Positions 1 through 45,051 of a stretch of DNA of 45,051 nt are shown in pieces; position 1 is the first letter of the stretch, and the number at the start of each line of letters is the position of its first letter. The notes below the pieces were generated by a model that had not been told where the DNA came from, made no database searches, and saw nothing but the letters and a program-made list of their open reading frames with translations. The translations under genes and the position numbers were made by a program. Source of the DNA: Gemmatimonadota bacterium (GTDB taxonomy: Bacteria; 4572-55; J002); NCBI GenBank assembly GCA_003697105.1, contig RFFQ01000183.1:1-45051 (forward strand), in the 5' to 3' direction.

Positions 1-307
1 CCACATCCATATAAAAATTCGTGAGATAATTCAATACCCGAAGAGCCATAAACCGGTCAACCGTGGATTGAAATTCCAACAGAATGTAAATAAACAGAGC
101 TTGATCCGGACGCCGTTTGACCTTGTAAATCAGGTCACTTTCGGTCGTTTTATAATGTTCTGAAACGTACGATTTATCAATAACTTCCGCCGTATCAAAA
201 TCAAGGTCACTAACCCACGATTCCGGCACGAACGTTTGGATCAACTGCCGGAAAATCGTCCGATTCTTGAAAAGCCGCTTATAACCACTATCGTGAACCG
301 TAGGCAT
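1..307 (-). CDS. Rpn/YhgA-like PD-(D/E)XK nuclease, N-terminal part (runs off the window)
   Basis: The minus strand is open from an ATG at 307 to the window edge, about 102 codons. The protein begins MPTVHDSGYKRLFKN and continues with ESDLIYKVK, an ILLEFQSTVDRFMALR stretch and LNYLTNFY. This is the N-terminal pattern of the Rpn/YhgA-like family (PF04754), PD-(D/E)XK nucleases sometimes called Transposase_31; the E of LLEFQ and the D of ESDL are likely active-site residues. Known members act as recombination-promoting or defence-linked nucleases. Here only the family assignment is supported. The gene starts 7 bp past the end of clpP, on the same strand and downstream of it. Its C-terminal half lies outside the window, so intactness cannot be judged. 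Confidence 0.75.
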   Translation of the reverse strand, partial: MPTVHDSGYKRLFKNRTIFRQLIQTFVPESWVSDLDFDTAEVIDKSYVSEHYKTTESDLIYKVKRRPDQALFIYILLEFQSTVDRFMALRVLNYLTNFYMDV

Positions 308-314
308 GAATTTA

Positions 315-914
315 CTAAATCTCCGCGGAATTTCTCACAATCCGTCCGATCAAACCGTATTCTAATGCTTCTTCTGGGGAGAGCCAATAATCTCGTTCGG
401 TGTCCTGTTCCACTTTTTCTAGCGATTGTCCCGTTTCATCGGCAATCAGTTGGTTGGCTCGTTTGCGTAATTTCAAAATCTCTTGAGCCGTAATATGGAT
501 GTCGGTTGCGGTGCCCTGAATTCCAGTGGAGGGTTGGTGGATCATAATACGGGAATTGGGTAAGGAAAGCCGGTTTTCTTTTTTTGCTCCTAACAGGATG
601 ATCACGCCAGCACTGGCGGTCAATCCAGCGGAAATCGTATAAACCGGACAACTGACAAAGCGGATCATGTCCATGATGGCAAACCCATCATCTGCCCCAC
701 CACCGGGTGTATTCAGAAAAACTTTGATTGGTGCTTCTGGGTCCCGATCTGCCAAAACCAGTAATTGACTAATCACACGGGATGCTAATTTGGAATTGAT
801 TGGCTCAGAGATTAATATCGTCCGCGATTCCAGCATACTTTCCGTAATACCTTTAGGTGCCTTATCGCTTTCTTCCTTTTGTTGCTCGTTTTCGTCATCG
901 TGAAACCAAATCAT
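315..914 (-). CDS. clpP: ATP-dependent Clp protease proteolytic subunit
   Basis: A 199-residue serine peptidase of family S14, the proteolytic chamber that partners a ClpX/ClpA/ClpC unfoldase in the cytoplasm. The triad is visible: Ser101 in SAGLTASAG, His126 in RIMIHQP and Asp175 in DTERDYWLSPEEA, with the spacing of E. coli ClpP (25 and 49 residues). The oxyanion-side loop reads NTPGGGADDG instead of the common NSPGG(S/G). The N-terminus carries an acidic stretch of about 25 residues before the conserved core. An AAAGGGG ribosome site lies about 9 nt upstream of the ATG. No unfoldase gene is adjacent, so clpP stands apart from clpX here. It is divergent from the acyl-CoA dehydrogenase gene. 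Confidence 0.93.
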   Translation of the reverse strand: MIWFHDDENEQQKEESDKAPKGITESMLESRTILISEPINSKLASRVISQLLVLADRDPEAPIKVFLNTPGGGADDGFAIMDMIRFVSCPVYTISAGLTASAGVIILLGAKKENRLSLPNSRIMIHQPSTGIQGTATDIHITAQEILKLRKRANQLIADETGQSLEKVEQDTERDYWLSPEEALEYGLIGRIVRNSAEI

Positions 915-983
915 CGATTAAAACCCCTTTCTATTGATTTTTAGCATTGCATTTTAATTCAAATGTTTTATTTTCAGGTTGAA

Positions 984-1012
984 AGGTTACGATTCAATCC
1001 AGTGTTTGTCAA
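984..1012 (-). promoter_or_regulatory. putative sigma-70 promoter for clpP
   Basis: On the minus strand TTGACA (1007-1012) is followed after 17 bp by TAACCT (984-989), about 70 bp upstream of the clpP start. The -35 box is perfect and the -10 box is moderate. Inferred from sequence only. Confidence 0.4.
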
Positions 1013-1046
1013 GTTCTTTATCATTCAATTTCCAAGGAGTAAATTT

Positions 1047-2219
1047 ATGGCTGAAATCCTGACGCCAGCAAACTTAGAGTGGCGTGAAAAAGCCCGTTAC
1101 ATTGCCGAACAATATGTCCGTCCGGTAGCCGCCGATCTAGACCGCACCGGAGAGTATCCCTGGAGTGTAATCGAAGCACTACGGGAGAACGGACTAATGG
1201 GTATCTGGATTCCAAAAGAATATGGGGGGCACGATGCCGGTATTCTAAACCTGTGTATTGTGGTGGAAGAACTTTCCCGCGCTTGCGGTGGAATGGGAGT
1301 CGCTTATGCGGTGAATGCACTGGGAAGCTTTCCGGTACTGCTGGGAGGTACAGAAGCACAAAAAGAGAAATATCTCCACAAAGTCGCTTCTGGAGAGACC
1401 TTAGTCGCATTCTGTCTCTCAGAAATAACCGCCGGTAGTGATGCCGGTTCTTTGAAAGCTCGGGCAACCAAAACGGAAGATTCTTACGTAATTCAAGGTG
1501 ATAAAAAATGGACAACGAACGCCAATGCCGCGACGCTTTACTCAGTCTTTGCCACCACCAATCCAGAACGAGGTACCCGGGGCGTTAGCGGATTCCTCGT
1601 CGAAAAAGGATGGGAAGGATTCACCATTGGTAAACGTGAGGATTTGATGGGCATCCGTTGCGTACCGGTACACGAAACCCATTTCCATAATTGCCGGGTT
1701 CCAGAAGATGCCTTGTTGGGGGGTAAAGAAGGACACGGCTTCAAACATGCCATGATGACCCTCGACCACGCCCGTCCCGGCGTGGCAGCACAGGCGGTTG
1801 GTTTAGCTCAAGGCGCCTATGAATTAGCGATGGATTATGTCCGCCAACGGGAACAGTTTGGACAGCCAATTGTCGCCAATCAGGCGATTCAGTTTATGTT
1901 GGCAGATATGGCAACACAGATAGAAGCCGCCCGGCAGTTAGTTTACACCGCGGCGCGGGCATTAGACGCCAAAACCAAAGATATGTCCAAACTGGCGGCG
2001 ATGGCAAAGGTCTTTGCGACGGACACCGCGATGAGAGTCACGACAGACGCCGTCCAGCTTTTTGGTGGTTATGGCTATTGCCGCGATTATCCCATTGAAA
2101 AGTATATGCGTGATGCCAAAATCACCCAGATTTACGAAGGTACCAATCAGATTCAACGGGTGGTGATTAGCCGCGCTTTAGTGCGTGAAGCCGCCGCAAA
2201 TGATAAAAAATCAGACTAA
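1047..2219 (+). CDS. acyl-CoA dehydrogenase
   Basis: A 390-residue FAD-dependent acyl-CoA dehydrogenase that introduces the alpha-beta double bond of acyl-CoA thioesters and passes electrons to an electron-transfer flavoprotein. The FAD signature CLSEITAGSDAGS and the C-terminal signature beginning QLFGGYGYCRDYPIEKYMRD match the two family patterns. Glu364 in YEGTNQIQR is the likely catalytic base. Length fits short/medium-chain or butyryl-CoA-type enzymes (about 380 residues). The ATG at 1047 was preferred over an in-frame ATG at 963 because AAGGAG lies 8 nt upstream and the family N-terminus begins there. The exact chain length or branched-chain substrate cannot be read. No etfAB genes are nearby. 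Confidence 0.92.
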   Translation: MAEILTPANLEWREKARYIAEQYVRPVAADLDRTGEYPWSVIEALRENGLMGIWIPKEYGGHDAGILNLCIVVEELSRACGGMGVAYAVNALGSFPVLLGGTEAQKEKYLHKVASGETLVAFCLSEITAGSDAGSLKARATKTEDSYVIQGDKKWTTNANAATLYSVFATTNPERGTRGVSGFLVEKGWEGFTIGKREDLMGIRCVPVHETHFHNCRVPEDALLGGKEGHGFKHAMMTLDHARPGVAAQAVGLAQGAYELAMDYVRQREQFGQPIVANQAIQFMLADMATQIEAARQLVYTAARALDAKTKDMSKLAAMAKVFATDTAMRVTTDAVQLFGGYGYCRDYPIEKYMRDAKITQIYEGTNQIQRVVISRALVREAAANDKKSD

Positions 2220-2267
2220 ATGCGGTGTAAATCCCAGCAACGCATACACCTGCATCCGAAAAATCTC

Positions 2268-2300
2268 AAGCCCGTCTTCCTTGAAGAAGACGGGTTTTTC
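2268..2300 (+). terminator. rho-independent terminator after acyl-CoA dehydrogenase
   Basis: A perfect 9-bp stem, CCCGTCTTC (2271-2279) with GAAGACGGG (2286-2294), a 6-nt loop and then TTTTTC. It lies 50 bp after the acyl-CoA dehydrogenase stop codon. Confidence 0.85.
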
Positions 2301-2392
2301 GATTTTGGACTTGCCCTGACTGGCTCTTTTTAATATGTTGCGCAGAAATAAGCACACCTTCTTCTTTTTGAAACGAATAGACGTCATTAGCT

Positions 2393-3163
2393 ATGTTCAA
2401 CTTCATTCGCCTTGCCGGACGCCGCACAATCAAATTAGTGGAATATCTGGGATTATTTACTCTCATGCTGGGGAGTATCGTTAAACAACTCCCCTATTTG
2501 TTCCGCCAATTTTACCTAACAGTCGATCAAATGATGAAAATTGGCGTAAACTCCATGACATTAGTTTCGGTGACCTCCGTTTTTACCGGAATGGTGGCAG
2601 CCGTGCAAGCCGCCTATCAGGTGGAAGGTATGGGACCGCCCAATTTCATCGGAATGGTGGTAGGCAAATCGATTATCATCGAATTGGGACCCGTGCTTAC
2701 CGGACTTGTGATTGCCGGACGAGTCGGCGCTGCGATTGCCGCAGAAATAGGCACCATGCGGGTTACAGAGCAAATCGATGCCATGGAAACAATGGCACTT
2801 GATCCCATGCGTTACTTGGTAATGCCCCGCTTCGTTGCCGGACTGCTGATGCTGCCCACCTTGACAGTCTATGCCTGTTTTGTCGCCATTGTTGGTGGTT
2901 GGTTCACGGCGATTAATGTCGCGCCGATTTCCACCCATACCTATTTTTCCGGAATGCAAGGCTTTGTGACCTCCTTAGATATTTTTGCCGGATTTTTTAA
3001 ATCGGTGATATTTGGCGGAATTATCACTTCCATTGGTTGTTTTTACGGATACCATACCTCCGGCGGGGCAGAAGGTGTGGGCAAGTCAACTATGGGAGCC
3101 GTGGTCGCATCATCTGTGATGATTTTAATTAGTGATTATCTGGTAGCCGCCCTTGTTTTCTAA
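2393..3163 (+). CDS. MlaE-family ABC transporter permease
   Basis: A 256-residue integral membrane protein with the MlaE/YrbE (PF02405) pattern: VTSVFTGMVAAVQAAYQ, then IIIELGPVLTGLVIAGRVGAAIAAEIGTM and TEQIDAMETMALDP. Several hydrophobic segments follow, ending DYLVAALVF. MlaE permeases are the inner-membrane core of MCE-type systems that move phospholipids between inner and outer membranes, usually encoded beside an MlaF ATPase and an MlaD substrate-binding protein. Neither is adjacent; the next gene, 49 bp on, is an ABC exporter with its own membrane domain. No clear Shine-Dalgarno precedes the chosen ATG. The family call is strong; the physiological partner is unknown. Confidence 0.9.
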   Translation: MFNFIRLAGRRTIKLVEYLGLFTLMLGSIVKQLPYLFRQFYLTVDQMMKIGVNSMTLVSVTSVFTGMVAAVQAAYQVEGMGPPNFIGMVVGKSIIIELGPVLTGLVIAGRVGAAIAAEIGTMRVTEQIDAMETMALDPMRYLVMPRFVAGLLMLPTLTVYACFVAIVGGWFTAINVAPISTHTYFSGMQGFVTSLDIFAGFFKSVIFGGIITSIGCFYGYHTSGGAEGVGKSTMGAVVASSVMILISDYLVAALVF

Positions 3164-3212
3164 TCATCCGGGAATGCTTCGATCTTATTCGTGCGAATAA
3201 AGGTGACTCCTG

Positions 3213-5003
3213 TTGGATACTTCCAAAAAGCGACTTCTCTTTGAAGTTTATCGACCATACCGGGTGCTAATCCTCCTGTTTATTAGTATTTCCTTCTTTT
3301 CATCTATCCTCGACAGCATTTCTATCGGTCTATTTGTTCCAATCCTCGGTAGCTTGCAAGAGGTACAAGATACTTCGGCATTCCCTCCCGCGCTCCAATT
3401 TTTGTTAGATGCCTTCATGGTATTTCCCCCGGAACAACGCCTGTTATACTCTATGGGGGCAGTCATTGTATTGGTGATTCTCAAAAACTTGTTTATGGGA
3501 TTCGCATTTTTGCTGGGATTTTGGTTAGCTTCCAAAATTGTAGCCGATATCCGTGTCCGTATGATCAATGTGTTACTGCGCGTCCGGCAAGATTACTTTG
3601 ATAAATATCAGGTCGGGCGGCTGATCGATAAGGTGATGTATCATTCGCAGATGTTTCAAGTATTCCTGCAAGAAATCTGTCGATCTGTGGTCTTTTTGGG
3701 GTCATTATTCACCTTGCTAGTCTTGGCAATTGCGATCTCATGGCAGTTGACGCTACTGGCAACCGGGCTATTTTCTTTGATTATGATAATAATGCTTTTT
3801 TACGGGCGTTTACTCCACTATCTTGGCCAGAAACGCACTCTAGCGAGCCAAGATTTGTCCGGTAACTTAGGAGAACTCCTGAACGGTATCCGGGGGATCA
3901 AATATTTTAATAAAGAGACCCTTTACCAGCAAAAATTGAATCGCAGTATCCACCGGTTTCGGGTTGCCGCGTATCAAGCGAGTTTTGCGGGGTCACTGGT
4001 GATGCTGATTACAGAAAGCCTGGCAGTATTGGCAGTAGGTTTCCTGTTTGTGGTGGCGTTGAACGTTTTTGCCCCCGACAAAAGTGTTCTACAAATTCAA
4101 CTTTTGCCGTTTCTGTATATTCTGGTACGCATGGTGCCATTGATCAAGATGTTAAATTTCGCTAAGGGCAATATTATTAACCAGTTACCTTCAATAAATC
4201 TGGTTTTAGACCTGATTCGTACCGATGATAAACCGTTTTTAACCGATGGAACGCAGCCATTTACTCATCTGAAAAAGGAAATCCGGTTTGAAAATGTAAG
4301 TTTTGGGTATAAGACGGAAAAACCAGACGTAATCCGGCATCTAACACTTACCATCCCGAAAGGCAAAACCACGGCAATTGTGGGAGAGTCTGGAGCGGGC
4401 AAGTCAACTCTTATCAATTTGTTGCTACGGTTTTATGACCCCCAGAGCGGGCGCATTCTCATCGATGGGCAACCATTAACAAACTTTCGGATTGGTACCT
4501 TTCGGGATCAAGTGGGTATGGTCAGCCAAGAGACGTTTATCTTTAATGATACGATTCGGAATAATATCGCGTTCGGCGCTAAACATGAGGTTGACGACCT
4601 AGCGATCATCCGGGCAGCAACCCGGGCGAAAGCCCATGAATTTATCATGAAAACACCAAAGGGTTATGAAACCCCACTGGGTGACCGGGGGATAAATCTC
4701 TCAGTGGGACAACGCCAGCGGATTGCAATTGCGCGGGCACTCCTCAAAGACCCGGATATCCTGATTTTAGATGAAGCCACTTCTGCACTGGATAATCGCA
4801 CAGAAAAACAGGTGCATCACGCCCTGATGGAACTGTGCAAAAATCGCACAGTGATTATCATTGCCCACCGGTTGAGCACGATTCAACACGCGGATCAAAT
4901 CGTGGTGCTCAAAGCGGGTCAGGTGGTCGAATTGGGCAGTGAAACCCAGTTAATGAACCAAAAAGGTGAGTATTATCAATTGGCTCAGGCGACACATACC
5001 TGA
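3213..5003 (+). CDS. MsbA-like ABC exporter (fused membrane and ATPase domains)
   Basis: A 596-residue ABC half-transporter. Residues about 15-320 form a six-helix exporter membrane domain; the nucleotide-binding domain follows, with Walker A GESGAGKST from residue 391, an LSVGQRQR signature and Walker B ILILDEATSALD, then the H-loop AHRLST. These proteins homodimerise and flip lipids, lipid A or glycolipids across the inner membrane; the cargo cannot be told here. The start is a TTG at 3213, supported by AAAGGTG 7 nt upstream; no ATG gives a better fit. It lies 49 bp after the MlaE-type permease and 31 bp before the PhnC-type ATPase, so co-transcription is likely. Confidence 0.9.
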   Translation: MDTSKKRLLFEVYRPYRVLILLFISISFFSSILDSISIGLFVPILGSLQEVQDTSAFPPALQFLLDAFMVFPPEQRLLYSMGAVIVLVILKNLFMGFAFLLGFWLASKIVADIRVRMINVLLRVRQDYFDKYQVGRLIDKVMYHSQMFQVFLQEICRSVVFLGSLFTLLVLAIAISWQLTLLATGLFSLIMIIMLFYGRLLHYLGQKRTLASQDLSGNLGELLNGIRGIKYFNKETLYQQKLNRSIHRFRVAAYQASFAGSLVMLITESLAVLAVGFLFVVALNVFAPDKSVLQIQLLPFLYILVRMVPLIKMLNFAKGNIINQLPSINLVLDLIRTDDKPFLTDGTQPFTHLKKEIRFENVSFGYKTEKPDVIRHLTLTIPKGKTTAIVGESGAGKSTLINLLLRFYDPQSGRILIDGQPLTNFRIGTFRDQVGMVSQETFIFNDTIRNNIAFGAKHEVDDLAIIRAATRAKAHEFIMKTPKGYETPLGDRGINLSVGQRQRIAIARALLKDPDILILDEATSALDNRTEKQVHHALMELCKNRTVIIIAHRLSTIQHADQIVVLKAGQVVELGSETQLMNQKGEYYQLAQATHT

Positions 5004-5034
5004 CCCCAGCATTCATCACCGAGTAGCTTCTACC

Positions 5035-5784
5035 ATGACCCCTATTTTTGAGCTAAAGAACGTCTGTAAGTCCTTCGGTAAGGTGACTGCACTAGATGGA
5101 ATTAACCTGACCATCATGCCTACGGAACGGGTGGCAATTGTGGGTCCCAGTGGTGCCGGTAAAACTACCTTGCTGAACCTACTGAATGGCTCGATCCGGC
5201 CAGATGCGGGAGAAGTTCGTGTGTTGGGGCAGAACCTCACCACACTGAGTCGGAAGCAACTGCGCCACATCCAGCGGCAGATCGGGACGGTGTACCAGCA
5301 GTTTCATCTCGTGGAGCCGCTACGGGTCATTCACAATATCAATGCCGGACATTTAGGACATTGGTCAGCGACAAAAGCGTTGTTTTCACTCATTAAACCA
5401 CTTGCGGTAGCGCAGGCACAGGAGGCATTGGTACAAGTAGGTATCCCCGAAAAGCTCTATGCGCAAACAAGCCATCTCTCTGGGGGACAAAAACAGCGGG
5501 TCGCGCTGGCGCGGGTATTGGTGCAGAACCCCCAAGCCATTCTTGCCGATGAACCTATCTCGAACCTTGATCCGCGTCGCCGGCATGAAATCATGGATTT
5601 AATTCGCCGGCTGGTCGATCAGACAGGTAAAACGTTAATCCTCAATCTTCATTCCATCGAATTTGCCTATACTCACTGCCACCGGATCATTGGATTGCGC
5701 CACGGGCGTATTCAGTTTGATGATGTTCCGGAGCGTATCAGCGAACAGCACGTGCATGAGCTTTACCGCCTTGAAACCCTCTGA
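5035..5784 (+). CDS. phnC: PhnC-type ABC transporter ATP-binding protein
   Basis: A 249-residue ABC ATPase. Walker A is GPSGAGKTT (residues 37-45), the Q-loop is YQQFHLV, the signature is LSGGQKQR, Walker B reads AILADEP followed by the D-loop SNLD, and the switch histidine is in LNLHSIEFA. Overall it resembles PhnC, the ATPase of phosphonate/phosphite/phosphate importers. The ATG at 5035 fits the family N-terminus ([10 protein letters not shown]); an in-frame start at 4966 would overlap the upstream gene and adds 23 unrelated residues. The next gene, a PhnE-type permease, begins inside its last 29 bp, so the two are translationally coupled and probably form one transporter. Confidence 0.85.
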
Positions 5785-7444
5785 CACTCGCAACGTTCCA
5801 TCCCCGCCGCCGTTATGGCATCGCCGGTTTTGGTTGCTAAGTTTTGGGGTAGCTCTGGTGTTCTCGCTGGGGCAAACCGGTTTTTTTCGGGAAGAGTTGG
5901 TCAATTATGGCGGTGTCGCGTTGATCGGGCGGGTATTCGGTGCCGCCTTACACCCCGACCTGAGCCTCTCCTTTCTCCGCCTAACATTGGATGCCACATT
6001 GGTTACGCTGGCGTATGCCGTTTGCGGAACAGCATTTAGCCTGATCTTCGGCAGCCTATTGGCCTTACCCGCATCCCAGATATTTTGGAAGACCGTTTTC
6101 CGCCATGACGCCTCCTCGCGCCGGGCACGGGTCTGCTGGCTAACGGTACGGACACTCCTTGCCATACCACGGGGTATCCACGAATTCTTATGGGGCTTAA
6201 TTTTTATCAACATCTTAGGGCTAGACCCGATCTCGGCAATCCTCGCGATTACCATCCCTTTTGGCTCGATTGTCGCCAAAGTTTACTCGGAAACACTGGA
6301 TGAAACCTCACCAGTGGTGTTTAATGCTCTCCTTAACAGCGGCGCTAAACCATTCCCAGCACTGTTTTATGCCTTGATTCCTCAAGCTATACCAGATTTA
6401 GTCTCATATGCCTTTTACCGGTTTGAGTGTGCTATCCGAGCAGCGGCAGTATTGGGGGTAATCGGGGTGGGTGGATTGGGATACCAAATTTTGCTCAGCT
6501 TACAAAGTTTAAAATATCAGGAGTTGTGGACTCTCTTTTTTGCCCTGATGGTACTCAGTGGGGGTGCAGACCTTTGGAGTAGTGTGTTGCGGAAACGGCT
6601 CACACAGGAACAATCCGATTCCGCTTCCATTCGATTTTTAGTGCGCGGTTCAATCCTCTTAGCGATAGTATTATTACCGGTTTCACTCGGATATGTGCAG
6701 CCGGATTTTGGACGTATTTTTTCCGAGCGCACCGGTAGATTAATCATTTCTATCACAGATCAAGCGTTTCCACCGCGTTATGAACCGGGTCAAACGGGGT
6801 ACATGCTCGCCCTGTCAATGAAGACGCTGGCAATGTCGCTATTAGCGATGGTCTTTGCCAGTTTTGGTGGGATGGTCTTTGCCTTTTTTGCCGCCAGAAA
6901 CCTGCTTTTGCCGGGTGGGATTATGATCCCCGAAAAAGCGTCTCTCTGGCAGCGGTTTTCCGGCAGGTTGGTATGGGTTGTTTCCCGAATGATCCTGCTT
7001 TTTACGCGGGCGATCCCCGCCCCCATTTGGGCGCTAATCTGTCTCTTTGTGCTTTTCCCGGGTATTCTCCCCGGAGCGATTGCCCTCGGGCTTTACAATT
7101 TTGGGATCCTCGGACGTTTGATGGCAGAAGTAGTGGAACATCTAGACCCCCGCCCCCTAAATGCACTTAAACATCAGGGAGCTTCGGGCTGGCAAGTCTT
7201 TTTTTACGGCGTTCTGCCTTCAGCCATGCCCCGCTTTTTGGCATACAGCCTTTACCGGTGGGAAGTTTGCTTGCGGGCTACGGTGATTGTGGGGCTAGTG
7301 GGAGCTGGGGGTTTGGGCCGTCTCCTCACAGAGCAACTCAGCAGTTTTGATTACCGGGGATTAGGGGTTACGTTGGCATATTTCATCGCACTGACCTTTT
7401 TTGTTGACCTCGTGAGCGCCTTTGTCCGAAAGACATGGCATTGA
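5756..7444 (+). CDS. fused PhnE-PhnE phosphonate-type ABC permease
   Basis: A 562-residue permease holding two complete binding-protein-dependent transport membrane domains in one chain. Each half ends in the same coupling-helix region: IPQAIPDLVSYAFYRFE with GVIGVGGLGYQI in the first, and LPSAMPRFLAYSLYRWE with GLVGAGGLGRLL in the second. In most PhnCDE systems two separate PhnE chains form the channel; here the fusion makes both halves. The ATG at 5756 overlaps phnC by 29 bp; the longer frame from 5663 only reads phnC in another frame. Phosphonate, phosphite, phosphate or another small anion is possible. The candidate binding protein is 5.7 kb away at 13166-14116 on the other strand. Confidence 0.88.
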   Translation: MSFTALKPSDTRNVPSPPPLWHRRFWLLSFGVALVFSLGQTGFFREELVNYGGVALIGRVFGAALHPDLSLSFLRLTLDATLVTLAYAVCGTAFSLIFGSLLALPASQIFWKTVFRHDASSRRARVCWLTVRTLLAIPRGIHEFLWGLIFINILGLDPISAILAITIPFGSIVAKVYSETLDETSPVVFNALLNSGAKPFPALFYALIPQAIPDLVSYAFYRFECAIRAAAVLGVIGVGGLGYQILLSLQSLKYQELWTLFFALMVLSGGADLWSSVLRKRLTQEQSDSASIRFLVRGSILLAIVLLPVSLGYVQPDFGRIFSERTGRLIISITDQAFPPRYEPGQTGYMLALSMKTLAMSLLAMVFASFGGMVFAFFAARNLLLPGGIMIPEKASLWQRFSGRLVWVVSRMILLFTRAIPAPIWALICLFVLFPGILPGAIALGLYNFGILGRLMAEVVEHLDPRPLNALKHQGASGWQVFFYGVLPSAMPRFLAYSLYRWEVCLRATVIVGLVGAGGLGRLLTEQLSSFDYRGLGVTLAYFIALTFFVDLVSAFVRKTWH

Positions 7445-7453
7445 AGATTAAGG

Positions 7454-7482
7454 TTGATATTTTTGGATACGTATTGTAAATT
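7454..7482 (+). promoter_or_regulatory. putative promoter for gatD
   Basis: TTGATA (7454-7459), a 17-bp spacer and TAAATT (7477-7482) lie about 60 bp upstream of the gatD ATG, in the 97-bp gap after the permease gene. Match to consensus is moderate. Confidence 0.35.
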
Positions 7483-7541
7483 TTCCGCATAGTATTAAGA
7501 ATGGGACGTACCTCATCTACGATACATATAAAGGAGTCATA

Positions 7542-8924
7542 ATGAGTGATAGTTATAAAGGTTACCGGGAGCCGGTATTAAGTGTACTCAAAAAAAACAA
7601 CGTTCGGGTGTGGAGCGAAGTAGAAATGCAAACCACTCGCGGGGAATTTAAGGGCTTGATTTTGCCCCGTTCCGAGACCGCCGATGCCAAACACATCGTC
7701 TTGAAATTGATCAATGGCTACAATATCGGGATTGCCGCCGAGTTGGTTCAGTCCATCCGGGAAGTGGGCTACAAAGAGGCACATTACCAAATTCCCGAAA
7801 AAGATTTTCCGGTAGATGAGGGCAAACCGAATGTCAAATTGCTCGGAACCGGAGGCACAATTGCCAGCCGGCTGGATTATCGCACTGGGGCGGTTATTCC
7901 GGCATTTTCTCCCGGCGAATTGTACGGCTCTGTACCGGAATTAGCGGATTACTGTAATCTGGAAACCGAAAAATTGTTCGGGGTGTTTAGTGAAAACATG
8001 GGTCCGGAACAGTGGATAAAAACCGCCGAAGCGATTGGTGAAGAAATTGAAAAGGGCGTGGACGGCATTGTCATCGGGCACGGCACGGATACGATGCACC
8101 ACACGGCGGCCGTACTCTCCTTTATGGTGCAGAATTCACCCATCCCGATTGTGATGGTCGGTTCGCAACGTTCGTCGGATCGCCCTTCGTCCGATGCCGC
8201 ACTCAACCTTATTCATGCCGTCAAGACGGCGGCGGAAAGTGATATGGCAGAAACGATGGTCTGTATGTTTGGTCCCACCTCGGATCAATACGGACTGTTA
8301 CATCGAGGGACGCGAGTTCGCAAAATGCACTCCTCGTACCGTTCCACCTTTCGGACGATCAGTGATATACCGCTGGCAATGGTGGACCGGGATAAGATAA
8401 CACCCCTACGGCAAGATTACAAACGGCGGCGCTCAGACCGGAATGTGAATATCAACGCCGTGTTCGAGGAAAAAGTCTCCATCGTCTATTATTATCCCAA
8501 TATGAAGCCGGACATCATCGATTCGTTGGTGGACAATGGGTACCGGGGTATTGTCATTGCCGGAACGGGGTTAGGTCATGTCAATAAGCCGGTCTATCCG
8601 GCATTACAACGCGCACGGGAGCACGGTGTGGCAGTTTACATGACGGTACAAACGTTATGGGGCTATGTGCAAATGTATGTCTATGAAACCGGACGGGAAA
8701 TGATGCAACTGGGTGTTGTTCCTACGGCAAATATGCTTCCGGAAACGGCGTATGTGAAATTGGGTTGGGCATTGGGGCAAACAGATGATCTGGAAAAAGT
8801 GAAGGAGATCATGTTGACCCCTATTAGTGGAGAAATCACAGAACGTGAGCCTTACAACGGCTATTTAGTCTATCAAGGGGGTATCCCCGAAGTAGAAGAA
8901 TTTTTGCGACAAATTAAGCGCTAA
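7542..8924 (+). CDS. gatD: Glu-tRNA(Gln) amidotransferase subunit D (archaeal-type GatD)
   Basis: A 460-residue protein. Residues about 1-90 match the GatD-specific N-terminal domain, including RGEFKGLILPRS and IVLKLINGYNIGI. The rest is an L-asparaginase-type amidohydrolase core with the threonine motif LGTGGTIAS (Thr106) and the second motif GHGTDTM (Thr182-Asp183). In archaea GatD releases ammonia from glutamine or asparagine and passes it to GatE, which amidates Glu-tRNA(Gln). The start is clear: AAAGGAGT lies 8 nt before the ATG. No gatE, gatA, gatB or gatC gene is in the window. It could work as an amidohydrolase without tRNA partners, but the specific N-terminal domain makes a plain asparaginase unlikely. 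Bacterial occurrence is unusual; see findings. Confidence 0.87.
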   Translation: MSDSYKGYREPVLSVLKKNNVRVWSEVEMQTTRGEFKGLILPRSETADAKHIVLKLINGYNIGIAAELVQSIREVGYKEAHYQIPEKDFPVDEGKPNVKLLGTGGTIASRLDYRTGAVIPAFSPGELYGSVPELADYCNLETEKLFGVFSENMGPEQWIKTAEAIGEEIEKGVDGIVIGHGTDTMHHTAAVLSFMVQNSPIPIVMVGSQRSSDRPSSDAALNLIHAVKTAAESDMAETMVCMFGPTSDQYGLLHRGTRVRKMHSSYRSTFRTISDIPLAMVDRDKITPLRQDYKRRRSDRNVNINAVFEEKVSIVYYYPNMKPDIIDSLVDNGYRGIVIAGTGLGHVNKPVYPALQRAREHGVAVYMTVQTLWGYVQMYVYETGREMMQLGVVPTANMLPETAYVKLGWALGQTDDLEKVKEIMLTPISGEITEREPYNGYLVYQGGIPEVEEFLRQIKR

Positions 8925-8946
8925 ACCTACCAGTACACATGAAAGT

Positions 8947-8973
8947 GGTGCCAACTCCCAACCGGTTGGCACC
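8947..8973. promoter_or_regulatory. 27-bp palindrome GGTGCCAAC-N9-GTTGGCACC
   Basis: Two perfect 9-bp arms separated by 9 bp lie 22 bp after gatD and 64 bp before the giant histidine kinase gene. No T-run follows, so a terminator is less likely than an operator. The same arms with the same spacing, with one changed base, recur at 40430-40456 over a promoter -35 box. Confidence 0.55.
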
Positions 8974-9007
8974 CCGACGGATATATCTATCCGTATCTAT
9001 TTTCTCC

Positions 9008-9037
9008 GATTAAGCCCAAAGGGAGGTTGGCTTAATC
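9008..9037 (+). promoter_or_regulatory. translation-initiation hairpin with the Shine-Dalgarno in its loop
   Basis: GATTAAGCC (9008-9016) pairs perfectly with GGCTTAATC (9029-9037), whose last base abuts the ATG at 9038. A bulged C (9017) and two more A-T pairs can extend the stem, leaving AGGGAGG as the loop. The loop is the Shine-Dalgarno of the kinase gene. Structure is inferred from complementarity only. Confidence 0.5.
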
Positions 9038-12000
9038 ATGCCAAAAACACACCTCACATCTCAATCCCCCCGTTTCACAGGGAGACAACTTCCGATTACG
9101 ATAGGGCTAGTGATCATCATCGCGGCGGTGTTTAGCTTGAGTGAGGGGTTTCACCGTCAAACGGCTGAAATTGAACGACTTCAAACCCTTGCCAACATCG
9201 TGGGTGAGCAGTGCATAGAGCCGATCCTCGAAAATGATCCCGCTTCAGCTAAAATCATTTTGAGCCGCCTCAACGCAGACCCGTGCATTCAAGCAGTCGC
9301 AATTTACAATCCCGATGGTGATATTTTTACCGCCTATAATCCCAACGATCGCTTCTTGCAGACTCAATCCACTGCAGGGCATCACATTGACGATAAACAA
9401 CTGAAAATTTACCACAAAATTTTTCTGCTGGATGAATACATGGGTACGGTGGTGCTCTACGCTCAACCCCCCGATTTATGGGGTATTTGGAAGCGCAATC
9501 TACTCATTGCGTTGGTGTTAATACCACTTCTGCTCTGGGCGCAAATACGTATTTTCAACCGGCGACGGGACACCCGCACTGCCGTACTGGATACCCTCCA
9601 AAAACCCCTTCACGAACTAACCGAAATCAGCCAGGCGGTGGCTCAAGGCAACCGGCTTTCCATCCGGGCAGAAATACCGGAAATTCCTGAAATGGAAGAG
9701 CTGGTTAATGCCTTTAACACGATGTTGGCTAAGATCGAACAAGACCAACATGCGCTACAACAGGCAAAAGAAGCCGCTGAACATGTTGCCCAGCATGCCC
9801 AGCGCCAAGCAGACCATTTACAAGAGACCAATCTGAAACTCAGCCGGGAGATTGAAAAGCGCACCCGCGCGGAACACCTGCTCGAACACCGGCTGCAAGC
9901 AGAACAACTTATCGCCAATATTTCCTCGCATTTTATCAATTTGCCGGTGGACATGATCGACTATGGGGTCAATTACGCGCTGGAGTTAATCGGGGAGTTT
10001 TTGGGGGTCAAACACGGTTATATTTTTATGTTTTCGGAGCAGCGCACCCGTATCCGTCGTGTTTATGATTGGAGTCAGGCAAATACGGCTATCCATGTGG
10101 GGCGTGTTCGGGAAGTGATTTCAGTGGAAAAATCCCCGTGGTTGATTGACAAAATCCGTACTCAGGAAATTGTTGCCCTGCCCAATATTCAGGATTTACC
10201 GGCAGAAGCCCACTCCGAAAAAACCACCTTTTTGGAAAACCATATTCACTCCATGCTCGGCATTCCATTGTCATACACCGGTGTTTTACTGGGGTTTATG
10301 GGGTTCGATGCACCTCAACCGCGCTCGGAATGGTCAACAGATGACATCAAAGTCGTTATGACCGCCGGAGAAATTCTAGTTAATGCTTTGGAACGTAAAA
10401 AGGCAGAAATTGCCTTGCGCGAGAGCGATTCCCGCTTCCGCCAGTTAGCAGAAAATATTGATCAATGCTTTTGGCTTTACGATACCCGACAGGGGTTTTT
10501 GTATGTCAGTTCCGCTTATGAGCGCATCTGGGGTGACTCTATTGAACAGATCAAAACCGATCCGACAGCTTGGCTTGACCGGCTATCTCCAGAAGACCAG
10601 CAAAAATTCAAAGGGGATATGAACCGGTTGTTTACGCCGGGTTTTGATGGTGAACTTCGCATCCAAAAGGCAGGCGAAACCCGCTGGTTGCGGATACGAA
10701 CCTTTGCCGTACCCACCGAAAATCCAGATGAAAGTATGCGTGTCTGCGGCATCACAGAGGACATCACCGCCCAGAAGCGTTCGGAAAACCGGTTGCGCTC
10801 CTACGCCGCTGAATTGGAACACAAAACCCAACAACAACACATGGTGGAAAAAGCGTTGGAGCAACGCGTCCTCTTTGAACGCCTCATTGCAGATATTTCT
10901 ACCCATTTCATCAATCTTCCGGCAGATATGATCCCTTATGGCGTGGACTACGCCTTACAAATGATCTGCGATGTCATTCAAGCCGACCATGCCTACATCT
11001 GGATGTTCACAGAACAACGAACAAAATTTCAAAAAGCGTTTGATTGGTGGGATCATCAAACCTTGGTGGGGTCACCGCCAGTTGATTTTGTTTTGCCGCT
11101 GGATGAGGGCAGTTGGTTTCTGGAAAAGATTAAACAATTAGAGACCATCGCGGTGGCGCATCTCCGTGACCTTCCACCGGAAGCACAACGGGAAAAACTG
11201 CATTTAAGTACCATCGGGGTGCAATCCTTTATCGTGTTACCACTGGTATATACCGGCGTACTCATTGGCTTTTTAGGGTTTGATGCCATTCGGTGCGAAA
11301 AAGAGTGGACGGAATCCGAGATCAGCCTGATGAATACGGTTGCTGAGATTTTGGTCAATGCGTTAGAGCGGAAACAAGCCGAAGAAGCCTTACGGGAGAG
11401 TGACTCTCGCTTCCGGCAACTCGCCGAAAATATCAATCAGTGTTTTTGGCTGTATGATACCCGGCAAGGGTTTTTGTATGTCAGTCCCGCATTTGAATTG
11501 ATTTGGGGATTTTCACGCGAAGCCCTACTCCAACATCCGCAAACGATGTTGGATCAGGTCATCGCGGACGATCAAGCTAAATTCAAAGGTAGCTTGACCC
11601 AGATGCTTAAAGCGGGGTACGATGAGGAGTTTCGGATTGAAAAAGCGGATGGCTTGCATTGGTTGCGCACCCGCACCTTTGCGGTTCACGCGGAAGGATT
11701 AGGACAAGGGCAGCGAGTTTGCGGCATCACAGAAGACATCACCAAGGAGAAAATTACGCAGGAGCAGTTCCGCACCTATGTCAAGGCACTGGAAATCAAA
11801 ACCCAAAAGCAGATGGAAGCCGAAAAAGCGTTAGCAGCCGAAAAAGAACGACTGCTAGTCACTTTGCGCAGTGTCGCTGATGGGGTGATCGCGACCGATA
11901 CGCACGGCCAGATTGTGTTGATGAATACGATTGCCGAGCATTTGACGGGCTGGAAAGAATCCGATGCCCTGAATAAACCGTTGAATGAAGTTTTGCGAGT

Positions 12001-12931
12001 CGTGGATGAACCCTCCCGGCATGTCCGCACAGATATTTTGAATAACGTCCTCCACCGGGGGCGGATTATCCATTTCTCCCGGGATGATGTGTTGGTTTCA
12101 CGGAACAAAAGTGAATATTATATTTCGGGCAATGCGGCACCGATTCAAGACGGGACAGGCGTGATTATCGGGGCCGTGATTGCTTTCCACGATGTGACCG
12201 AAACCCGCCGCTTGGAGCAATCCAAAACCAATTTTATCAATGCCATCACACACGAATTGCGCACACCACTGACCCCCATCATTGGGTACACCGCACTCCT
12301 CCAAAGTATGGACTTACCGGAGATGGCACAGGAAAGCCTCGCCGCCATCGCGAAAGCCGCCGACCGGGAGAAAAAACTGGTGGAACAGTTATTGGCGGTT
12401 GCCCGGTTGGAAAATAGTCAACGGGAGTTCCGTTTTAATAAGGTCAATGCCTACCAGTGCTTCACCGAAATTTGTGAGGATAGCGAAGTGCTCGTCAAGG
12501 AGGTTGTACGAGAACGGCATCGTACGGACCGGTTTACGTACCAATACACATTCTCGGAAGAGTTGCAGGAAACCACGATCAATATTGATCTGGATTGCAT
12601 GTACAGCATCATGGAAAATCTGCTGGTGAATGCCGTCAAATATTCTCCACCGGATCGACTCTCGTTTGCGGTGTCCGGTTACCGGCAAAATGATCATGTG
12701 ATCATCGCGGTGAAAGATCAGGGAAATGGTATTTCCAAAGCGGAACAACCCCGCATCTTCAAAACGTTTTACCAGATTCGGAAAGGTGAATTTGATGTTT
12801 CCGATGGAATTGGACAGGGGTTGGCGATTGTGAAACGGTTTGTGGAAGCCCACGACGGAGTGATTTCCGTAGAGAGCGAACTCGGGAAAGGTAGCGAGTT
12901 TATTATTGAATTACCGGTTGTGGAGACCTAA
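9038..12931 (+). CDS. multidomain membrane sensor histidine kinase (HAMP, two GAF-PAS units, PAS, HisKA, HATPase)
   Basis: A 1297-residue hybrid-free sensor kinase. A membrane helix at about 18-36 and another at about 150-170 bracket a sensor region outside the cytoplasm; a HAMP-like linker and coiled coil follow to about 285. Then come GAF (about 286-455) and PAS (about 460-590), repeated as GAF (about 610-780) and PAS (about 785-910), then a third PAS (about 938-1058). The phospho-acceptor is His1072 in ITHELRTPLTP; the N-box MENLLVNAVKYSP and G-boxes KDQGNGIS and GIGQGLAIV show an intact ATPase domain. No response regulator gene is near, so its partner lies elsewhere. It ends convergent with the PhnD-like gene. 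Confidence 0.92.
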   Translation: MPKTHLTSQSPRFTGRQLPITIGLVIIIAAVFSLSEGFHRQTAEIERLQTLANIVGEQCIEPILENDPASAKIILSRLNADPCIQAVAIYNPDGDIFTAYNPNDRFLQTQSTAGHHIDDKQLKIYHKIFLLDEYMGTVVLYAQPPDLWGIWKRNLLIALVLIPLLLWAQIRIFNRRRDTRTAVLDTLQKPLHELTEISQAVAQGNRLSIRAEIPEIPEMEELVNAFNTMLAKIEQDQHALQQAKEAAEHVAQHAQRQADHLQETNLKLSREIEKRTRAEHLLEHRLQAEQLIANISSHFINLPVDMIDYGVNYALELIGEFLGVKHGYIFMFSEQRTRIRRVYDWSQANTAIHVGRVREVISVEKSPWLIDKIRTQEIVALPNIQDLPAEAHSEKTTFLENHIHSMLGIPLSYTGVLLGFMGFDAPQPRSEWSTDDIKVVMTAGEILVNALERKKAEIALRESDSRFRQLAENIDQCFWLYDTRQGFLYVSSAYERIWGDSIEQIKTDPTAWLDRLSPEDQQKFKGDMNRLFTPGFDGELRIQKAGETRWLRIRTFAVPTENPDESMRVCGITEDITAQKRSENRLRSYAAELEHKTQQQHMVEKALEQRVLFERLIADISTHFINLPADMIPYGVDYALQMICDVIQADHAYIWMFTEQRTKFQKAFDWWDHQTLVGSPPVDFVLPLDEGSWFLEKIKQLETIAVAHLRDLPPEAQREKLHLSTIGVQSFIVLPLVYTGVLIGFLGFDAIRCEKEWTESEISLMNTVAEILVNALERKQAEEALRESDSRFRQLAENINQCFWLYDTRQGFLYVSPAFELIWGFSREALLQHPQTMLDQVIADDQAKFKGSLTQMLKAGYDEEFRIEKADGLHWLRTRTFAVHAEGLGQGQRVCGITEDITKEKITQEQFRTYVKALEIKTQKQMEAEKALAAEKERLLVTLRSVADGVIATDTHGQIVLMNTIAEHLTGWKESDALNKPLNEVLRVVDEPSRHVRTDILNNVLHRGRIIHFSRDDVLVSRNKSEYYISGNAAPIQDGTGVIIGAVIAFHDVTETRRLEQSKTNFINAITHELRTPLTPIIGYTALLQSMDLPEMAQESLAAIAKAADREKKLVEQLLAVARLENSQREFRFNKVNAYQCFTEICEDSEVLVKEVVRERHRTDRFTYQYTFSEELQETTINIDLDCMYSIMENLLVNAVKYSPPDRLSFAVSGYRQNDHVIIAVKDQGNGISKAEQPRIFKTFYQIRKGEFDVSDGIGQGLAIVKRFVEAHDGVISVESELGKGSEFIIELPVVET

Positions 12932-13165
12932 AGTTGCTTTCCATTTTACTATGGGTTTTATGACCGGTGTTGGGTATTTCGTACGGCGGTCTGTTCGTGT
13001 ATCCGTTTAACAACCCCAGATTATTTGCTGGTGCCAACGATGCCGGTGTCACATGTTTTGGAAAGCAGGATTTGTTCAACCGCCAAAGCCGGGCGGGCAC
13101 TTCTACCAAGATAGACCGGCACATTTCCCGGGTCAACCGTGATACCTGTTTTCTTTCGATTCAGA
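12932..13165. other. convergent intergenic region without a recognised gene
   Basis: This 234-bp stretch separates the convergent kinase and PhnD-like genes. I found no clear intrinsic terminator and no convincing gene. It contains one isolated copy of the half-site GGTGCCAAC at 13030-13038, without a matching right arm. Confidence 0.5.
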
Positions 13166-14116
13166 TTAATCGACAATTTTCCCGATCTGGCGCCCCACCG
13201 CTTCAATGTGATCATAATTGGCGTTTGTGGTGGGGATAAATTGGGTGGCGCCAAACATATCAAGGATTTTTGCCTGTGTGGAATCTGCCGCATTCAAGGC
13301 GGTAAAGGCATCCGTTACCTTTTGTGGAAAATCTGTACCGTAACGAGTTATGACATCCGGGTGAATCACCCAATGATAGTCATGATAAGCGGGTGTGCGC
13401 CAGATAGCTTGCACTTTTGCCAAATCAACATCTCCCGTCTGGAGCCGGCTATACCAAACCTGCTCATTAAGCACGCCGGCATCGTATGCTCCGGCGGTAA
13501 CCAGTTCGATGGTTTTATCATGGGAGCCGGAAAAGCCGGGTTCACCCTTAAAATCGGTCAATTCTATTCCGGCTTGGCTCAAAAAGTACTGGGGCATCAA
13601 CCGCCCGGAAGTGGAGGATTCACTCCCGAAGGTGAACGTGTGCCCTTTTAACGCACCGAGTTTTTCCCGCACCACATCCCACTCATCGGTGTCGGCGATG
13701 GGTTGCAAACCCGTGGAGGTATTGGCGATAAAAATAGAATGAAACTCGGCGTCAATATCCCGTTGAACGAGCGCCTGAGCACCGGGTACTTGCAACCGCG
13801 CCTGTACTCCAGTTAAACCTCCAAACCAGACCATATCCAGATCACCCACTCGAAAAGCGGTCACGGCGGCAGTATAATCGGTGACCGGTTTGTATTCCAC
13901 CGGAACACCCAATTTTTCAGAGAGATAGGCGGCGAGATCACCATATAACCGTTGCAATTTTTCCGGGTCTTGATCGGGAATTGCCCCAATGACAAAAGGG
14001 GGTGTTGAGGGAGATGTCCCGCTTTGCTGGTGTGTGGTTTGTGAATTGTTCTGCGGAGAACATGCGGTTAGCAACCCCATCAGAATTAGTATCAACAGAT
14101 TCAACATACGCGGCAT
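13166..14116 (-). CDS. PhnD-like phosphate/phosphonate-type ABC substrate-binding lipoprotein
   Basis: A 316-residue binding protein of the PhnD family (PF12974). It has a lipoprotein signal with lipobox LLTAC (Cys19), a Ser/Thr/Pro-rich linker, then IGAIPDQDPEKLQRLYGDLA, a DLDMVWFGGLTGVQA segment, FGSESSTSGRLMPQYFL and a C-terminal lobe. Such proteins bind phosphonate, phosphite or related oxyanions outside the inner membrane and deliver them to a PhnC/PhnE transporter. It is last in the minus-strand run that includes the SLBB and YidD genes (45 bp after YidD), and is separated from phnC and the fused permease by gatD and the kinase. Functional pairing with that transporter is inferred from family match only. 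Confidence 0.85.
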   Translation of the reverse strand: MPRMLNLLILILMGLLTACSPQNNSQTTHQQSGTSPSTPPFVIGAIPDQDPEKLQRLYGDLAAYLSEKLGVPVEYKPVTDYTAAVTAFRVGDLDMVWFGGLTGVQARLQVPGAQALVQRDIDAEFHSIFIANTSTGLQPIADTDEWDVVREKLGALKGHTFTFGSESSTSGRLMPQYFLSQAGIELTDFKGEPGFSGSHDKTIELVTAGAYDAGVLNEQVWYSRLQTGDVDLAKVQAIWRTPAYHDYHWVIHPDVITRYGTDFPQKVTDAFTALNAADSTQAKILDMFGATQFIPTTNANYDHIEAVGRQIGKIVD

Positions 14117-14161
14117 GATTCATCCTCTTTGCGGAAAAAGTTGAGAACAAAAACAGAATTA

Positions 14162-14614
14162 TTACGGAATCCGGGGTTCGGAGGGTATCGGTGTCCGAAA
14201 AATATCGTGGTCGGCCGGCGGGTCTAAAAATCGACGATGGGAATACGAGTAAACATAATGTCCCCAAATACACCCATTGCACCGTTGCAAGCGGTCTGAC
14301 GCCATACAGATGCCCTGTGCTACGCCGTACTGCTCAATCGCCGCCAATGCGTAACGCGAGCAAGAAGGATAAAAAGGGCAAATATTGCCATCATGTTGGG
14401 AAAGCCCAATCTGGTATGCCCGTAGCATCAGGCGAAGTACCCATTTGGGGGTTGAGGTCTGCTGTTGTATGGACCGGTTTAATGCAACAGGCGAATCGTC
14501 ATCCGGTGGCGTTGTTGGGGTTGCCGTTTCAAAGTTAGGAGTATCTTGCCATTGGGCAACGAGGCTACCGGGAATAATGGTACATATAATTAACCCCACC
14601 AGAATTACCCGCAT
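14162..14614 (-). CDS. yidD: YidD-family protein with an N-terminal signal peptide
   Basis: A 150-residue protein with the YidD (PF01809) core at about 64-118: YQIGLSQ, CPFYPSCSRYA (Cys79, Cys85), an EQYGVAQG helix and the RLQRCNGC end (Cys112, Cys115). Classical YidD is a cytoplasmic, membrane-associated protein of about 85 residues that aids YidC insertion. This one starts with a hydrophobic signal-like segment (1-20, ending SLVAQ) and an acidic, Thr/Pro-rich linker, so it is probably exported or anchored. GGAGGT lies just upstream of the ATG; the gene is 11 bp after the SLBB gene. No yidC, rnpA or rpmH gene is present. The family call is good; the exported location is inference. Confidence 0.82.
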   Translation of the reverse strand: MRVILVGLIICTIIPGSLVAQWQDTPNFETATPTTPPDDDSPVALNRSIQQQTSTPKWVLRLMLRAYQIGLSQHDGNICPFYPSCSRYALAAIEQYGVAQGICMASDRLQRCNGCIWGHYVYSYSHRRFLDPPADHDIFRTPIPSEPRIP

Positions 14615-14625
14615 AAGACCTCCAT

Positions 14626-15156
14626 TTAGCGGCGGTAATTGGGATCAAAAATCAGAAAATATGCCGCGGCAATAGTGGCAATCCCAGAAATAAAGGTCAC
14701 GCTTTTAGAAAACGCTTTGAACACCGTACCCGAAACCACCACGGTATCACCGGGCAGTAATCCCGGAATTTCGTTCATATCACCGGTTTCCAGATAACGG
14801 GCAACATCCACATTGATAACGTGTTGTTGCTTGGTTTCTGGATTGGAACGCACCAAACGTACCCGGTTCAATTTTGCGTTTTCGTCCGGACCGCCGGCAA
14901 GGGAGATCAAAGATAATACATTGGTATTATCCGGCACAATATATAACCCCGGACGCTTGACCTGCCCCCAAATGTAAACCTCAATTTTTAAACCGGGACT
15001 ACCAATCGGGTCATACACATACGCCGAAGCACCGAGTGACGGTGATGCAGAGGGGACAGACGACTTGGGCAATGTTGGTAATTGAGCGGCGACCGGTAGC
15101 ATCCATAAATGTAGGATTAAACAGGCCGCCAAGCCAATAATAAAAGCATTTTTCAC
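14626..15156 (-). CDS. exported SLBB-domain protein
   Basis: A 176-residue protein with a signal peptide (about 1-24, ending PVAAQ), then an SLBB beta-grasp domain at about 57-145: VYIWGQVKRPGLYIVPDN, LSLISLAGGPDENAKL, RVRLVR, and LLPGDTVVVSG. A hydrophobic helix near the C-terminus (FISGIATIAAAYFLIF) likely anchors it. SLBB domains occur in polysaccharide-export proteins such as Wza and in soluble ligand binders. The Poly_export domain and other export genes are missing, so a direct polysaccharide-channel role is not supported. It is 16 bp downstream of the parvulin gene and 11 bp upstream of yidD, in one probable operon. Confidence 0.8.
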   Translation of the reverse strand: MKNAFIIGLAACLILHLWMLPVAAQLPTLPKSSVPSASPSLGASAYVYDPIGSPGLKIEVYIWGQVKRPGLYIVPDNTNVLSLISLAGGPDENAKLNRVRLVRSNPETKQQHVINVDVARYLETGDMNEIPGLLPGDTVVVSGTVFKAFSKSVTFISGIATIAAAYFLIFDPNYRR

Positions 15157-15172
15157 TAAATAGCTCCGCTGG

Positions 15173-17185
15173 TTATTCGCCAGTTTTGGGGATTACTAAA
15201 TCCATCGTACCGCCACCCTGTTTCCGCCGTTTTAAATCTTCGATCATGAATGCGGCGTCATCATGGAGTTCGCCTTCCTCGTAAGTTAACACTTTTTCAT
15301 ATTCTCGGATGGCTTGGTCGTAATCCTTCAGAAATTCGGATTGAACAAAACCTTTCATAAATTGTGCTTTGTAGGCATGTTCAGACGCCGGCATCATCTC
15401 AATGATCTCATCGTAATTGTCGAGGGCTTCATCGGGACGATTATCGGCTTGCGCTTCCTGTGCTTCATTAAACAGCCATTCGATTTTCTTTTCGGGATCG
15501 ATGAGCTTATCCTCATAAACGACGACGCCATATTCTTTGCGTAACTCCTTCATTCTCTTGGCTTTAAATCGACGGGATTCTGCCGGAGTCAGGATGCGCC
15601 GGATACGGTCTTTCACCTCATCCGTAAACGGTTCTACTTCTTCTGGCAACTTTTCATCAATCATGGCAATATGGAAGCCGTTAGAAGTCTCGATAATATC
15701 ACTGATTTCACCGGGCTTCAGGTTGAAAATCGCCGCTTCAAAATCTGGAGACTGTCCAACGGATGGAATGAACCGCCCTTTTTGCACCAGACCCAGGGCA
15801 CCGCCTTTTTCTGCCGAGCGAACATCTTTAGAATAGGTTTTGGCGGTTTCCTGAAAATCAGCGCCATCATCTAACATCTTTTTGATCTTCTGGGCGTCTT
15901 CGGCGGTTTCCAATAGAATATGGTAAGCTTGAACCCGTTCCGGTTTGGTAAATTCGGAGATATGGTCGTCGTAGTATTCCCGCAATTGTTCATCGCTAAA
16001 GGTTAATTTACCTTCAATTTCTTCGGTGTAGTGTGTTTCCACGAGCAAGGCATTGGTACTGCGTTCGATTTGCTCCTGCACCACCGGATTATCTGCATAA
16101 CCCCGGTCCACGGCAGCACGGTAAATGAGCATATCATTAATTTTTTGTTCGACCAAAAAGAGGACACCATCTTTATTGTTGTAACGGGATCGGATTGCCG
16201 GGGGGGCGCTTTCCATCATTTGCTGTAAATCTTTGAGATGGATGGTCTCGTCACCCAAATCTGCCAGCAACACATTTTGTTCATCGGTGATCGGGCTATT
16301 AAAATCCACGGTTTCGGGGATATTCTCTTCATAGACCTTAATCTGATAATCTGCCTTGAGTTGGGTCATCAATGCGTCCCGTAATTCAGTCATTTTCTCA
16401 CGGCGGACGGCAGCTTCTACTTGCTCTCGCACCTCATCCACCGGTTGGGTGGATTCCGCGATCCGCTCATCGACTTTAATGATGTGATACCCTTTGTCTG
16501 TTTGGATAATTTGGTCGCTCACTTCACCGGCTTCCAGCGAAAATGCAGCGTTCTCAAAGGCTTCAGATTTGCCGACAAATCGAATTTCCTGCCCTTTTGT
16601 AATCAACCCGATCAAGCCACCTCGTTTGGCAGTTTTCGGGTCTTGGGAGAGTTCTTCCGCCAAATCTTCAAAGGATTCTCCTTTCCGAAGGCGTGCCAGT
16701 ACGGCTTGGGCATCAGTTTCCGAATTGACCAAAATGTGCCGAACTTTCACTTTTTCCGGTTGGGTAAAGTAGTCAATATGAGCTTTATAGTATGCTTTTA
16801 CATCTTCATCGGTGACGTTCACTTTACTGGTAATTTCATCGTTGAACAATTCCTGCTTCATCATTTGCTCTCGGATTTGTTCCAGACGAGCTTGAACACG
16901 GGGAAGTTGGTCTAGTTTTTTCGCTTTGGCATCCAGCACCACCAACTTTTCATCGATCATCTGGTTGAGCATTCGCAGTTTACCCATTTCCCCTTGGTAG
17001 TTTTTCTGAGCAAAGGAAGGGACGTCCTGTAGTCGAGCTTCCAATTGCTCCAACGTAATGACATCATCACCAATTTTTACCACAACGGTGGCGCCATCAT
17101 TACTTACACTTTGTTGGGAACACGCGAAAACTGCCATAAATAAGGTTAAACCGATCATTAATGTTCGCGAAATCATGCCGTTCAT
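15173..17185 (-). CDS. double-parvulin peptidyl-prolyl isomerase lipoprotein with TPR-like tail
   Basis: A 670-residue periplasmic foldase. A signal with possible lipobox VFAC (Cys22) is followed by a SurA-type N-terminal helical region (about 35-135), parvulin domain 1 (about 147-241, RHILV and GYHIIKVDE), a second SurA-like helical region (about 300-412), parvulin domain 2 (about 418-513, YHILL and FHIAMIDE) and a TPR-like tail (about 565-650). Both domains keep the two histidines typical of parvulins (His150/His234 and His422/His505). It probably chaperones outer-membrane or secreted proteins. The ATG has AAAGGAG 12 nt upstream; a second ATG three codons later is also possible. It leads the SLBB-YidD-PhnD run. 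Confidence 0.88.
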   Translation of the reverse strand: MNGMISRTLMIGLTLFMAVFACSQQSVSNDGATVVVKIGDDVITLEQLEARLQDVPSFAQKNYQGEMGKLRMLNQMIDEKLVVLDAKAKKLDQLPRVQARLEQIREQMMKQELFNDEITSKVNVTDEDVKAYYKAHIDYFTQPEKVKVRHILVNSETDAQAVLARLRKGESFEDLAEELSQDPKTAKRGGLIGLITKGQEIRFVGKSEAFENAAFSLEAGEVSDQIIQTDKGYHIIKVDERIAESTQPVDEVREQVEAAVRREKMTELRDALMTQLKADYQIKVYEENIPETVDFNSPITDEQNVLLADLGDETIHLKDLQQMMESAPPAIRSRYNNKDGVLFLVEQKINDMLIYRAAVDRGYADNPVVQEQIERSTNALLVETHYTEEIEGKLTFSDEQLREYYDDHISEFTKPERVQAYHILLETAEDAQKIKKMLDDGADFQETAKTYSKDVRSAEKGGALGLVQKGRFIPSVGQSPDFEAAIFNLKPGEISDIIETSNGFHIAMIDEKLPEEVEPFTDEVKDRIRRILTPAESRRFKAKRMKELRKEYGVVVYEDKLIDPEKKIEWLFNEAQEAQADNRPDEALDNYDEIIEMMPASEHAYKAQFMKGFVQSEFLKDYDQAIREYEKVLTYEEGELHDDAAFMIEDLKRRKQGGGTMDLVIPKTGE

Positions 17186-17227
17186 TGGGTCACAATACTC
17201 CTTTCTCTGAGTTCAAAAATAGTCCTG

Positions 17228-17260
17228 TGCCCACGAAACCGGTAAGGTGTCTCGTGGGCA
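17228..17260 (-). terminator. hairpin after the TPR-SPOR gene
   Basis: TGCCCACGA (17228-17236) and TCGTGGGCA (17252-17260) form a perfect 9-bp stem with a 15-nt loop. Reading the minus strand, an ATTTTT run follows about 7 nt later. It lies between the TPR-SPOR gene and the parvulin gene and probably ends the former. Confidence 0.55.
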
Positions 17261-17278
17261 ATTATGTTGAAAATCGAT

Positions 17279-18403
17279 TCAGTTTGACCGTGCCCGAATA
17301 AATGTGGAAATATCGGGAATATCTTCGAGGAGACGGCGCGCCACATGTTTCGCTTCTTCGCGGGTTTCAAATTGACCAACCCAGACTAAAAACGGCGTTT
17401 GGGAGTTTTCAGCCGTGCGATCAATCACTTCAGCAGAATAGCCGATTTCCCGGATGTGGTTCATCTGTTTTTCAGCGTTGAGGCGATCTGTAAAGGCGCC
17501 AACCTGAATGGTAAAGATGGTCTTTTCTGGGACGGTTGAGTCTGGAGTGGCGGGCGGTGGTGGTGCTACCGGTGCGGGGTGGGGAGTCACGGGTGGCGGG
17601 GTGGATTGTGGCGGTACGGTAATCGTCTTTTTGAGTTGGGTCACTTTTTCCCGTGCCAGCGCAGCTTCATGGGAGGTAGGGAAATCCGTCAATACGCGTT
17701 CATAGGATTGCAACGCAAAGTCATATCGCCCCCCTAATTCCGCATTTTCTCCAATGCCATAAAATGCGGCGGCAAGTACACCCCGATCCGTATATTGCTG
17801 CAATATTTGGCGATATGTAAGTTCCGCTTGATCAAACTTTCCAAAGCGCATTTGGGTCCGAGCAACACCCAGCATTGCCCAAGATGTTTTTTCACAATTG
17901 GGATATTGGTCGATAACATGTTGGTAATCTGTCAGCGCGGCAGTGTATTGTTGTGTCGCGTATTCTGCACTTGCCAACCAATATTGGCTCCGGCAAAGCA
18001 AATTTATATCCTTGGAGGTTTCCAATACGCGCCGGTGCTGATCAATTGCCGTTAAATACTGACCAACACTGTAGTGATATTGTGCGACTTCAAATAAAGC
18101 ATCGTCTGCATATTCACTATTCGGATAGCGATCCACAATTTTTTGGTAGATGCTCATGGCACGATTCGGGTTGGATTCAAGCTTACCGAGCATAAACAAC
18201 GCGCCGGGGACTTTATCACTATTCGGATAATCTGCTAAAAAGCGCTCAAATTTAGCTTGCGCGGCTAGATGACTTTCGGTGTCATCTAAGTGGGACAAGC
18301 GCACGGCTTCATCGTAATCCGTTTGCTCATCCGCAAAAATCGTGGTGACACTGGCTATTCCAATCATCACCATCATCAGGATTTGGATTGCAACATTGCG
18401 CAT
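17279..18403 (-). CDS. exported TPR protein with C-terminal SPOR domain
   Basis: A 374-residue protein. It has a signal peptide (about 1-24), TPR-type repeats through about 250 (for example YPNSEYADDALFEVAQYHY and PNCEKTSWAMLGVARTQM), a proline-rich linker at about 270-295, and a SPOR domain (about 297-371, FTIQVGAFTDRLNAEKQM). The repeat region resembles YbgF/CpoB-type periplasmic TPRs; SPOR domains bind denuded peptidoglycan at division sites. A role in septal wall or outer-membrane constriction is inferred. The ATG at 18403 was chosen because CTGGAGG precedes it by 8 nt and the signal peptide begins there; a longer frame from 18514 adds 37 unconserved residues. Confidence 0.85.
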   Translation of the reverse strand: MRNVAIQILMMVMIGIASVTTIFADEQTDYDEAVRLSHLDDTESHLAAQAKFERFLADYPNSDKVPGALFMLGKLESNPNRAMSIYQKIVDRYPNSEYADDALFEVAQYHYSVGQYLTAIDQHRRVLETSKDINLLCRSQYWLASAEYATQQYTAALTDYQHVIDQYPNCEKTSWAMLGVARTQMRFGKFDQAELTYRQILQQYTDRGVLAAAFYGIGENAELGGRYDFALQSYERVLTDFPTSHEAALAREKVTQLKKTITVPPQSTPPPVTPHPAPVAPPPPATPDSTVPEKTIFTIQVGAFTDRLNAEKQMNHIREIGYSAEVIDRTAENSQTPFLVWVGQFETREEAKHVARRLLEDIPDISTFIRARSN

Positions 18404-18522
18404 ACTGACAACCTCCAGATATAAAAAACCGCCAACAACACAATCTTTCCGCAAAACTGGGTTCAGTTCTAGGGAGAGTTGTATGATCGACGGTTTAAGT
18501 CCAATTTTAATCAAGCCGGTAC

Positions 18523-19002
18523 TTAAAACGGCAGGTCATCATCGGTTTCCTCAGTGGGGGCTGAGTCACCGGTTGCCGGTGCAGGGGCAGTACTCTCATT
18601 GGGTTTACCCCATTCTGGGGGAGCATCTTCATCACTCGGTGGCGGGGGTCCCGCAAAATCCGACCCGCTACTCCGACTGCCCAACAACAACAACCGGTCA
18701 ACTATCACTTCGGTGGTATAGCGAGTTACCCCGTTTTGGTCTTCCCATTTGCGGGTTTGTAGTTTGCCTTCAATATAGCACTGCCGCCCTTTTGCAAGAT
18801 ACTCGCTGGCGATTTCGGCAGTGCGCCGCCACGCAACAATCCGGTGCCATTCCGTGCGCGTTTGTTCATTACCACTATCATCACGCCACGTTTCGTTGGT
18901 TGCTAAACTAAAATTAGCAACCGGCACTCCACTAGGGGTGTAACGCAATTCCGGGTCGGCACCTAAGTTTCCAATTAAAATCACTTTATTTACGCTCGCC
19001 AC
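18523..19002 (-). CDS. ssb: single-stranded DNA-binding protein
   Basis: A 159-residue SSB. The OB fold covers about 1-105 ([46 protein letters not shown]), followed by a Gly/Pro/Asp-rich linker and the acidic tip DDDLPF that recruits replication and repair partners. The start codon is GTG at 19002, backed by GAGGAGG 7 nt upstream. It sits 18 bp after the thioredoxin-fold gene and 119 bp before the TPR-SPOR gene, not in the common rpsF-ssb-rpsR arrangement. Confidence 0.96.
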
Positions 19003-19020
19003 AATAGACCTCCTCAGGTG

Positions 19021-19512
19021 TTAATCCAAATAAAGGCTTTTGATTTTACCCCATGTTTTATTTTTTTTATGGGAAATTCCGAGCATCTGATTCAATTTGT
19101 CCCGCAACAAACGTTCCCCCGGGAGTTCCAAACTTTGAGAGACAATTTCATTTTCCGCATTAATAAGCAAATACCCCTGTTCGTCCATCGCAAACAGATC
19201 GGCGAACGTTCCGTCATCTTGCAGAAGCGGATATAAAGCTGAAGTGGATTCAACTGAGACTGATTCAGGAGAAACCACCCATACATCCAGATGGTAATCG
19301 GTATAATCGGTAAGTATAGCCTCATAGGGGGCTATATCAGTAGAATTGCCGGTGTAGATGATTATCAACGGTGTTACGGCGCGGGTCGAAAGGGTATATA
19401 GCTGATGGTCACTATCAGGCAGGGTGAAGTCTGGTGCGGTTTTAGCACCTACCGTGGAGAGTGAAAATAAAGTTAGAATTGTAATGATGCCCAATCCTGA
19501 TGTGAATCTCAT
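19021..19512 (-). CDS. exported thioredoxin-fold protein lacking the CxxC motif
   Basis: A 163-residue protein with a signal peptide (about 1-23, ending STVGA) and a redoxin/AhpC-TSA-like core: APDFTLPDSDHQLYTLS, PLIIIYTGNS, a DLFAMDEQGYLLI strand pair and a C-terminal helix with LRDKLNQML. Where TlpA/ResA-like proteins carry CxxC after the first beta strand, this one reads GNSTDIAP; the mature protein has no cysteine, so thiol-disulfide chemistry is excluded. A structural or binding role is possible. The ATG at 19512 has AGAAGGTG upstream and begins the signal peptide. It lies just downstream of tRNA-Gln on the same strand and 18 bp before ssb, so it may share the tRNA promoter. Confidence 0.65.
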   Translation of the reverse strand: MRFTSGLGIITILTLFSLSTVGAKTAPDFTLPDSDHQLYTLSTRAVTPLIIIYTGNSTDIAPYEAILTDYTDYHLDVWVVSPESVSVESTSALYPLLQDDGTFADLFAMDEQGYLLINAENEIVSQSLELPGERLLRDKLNQMLGISHKKNKTWGKIKSLYLD

Positions 19513-19552
19513 AAAATCACCTTCTAAACCATCAAGCAACATAACAAAAAAA

Positions 19553-19628
19553 TGGCTGGGGCGGCAGGATTCGAACCTGCGAATGCTGGAACCAAAATCC
19601 AGTGTCTTAGCCGCTTGACGACGCCCCA
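19553..19628 (-). tRNA. tRNA-Gln (anticodon UUG)
   Basis: A 76-nt cloverleaf on the minus strand. The acceptor stem pairs TGGGGCG with CGCCCCA, giving a U1-A72 first pair and discriminator G73; CCA is encoded. The anticodon arm is CTGGA-TTTTGGT-TCCAG with anticodon TTG, and the T arm is GCAGG-TTCGAAT-CCTGC. U1-A72 is the bacterial tRNA-Gln type. A T-rich stretch follows the CCA. Confidence 0.96.
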
Positions 19629-19647
19629 GCCTTAAAAATGCGCCGTA

Positions 19648-19677
19648 ATTATAGCGCGATTAGTAGCAATTTGTCAA
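19648..19677 (-). promoter_or_regulatory. near-perfect sigma-70 promoter for tRNA-Gln
   Basis: On the minus strand TTGACA (19672-19677), an 18-bp spacer and TATAAT (19648-19653) lie about 20 bp upstream of the tRNA 5-prime end. Both hexamers are perfect consensus, as expected for a stable-RNA promoter. The downstream thioredoxin-fold gene and ssb may also be read from it. Confidence 0.85.
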
Positions 19678-19797
19678 CCCTTTTTTCGTAAGTGCACTTT
19701 AATTTCTAAAGTACAGCTTCTCTCCGTTTCCTGCCATTTACGGACAAAGGAAAATCTGTCGTATTATAAATGGTGTGGAGGCGTGTATCTCTCTGCA

Positions 19798-20502
19798 TTA
19801 CCACGGTATCTTGGCTCGATCCCGGAAAAAGCCGCCAGTGGGGCCATCATCGGGTAATAACGCCAGCCAAATGGCAGTATCTGCCCCCTCGTCCACGGGT
19901 CGCGGTGCGTTCTCTCCCCCCATTGCCGTTTTGACCCAGCCGGGGGACATCGCGTTGACCAGAATATTGGTATCTTTCAACTCATCCGCAAGAATAGCAG
20001 TCATGGCGTTCATTGCCACTTTGGATAAGCGATATGCTGGGTAGCCGCCAGCCATGGAGTGTAAGGCACCTAAACCACTGGAAACATTGACAATTCGTCC
20101 ATAATTTCGGGCTTTCATCAGCGGGATAAACATTTGGCATAACCGCAAAGCACCATAGGCATTAATTTCCATGGTTTCTCGCACTTTGTCTAAAGAAACG
20201 GTCAAGCCCCAATCCGAACGGTCTAGCAAGACGCCCGCATTATTGACCAGAATATCCAAGCGCCCAAACTCTGCTTCCACATAGGTGACGGTCTGGATAA
20301 TACTCGCTTCATCCGTAACATCTAGCTGATGAAAATGGATGTCCAAACCTTGACTAACCAAACTCTTAGTGACTGCTCTTCCCGCCGAGGCATTACGTGC
20401 CGTGAGAATAACCTCGACGCCTTCATACGCCAACTGCCGGCAGATCTCCAAACCAATACCGCGATTTGCTCCTGTAACTAATGCTATTTTTTTGGAACCC
20501 AT
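19798..20502 (-). CDS. short-chain dehydrogenase/reductase (carbonyl-reductase-like)
   Basis: A 234-residue classical SDR. The cofactor motif TGANRGIG (10-17), NNAG (87-90), Ser141/Ser142 and the active-site Tyr157-x3-Lys161 in YRLSK are present. The short C-terminus and the ending GFFRDRAKIPW resemble plant/animal carbonyl reductase-like SDRs that reduce small carbonyls with NADPH. The substrate is not known. GGAGGAG lies 6 nt before the ATG. It is divergent from the HAD gene, and the two promoters overlap. Confidence 0.9.
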   Translation of the reverse strand: MGSKKIALVTGANRGIGLEICRQLAYEGVEVILTARNASAGRAVTKSLVSQGLDIHFHQLDVTDEASIIQTVTYVEAEFGRLDILVNNAGVLLDRSDWGLTVSLDKVRETMEINAYGALRLCQMFIPLMKARNYGRIVNVSSGLGALHSMAGGYPAYRLSKVAMNAMTAILADELKDTNILVNAMSPGWVKTAMGGENAPRPVDEGADTAIWLALLPDDGPTGGFFRDRAKIPW

Positions 20503-20563
20503 TGGTCTCCTCCCGTTGAATCGACAACGTGCGATGATTGTTCATGTGACCAGATAAATTTCG

Positions 20564-20592
20564 TTGCAATCATACCCTAGATGGTGTATTCT
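20564..20592 (+). promoter_or_regulatory. promoter for the HAD-MFS pair
   Basis: TTGCAA (20564-20569), 17-bp spacer, TATTCT (20587-20592); predicted transcription start near 20599, 35 bp upstream of the HAD gene. It occupies the same DNA as the opposing SDR promoter. Confidence 0.6.
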
Positions 20593-20597
20593 GTCAA
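20569..20597 (-). promoter_or_regulatory. promoter for the SDR gene
   Basis: On the minus strand TTGACA (20592-20597), 17-bp spacer, TATGAT (20569-20574). It overlaps almost entirely with the opposing HAD promoter. Confidence 0.6.
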
Positions 20598-20633
20598 TCC
20601 AAAATCAATTTCGTCGCACAAAAAAAGGAAAAA

Positions 20634-21293
20634 ATGATGATTCATGCCGTTATTTTTGATATGGATGGGGTTCTGGTGGATTCCGAGCCTATTTACCAAC
20701 GCCAAGAGTTGGATTTATTCCGGGAATTGGGTATTGAAATGAGTGAAGCGGAGCACAACCAGTTTGTAGGGATGGGTACCAAAACCATGTGTGAAATACT
20801 CATTAAGCGGTATCATCTAAACTGGACTGTACCGGAGTTGGTGGAGAAGTCAGAGCGCATGTATTTGGAGTATTTCCATCGCGAACCCACCATCACACCC
20901 ATAACGGGGGCAGAAACATTGATCCAAACAGTTTACCAGCTCAGGTTAAAAATTGCCCTCGCATCCTCTTCTTCGCGGGAAAATATTCGTATCGTTTTGG
21001 AGCGGCTTGGGTTCGGTGATTATTTTCCCATCCGGGTTTCGGGCGAGGAGGTTCCCCAAAGCAAACCTGCACCGGATATTTTCCGGCTGGCGGCAAACCG
21101 GCTTCAGGTGGAACCGGCGCATTGTTTGGTAATTGAAGATTCCCGTAATGGGGTGTTAGCCGCAAAAGCCGCCGGGATGCGGTGTATCGGGTATGCCGCA
21201 CCGAATGCCCGTTCGCAAGGATTAGAGCCGGCTGACATAGTGGTTACACATCTAACAGACATTCATTTGAACACGTTAATCTCCCAATTTTGA
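20634..21293 (+). CDS. HAD-family phosphatase (beta-phosphoglucomutase-like)
   Basis: A 219-residue haloacid-dehalogenase-like hydrolase. Motif I is FDMDGVLVDSEP with the nucleophile Asp and the acid/base Asp, motif II is ALASSSS, motif III Lys is in QSKPAPDIF, and motif IV is VIEDSRNGV. The alpha-helical cap with the DSEP start is that of subfamily I phosphatases and beta-phosphoglucomutases. The substrate, probably a sugar phosphate, is not readable. AAAGGA precedes the ATG. The MFS gene starts 11 bp downstream. Confidence 0.9.
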   Translation: MMIHAVIFDMDGVLVDSEPIYQRQELDLFRELGIEMSEAEHNQFVGMGTKTMCEILIKRYHLNWTVPELVEKSERMYLEYFHREPTITPITGAETLIQTVYQLRLKIALASSSSRENIRIVLERLGFGDYFPIRVSGEEVPQSKPAPDIFRLAANRLQVEPAHCLVIEDSRNGVLAAKAAGMRCIGYAAPNARSQGLEPADIVVTHLTDIHLNTLISQF

Positions 21294-21304
21294 GGTCGCT
21301 CGCG

Positions 21305-22531
21305 ATGACAGACCCCATTGCCCGGAACATTTGGCGCTACCAACTATTTACAGCCATTTCCTTTATGCCGATCATGTTACCGGTGATCGTCCTGTTCTGG
21401 CAGGAAAATGGGCTTGATATGTTTCAGGTGTACCTATTGCAAAGTATTTTTGCCCTTGGAATGGTGATTCTGGAAATTCCGACCGGAATGATTGCGGATC
21501 GATTGGGCAAGCGTACCAGCCTGATTTTTGCCATGTCGATCATGACCATCGGGCTGGTGGTCTATGCGGTGGGGAGTTCCTTTTGGGTATTTCTTCTCGC
21601 AGAATTAGTGCTCTCGCTGGGGATTTCACTCCTTTCAGGAGCAGATTCCGCTTTACTGTACGATACCCTCAACCATCTGGGACGGCAGGATGACTATCAG
21701 CGGATTGAAGGACGCGCGCGGGCAATCCAAATGGTGGTTTTTGCGTTAGCGAATCTGTTAGGAGGCGCTATCGGAGAGTTTTCCTACCGGGCAACCATTT
21801 GGGCAACCGCCATCGGACCCTTTGTGGGCTTAATTCTTGCCATCGGGTTTGTGGAGGTCAATCAACCGGCGCCAAGCGAATCCTACCGAGCGGCTTTCAA
21901 AGCGTACCGCGAGTTAATCCGTAGTTCGTTCACATTTGTGCGTAAGCACCAATTTGTGCGCTGGCAAGTGCTCTTCTTAGGGGTGACGACCACTAGCGGC
22001 GCGTGGCTACTCTGGCTTTACCAACCCTACATGGAATTGAGCCACTTACCGGTCTGGGGGTTTGGCGCCGCATTTGCCATCTTTAATCTATATGCGGCAG
22101 GTGCCAGCCATGTTGCCCATCATGTTGAAACGCGGTTGGGGCGAAATGGTGTTATTATGCTATTTATTATTTTGCAGGTCAGCCCGCTCATTTTGATGGG
22201 ACTGGTTATCACGCCGCTTAGTTTTCTATTCATTTTAGGACACCAGACCGTGCGGGGTATGTCTCGACCGATTATTAGTGATTGGATTTTGCGATACACC
22301 TACGCTGATAAACGGGCAACGATTTTATCGATCAGTTCGATGGGTAGCCGGCTCTTTTTTGCGCTTACCTCACCGCTGATTGGCTGGATTGCCGCCAAAA
22401 CAACCCTCCCGGTCACGCTTTACTTCCAAGCCGTATTTTTGGTAGTCTTATTCGGAGTTTTGGTGACGATCTACCAGCGAATCCCGGAAAAATATTTCCA
22501 TGTGAAAGATACCGTCAAAGAAAAACATTGA
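21305..22531 (+). CDS. major facilitator superfamily transporter
   Basis: A 408-residue protein with about twelve hydrophobic segments. The loop 2-3 signature reads GMIADRLGKRTSL, and a second conserved-loop region lies midway. The N-terminal half resembles MFS efflux proteins of the MdtG/tetracycline type; the substrate is unknown. The ATG at 21305 has GAGG 9 nt upstream and starts 11 bp after the HAD stop codon. An in-frame TTG at 21290 would overlap that gene and lacks a ribosome site. Likely co-transcribed with the HAD gene. Confidence 0.87.
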   Translation: MTDPIARNIWRYQLFTAISFMPIMLPVIVLFWQENGLDMFQVYLLQSIFALGMVILEIPTGMIADRLGKRTSLIFAMSIMTIGLVVYAVGSSFWVFLLAELVLSLGISLLSGADSALLYDTLNHLGRQDDYQRIEGRARAIQMVVFALANLLGGAIGEFSYRATIWATAIGPFVGLILAIGFVEVNQPAPSESYRAAFKAYRELIRSSFTFVRKHQFVRWQVLFLGVTTTSGAWLLWLYQPYMELSHLPVWGFGAAFAIFNLYAAGASHVAHHVETRLGRNGVIMLFIILQVSPLILMGLVITPLSFLFILGHQTVRGMSRPIISDWILRYTYADKRATILSISSMGSRLFFALTSPLIGWIAAKTTLPVTLYFQAVFLVVLFGVLVTIYQRIPEKYFHVKDTVKEKH

Positions 22532-22549
22532 TGCGCGTCAAAAAAGAGA

Positions 22550-22578
22550 TTGAATTTTTCTGAATTTTCGGGTATACT
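22550..22578 (+). promoter_or_regulatory. promoter for the DUF5996-like gene
   Basis: TTGAAT (22550-22555), 17-bp spacer, TATACT (22573-22578), about 57 bp upstream of the next ATG. Confidence 0.6.
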
Positions 22579-22634
22579 AAACCGTAATAATCAGATAACA
22601 TTATATTTGTCACCTATTTCTCGAACAAAATCAG

Positions 22635-23486
22635 ATGATCAGACTCAATCGATTGAAATCCAAATGGCAGATATGCGGTAGAATTCCGCTGGCGCAACTT
22701 GTCGCGGCACGACAGCAATTACATCAAGCGGCACAACTTGTGGGGGCGTTTGGGATGTCCTATTTGGAGCCTCAACCGGATGGCATACATGCCCGGCTGG
22801 TCTGGATTGATCGCTTAAAGGGTGTGGCTTCCGCTCCTGCCAAGACATATCGAGTTGGACTCCGCTTACCGGATTTAACCTTGCTGTGGCTCGATGAATT
22901 CGGTATGATTTTAAGCGAATATGGAATGCGTCAGCAGACACTTAGCCACACGTTGGCGTGGTTGAAAGACCATTTAACACACGCGGGATTCAATCCGGAT
23001 CAATTCATGATGGAGACCCCATCCGGTTTAGCTGGGGGAGCAACGAGCCGGTTTCAGGTGGATAATCCAAAAGCATTTGATGAACTCACCCGCTATTTTA
23101 GTAATGCACATCTCATTTTAGAGGCATTAGCGGCAAAACTTTCACCCGGGAACAAGGTCTATTGCCGGGCCAAGCCATTTGATATCCGTTTTGTCTATTT
23201 TTTGGATCAATCTTCGGAGTCCACGTCACAACAATCGATTTGTTTGGGGTTATCTTTGGGGGATACAGCATTTTCCGAACCGTACTTTTATGGTCAATTT
23301 TTACCTGAGCCGGACGTAAATCCGAACAGCTTGCCTGAACTTGCCGGAGCGGGACAGTGGTACACGGACGCTTGGTTTGGCACGGCGTTACCAGCGTCGC
23401 AAATTGTAACCGATTCCGAAGATCACCAATTACAGCAAATTAGTAACTTTTTGGAATCCACTCTTCAGGCGGTTTCTCATTTTTAA
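22635..23486 (+). CDS. uncharacterised protein, possibly a distant DUF5996 member
   Basis: A 283-residue soluble protein with no signal peptide. By eye it follows the layout of DUF5996: an N-terminal IPLAQLVAARQQLHQAAQLVG segment, a YFSNAHLILEALAAKL helix, a CRAKPFDIRFVYFLDQ strand, EPYFYGQFLPEPD, GQWYTDAWFGTALPAS and a final FLESTLQAV helix. DUF5996 proteins have no established function. The match is by pattern, not by strict residue identity, so it is tentative. The gene is monocistronic, has its own promoter, and is followed by a large hairpin. No clear Shine-Dalgarno precedes the ATG. Confidence 0.6.
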   Translation: MIRLNRLKSKWQICGRIPLAQLVAARQQLHQAAQLVGAFGMSYLEPQPDGIHARLVWIDRLKGVASAPAKTYRVGLRLPDLTLLWLDEFGMILSEYGMRQQTLSHTLAWLKDHLTHAGFNPDQFMMETPSGLAGGATSRFQVDNPKAFDELTRYFSNAHLILEALAAKLSPGNKVYCRAKPFDIRFVYFLDQSSESTSQQSICLGLSLGDTAFSEPYFYGQFLPEPDVNPNSLPELAGAGQWYTDAWFGTALPASQIVTDSEDHQLQQISNFLESTLQAVSHF

Positions 23487-23543
23487 CCTGTACGATTCAT
23501 AAATGGTGTCTTTGACCCATTTGGGGACATTCCCCAACTTTTT

Positions 23544-23580
23544 ACAGGTGCGGCGCACTTTGAAAGTGCGTCGCACCTGT
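23544..23580. repeat. REP-like 18-bp inverted repeat
   Basis: The left arm at 23544-23561 is complementary to 23563-23580 over 18 positions, with a single G-T mismatch that would be a G-U pair in RNA. Core arms contain GTGCG and GCACTTT. Only one base separates the arms. No T-run follows. It lies 57 bp after the DUF5996-like gene and about 110 bp before the hsdR remnant. Confidence 0.75.
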
Positions 23581-23691
23581 TAATTTAGGTTGAAGAGCCA
23601 TCCGCCGGTAACCCACAAATCCCCATTATGGCGGGGTTTTTTCATTCCCGAATGACTCGTTTACAGAAAATAAGCTTATTTAACGTCAGTT

Positions 23692-24180
23692 CTATCCTGC
23701 CTGAGTCCAAAAATCTGCCAGCAGTTCAGCTTGGCTCAAAACTTTGGTGACGGATTCGGTGTATTCGCCGGTGGCTGGGTCGTCGGGCGGGTATTTGTAT
23801 CTGCGCAGGATGCGCTTGACCATGACACGCAGTTTGGCCTGCACGCTCTCTTTGAGTTGCCAGTCGATAGTGGCGTTTTTGCGCACCTCCTCCACCAGTT
23901 TGAGGGCGATTTGCCTGAGAAGACGATGCCGCCGGAGGGCCACGGCGAGCCGTTTTTTGAGTTCCTCGCGGCTGGCGGCCTGGACGGGGGTCTGGGGGAC
24001 AAGCCGCCCGCAGGGTGGAGTCAATCGCCCGGTTGACGGCGTAATACTGGTGGTAGGCGGCAGTTTTTTCTGTGTCCCTGGCGGGCTTTCTCGAAGACGA
24101 TGAAGTGCCGCAGGACATCCAGCAGGGTGTGCTTGTCGAACAGGCCGCGCCGCATGGGTTCGAGTTCGGATTCACAGAGA
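23692..24180 (-). pseudogene. hsdR: deletion remnant of a type I restriction enzyme R subunit
   Basis: Three frames on the minus strand carry HsdR pieces. From about 24180 the reading is ELEPMRRGLFDKHTLLDVLRHFIVFEK; after a frame change comes TEKTAAYHQYYAVNRAIDSTL; both belong just before the Walker A region of HsdR. The next piece, starting near 24024, is from the extreme C-terminus: VEEVRKNATIDWQLKESV, then KLRVMVKRILRRYKYPP and VLSQAELLADFW, ending at the stop codon 23692-23694. Roughly 600 codons with the helicase motor are missing. The stretch is visibly G+C-richer than its neighbours. It is non-functional; no hsdM or hsdS is present. Confidence 0.8.
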
Positions 24181-24553
24181 GCAGGACTATTCATTTTCGA
24201 TATACTCCGCGATTATCTCCAAATCAGATTCTATCTGGTGGAACGCTTCAAATTCTTCTTTACCCCCAAACCATTCCAGCGTTTTGGCACGCGCTACTTT
24301 GGTCGATCGGGTCGAGCAGATTGCCTGATAAGATGAAAAAGGCCACTTGCGGAAATCATCCACAAAACCATGTTTTTGCGGATTGCGGTGAATGTAGGCG
24401 ATCAGGGTGGCGAAATAACGCTCATCCTGGACGGGTTTCCGTTTGAACGGTTTTTCGAACAGGCTGCCCGTCCGCCCGTAGGCCTTGTTGATGGCTTTGT
24501 GTAGGTGCTGAACAGGTTGGAAAACGCTTGGGAGGGGGACTTTAAGGACTTTA

Positions 24554-24586
24554 AGGACTGGCAGTCCTCAGAGGACTGCCAGTCCT
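24554..24586. repeat. 33-bp REP-like palindrome, copy 1
   Basis: AGGACTGGCAGTCCT (24554-24568), a CAG loop, then AGGACTGCCAGTCCT (24572-24586): a perfect 15-bp inverted repeat whose arms are each also near-palindromic. It lies inside the RAYT coding region and its 33-bp length keeps the frame. Confidence 0.85.
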
Positions 24587-24776
24587 GAGGATCGAGAATT
24601 CTCACCAGCAGATGAAAATGATTGCGCAACAGGCAATAGGCATAGGTTTCTACCACAGGCTCGATATATCTGGCATACAATTTCATGAAGTAGGTATAGT
24701 TGCGGGTTTCGATGAACAGGTTTTCACGGTTGTTGCCGCGGTTGTAGATATGATAGATGACGCCGAGAGAGGACTT

Positions 24777-24809
24777 AGGACTGCCAGTCCTTTGAGGACT
24801 GGCAGTCCT
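24777..24809. repeat. 33-bp REP-like palindrome, copy 2
   Basis: AGGACTGCCAGTCCT (24777-24791), a TTG loop, then AGGACTGGCAGTCCT (24795-24809). Same arms as copy 1 in the opposite order, again 33 bp and in frame in the RAYT gene. Confidence 0.85.
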
Positions 24810-24954
24810 GTCGGTTGAAGGCAGTTTATCAGCCGTGGCCCACAGGGTTTTTTCGAGTTCGTAATTGTCTGGCATGGGCACATTACCTGTAATGTACGAT
24901 GTGGTTGGCTCATTGAGAATGAGGCTAAGCAAAACAACGGTGGTTCCACGTTGT

Positions 24955-25695
24955 TTACATGTGCATACCGCCATCCACCGATAGGGTCTGTCCGGTCAGG
25001 TAATCGGCATCTTCAGATGCCAAAAAGAGGACTACTTTCGCTACATCTTCCCCGGTTCCCATCCGACCCAGCGGAATTTGCTGGAGATAACTTGCTTTGA
25101 CCTCATCCGGTAAATTCGCGGTCATATCGGTTTCGATAAAGCCCGGTGCAACGGCATTCACGGTGATATTCCGGCTGGCAAGCTCTTTTGCTACGGATTT
25201 CGTAAAACCGATAACCCCTGCTTTGGATGCCACATAATTCGACTGCCCGGCATTGCCCATTAGCCCGACCACACTGGTAATGTTGATAATGCGTCCATAG
25301 CGTTGCTTCATCATCAAACGTGTGACCGCCTTAGTACAGTTGAATGTACCCGTTAGATTAATGTCGATCACTTGTTGCCAATCTTCTGGCTTCATGCGCA
25401 TTAGCAGGGTGTCTTTGGTAATGCCGGCATTATTGACCAAAATGTCAATTCGTCCAAAGGTCTCTTTTGCCTGTTGGATCATGTTGTCAACCGACTCTGA
25501 GTCCCGGACATCCACCGCCACTGGGAGAGCTTGCCGTCCCATTGCTTCGATTTCGGTTGCCACTGCGGCACATGCTCCTTCGGTTCGGCTACCAATAACC
25601 AAATGAGCGCCTTCGCCTGCTAAGGTGAGGGCAATCGCCTTTCCAATTCCGCGTGAAGCGCCGGTAACTAACGCAATTTTATCTTGTAACCGCAT
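24955..25695 (-). CDS. fabG: 3-oxoacyl-ACP reductase
   Basis: A 246-residue SDR of the FabG type: TGASRGIG (11-18), NNAG (88-91), Ser141, and Tyr154-x3-Lys158 in YVASK, followed by VAPGFIETDMT and the GQTLSVDGGMHM C-terminus typical of FabG. It reduces 3-oxoacyl-ACP in fatty-acid elongation with NADPH. The ATG at 25695 has TGAGGA 6 nt upstream; the in-frame ATG at 25707 overlaps that ribosome site. It lies 27 bp after folA, so fatty-acid and folate genes share a transcript. No other fab genes or acpP are in the window. Confidence 0.92.
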   Translation of the reverse strand: MRLQDKIALVTGASRGIGKAIALTLAGEGAHLVIGSRTEGACAAVATEIEAMGRQALPVAVDVRDSESVDNMIQQAKETFGRIDILVNNAGITKDTLLMRMKPEDWQQVIDINLTGTFNCTKAVTRLMMKQRYGRIINITSVVGLMGNAGQSNYVASKAGVIGFTKSVAKELASRNITVNAVAPGFIETDMTANLPDEVKASYLQQIPLGRMGTGEDVAKVVLFLASEDADYLTGQTLSVDGGMHM

Positions 25696-25722
25696 GATAT
25701 TCCTCATGTTATATGTTTAAAA

Positions 25723-26238
25723 TTAAGTTCTTTTTTGATTCAATGGATTTTTAGAATCGGCTGCGGTCCGCCGGCGGTACATCACATGTTCAAATTGATC
25801 ATACATCCGGCGTCCTTGGACGACCCACTCCGTGAAATCGACTTCCGGGAAATAGGTATCCCCCTCAAATTTGCCTTTAATCCACGAAATGACCAATCGA
25901 TCTACCAACGGCAGTGCTTCGTCATAAATACAAGCCCCGCCGATAAAAAAGATCGGTTTAAGATGCTGTTCGGCGAGCGCGATAGCTTCGGAGATATTCG
26001 GCACAATATCAAAGTGCTCCTGGGGGGATAAGGATTGGCTTACCACAATATTGTGCCGTTGAGGCAGGGGATTGCCAATGGATTCAAATGTGCGCCTGCC
26101 CATAATCACCGTGTTGTTCAGGGTTAACCGTTTGAACAATTTCAAATCTTCGGGGATATGCCAGGGGATAGTGCCATCTTTACCGATGACACGGTCTGCC
26201 GTCATAGCGGCAATAATGGTTTTTTCTTGGGGAATCAT
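25723..26238 (-). CDS. folA: dihydrofolate reductase
   Basis: A 171-residue DHFR. The N-terminus reads IIAAMTADRVIGKDGTIPWHIPEDLKLFK, with the acidic active-site residue as Glu in PEDLKLF where E. coli has Asp27; VIMGRRTFESIG and FFIGGACIYDEAL follow. It regenerates tetrahydrofolate with NADPH after thymidylate synthase. Its ATG overlaps the thyA stop codon in an ATGA, so translation is coupled. Confidence 0.95.
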   Translation of the reverse strand: MIPQEKTIIAAMTADRVIGKDGTIPWHIPEDLKLFKRLTLNNTVIMGRRTFESIGNPLPQRHNIVVSQSLSPQEHFDIVPNISEAIALAEQHLKPIFFIGGACIYDEALPLVDRLVISWIKGKFEGDTYFPEVDFTEWVVQGRRMYDQFEHVMYRRRTAADSKNPLNQKRT

Positions 26239-27101
26239 ACTGCCACCTCAAAATTGATTTTTGGATGCGCTTGGTAATTTTCCAGCGTAATGTCTTCAAA
26301 TTGTAATTGATTGAAGGGTTTGGGGGCAATCCGGATTGTTGGTAAGGGTAACGGTTCACGTGTCAATTGGGTATAGAGTCCTTCCAGATGATTTTCGTAA
26401 ATATGGGCATCAATGATGGTGTGGGCAAACTCACCCGGTTGGTAACCGGTTTCTTGTGCCAGCATCAGCGTGAGGAGCGAATAACAGGCAAGATTGAAGG
26501 GAATCCCTAGCGCAATATCCCCGGATCGTTGTGTTAAGTGGCAATTAAGCCGTCCCGCGGTAACATTGAAACAAAAGGTATAGTGGCACGGGGGTAGTTT
26601 GCTTTCAGCGGCGTTCCCCGGATGCCAGGCACTGACAATCATCCGGCGCCGGTTGGAAGTCGCTGGATTCTTTTTGATGGCGTGCAACGTATCGATCACA
26701 TATTGAATTTGATCAAAGACCGGCGCTTGGGTCACGGGATCGATAGAAATCCATTTATGACCCCATTTTTCACCGGCTTCGTGCCCGTGTTCGGGTACCG
26801 GAAATCGTCGCCAAAATCGCCCGTAAGCGGTTTCCAAGTGCCCTTGTTCATCAGCCCACGCATCCCAAATTTGGGTTTTTTGGCGCAGATGGCGAATGTG
26901 GGCTTCACCGCTCAAGTACCAAAATAACTCGTGCAACATAGACTTAAAATACATTTTTTTGGTGGTCAGGAGGGGGTAGCCATGTTGCAAATCGACCCGG
27001 TAAAAGTAGCTAAACACGCTCAGGGAGCGCACACCGGTGCGGTTTTCCTGCCAGACACCGTGTTCCAACACATAGCGGACCATATCCAGATAAACGTGCA
27101 T
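26235..27101 (-). CDS. thyA: thymidylate synthase
   Basis: A 288-residue ThyA making dTMP from dUMP with methylene-tetrahydrofolate. Catalytic Cys172 is in LPPCHYTF; QRSGDIALGIPFN and the dUMP/folate motifs HTIIDAHIYENH are present. Length exceeds E. coli ThyA (264) mainly through an insert after the small-domain start (about residues 100-130). It precedes folA with a 4-nt overlap, a common arrangement. The upstream GWxTD gene ends 60 bp before it. Confidence 0.95.
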   Translation of the reverse strand: MHVYLDMVRYVLEHGVWQENRTGVRSLSVFSYFYRVDLQHGYPLLTTKKMYFKSMLHELFWYLSGEAHIRHLRQKTQIWDAWADEQGHLETAYGRFWRRFPVPEHGHEAGEKWGHKWISIDPVTQAPVFDQIQYVIDTLHAIKKNPATSNRRRMIVSAWHPGNAAESKLPPCHYTFCFNVTAGRLNCHLTQRSGDIALGIPFNLACYSLLTLMLAQETGYQPGEFAHTIIDAHIYENHLEGLYTQLTREPLPLPTIRIAPKPFNQLQFEDITLENYQAHPKINFEVAV

Positions 27102-27161
27102 GGGTTACTCCGAGAGTTAAACTAGGGAAATGTTTTGTTGGGTTGAGAATCGGAGCGGTAA

Positions 27162-28466
27162 TTAGTACAAGCTCCAGCCGACAATCTGGAATGTTTTGGT
27201 TGTGGAGACACTAATCCCACTCTTTTGGTCACGGGCGATGACTACCAGATTATACGTATCATACGGGGCATTTTCTAAATCCAAAACGCCAATAATTCGC
27301 GCATTTTGTCGGTCGATGGTGCGGGTTTCTTTAAATTGCATCACATCACCCATCAAATTTTGTCCGCGCACCCGGTATTCCAATTCAATTGTGGCAGTAC
27401 CGTCCGTATTGAGTGGGATGTGATAAATGTCATAATAACAATAGAGTACACCGCCTTGCCGGAAACGGCGGGTGGGGTTCGGCTCCATTCGGTAACTCTC
27501 TGGGGCATAAAGCGAGTCTGTGGAGAGAAGTTCCACCGTGTGAGCAAAGGCAAGATCACTAATTTGAAGCGAGTCAGGTGGTTCGGGCAGGTAGAATAAG
27601 GAGCGGAAATGTGCCATGCGTTCATTGTTTTTGTCTGTTAGCGACATCACCACATGGTATTCACCGGGGTCTAAGGTAAAGGTTTCGCGATGCCGTAACG
27701 AATTATCCGCGCTGACGTCATCTGGGGTAAATTGCTGTTCAAACACGCGGGATTCGATCTCATTTTCGTTAATATCCAAAATGCTGAACCGGTGTTCCAC
27801 AGTTGCCCAAGTGCCGGAATCGGTTTCCGCAAAATAAAGCGCTTTCGCGGAGTATTCATAATATAACTCCAACTGTACCTGATTTTCAGGGGTATAAAAC
27901 CGTGCCCAATCTACATCGAGGGGTAATTTCCCTCCCCCATGTAAAAATCGATCCAAGGGGGCCGCATTTTGCCGGCGGATAAATACCTCATACTCTTGAT
28001 CGCCGGGAAACGGGTAAATGATGCTACCAAATTCATCAAACCGGTATTTCAAACCCAGATCGTAGTAAATCCAATCCTGCCGGAGACCGACATCTTTGTT
28101 GAGGATTTCATCTGGTGGACCATATTTGATGTAAATACGGCCAATATCCGTTTTCCAGCCGGGGATGTTCGCGCTTTTTAATGAAAAATTATCGATGGTG
28201 TACTGGACGCGCCGTAAATGTTCTTCTCGCCGTTCATTTCGGGGTGTCCCCGGGGTGGGGTCCCGGCGTTGCCAGAACTTTTCCACCCATTCCGCCCGTT
28301 CTTCCGACGGTAGATTGAAGAACTCTTCTTTTTCAGCCGGGGTGGCAATATAAGCAATGTCATCATACAGTTCCCGATCCTCAGGGGAAAGCTTTTCAAT
28401 ACGATTGGCACATCCGCCCAGCAACATTGCGACCAGCAACAGCAGACTAATCGTTCGATAATACAT
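27162..28466 (-). CDS. GWxTD-domain lipoprotein
   Basis: A 434-residue lipoprotein with a signal ending LLGGC (Cys19). The GWxTD domain lies at about 50-145: EERAEWVEKFWQRRDPTPGT and the defining GWKTDIGRIYIKYGPPDEI. A beta-rich C-terminal part follows with LDPGEYHVVMSLTD. GWxTD proteins are conserved in FCB-type and related candidate phyla; their function is not established, and envelope or surface roles have been suggested only by signals and context. AAGGGA precedes the ATG. A perfect 22-bp palindrome separates it from the upstream TPR gene. Confidence 0.87.
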   Translation of the reverse strand: MYYRTISLLLLVAMLLGGCANRIEKLSPEDRELYDDIAYIATPAEKEEFFNLPSEERAEWVEKFWQRRDPTPGTPRNERREEHLRRVQYTIDNFSLKSANIPGWKTDIGRIYIKYGPPDEILNKDVGLRQDWIYYDLGLKYRFDEFGSIIYPFPGDQEYEVFIRRQNAAPLDRFLHGGGKLPLDVDWARFYTPENQVQLELYYEYSAKALYFAETDSGTWATVEHRFSILDINENEIESRVFEQQFTPDDVSADNSLRHRETFTLDPGEYHVVMSLTDKNNERMAHFRSLFYLPEPPDSLQISDLAFAHTVELLSTDSLYAPESYRMEPNPTRRFRQGGVLYCYYDIYHIPLNTDGTATIELEYRVRGQNLMGDVMQFKETRTIDRQNARIIGVLDLENAPYDTYNLVVIARDQKSGISVSTTKTFQIVGWSLY

Positions 28467-28480
28467 GAATCATCCCTTGT

Positions 28481-28506
28481 GAAAACAGGGGAGCATGCTC
28501 CCCTGT
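28481..28506 (-). terminator. terminator between the TPR gene and the GWxTD gene
   Basis: ACAGGGGAGCA (28485-28495) and TGCTCCCCTGT (28496-28506) form a perfect 22-bp palindrome. On the minus strand TTTTC follows immediately. It should end or attenuate transcription from the TPR gene. Confidence 0.7.
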
Positions 28507-28549
28507 GATGGGTTTGGAATCGAGTTCGTAGGGTATATGAAGGGCGTGA

Positions 28550-30142
28550 CTAACTTCCTTGGCCGACCTGTTTTAGCAAGGTATTCGTTAGTTCACGGCT
28601 TTTTAAACGCCGGAGGGCAATCCGGATCACTTCACGTTCGTCGATCTTTTCAATACAGTGCAGACATTCTTCGATCATCCGGTTTAAGCCCAAATCTTCA
28701 GAAATTTCTAAGGCGCGGTTAAAATGGTTGATCGCTTTGCTATCATCCCGTTTTTCCATACACATCAACCCGTATTCGTAATGTGCGCTGGCGAGGTCTT
28801 CCGAGAGTTTACCTTCATCCAGTGCATCCAGTGCTTTTTCAAAATGCGCTTCTGCGGTGTCCCACTCTCGTTTTTGCCGGTGATATTTCCCCATAACGAC
28901 ATCCACTCCGGCAAGTGCTCGCGGTTTGCGCTCTTGCTTAAAGATCATTTCGGCGGTTTGGGCGTGTTCCAACGCTTTTTCCATCTGATTCATATCCAGA
29001 AAGAGATGCGCCATATCCAAGAAAACCCGGCCGGTATTCATCTGATCTTGTACACTGGAAAAGAACTCATAACTGCGTTGAAAATACTTTTCTGAATTTT
29101 CGTAATCTTTTTTCAGGCGGTAAATTTTCCCCAAATTTCGATAGGTGTAAGAGAGGGCATGGGTGTTATTTAATTCCTCCGAGACGGCTAAATCTTTCTG
29201 AAAATAATCAATAGCGGCATCATAGTTTTCCAGCATAATATGCACATCGCCTAATTTGCCGTAGATCATTCCCATATCGGATTTGGCGCCAAGAAATTCA
29301 TACAAACTCTGGCTTTTTTCATAGAAAAAGATCGCTTCATGATGGTTGCCCATCTCTTTAAATGCTTGACCCAGACTGCTGTATGTCTTTGCCATACCCC
29401 ACTCATTTTCCACATCCAGATAAATTTCGAGGGCTTTATCGTAATTTTCTAAAGATTTAGAATAGTTGCGTTTGATGCTGTAAATCACCCCTAAATAGCG
29501 GTATGCTTCCGCTTTGCGCAGGCTCAATTCTTCGTCCTGAAGGATTTCCAACGCTTTTTCATAGAACCCCACCGCATCGTCCATCATGCCCATACGGAAA
29601 TGAAGTAGACCCATTTGGGTGTTGATACCGGCATAAATATCGGGGTCGGCATTGACCCGGTCGGCAATACGCACCCCACTTTCCAAAATCATGAGCGCTT
29701 TATCATTTTCACCAAGACGAGAAAGCGTATTGCCCAAATGGAACTGGCATTCGGGGAATTTATGCTCTAACTTCCCTGCATCCGCGGTATTGAGCGCATC
29801 TTGAAAGAGGGATTTTGCCGTTTGCAAGTCCCCTTGTTGCAACTTAATTTTGCCTTGCCCGATCAACGCATTGGTCATGGCTTCTTTATCATCCAGTTCT
29901 TTGGCAGTTTCGTAGGCTTTTGTAAAATCTTGCAAGGCATTGTCCCACTCACTTTGTTGAATGAGAATCTCCCCCCGGGCTAACCGTAATTGTACGAAAT
30001 TGGCTTTTGTTTCGGTGGTTTCCTTTTCCCGAAGTAACAGGTCTTCCGCGGTGGAAAAGTGCACCAGTGCAATTTCGTTATCAAAATTTTTTGCCGATGC
30101 CAAACCGGCGTTGAGAAAATCACTAAACTTTGTGCTTGCCAT
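28550..30142 (-). CDS. tetratricopeptide-repeat protein
   Basis: A 530-residue soluble protein made almost wholly of TPR repeats of about 40 residues (for example AEAYRYLGVIYSIKRNYSKS, ENEWGMAKTYSSLGQAFKEM and TYRNLGKIYRLKKDYE), the Rapsyn/LGN-like or kinesin-light-chain-like kind. No signal peptide, catalytic or DNA-binding domain is visible. It is probably a protein-interaction scaffold. GAGAGG lies 9 nt before the ATG. The gene has its own promoter and is followed by a strong hairpin, so it is probably transcribed largely on its own. Confidence 0.88.
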   Translation of the reverse strand: MASTKFSDFLNAGLASAKNFDNEIALVHFSTAEDLLLREKETTETKANFVQLRLARGEILIQQSEWDNALQDFTKAYETAKELDDKEAMTNALIGQGKIKLQQGDLQTAKSLFQDALNTADAGKLEHKFPECQFHLGNTLSRLGENDKALMILESGVRIADRVNADPDIYAGINTQMGLLHFRMGMMDDAVGFYEKALEILQDEELSLRKAEAYRYLGVIYSIKRNYSKSLENYDKALEIYLDVENEWGMAKTYSSLGQAFKEMGNHHEAIFFYEKSQSLYEFLGAKSDMGMIYGKLGDVHIMLENYDAAIDYFQKDLAVSEELNNTHALSYTYRNLGKIYRLKKDYENSEKYFQRSYEFFSSVQDQMNTGRVFLDMAHLFLDMNQMEKALEHAQTAEMIFKQERKPRALAGVDVVMGKYHRQKREWDTAEAHFEKALDALDEGKLSEDLASAHYEYGLMCMEKRDDSKAINHFNRALEISEDLGLNRMIEECLHCIEKIDEREVIRIALRRLKSRELTNTLLKQVGQGS

Positions 30143-30199
30143 CTCCTGAGTCCTCTCTTTCCTTCAGTTGACGAGTGCCTTTGGTCAAAAACCGCTTTA

Positions 30200-30227
30200 A
30201 TCTTACCATATTATGGGGGTTTGTCAA
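30200..30227 (-). promoter_or_regulatory. promoter for the TPR gene
   Basis: On the minus strand TTGACA (30222-30227), 16-bp spacer, TAAGAT (30200-30205), about 58 bp before the ATG. Confidence 0.55.
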
Positions 30228-30273
30228 GTGAAAAGTCCCCCCTGTGGATGGCTGTGGAATGGCGCTAATCCGC

Positions 30274-30302
30274 TTGTTTTAGCTTGATTATGCTCCTATA
30301 AT
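30274..30302 (+). promoter_or_regulatory. promoter for the deiodinase-like gene
   Basis: TTGTTT (30274-30279), 17-bp spacer, TATAAT (30297-30302), 64 bp before the ATG at 30366. Confidence 0.65.
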
Positions 30303-30365
30303 CTGTTAAACTAGGCGCGCCGTTTCCGCTATTTCCTCCAATTCATAAGGTCATAAGGAGAATCA

Positions 30366-31034
30366 ATGATACCCGATAACTTCATTCGTCTCAACCACTA
30401 TCACGAATATCCCCCGGATGAGATGCTTGCCCGGGCAAAAGCATTTTATGCAGATATACGCCGCCGCCGTTCTGTGCGAGATTTTTCGGATCGCCCCGTT
30501 GCGCGCGAAGTAATTGAATACTGCCTGTTAGCCGCTGGAACTGCTCCCAATGGTGCGAACAAACAACCGTGGCATTTTGTCGTTGTCAGCGATCCGGAAG
30601 TGAAACGCCAGATTCGGAAAGCGGCAGAAGCAGAAGAACGCGAATTTTACGAACGCCGCGCGTCTGACACATGGCTGGCAGATTTGGCGCCACTGGGTAC
30701 CGATGCACACAAACCGTTTTTGGAAATTGCCCCCTACCTGATTGTTATTTTTGCGGAAAAGTACCAGATCATGCCGGATGGAACCCAGCGGAAAAATTAT
30801 TACGTTCCGGAATCCGTCGGTATTGCCACCGGCTTGCTGGTTACGGCGATCCATCATGCCGGGCTGGTCTCCCTGACCCACACCCCTAGCCCGATGAAAT
30901 TTCTCAACACGATTTTAAATCGTCCCGCAAATGAAAAGCCTTTTTTAATTTTAGTAGTGGGGTATCCCGCGGAAGACGCCCACGTTCCAAACATCCGCAA
31001 AAAGTCGTTGGATGAACTCGCAACATTTGTTTGA
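30366..31034 (+). CDS. nitroreductase-superfamily flavoprotein, iodotyrosine-deiodinase-like
   Basis: A 222-residue FMN enzyme. [13 protein letters not shown] and [15 protein letters not shown] are the nitroreductase FMN sites; [12 protein letters not shown] and [11 protein letters not shown] follow. In addition Glu91, Tyr95 and Lys116 (EREFY and HKPFLE) match the halotyrosine zwitterion-binding triad of iodotyrosine deiodinase with the same spacing (4 and 21 residues). That subgroup performs reductive dehalogenation of halotyrosines; bacterial members are known. A general nitroreductase is the alternative but would lack this triad. AAGGAG precedes the ATG. It has its own promoter. Confidence 0.82.
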
Positions 31035-31258
31035 AAGCACGCTTTGCCGGTGTTCTACCGTTTATGTTACCCGATAATTATTGACGTGCCGCCGTATGAC
31101 GATGAATCGGAAGTTGACGAACGTCATTTTGGAGGTTAGGCGTGGTGTTTTGCCTCATCTGAACCTGACGCTAACGGTTTACTTATAAAAATTGAACAAT
31201 CGGGTTGTACGAATGTACCCCCAATCATACCTTTTTTACACCAAATTACGGGGTCATC

Positions 31259-33100
31259 ATGCCACGCAAACGATTGTCCTGGGTTTTATTTCCATCCTAT
31301 GGGATCATCTCCCTAGCGGCACTACTGTTGATTAGTCATCTGGTCTTCCATGAAATTCACCAATTTTATCTGGATCAAGCACAAGTGCATCTGGAAACAA
31401 AGATCCAACTCATCAAACCGCCAATTGCACGCGCTTTAGCAGATGCCCAGCCGGACAGCGTGATTGAATCCCTCTGCCGTTCTTTTACGGGGTCAACGGG
31501 AGCCCGGCTGAGTGTGATCTTTCCGTCGGGTAAAATCCTTGGTTTTGATGGGGATATTGAACACCGCATTAGCCGTGATGCACCGGAAGTTCGTGCCGCG
31601 TTTGATGGGCGAACAACACGTCTTCTCCGCGATAGTGTTGTTTTTGATGAACAGATGATCTTTGTCGGTACACCCATTCGCCATCAAGGGCAGACGGTGG
31701 CAGTTCTCCGGGCGGCGGAACCCCTCAGCCCGATTCTGAGTTTTCAGCACCGACTAAGATGGCACATTTTCGGCTGGGGAGTGATTCTTTTGGCGCTGCT
31801 AAGCGGGGTTATGAGCCTGTGGGTCTCGCGCCGGATTCGGCACGCTTTGACGGCTCTTCAACACCATGCAGACCAGTTTAGCCAACGCCGGGAGGGTAAA
31901 TTTCCGCTATCTTCCATTGTGGAAGTGGCAGAACTTGGCATTGCCCTCAACAAAATGGCTCACAAAACGAACAAATACATCAATAAACTGATCCAAAAAG
32001 GGATTGAAGAAGAAGCGGTACTCTCCAGCATGGTGGAAGGGGTGATCGCCGTGGATACCGAAGAGCGTATTTTGTTGATCAATCCAGCCGCGGGAAAACT
32101 GCTCAACATCGAACCGGATCAGATGCAAGGACGCCGCTTACAAGAGGCGATTCGGAAGGCAAATCTACATCAATTTGTCCAAAATGTGTTAGAAAGCGGC
32201 CATCCCATCGAAGAAGATATTACCCTTTACGGTGAAAGTGCGGCGAACGACATCTTTTTGCAGATTCACGGGTCGATTTTGCAGAATGCCGGCAAAGAGC
32301 AACTGGGTGTAATTTTGGTGTTTAACGATGTAACCCGGTTACGCCGGCTGGAAACCGCGCAAAAAGATTTTGTGGCGAATGTGTCGCATGAACTGCGCAC
32401 CCCGATCACCTCGATTAAAGGATTTGCGGAAACCCTCATCGCGGGTGCTCTGGAACGCCCCGATAAAGCCGCCCGCTTTGTGAATATCATCGCACGGCAA
32501 GCCAATCAGTTGAATGCCATTGTAGATGATTTGCTGGCGCTTTCTCGTATTGAACGCCAATTGGAAGCACCTAATGAACTGGAATTTAATAAAATATCGA
32601 TTCAGACCATAATTGAACATGCGATTCAGGATTGTGAACTCAAAGCCATTGAGCGGCAAATCACTATTGAGGTACATTTCCCCGTCTGCCCAGATGTGCA
32701 AGTTAATCCGCACCTGATTGAACAAGCGCTGGTCAACTTGATCGATAATGCCATCAAATACAGCCCCGTTGGTGGAACGGTCACCATCACTACGGAGTTC
32801 ACAGAAGCGGCGGTCTGTGTCCACGTTCAAGATCAGGGAAGCGGTATCCCCCAAGAACATTTACCCCGCCTATTTGAGCGGTTTTATCGTGTTGATAAAG
32901 CCCGTAGCCGTGAATCCGGCGGTACGGGATTAGGGCTTTCCATTGTGCGTCACGTGTTGCGGGTACATGGTGGTGAGGTCTATGTGAAGAGTTCGGTCAA
33001 TCGTGGCAGTACCTTCACCATTTCATTACCGGTTCAGCCGGCATACCGGCTGGTGTCGCATCGCTCGCAGGATGGGTGGGTTAGTGCCGGTTTAGCTTGA
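31259..33100 (+). CDS. PhoR-like membrane sensor histidine kinase
   Basis: A 613-residue kinase. One membrane helix (about 8-30) and another (about 168-190) flank a sensor domain of about 135 residues; a HAMP-like linker, a PAS domain (about 250-360), HisKA with His377 in VSHELRTPITS, and an HATPase domain ending with GGTGLGLSIV follow. This is the PhoR/WalK-type layout. No response regulator is adjacent, so the stimulus and partner are unknown. The ATG at 31259 was preferred over a TTG at 31205 because the membrane helix starts there. The 224 bp upstream hold no gene. Confidence 0.9.
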   Translation: MPRKRLSWVLFPSYGIISLAALLLISHLVFHEIHQFYLDQAQVHLETKIQLIKPPIARALADAQPDSVIESLCRSFTGSTGARLSVIFPSGKILGFDGDIEHRISRDAPEVRAAFDGRTTRLLRDSVVFDEQMIFVGTPIRHQGQTVAVLRAAEPLSPILSFQHRLRWHIFGWGVILLALLSGVMSLWVSRRIRHALTALQHHADQFSQRREGKFPLSSIVEVAELGIALNKMAHKTNKYINKLIQKGIEEEAVLSSMVEGVIAVDTEERILLINPAAGKLLNIEPDQMQGRRLQEAIRKANLHQFVQNVLESGHPIEEDITLYGESAANDIFLQIHGSILQNAGKEQLGVILVFNDVTRLRRLETAQKDFVANVSHELRTPITSIKGFAETLIAGALERPDKAARFVNIIARQANQLNAIVDDLLALSRIERQLEAPNELEFNKISIQTIIEHAIQDCELKAIERQITIEVHFPVCPDVQVNPHLIEQALVNLIDNAIKYSPVGGTVTITTEFTEAAVCVHVQDQGSGIPQEHLPRLFERFYRVDKARSRESGGTGLGLSIVRHVLRVHGGEVYVKSSVNRGSTFTISLPVQPAYRLVSHRSQDGWVSAGLA

Positions 33101-33186
33101 CACCCGCCCGTTGTTCTCCAAATATCGTCCGGTACCCGCCGCCGCCCCACGCACCACCTTTCTCGCCGAATCCCACGATTATGGTG

Positions 33187-33214
33187 TTGCTTTTTTCCGC
33201 ATGATCTCTATATT
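33187..33214 (+). promoter_or_regulatory. putative promoter for guaB
   Basis: TTGCTT (33187-33192), 16-bp spacer, TATATT (33209-33214), 59 bp before the ATG. Moderate match; no purine-riboswitch-like structure was seen. Confidence 0.35.
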
Positions 33215-33224
33215 ACATCAATAA

Positions 33225-34736
<1,512 letters not shown>

Positions 34737-34832
34737 ATGCGGTGGATGGATGGTTTATCAACTTTGGAAGATGGGCTTGTCCGCGTCCGAATAAACACGG
34801 AAGTTACCGGTAAACTCACGACGATTTAGAGC

Positions 34833-34861
34833 TTGACAACACCGGGAATCACACCTATTCT
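34833..34861 (+). promoter_or_regulatory. promoter for the coiled-coil membrane protein gene
   Basis: TTGACA (34833-34838), 17-bp spacer, TATTCT (34856-34861), 52 bp before the ATG. Confidence 0.65.
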
Positions 34862-34913
34862 GGACAGATGGAATCCCGATTTTAGGTGAATCTCAGATGA
34901 ACTTAAGGTGACT

Positions 34914-35732
34914 ATGACAGAAGAATTCCCCACGATATGGCACTATTACAAATCCGCGTTTTGGGAAAAGGCGAATTTGATCGGGTTAGCCGCCACTGCG
35001 GCCGCTGCCATTTTTGGTGACCCCATGTATTTGGCAATTGGGGCGGGGTTGGAAGTGGCGTATCTGGCAGTCGTACCGAATTTACCACGTTACCGCCAAA
35101 AAATAGCCCGCCAGCAAAAGGCACTCCTACTCGCACAGAAACGTGCCGAACGTCATAAAAAATATGAGATGCTGTCCACAGTAGAAAAACTGCGGTTCCG
35201 CCGGTTGGAGCGGCAAGTGAGTAAAATTCGCCGGATGGTGAATGACTCCGGCTCAGATATGATGTTCTTGATTGAATCCGATATTGCGAAACTCGATTAT
35301 CTCCTTGAATCCTTTCTTAACCTTTCACTGAATTTGAAACGGTATCAGCGCCATCTGCAATCTACGGATCGCCGCTCTATTGAATCCAATCTCCGCCAAT
35401 TACAGGAGCGTCTTGCCACCGATGAAGTCCTCGCTAAAAGTTCTTCTGCCCGGACTGCCGTCCAGAAAAATATATCCATCTTAGAGAAACGGCTCAATAA
35501 ACTCGATGACCTCGAGGGGCATTTAAAAACCCTGCAAGCCCAATTAGAAACCATTGATGACACCCTCGGATTGCTGCATGACCAAGTGCTAACGATGAAT
35601 TCCCCAGAGGAACTTTCCACCGAATTAGATGCCCTAATCTCTAACGTGGAAATTACCGAGCAAACCCTGCTAGATACCGCCACCTATTTCGGGGATTTGC
35701 ACCATCTGGAGCGCGAACTCAAGACATCATAA
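34914..35732 (+). CDS. membrane-associated coiled-coil protein of unknown function
   Basis: A 272-residue protein not recognised as a known family. After a short cytoplasmic start, residues about 17-50 are hydrophobic and hairpin-like (ANLIGLAATAAAAIFGDPMY, then a YLAVV segment), followed by a basic stretch and then almost wholly charged, heptad-rich helix (about 65-270, for example LEKRLNKLDDLEGHLKTLQA). The ATG at 34914 has AAGG 5 nt upstream; a GTG two codons earlier lacks a ribosome site. It could be a membrane-tethered scaffold. The next plus-strand gene, 0.5 kb on, is also an unknown membrane-anchored protein; a link is possible but not shown. Confidence 0.75.
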   Translation: MTEEFPTIWHYYKSAFWEKANLIGLAATAAAAIFGDPMYLAIGAGLEVAYLAVVPNLPRYRQKIARQQKALLLAQKRAERHKKYEMLSTVEKLRFRRLERQVSKIRRMVNDSGSDMMFLIESDIAKLDYLLESFLNLSLNLKRYQRHLQSTDRRSIESNLRQLQERLATDEVLAKSSSARTAVQKNISILEKRLNKLDDLEGHLKTLQAQLETIDDTLGLLHDQVLTMNSPEELSTELDALISNVEITEQTLLDTATYFGDLHHLERELKTS

Positions 35733-35762
35733 GCCACCATTACGGAGTTTATTTGAATTTAG

Positions 35763-35784
35763 GTAAATTTTTCCGAAAATTTAC
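35763..35784. promoter_or_regulatory. inverted repeat abutting a -35 box
   Basis: GTAAATTTT (35763-35771), TCCG, AAAATTTAC (35776-35784): a perfect 9-bp inverted repeat that ends one base before TTGACT. It could be an operator or a weak terminator of the coiled-coil gene. Confidence 0.5.
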
Positions 35785-35813
35785 TTGACTTTATATCTTA
35801 TAACTTATAGAAT
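35785..35813 (+). promoter_or_regulatory. sigma-70 promoter inside the gene-free region
   Basis: TTGACT (35785-35790), 17-bp spacer, TAGAAT (35808-35813). AAGGAGGG follows at 35821-35828. Predicted transcription start near 35820; no start codon is suitably placed after the AAGGAGGG. Confidence 0.6.
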
Positions 35814-36103
35814 ACTCTACTAAGGAGGGTTGTAAATTACTAGCATTTAAACATTGTCATAGTACATGATGAATTATAGCCAGACCAGACAAAATTTCGT
35901 CACATGGTATGAGAATTTGAAATTGAAATTTCAATTCCGTATGCCGACCCGCACGCTGATACGATTTGCCATATCTCCCCAGCAAAGACAGCTTGAGAGA
36001 CCACGAAATCGTACCAAAAACCGCACCGGTAACCCGGGCGTCCGATTTGGTTTCAATTACCATAATCATCACCTGAAATCTTTCCCAACGGGTGACACCT
36101 CGT

Positions 36104-36150
36104 AACCCAGATTATCAGCATGAATCAATTCTGATAATCTGGGTTTTGTA
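36104..36150 (+). terminator. strong hairpin with downstream T-rich tract
   Basis: AACCCAGATTATCAG (36104-36118) pairs perfectly with CTGATAATCTGGGTT (36131-36145), loop 12 nt, then TTGTAATTT. It probably ends the transcript begun at 35820, some 320 nt long. Confidence 0.7.
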
Positions 36151-36231
36151 ATTTAAATCGCCGCTTTTCCGTTCACATCCCATGGTTTCAGTTTCTTGCG
36201 TATTCTATCAATAGAAAGGAAGATAAGCCCC

Positions 36232-39093
36232 ATGACATTATCATTACCGGAGCTTGCAACATTATTATTATCAGTACAACTTATATTCTCCGTGGGACTA
36301 TTAATACTTCTAATACTTCTCATCGTCATTATTCTGTTGGTTTATTTACGCCCCGTGCAAGAAGATGAGGATGAAAATATAAAGCCTGTCCCGAGTCCAA
36401 AGTCGTCTCCAAAGACCGCTGGTGACGACAATCCGGAACGAAAAAAATTTAAGGATGATTGGGCTTCCGCGATACAGGATACAGTCCAAGTCCAAATTGA
36501 ATTTCGTGATGCATTGAATGAAATCACAAACGTCACGAAGTCCGCATATGAGTCCCAAATGCGTTGGGGGAGGATCAAAAAGGTTTTGCGGAAATTTTGT
36601 CATTTATACCTGTTTGATTGGTTAACTCCTGCCGAAAAAGCATATTTAAACCATCCAGCAATTAAAAAATATGTATATCGATGCTGGGCGGAATCCGTTC
36701 GCATTTCCCAGCAAGGTTACCGCGCCCTTCCGAAAGAGACGTTTTCTTTCCTTGAATATGTCTATAAATTTTACCGTATTAACCATGACGGAAGTAATAG
36801 TGAACTATTTAAAAAATATTATGATTTGGGGCTTTCCCTAAAAATGCTACGCCCCAATAACCAAGCCCATGTCTATGTTTCATTCGCCTTTGAAAACCGT
36901 CCCTTAAAACCCTATATTTCTGAATATTTACGGCTGGCAATTGTGACCGGCGAGTATGATTTAATCTTAAAACGATTCAAACCTTATCATTCTATGTTAA
37001 ATATTGCACCCGTTCCCGGCGAGCGGACTGTTTTTGATTCCCGATTCGATTTTCTCCCCATGTTAATCCCACTTGACTTAAAATACTCTTTCCCCATCGA
37101 ACTTTACAACATCCAGACCCGCAGACGTAACCGGTATATTTCGCTACCGGCCGTCCGAAACGCTAAACTGGAATTGCGCAAAAAAGGCGAGTTAAACACA
37201 ATTGAAAAACAAACCAGCTTTTTTCCACACAGTTATTTAAAGGAGGTTACTTTTGCGGAAGATGGTGAGGTTTATCATGTGAACGGTACTTCCAAAACCA
37301 AAATCGAAAATTATGGTCATAAGCGGAATGCATTTCTGCAAAAGAAATACTACCAAAAATTGTATCAAGGGATACCCCCAATAGACCCCACAAGTGCAGT
37401 GACGGTTCATTTTAATTTAAGAGAGCCTGTAGCGGTCTTATTCGATGGTATCCATAAAGAACGTGAATTAGAACTAAATAAGGTAATTCGTGTCATTAAA
37501 TGCCTTGATCTTTATATTCAAGACTATCAAGCGGGACAACGCCGCCCCATCGAGCAGTTTATTGCGGATATGTACCCGTTTGATAGCCACCCCCTAACCC
37601 CTAAGACCGCCGAGTTTATTCATCAAATTGAAGAAATACAACGTGAACAACCGTATGAAATTCTCGAATATACATTGGACCAACTCCAGAAAAAGAACGT
37701 TGCTAAGGATATCATCGAGGTATTAAAAACCAAGAAAGATGAAATCAATCACAAAAAATGCAAAACAAAAGCGGTGTTTGAGTCGGTTTTGGATGAGGTT
37801 TTGGCAGGAAAGCAACTTAGCCAGATCGATAAAGACTTAATTCTGAAATATGCCGCCCCTTCTGAAGATGACGCTTGGCATTTTTTGATCCAACGTTGTA
37901 TGGAAGGATATGCTCCGAGATTTATTTTACCCACATTGGTTCAGCAACAATCTAACGCGGCATTTGATGTTGTTTTTAGTCTCTTCCCGCTACTTACCGG
38001 AAAAGAACTGACGTTAGACCCCAAAGAAGCTAGCAACCTAGATATAGAGGAGTTATTTGAAGATAAGACCTTACATTTGATTGAGTCTGCTCAAAAGATA
38101 TTGGAAGAATTGGTACTGGAAGTACTTACGAAACATATCGAAATCTCCGCCGCTACAGCTAAAGCCAGAAGCGAAGCCCAGCTTGTTGAAATGGTGCTGG
38201 AAGCATGCTTGAAAGTAGAATATCACCACCGTAAACGAGAGGAAGATTTCCAGTTACTTCGCCAGAATCTGTTAGATCACCTTCAGAGACACTATACCAT
38301 GCACCACCAGTTTTTAAAGGAAATTTACCAGCATTTAGGGGATAAAGACATATTAAGTGATATTAACAAACTGAATATGACAGATGATGAATTTAAAGAG
38401 TTCATCAATAATGAGGTTGATGCGATCATCACCTTAATTCACCGTGCCCAGGGTCGCGTGTTTGACCGGGGAATTAGTAACCGCTTATTACTGTTTATTG
38501 AACCGAAAAGTGTGGAGGTTATCACGGGTCATTTTGAGTATCATGGATTGGAAAAAGAGCAAAAGTATCTCAATACTAAAATCGAACATGAACTGGACAT
38601 TGTTCAAACTCAACTGGAGACGGAACTCAGAGAAATAAAAGCTAGGTTAGCTGCAAAAGCGTCTATTGCTGAAGTGACCTATAGTATTGGGGTTATGGCA
38701 GCCAAAACAGAGCAACTTGTTGCTGAAATTGCCTTACAGTTGCGAGAAGCGCAACGAGATGGGGATATAACCCAGTATATTAAATTGTTCGCACTTTATG
38801 AAATTCAGAAGAACGGTTTTACCGAACTTGAACGTATTCTACAGACTACACCCGAAATCCTGCTGGGGGTAAATGACCCCGCGTACACAACATTATATAC
38901 CCTTAAATTGAAATTTGAACTGATTAACCTATTGAAAACGAACCCAGATATTGACGCCCTCACCATTGCCGCTATTCTCGAAGCAAACTATAGTACGTTA
39001 ATCAACACAGAAGTGTACCGGGATCACAACCAATTATTAGCGGACACTTTAAAGAATACCTACTTTGTGCAGCACCCCGATGGACATTCCTAA
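36232..39093 (+). CDS. large membrane-anchored protein of unknown function
   Basis: A 953-residue protein I do not recognise. Residues about 5-42 form one long hydrophobic anchor (LLLSVQLIFSVGLLILLILL and on to YLRP), followed by an acidic, Ser/Pro-rich linker, and then some 880 mostly charged residues. The middle has mixed alpha/beta character; about 480-880 are helix-rich with coiled-coil-like stretches (for example KIEHELDIVQTQLETELREI). No P-loop, nuclease, protease or kinase motif is visible. The ATG at 36232 has AAAGGAAG about 10 nt upstream; a TTG at 36196 is less likely. The coding sequence is richer in A+T than neighbours. Its downstream neighbour has its own promoter. Confidence 0.85.
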   Translation: MTLSLPELATLLLSVQLIFSVGLLILLILLIVIILLVYLRPVQEDEDENIKPVPSPKSSPKTAGDDNPERKKFKDDWASAIQDTVQVQIEFRDALNEITNVTKSAYESQMRWGRIKKVLRKFCHLYLFDWLTPAEKAYLNHPAIKKYVYRCWAESVRISQQGYRALPKETFSFLEYVYKFYRINHDGSNSELFKKYYDLGLSLKMLRPNNQAHVYVSFAFENRPLKPYISEYLRLAIVTGEYDLILKRFKPYHSMLNIAPVPGERTVFDSRFDFLPMLIPLDLKYSFPIELYNIQTRRRNRYISLPAVRNAKLELRKKGELNTIEKQTSFFPHSYLKEVTFAEDGEVYHVNGTSKTKIENYGHKRNAFLQKKYYQKLYQGIPPIDPTSAVTVHFNLREPVAVLFDGIHKERELELNKVIRVIKCLDLYIQDYQAGQRRPIEQFIADMYPFDSHPLTPKTAEFIHQIEEIQREQPYEILEYTLDQLQKKNVAKDIIEVLKTKKDEINHKKCKTKAVFESVLDEVLAGKQLSQIDKDLILKYAAPSEDDAWHFLIQRCMEGYAPRFILPTLVQQQSNAAFDVVFSLFPLLTGKELTLDPKEASNLDIEELFEDKTLHLIESAQKILEELVLEVLTKHIEISAATAKARSEAQLVEMVLEACLKVEYHHRKREEDFQLLRQNLLDHLQRHYTMHHQFLKEIYQHLGDKDILSDINKLNMTDDEFKEFINNEVDAIITLIHRAQGRVFDRGISNRLLLFIEPKSVEVITGHFEYHGLEKEQKYLNTKIEHELDIVQTQLETELREIKARLAAKASIAEVTYSIGVMAAKTEQLVAEIALQLREAQRDGDITQYIKLFALYEIQKNGFTELERILQTTPEILLGVNDPAYTTLYTLKLKFELINLLKTNPDIDALTIAAILEANYSTLINTEVYRDHNQLLADTLKNTYFVQHPDGHS

Positions 39094-39106
39094 CCGGTAA
39101 AAAATC

Positions 39107-39135
39107 TTGACAATCCATAATAGAATACCTAATGT
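39107..39135 (+). promoter_or_regulatory. promoter for the M42 peptidase gene
   Basis: TTGACA (39107-39112), 17-bp spacer, TAATGT (39130-39135), 55 bp before the ATG. Confidence 0.6.
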
Positions 39136-39190
39136 ATCCCTGTCTTAATTCATATCGTTTATTTACCCTTTTACCAGCAAAGGATGGCTT

Positions 39191-40315
39191 ATGGCGACAA
39201 TGGATTTAAATCTACTCGAAGCGTTATCAAGCAGTTTTGGACCTAGTGGGCACGAAGTTGAACCGTTACGATTGGTCAAACAAGCCGCAGAACCTTACAC
39301 CGATGAATTTTTGACGACCGGATTACAATCGCTGGTTTTTACTAAAAAAGGGCGTGCAGAAGCACCCCGGGTACTGATTGCCGGGCACGCTGATGAAATC
39401 GGATTTGTTGTCAGCGGGATGGAGAAAGGCTTTCTCACCTTCTGGCAACTGGGTGGTTGGTGGGATCAAACCCTGCTCTCCACACGCGTGATTGTGCGCA
39501 CCTCCAAAGGGGATTTGATCGACGGGATAATTTGTGCCAAACCCCCTCACATCGTGGACCCTGAAGAACGAAAAAGCGTGGTGACAAAAGATAAAATGTA
39601 TATTGATGTGGGGTGTACATCCAATGAGGAACTGAAAGAATTAGGTATTCGGATGGGCGATCCGGTGGTCCCGCATTCCGAATTCCAGATTTTGAACCGC
39701 AAACGGATCAAAAAGAGTGAAAATGGCGGTGAAACCGAAACACAAGAGGTGCAACTAGCGTTAGGAAAAGCTTTTGATAATCGGGTCGGTTGTTTTATTG
39801 CCCTAGAAGTGTTGAAACGACTCGGTTCCGATCATCCCAACACGTACTACGGTGCGGCAACGACACAAGAAGAGGTCGGATTACGCGGCGCGCGCACCAC
39901 GGCCGGTTTGGTACAACCGGATGTGGCATTTGCCTTAGATGTGGATATTTCCGGCGATGTGCCCGGTGTACCTCCTACCAAAGCCCCGACAAAAATGTCA
40001 GCGGGTGTTTCCATCGTCACGTATGACGGCTCCATGATCCCCAATCCGCGCTTGTTAGAGTTCGCCGTGCAAACCGCTGAAGAAAACAATATTGAGTACC
40101 AATTTTCGCATTTGCGGGGCGGCGGCACAGATGCCGGTGTCTTCCAATTCACGGGTGTGGGGTGTCCCAGTTTGACTCTGAACGTCTCTACCCGGCACAT
40201 CCATTCCCCTTATGGGTACATCGATCTGGCGGATGTGGAAGCTACCATTAACCTGTGCGTGGCAATGCTCAAAAAACTGGATGCCGCAACGGTCCAGTCC
40301 TTTACAGAAATCTGA
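39191..40315 (+). CDS. M42-family metallo-aminopeptidase
   Basis: A 374-residue cytosolic dinuclear-metal aminopeptidase of the glutamyl/TET aminopeptidase family M42. Metal ligands and catalytic residues are all visible: His66-x-Asp68 in AGHADEIG, Asp196 in GKAFDNRVG, Glu227-Glu228 in TQEEVGLRGA, Asp250 in ALDVDISGD and His338 in TRHIHSPYG. These enzymes form large dodecamers that trim peptides from their N-termini. AAAGGA lies 6 nt before the ATG. It ends at a clear terminator, so it is not co-transcribed with the ATP-grasp genes downstream. Confidence 0.93.
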   Translation: MATMDLNLLEALSSSFGPSGHEVEPLRLVKQAAEPYTDEFLTTGLQSLVFTKKGRAEAPRVLIAGHADEIGFVVSGMEKGFLTFWQLGGWWDQTLLSTRVIVRTSKGDLIDGIICAKPPHIVDPEERKSVVTKDKMYIDVGCTSNEELKELGIRMGDPVVPHSEFQILNRKRIKKSENGGETETQEVQLALGKAFDNRVGCFIALEVLKRLGSDHPNTYYGAATTQEEVGLRGARTTAGLVQPDVAFALDVDISGDVPGVPPTKAPTKMSAGVSIVTYDGSMIPNPRLLEFAVQTAEENNIEYQFSHLRGGGTDAGVFQFTGVGCPSLTLNVSTRHIHSPYGYIDLADVEATINLCVAMLKKLDAATVQSFTEI

Positions 40316-40342
40316 GCTAACAACTCCATTCTGGAACCCCCC

Positions 40343-40374
40343 AAAGCCTGCTGAAATAATTCGGCAGGCTTTTT
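40343..40374 (+). terminator. rho-independent terminator after the M42 peptidase gene
   Basis: AAAGCCTGC (40343-40351) pairs with GCAGGCTTT (40364-40372), loop 12 nt, then TT and an A/T-rich tail. Confidence 0.85.
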
Positions 40375-40429
40375 ACATTTCCGGTTATTAGTTGTCATGC
40401 ATACCGGATCATCCGTGCCATATAAAGGA

Positions 40430-40456
40430 GGTGCCAACAAAAATTTTGTTGACACC
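40430..40456. promoter_or_regulatory. operator-like palindrome GGTGCCAAC-N9-GTTGACACC
   Basis: Arms at 40430-40438 and 40448-40456 match in 8 of 9 positions; the intervening AAAAATTTT is also near-symmetric, giving a 13-bp imperfect dyad about base 40443. The right arm contains the whole -35 hexamer of the ATP-grasp promoter. The same arms and spacing occur at 8947-8973. Confidence 0.6.
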
Positions 40457-40477
40457 GTTTTCCTTTTCCGATATGAT
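40449..40477 (+). promoter_or_regulatory. consensus promoter for the ATP-grasp pair
   Basis: TTGACA (40449-40454), 17-bp spacer, TATGAT (40472-40477); predicted start near 40484, giving a leader of about 64 nt before the ATG at 40548. Confidence 0.75.
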
Positions 40478-40547
40478 GCACGCAAGAATTCCCACAATAA
40501 CCGACCGATGTTGACTCACATTTAACCCGTATAGGAGGTTTATCAAG

Positions 40548-41483
40548 ATGCGTAAAATAGGCATACTCCGTGGACAGGAGGATAGTTTTCCCGATGCACT
40601 CATTCAACGGATTAACCGCATGGGAGTGGAAGATGTTCAAGCCGATTTTATCGAGATTGATGGTGTTAAAGAAGCACCGGATTTTGGCGATTATCGCGTG
40701 ATTTTAGACCGGATTTCGCAGGATATTCCCTTTTATCGTTCGATGCTGAAAAATGCCATGCTGAACGGTGTCCGGGTGGTTAATAATCCCTTTTGGTGGA
40801 GCGCAGATGATAAATTCTTTGGATATTGCTTGCTCCGGAAGATTGGAATAAACGTGCCCCGAACGGTCTTACTCCCGAATCGAGATCATACGCCAGATAC
40901 GGATGCGAAATCCTACCGGAATCTAAAATACCCGCTCTCTTGGGAAGATATTTTTGATTATATCGGATTTCCGGCTTTTATGAAACCCCATGCTGGCGGC
41001 GGCTGGAAGCATGTTTACAAAATCCATAACCGGGAAGAATTTTTCCACTATTACAATCAAACCGGTGATTTGTGTATGATGCTCCAAGAAGGTATTGAGT
41101 TTGAACGCTACTACCGCTGTTATGGTATCGGTTACCAGCATGTTTGGTTGATGGAATACGATCCATTGCAACCGCACCATTTGCGTTACGTTCGCAATCC
41201 ACAACCGATCCCGTCTGGGTTGGAAGCACAAATGCGAAACGAAGTAACCAAAATCTGCTCGGCATTAGGCTACGATTTTAACACCGTCGAATTCGCCATT
41301 CGGGATGGTGTCCCATATGCCATTGACTTTACCAATCCGGCACCAGATTGTGATATTCACTCCGTGACAGAAGAGAATTTTTATTGGGTGTTGGATGCGG
41401 CAAGTCAATATCTGGTGGAATTGGCACAGCAACCACCTTTGGATTTTCAAGAGTATCGCTGGTCACACTTTTTACAGCGGTAA
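40548..41483 (+). CDS. ATP-grasp ligase (RimK-like)
   Basis: A 311-residue ATP-grasp protein. After an N-terminal pre-ATP domain come VVNNPFWWSADDKF and the ATP-binding Lys147 in FMKPHAGGGWKHVYKI with its Gly-rich loop, then Glu248 in NTVEFAIRDG and the metal-binding Asp260 and Asn263 in AIDFTNPAPD. ATP-grasp enzymes join a carboxylate, activated as acyl phosphate, to an amine or thiol; substrates are unknown. AGGAGG lies 8 nt before the ATG. The circularly permuted ATP-grasp gene begins 67 bp downstream on the same strand, with no terminator between, so the two enzymes probably act in one pathway. Confidence 0.82.
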   Translation: MRKIGILRGQEDSFPDALIQRINRMGVEDVQADFIEIDGVKEAPDFGDYRVILDRISQDIPFYRSMLKNAMLNGVRVVNNPFWWSADDKFFGYCLLRKIGINVPRTVLLPNRDHTPDTDAKSYRNLKYPLSWEDIFDYIGFPAFMKPHAGGGWKHVYKIHNREEFFHYYNQTGDLCMMLQEGIEFERYYRCYGIGYQHVWLMEYDPLQPHHLRYVRNPQPIPSGLEAQMRNEVTKICSALGYDFNTVEFAIRDGVPYAIDFTNPAPDCDIHSVTEENFYWVLDAASQYLVELAQQPPLDFQEYRWSHFLQR

Positions 41484-41550
41484 GCGAGATCCGCACTCAT
41501 GATTAGAATCCAAGTTTTATGACCTAGTTATGCCAGAAAGGGGAGAGTTG

Positions 41551-42930
41551 ATGGAGGAAATGTTGCTCGAAGAAGCAGTAAAAGTGTATAACGATCTGGT
41601 TAGCCAACATAAGGAGAGTGCTCAGGAAATCAATGAGATTATGAGCAAACGGATGCGAGAGTCCAAGCTAAGTTATGGTGACCGCTTGATTTGCGCCTAT
41701 TTACGCCCCAAGTTTGTCACACGAGGCCAACTCACGTTGATTAAAAATGTCAATGTGGTATTGCAACGGGCACTGATCAAGCTGAAAGAGGCATTATTCA
41801 AAGTGCCGGGTCTTTATGATGAAATTGGGCTTACTGAGGCAGAAGCCCGTTTAACCGACATCTACCCCGGTTATGACCGGCTTTCGATCACCTCGCGGTG
41901 GGATTCCTTTTTTACCGCAGTTTCGCTTAAATTTGTGGAACTCAATGCCGAAGCACCTGCCGGCATTGCCTATTCCGACCGGATGACCTCTGTCATGATG
42001 GAAAATCCGATAATTAAAGAGTTTAGCAAAAAGTATATCGTTTATCGCTTTGGGACAAGCGGGTCACTGCTGGCGGCACTGTTGCATGGCTATTACGATT
42101 TTCTGCGCAATGTGGACACCAAAAAAATGTCCAGTTTACCGCGCATTGCGATTGTCGATTGGCGTGATGTTCCGACGTGGACCGAATTTGAATTGTTTGA
42201 AGAATTTTTTGAGAGTCAAGGCTTCAAGACCGTACTGTGCGACCCCCGCGAACTCGAATATACCAACGGACGACTCCGCTATAAAGGACTCGGAATCGAC
42301 TTGGTTTACCGCCGTTTATTAACCAACGAATTGCTGGCAAAGATCGATGAATTACAACCATTGATCCAAGCCTATAAAGACCATGCGGTTTGTGTCATCA
42401 ATTCGTTTCGGGCAAAATTGATCCATAAAAAGTCTTTGTTTGCCCTGCTCACCGATGAACGATTTCAACGGATTTTTTCCGATGAAGAACGGTTTGTCAT
42501 CCATACCCATGTTCCTTGGACTCGCCGAATTCAAGAGCGCAAAACCGTTTTTGCCGGACGCCAAATCGATTTGATCCCTTTCATCCGGGAACATAAAAAT
42601 AGTCTGGTGATCAAACCGAACGATGAGTACGGTGGTAAAGGGGTCACGTTAGGCTGGAACGTCGATCAAACAACATGGGATCACGTTATTAAAACCGCCC
42701 TCAATGGGGAATATTTTGTAGTACAAGAACGTACACCCATTCCAGTAGAGGAATTCCCCCGCTTTGAAAATAATCAACTGACATTTGAAGAGTTGATTGT
42801 GGATTTTGACCCCTACACCTTTGAAGACGAAGTGAGTGGTATTCTAACCCGGCTCTCCGGTGCGAGCGGCTTAAGCAATGTTACCGCCGGCGGTGGCGCG
42901 GTACCGACATTTGTGATTGAAGACCGGTGA
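41551..42930 (+). CDS. circularly permuted ATP-grasp protein
   Basis: A 459-residue protein in which the ATP-grasp motifs occur in swapped order. The metal-binding motif FVELNAEAPAG (Glu130, Asn132, Glu134), usually C-terminal, is in the first third; the ATP-binding VIKPNDEYGGKGVTLGW (Lys355 and Gly-rich loop), usually N-terminal, is near the end, followed by YFVVQERTPIP. This is the order of circularly permuted ATP-grasp amidoligases related to the glutathionylspermidine synthetase group. Substrate unknown. AAAGGGGAG lies just upstream of the ATG at 41551; an ATG at 41530 lacks that spacing. It follows the RimK-like gene and likely acts on a shared product. Confidence 0.82.
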   Translation: MEEMLLEEAVKVYNDLVSQHKESAQEINEIMSKRMRESKLSYGDRLICAYLRPKFVTRGQLTLIKNVNVVLQRALIKLKEALFKVPGLYDEIGLTEAEARLTDIYPGYDRLSITSRWDSFFTAVSLKFVELNAEAPAGIAYSDRMTSVMMENPIIKEFSKKYIVYRFGTSGSLLAALLHGYYDFLRNVDTKKMSSLPRIAIVDWRDVPTWTEFELFEEFFESQGFKTVLCDPRELEYTNGRLRYKGLGIDLVYRRLLTNELLAKIDELQPLIQAYKDHAVCVINSFRAKLIHKKSLFALLTDERFQRIFSDEERFVIHTHVPWTRRIQERKTVFAGRQIDLIPFIREHKNSLVIKPNDEYGGKGVTLGWNVDQTTWDHVIKTALNGEYFVVQERTPIPVEEFPRFENNQLTFEELIVDFDPYTFEDEVSGILTRLSGASGLSNVTAGGGAVPTFVIEDR

Positions 42931-42931
42931 G

Positions 42932-42965
42932 GAGTTGGGGAGTTCCTTGAGTTAGGGAGTTGCTA
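42932..42965. repeat. two imperfect 17-bp tandem repeats
   Basis: GAGTTGGGGAGTTCCTT (42932-42948) is followed by GAGTTAGGGAGTTGCTA (42949-42965), with three differences. It fills the gap before the CpcT-like gene. Function unknown, possibly slippage. Confidence 0.55.
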
Positions 42966-42992
42966 ACGGTTCACTGTTTTCGGGTAAAGGTT

Positions 42993-43634
42993 ATGCGGAT
43001 ATTTATTTTGGTAATCGGGTTGTTTTATTTAAGTGGGGGAACCCTTCTTTTTGCTCAAAGTTCCACTTTGGACGAGGACTTCGCGCAATTAGTCGATTGG
43101 TTTGAGGGACGTTTCGATAATGCGGCTCAGGTGGAACATGAGCGTGCGGCGCGTGCGGCAACCCCGCATGATCACCAGCAATGGATTTTTCGCCGGGTGG
43201 AAATGCCGAAATTCGGACGGTATGTCTTTCTTGCGGTGCAACGCTCTGCCACGGATACAACCCATGTGTTGCAACGCCGGGTCTATCGTTTTCTTCCGAA
43301 TTTTGATGTAATGGAAATCGAAATGAATTTATTTGATTTGGGTCAGCGTACTCTATCTGACCAACAACTGCGGCGGTTAGATGTGGGTGATCTCCCCCTC
43401 GTGCCGGGTTGTGAGGTGTTTTGGCATCGCGAACAGGATCACTTTACCGGTGAATCCCGGCAGGGGGAATGCTACGGCTATTTGAGCGACCGGCAACGTG
43501 TCCAGATCGACTGGATCATGAAAATATCGGCAACCGCTTTCGAATATGCCGAACAGATCAAAAACCGGCAGGGGCAGTTAGTGGGCGGGTACCCCCGCAC
43601 CAACCCCTACCATTATCAACGAAAGGAGGAATGA
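42993..43634 (+). CDS. exported CpcT/CpeT-family protein
   Basis: A 213-residue protein with a signal peptide (about 1-21, ending LLFAQ) and a CpcT/CpeT-like (PF06206) body: LVDWFEGRFDNAAQVEHE, YVFLAVQR, LQRRVYRFLP, DLPLVPGCEVFWHREQDHF and GECYGYLSDRQRVQIDW. In cyanobacteria these proteins attach phycobilins to phycobiliproteins. Nothing else in the window is photosynthetic, and members with signal peptides exist in non-phototrophs without known function, so chromophore attachment is not inferred. The ATG at 42993 begins the signal peptide; a TTG at 42960 adds 11 unconserved residues. Its stop codon overlaps the aldehyde dehydrogenase start region. Confidence 0.75.
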   Translation: MRIFILVIGLFYLSGGTLLFAQSSTLDEDFAQLVDWFEGRFDNAAQVEHERAARAATPHDHQQWIFRRVEMPKFGRYVFLAVQRSATDTTHVLQRRVYRFLPNFDVMEIEMNLFDLGQRTLSDQQLRRLDVGDLPLVPGCEVFWHREQDHFTGESRQGECYGYLSDRQRVQIDWIMKISATAFEYAEQIKNRQGQLVGGYPRTNPYHYQRKEE

Positions 43635-44998
43635 TGATTACCAGTATTAATCCGGCTACGAATGAGCAAATTCATTCGTATGATGAAATGACGCCCGATC
43701 AGGTGGATCAAATTATCCATGAGGCTGATCGGGCGTTTCACAATTGGCGCAAAGTGCCTTTCCCCGAGCGCTCGCGGCTGATGAACCAAGCCGCGACGAT
43801 CTTACGGCAAAATGTGACGGAATACGCCCGCCTGATGACGCTCGAAATGGGCAAAACACTGAAGGAAGCCCGTGCCGAAGTGGAAAAGTGTGCGTGGGTT
43901 TGTGAGTATTATGCGGAAAACGCCGAAATATTTTTGCAAGATGAAGTGATTGCGACAGATGCCCGCCATAGCTTTGTCACATTCCAACCCTTAGGGGTCA
44001 TCTTAGCCGTGATGCCGTGGAATTTTCCTTTCTGGCAGGTTTTCCGGTTTGCAGCTCCGGCATTGATGGCAGGTAACGTGGGCGTGCTAAAACATGCCTC
44101 CAATGTTTTTGGTTGTGCCCTAGCTATTGAAGATGTTTTTCGCCAAGCGGGTTTTCCAGAAAATGTTTTTCGGAGCGTGTTGATCGGGAGTTCCCGCGTA
44201 AATGCTGTGATTGAACATCCAAACGTGAAAGCCGTGACTCTAACGGGAAGTACACCGGCAGGTAAAGCCGTTGCCCAAAAAGCAGGTGAATGCCTCAAAA
44301 AAACGGTACTAGAACTGGGGGGAAGTGACCCCTACCTCATTTTAGAAGATGCCGATCTGGAACACGCCGCCCAAACGTGTGCCACAAGCCGCTTGATCAA
44401 TGCCGGACAAAGTTGTATTGCCGCGAAACGGTTCATCGTAGTGAACGCGGTGCGCGAGCGCTTCACCACATTGTTTGTGGGTGAAATGCGACAGCGAAAA
44501 ATGGGAGATCCGTTTGACGAAACGGTCGATTTAGGTCCGCAAGCTCGGGCAGACCTGCGCGACGAACTTCACCAACAAGTTCAGCAGAGCATCAAGCTGG
44601 GCGCCACCTGCTTATTAGGCGGTGAAATCCCACCGGGTAAAGGAGCATTCTATCCCCCAACCGTCTTAACGGGAGTTTCCAAAGGGATGCCGGCGTATGA
44701 CGAAGAGCTTTTTGGTCCGGTTGCCGCGATCATTCCGGCGAAAGATGAAGCAGAGGCCATCCGCATCGCGAATGATTCCGCTTTCGGCTTGGGTGCCGCA
44801 ATCTTCACTCAGGATATCGAAAAAGGTCAGCGTCTTGCCGCCGAAGAGATTCAGGCTGGGTGCGTGTTTGTCAACAGTTTTGTCAAATCAGACCCGCGCC
44901 TGCCGTTTGGAGGGGTCAAGGCAAGTGGTTATGGGAGGGAACTTGCACAGTTTGGCATCCGAGAATTTGTGAATATCAAGACCGTCTGGATCAAATGA
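43634..44998 (+). CDS. succinate-semialdehyde dehydrogenase-like aldehyde dehydrogenase
   Basis: A 454-residue NAD(P)-dependent aldehyde dehydrogenase. Glu227 in VLELGGSDPYL and catalytic Cys261 in NAGQSCIAAKR are intact; MPWNFPFWQ and GSTPAGKAVAQKAGE are family motifs, and PFGGVKASGYGRE closes the active site. Its length fits the short GabD-type succinate-semialdehyde dehydrogenases (about 455). The exact aldehyde is not certain. AAAGGAGG (43622-43629) fits the ATG at 43634 better than the one at 43631; either way the start overlaps the CpcT-like stop codon, which implies translational coupling. Confidence 0.9.
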   Translation: MITSINPATNEQIHSYDEMTPDQVDQIIHEADRAFHNWRKVPFPERSRLMNQAATILRQNVTEYARLMTLEMGKTLKEARAEVEKCAWVCEYYAENAEIFLQDEVIATDARHSFVTFQPLGVILAVMPWNFPFWQVFRFAAPALMAGNVGVLKHASNVFGCALAIEDVFRQAGFPENVFRSVLIGSSRVNAVIEHPNVKAVTLTGSTPAGKAVAQKAGECLKKTVLELGGSDPYLILEDADLEHAAQTCATSRLINAGQSCIAAKRFIVVNAVRERFTTLFVGEMRQRKMGDPFDETVDLGPQARADLRDELHQQVQQSIKLGATCLLGGEIPPGKGAFYPPTVLTGVSKGMPAYDEELFGPVAAIIPAKDEAEAIRIANDSAFGLGAAIFTQDIEKGQRLAAEEIQAGCVFVNSFVKSDPRLPFGGVKASGYGRELAQFGIREFVNIKTVWIK

Positions 44999-45051
44999 CG
45001 GTTTGTTTGCCACCGTACACTTAATTTTCGGTTTACGATGACAGCCAGTCC

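Follow-up and report, generated by a model that had tools for sequence, protein, structure and literature searches.

GatDE and the bacterial GatCAB carry out the same overall reaction, and GatB is homologous to GatE. GatCAB, however, takes its ammonia from the amidase GatA and not from an asparaginase-like GatD, and GatB is without the AspRS-like insert. Type I asparaginases have the same fold as the catalytic part of GatD, but they have neither its N-terminal GatD_N domain nor a GatE partner. GatDE is stated to be found now in archaea only (PMC9499178, 2022) or to be restricted to archaea (PMC8007984), all of which have it (PMC7541841), and its fit to archaeal tRNA-Gln helps to explain the absence of GlnRS from every archaeon (PMC9499178). 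A whole-genome survey from 2014, in which bacteria are classed on GluRS, GlnRS and gatCAB, has no mention of GatDE in its text (PMC3927822). We found no description of a bacterial GatDE, and no biochemistry of a bacterial pair, in the open-access literature, although an earlier account in subscription papers is possible; the NCBIfam models name such bacterial proteins GatD and GatE automatically.

The DNA analysed here (the window, 45,051 nucleotides) is one contig, C65, of a 4.18 Mb draft genome in 199 contigs (96.85% complete, 0.66% contamination). An ORF at 7542–8924 on the forward strand, with an ATG start, encodes a protein of 460 aa that the first-pass annotation had called a GatD in a bacterial genome. 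Searches with NCBIfam equivalog profiles bear this out, the protein scoring 522.8 bits against TIGR02153 (gatD_arch, cut-off 324) and 520.7 bits against PRK04183 (cut-off 310). The type I asparaginase model TIGR00519 also scores above its cut-off (397 bits, cut-off 260.5), yet lower than both GatD models, and the type II model falls below its own (175 bits, cut-off 314). An ordinary asparaginase, the placement that the same annotation had said would overturn its reading, is ruled out by these scores, which are highest on the GatD models. Moreover, the closest solved structures are the archaeal GatD chains 1zq1_A of Pyrococcus abyssi (E 1e-125) and 2d6f_A of Methanothermobacter thermautotrophicus (E 6e-119), far ahead of all others and 44–46% identical to the window protein.

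The domain order and catalytic residues are also those of the archaeal enzyme. The suspected GatD-specific N-terminal domain was recovered by Pfam as GatD_N at residues 24–72 (7611–7757; PF18195, 48.9 bits, cut-off 25.7), with the asparaginase N-terminal (7830–8405; PF00710) and C-terminal (8472–8813; PF17763, 116.5 bits) domains behind it. The amidohydrolase threonines, read as intact in the first pass, are indeed present: T106 (7857–7859) and T182, the latter beside D183 (8085–8090), together with K261 (8322–8324), and all four residues occur in 95/95 aligned GatD sequences. Two features are unlike the archaeal proteins. Residue 24 is Trp in 92/92 bacterial-type GatD of the alignment and Gly in the three archaeal-type sequences, and a C-terminal extension, NGYLVYQGGIPEVEEFLRQIKR (8856–8921), is common to bacterial GatD but not found in GatD of P. 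abyssi or M. thermautotrophicus; it is modelled with low confidence. The GC content is 0.50 in gatD and 0.48 in the window as a whole. Compared with its relative in the same class, 260 of 363 base differences lie at third codon positions while the proteins are 85% identical, as expected for a gene under selection. At the level of sequence, the ORF is confirmed as a full-length GatD in a bacterial genome.

As the first-pass annotation had noted, gatE is not adjacent to gatD; it lies outside the window on a separate contig of the source genome, C144 (L003, 958–2898, reverse strand). Its product passes both GatE equivalogs (522 bits, cut-off 456; TIGR00134, 457 bits, cut-off 319.55) and can be aligned over its full length to 1zq1_C and 2d6f_C, structures to which the GatE of the class relative (L095) is 37–38% identical. 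When the GatE of a close relative is modelled, the predicted fold likewise has 1zq1_C and 2d6f as its top PDB matches. An orphan GatD is thereby ruled out, and the source genome encodes a complete GatDE. Of the other genes that the first pass had suggested seeking, GatB is encoded on contig C7 (L002), whilst glnS was found as two pieces, covering profile positions 1–255 at the end of C97 and 307–524 at the end of C78, which probably represent one gene broken by an assembly gap. The genome also encodes AsnRS.

To place this pair we examined 116 bacterial genomes, one per family as far as listed. GatD occurs in 14 of them, and these 14, and no others, also have GatE; because the genomes were chosen as relatives of the source genome, 14/116 should not be read as an unbiased frequency. 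The two genes are adjacent in 11/14, usually as a gatE-gatD operon, a count that includes genome G031, in which gatE is interrupted by a contig break, with its 3′ part immediately ahead of gatD. A scan of GTDB genomes with the GatD alignment matched at least 566 relatives. The best 80 of these loci are 70–85% identical and carry about 17 phylum-level names, among them Ignavibacteriota, Bacteroidota, Calditrichota, Aminicenantota, Planctomycetota, Cloacimonadota and Fermentibacterota, and gatE is present at 70 of the 80, nearly always just upstream of gatD on the same strand. Among the carriers at these loci is a cultured isolate, Clostridium tagluense, with a gatE-gatD pair. Spread on plasmids was ruled out, the best listed plasmid matches being asparaginase-like and 31–34% identical. 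Among viral contigs there was one asparaginase-like match, at 31% identity, and none for the archaeal sequence.

In a GatD tree of archaeal and bacterial sequences, a check proposed in the first pass, bacterial GatD separates from the two archaeal sequences as a single cluster (SH-aLRT 100) with long branches. In a tree rooted on GatB, bacterial GatE is also a single cluster, from which two archaeal GatE and one archaeal-like bacterial sequence are separate (SH-aLRT 86). In each tree the window-genome protein groups with one set of four relatives, the same for GatD and GatE (SH-aLRT 97 and 100, respectively). With two archaeal sequences included, these trees make a distinct bacterial clade visible but not the origin of that clade. 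On the trees and signatures, the source GatDE belongs to a widespread bacterial GatDE clade and is not a stray archaeal gene, in place of the lineage-specific gain that the first-pass annotation had considered. The archaeal-like sequence comes from another bacterial genome, G007 (L017, L021), whose GatD is 42% identical to the window GatD and whose GatE groups with the archaeal ones. This genome has no match to a bacterial-type GluRS, and its GatDE is possibly a separate transfer or contamination.

Archaeal contamination or mis-binning could be suspected for the source genome too, given that it is a 199-contig draft and that most GatDE carriers found are metagenome assemblies. However, the flanking genes are bacterial on both contigs: those in the window include PhnC/PhnE-like and MlaE genes, and those around gatE include genes for a mechanosensitive-channel domain, a dihydroorotate dehydrogenase and an acyl-CoA dehydrogenase. 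The clade with its own signatures, the operon in the isolate C. tagluense and the 85% identity shared with a relative in its class also speak against contamination, which we regard as largely refuted and extremely improbable.

The window also holds a candidate substrate, a tRNA-Gln (UUG) located by ARAGORN at 19553–19628 on the reverse strand. A second tRNA-Gln (CUG) lies on contig C135 of the source genome, and both have U1-A72 and G73; the archaeal-type A1-U72 is absent. The first-pass annotation had correctly seen U1-A72 in the window tRNA, but had taken it as a sign of GatCAB. The E. coli tRNA-Gln, a GlnRS substrate, has the same pair and the window tRNA has G73; therefore U1-A72 is not evidence for GatCAB. 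As a proof of GatCAB dependence it is ruled out by G73 and by genome G031, which has GatDE and no match to GlnRS or GatB and whose tRNA-Gln (CUG) also has U1-A72 and G73 (part of that genome was scanned, and a UUG copy may exist). G73 marks bacterial tRNA-Gln, whereas archaeal tRNA-Gln has A1-U72 and A73 (PMC9499178). A1-U72 belongs to archaeal substrates, and its absence does not by itself rule out membership of GatDE. In G070, which has both GatDE and GlnRS, the tRNA-Gln (CUG; L180, 2959–3032) has U1-A72 but A73.

Unlike the archaea, the bacterial hosts usually have GlnRS. Among the 14 GatDE genomes, eight have GlnRS without GatB, two have both, three have GatB only and one (G031) matches neither. 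GlnRS is thus found in 10/14, compared with 36/102 genomes without GatDE (Fisher p 0.017), and GatB is depleted (5/14 versus 86/102; Fisher p 2.6e-4), both tests ignoring shared ancestry. Both subunits with their catalytic residues, their co-occurrence, the operon linkage in relatives and the bacterial clade can be read from the genomes; the tRNA substrate, the GluRS specificity and the physiological role we infer. We consider it likely, with moderate confidence, that GatDE is a working Glu-tRNA(Gln) amidotransferase that provides a second route to Gln-tRNA(Gln) beside GlnRS. The window GatD and the unlinked GatE would form a heterodimeric tRNA-dependent amidotransferase in which GatD hydrolyses glutamine or asparagine to ammonia. 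GatE, with ATP, would activate the side-chain carboxylate of Glu on tRNA(Gln) and amidate it to Gln-tRNA(Gln). The Glu-tRNA(Gln) itself would come from a GluRS whose exclusion of tRNA(Gln) is incomplete. Here and in most sampled GatDE bacteria this route would run parallel to GlnRS, and it is probably conditional or corrective. Genome G031, with GatDE and no match to GlnRS or GatB, speaks for this explanation. The presence of GlnRS in 10/14 GatDE genomes counts against it, since it makes an amidation route look redundant, and so does the strong divergence of bacterial GatE in the parts that read tRNA.

That same co-occurrence, with the depletion of GatB, fits a repair enzyme which converts Glu-tRNA(Gln) mis-made by GluRS, with GlnRS supplying most of the Gln-tRNA(Gln). 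Its chemistry would be identical to that of the second route, but it leaves G031 unexplained and leans on an association that ignores shared ancestry, and we think it quite unlikely. Synthesis of Asn-tRNA(Asn) from Asp-tRNA(Asn) might be suggested by the nine of 14 GatDE genomes without GatB, and by two genomes (G026 and G078) without an AsnRS match. However, AsnRS is matched in 13 of 15 GatDE genomes (the 14 with C. tagluense added), the source genome being one of the 13, so that charging of Asn need not be the job of GatDE. Moreover, archaea never employ GatDE for tRNA(Asn) (PMC7541841), which leaves the Asn route very unlikely. G026 (L010, L031), although rated 100% complete, has neither a bacterial-type GluRS nor an AsnRS match at the thresholds used.

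Bacterial GatE has diverged most in the parts that read tRNA. Mean identity in bacterial GatE is about 70% in the catalytic core, 0.45 in the GAD insert and 0.21 in the helical and tail region. At catalytic identities of 0.55–0.60, bacterial pairs average 0.21 in the tail and 0.35 in the insert, while the single archaeal pair at 0.57 retains 0.38 and 0.59. Pfam scores follow this divergence. GAD reaches 71 and 77 bits in archaea, against 13 bits or no detection in bacteria; in the source GatE the region is present and aligned but scores 13.2 bits (cut-off 23.4). The GatB/YqeY tail of the source GatE scores 28.4 bits, just above the cut-off of 27, and falls below it or is absent in some relatives. 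In the GatE of C. tagluense (L138, 4040–6004) the catalytic domain is the only one that Pfam detects, GAD and YqeY both going unmatched. In GatDE as in GatCAB, the tail domains read the D-loop of tRNA-Gln, and in the archaeal enzyme the tail reads the tRNA elbow (PMC4810234). Because these tRNA-reading parts have diverged far more than the catalytic core, tRNA recognition by bacterial GatE appears to have been either remodelled or relaxed.

The first pass had left a choice between a GatDE fitted to a bacterial tRNA and a GatD that supplies ammonia to another acceptor. The former is favoured, if short of proof, by the finding of GatE and by the distribution of the pair. A move to another acceptor, whether a different mis-charged tRNA or a carboxylate outside tRNA, with ammonia supply and ATP-dependent amidation kept, would account for a highly conserved GatD and GatE catalytic core alongside a diverged insert and elbow-reading tail, for the usual presence of GlnRS and for the C. 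tagluense GatE. Yet both subunits score above the cut-offs for Glu-tRNA(Gln) amidotransferase, and the bacterial tail is predicted to be a folded helical domain. GatB tails, too, diverge faster than the catalytic part (0.31 versus 0.52 identity in GatB from five GatDE genomes), and we judge another acceptor unlikely. A broader and still rather doubtful proposal is that bacterial GatDE may be a distinct branch with remodelled tRNA-reading domains that serves different or wider acceptors beside GlnRS, as a further amidation system so far unrecognised.

A GatDE of this kind, widespread in bacteria beside GlnRS and a bacterial-type tRNA-Gln, contradicts the statement that GatDE is confined to archaea. 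It also offers a natural test of whether the fit of GatDE to archaeal tRNA-Gln helps to explain why archaea have no GlnRS. It adds a category outside the GluRS, GlnRS and gatCAB scheme of the earlier survey (PMC3927822), and a cultured host exists. As GatDE usually stands beside the standard bacterial route, the reason for its retention becomes a testable question.

GluRS provides one lead in favour of the second route. The source genome has a single detected bacterial-type GluRS (contig C67), with Tyr at the alignment column that we take to be that of Thermus Arg358, located from the Arg conserved in T. maritima GluRS1. This residue is Arg in 12/12 genomes that have GlnRS but neither GatDE nor GatB, and it is also Arg in most GatDE genomes. 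In H. pylori GluRS1, mutation of the residue at this position is without effect, and T. maritima GluRS1, which has Arg there, is called non-discriminating (PMC3927822). Given these two cases and the Arg of most GatDE genomes, we would treat a change at this position as a weak marker and as a lead only. Second GluRS copies in three GatDE genomes have Lys (G001, L197), Glu (G008, L199) or Gly (G067, L198) in this column.

Lastly, gatD is directly followed in the window by a gene for a sensor histidine kinase of 1297 aa (9038–12931) with several PAS-type stretches, which nothing ties to the amidotransferase. Phosphonate-type ABC transporter genes flank gatD and the kinase gene on both sides (4966–7444 and 13166–14116), and the set comprises a PhnC-like protein, a PhnE-like permease with two matched stretches and a binding protein on the opposite strand.
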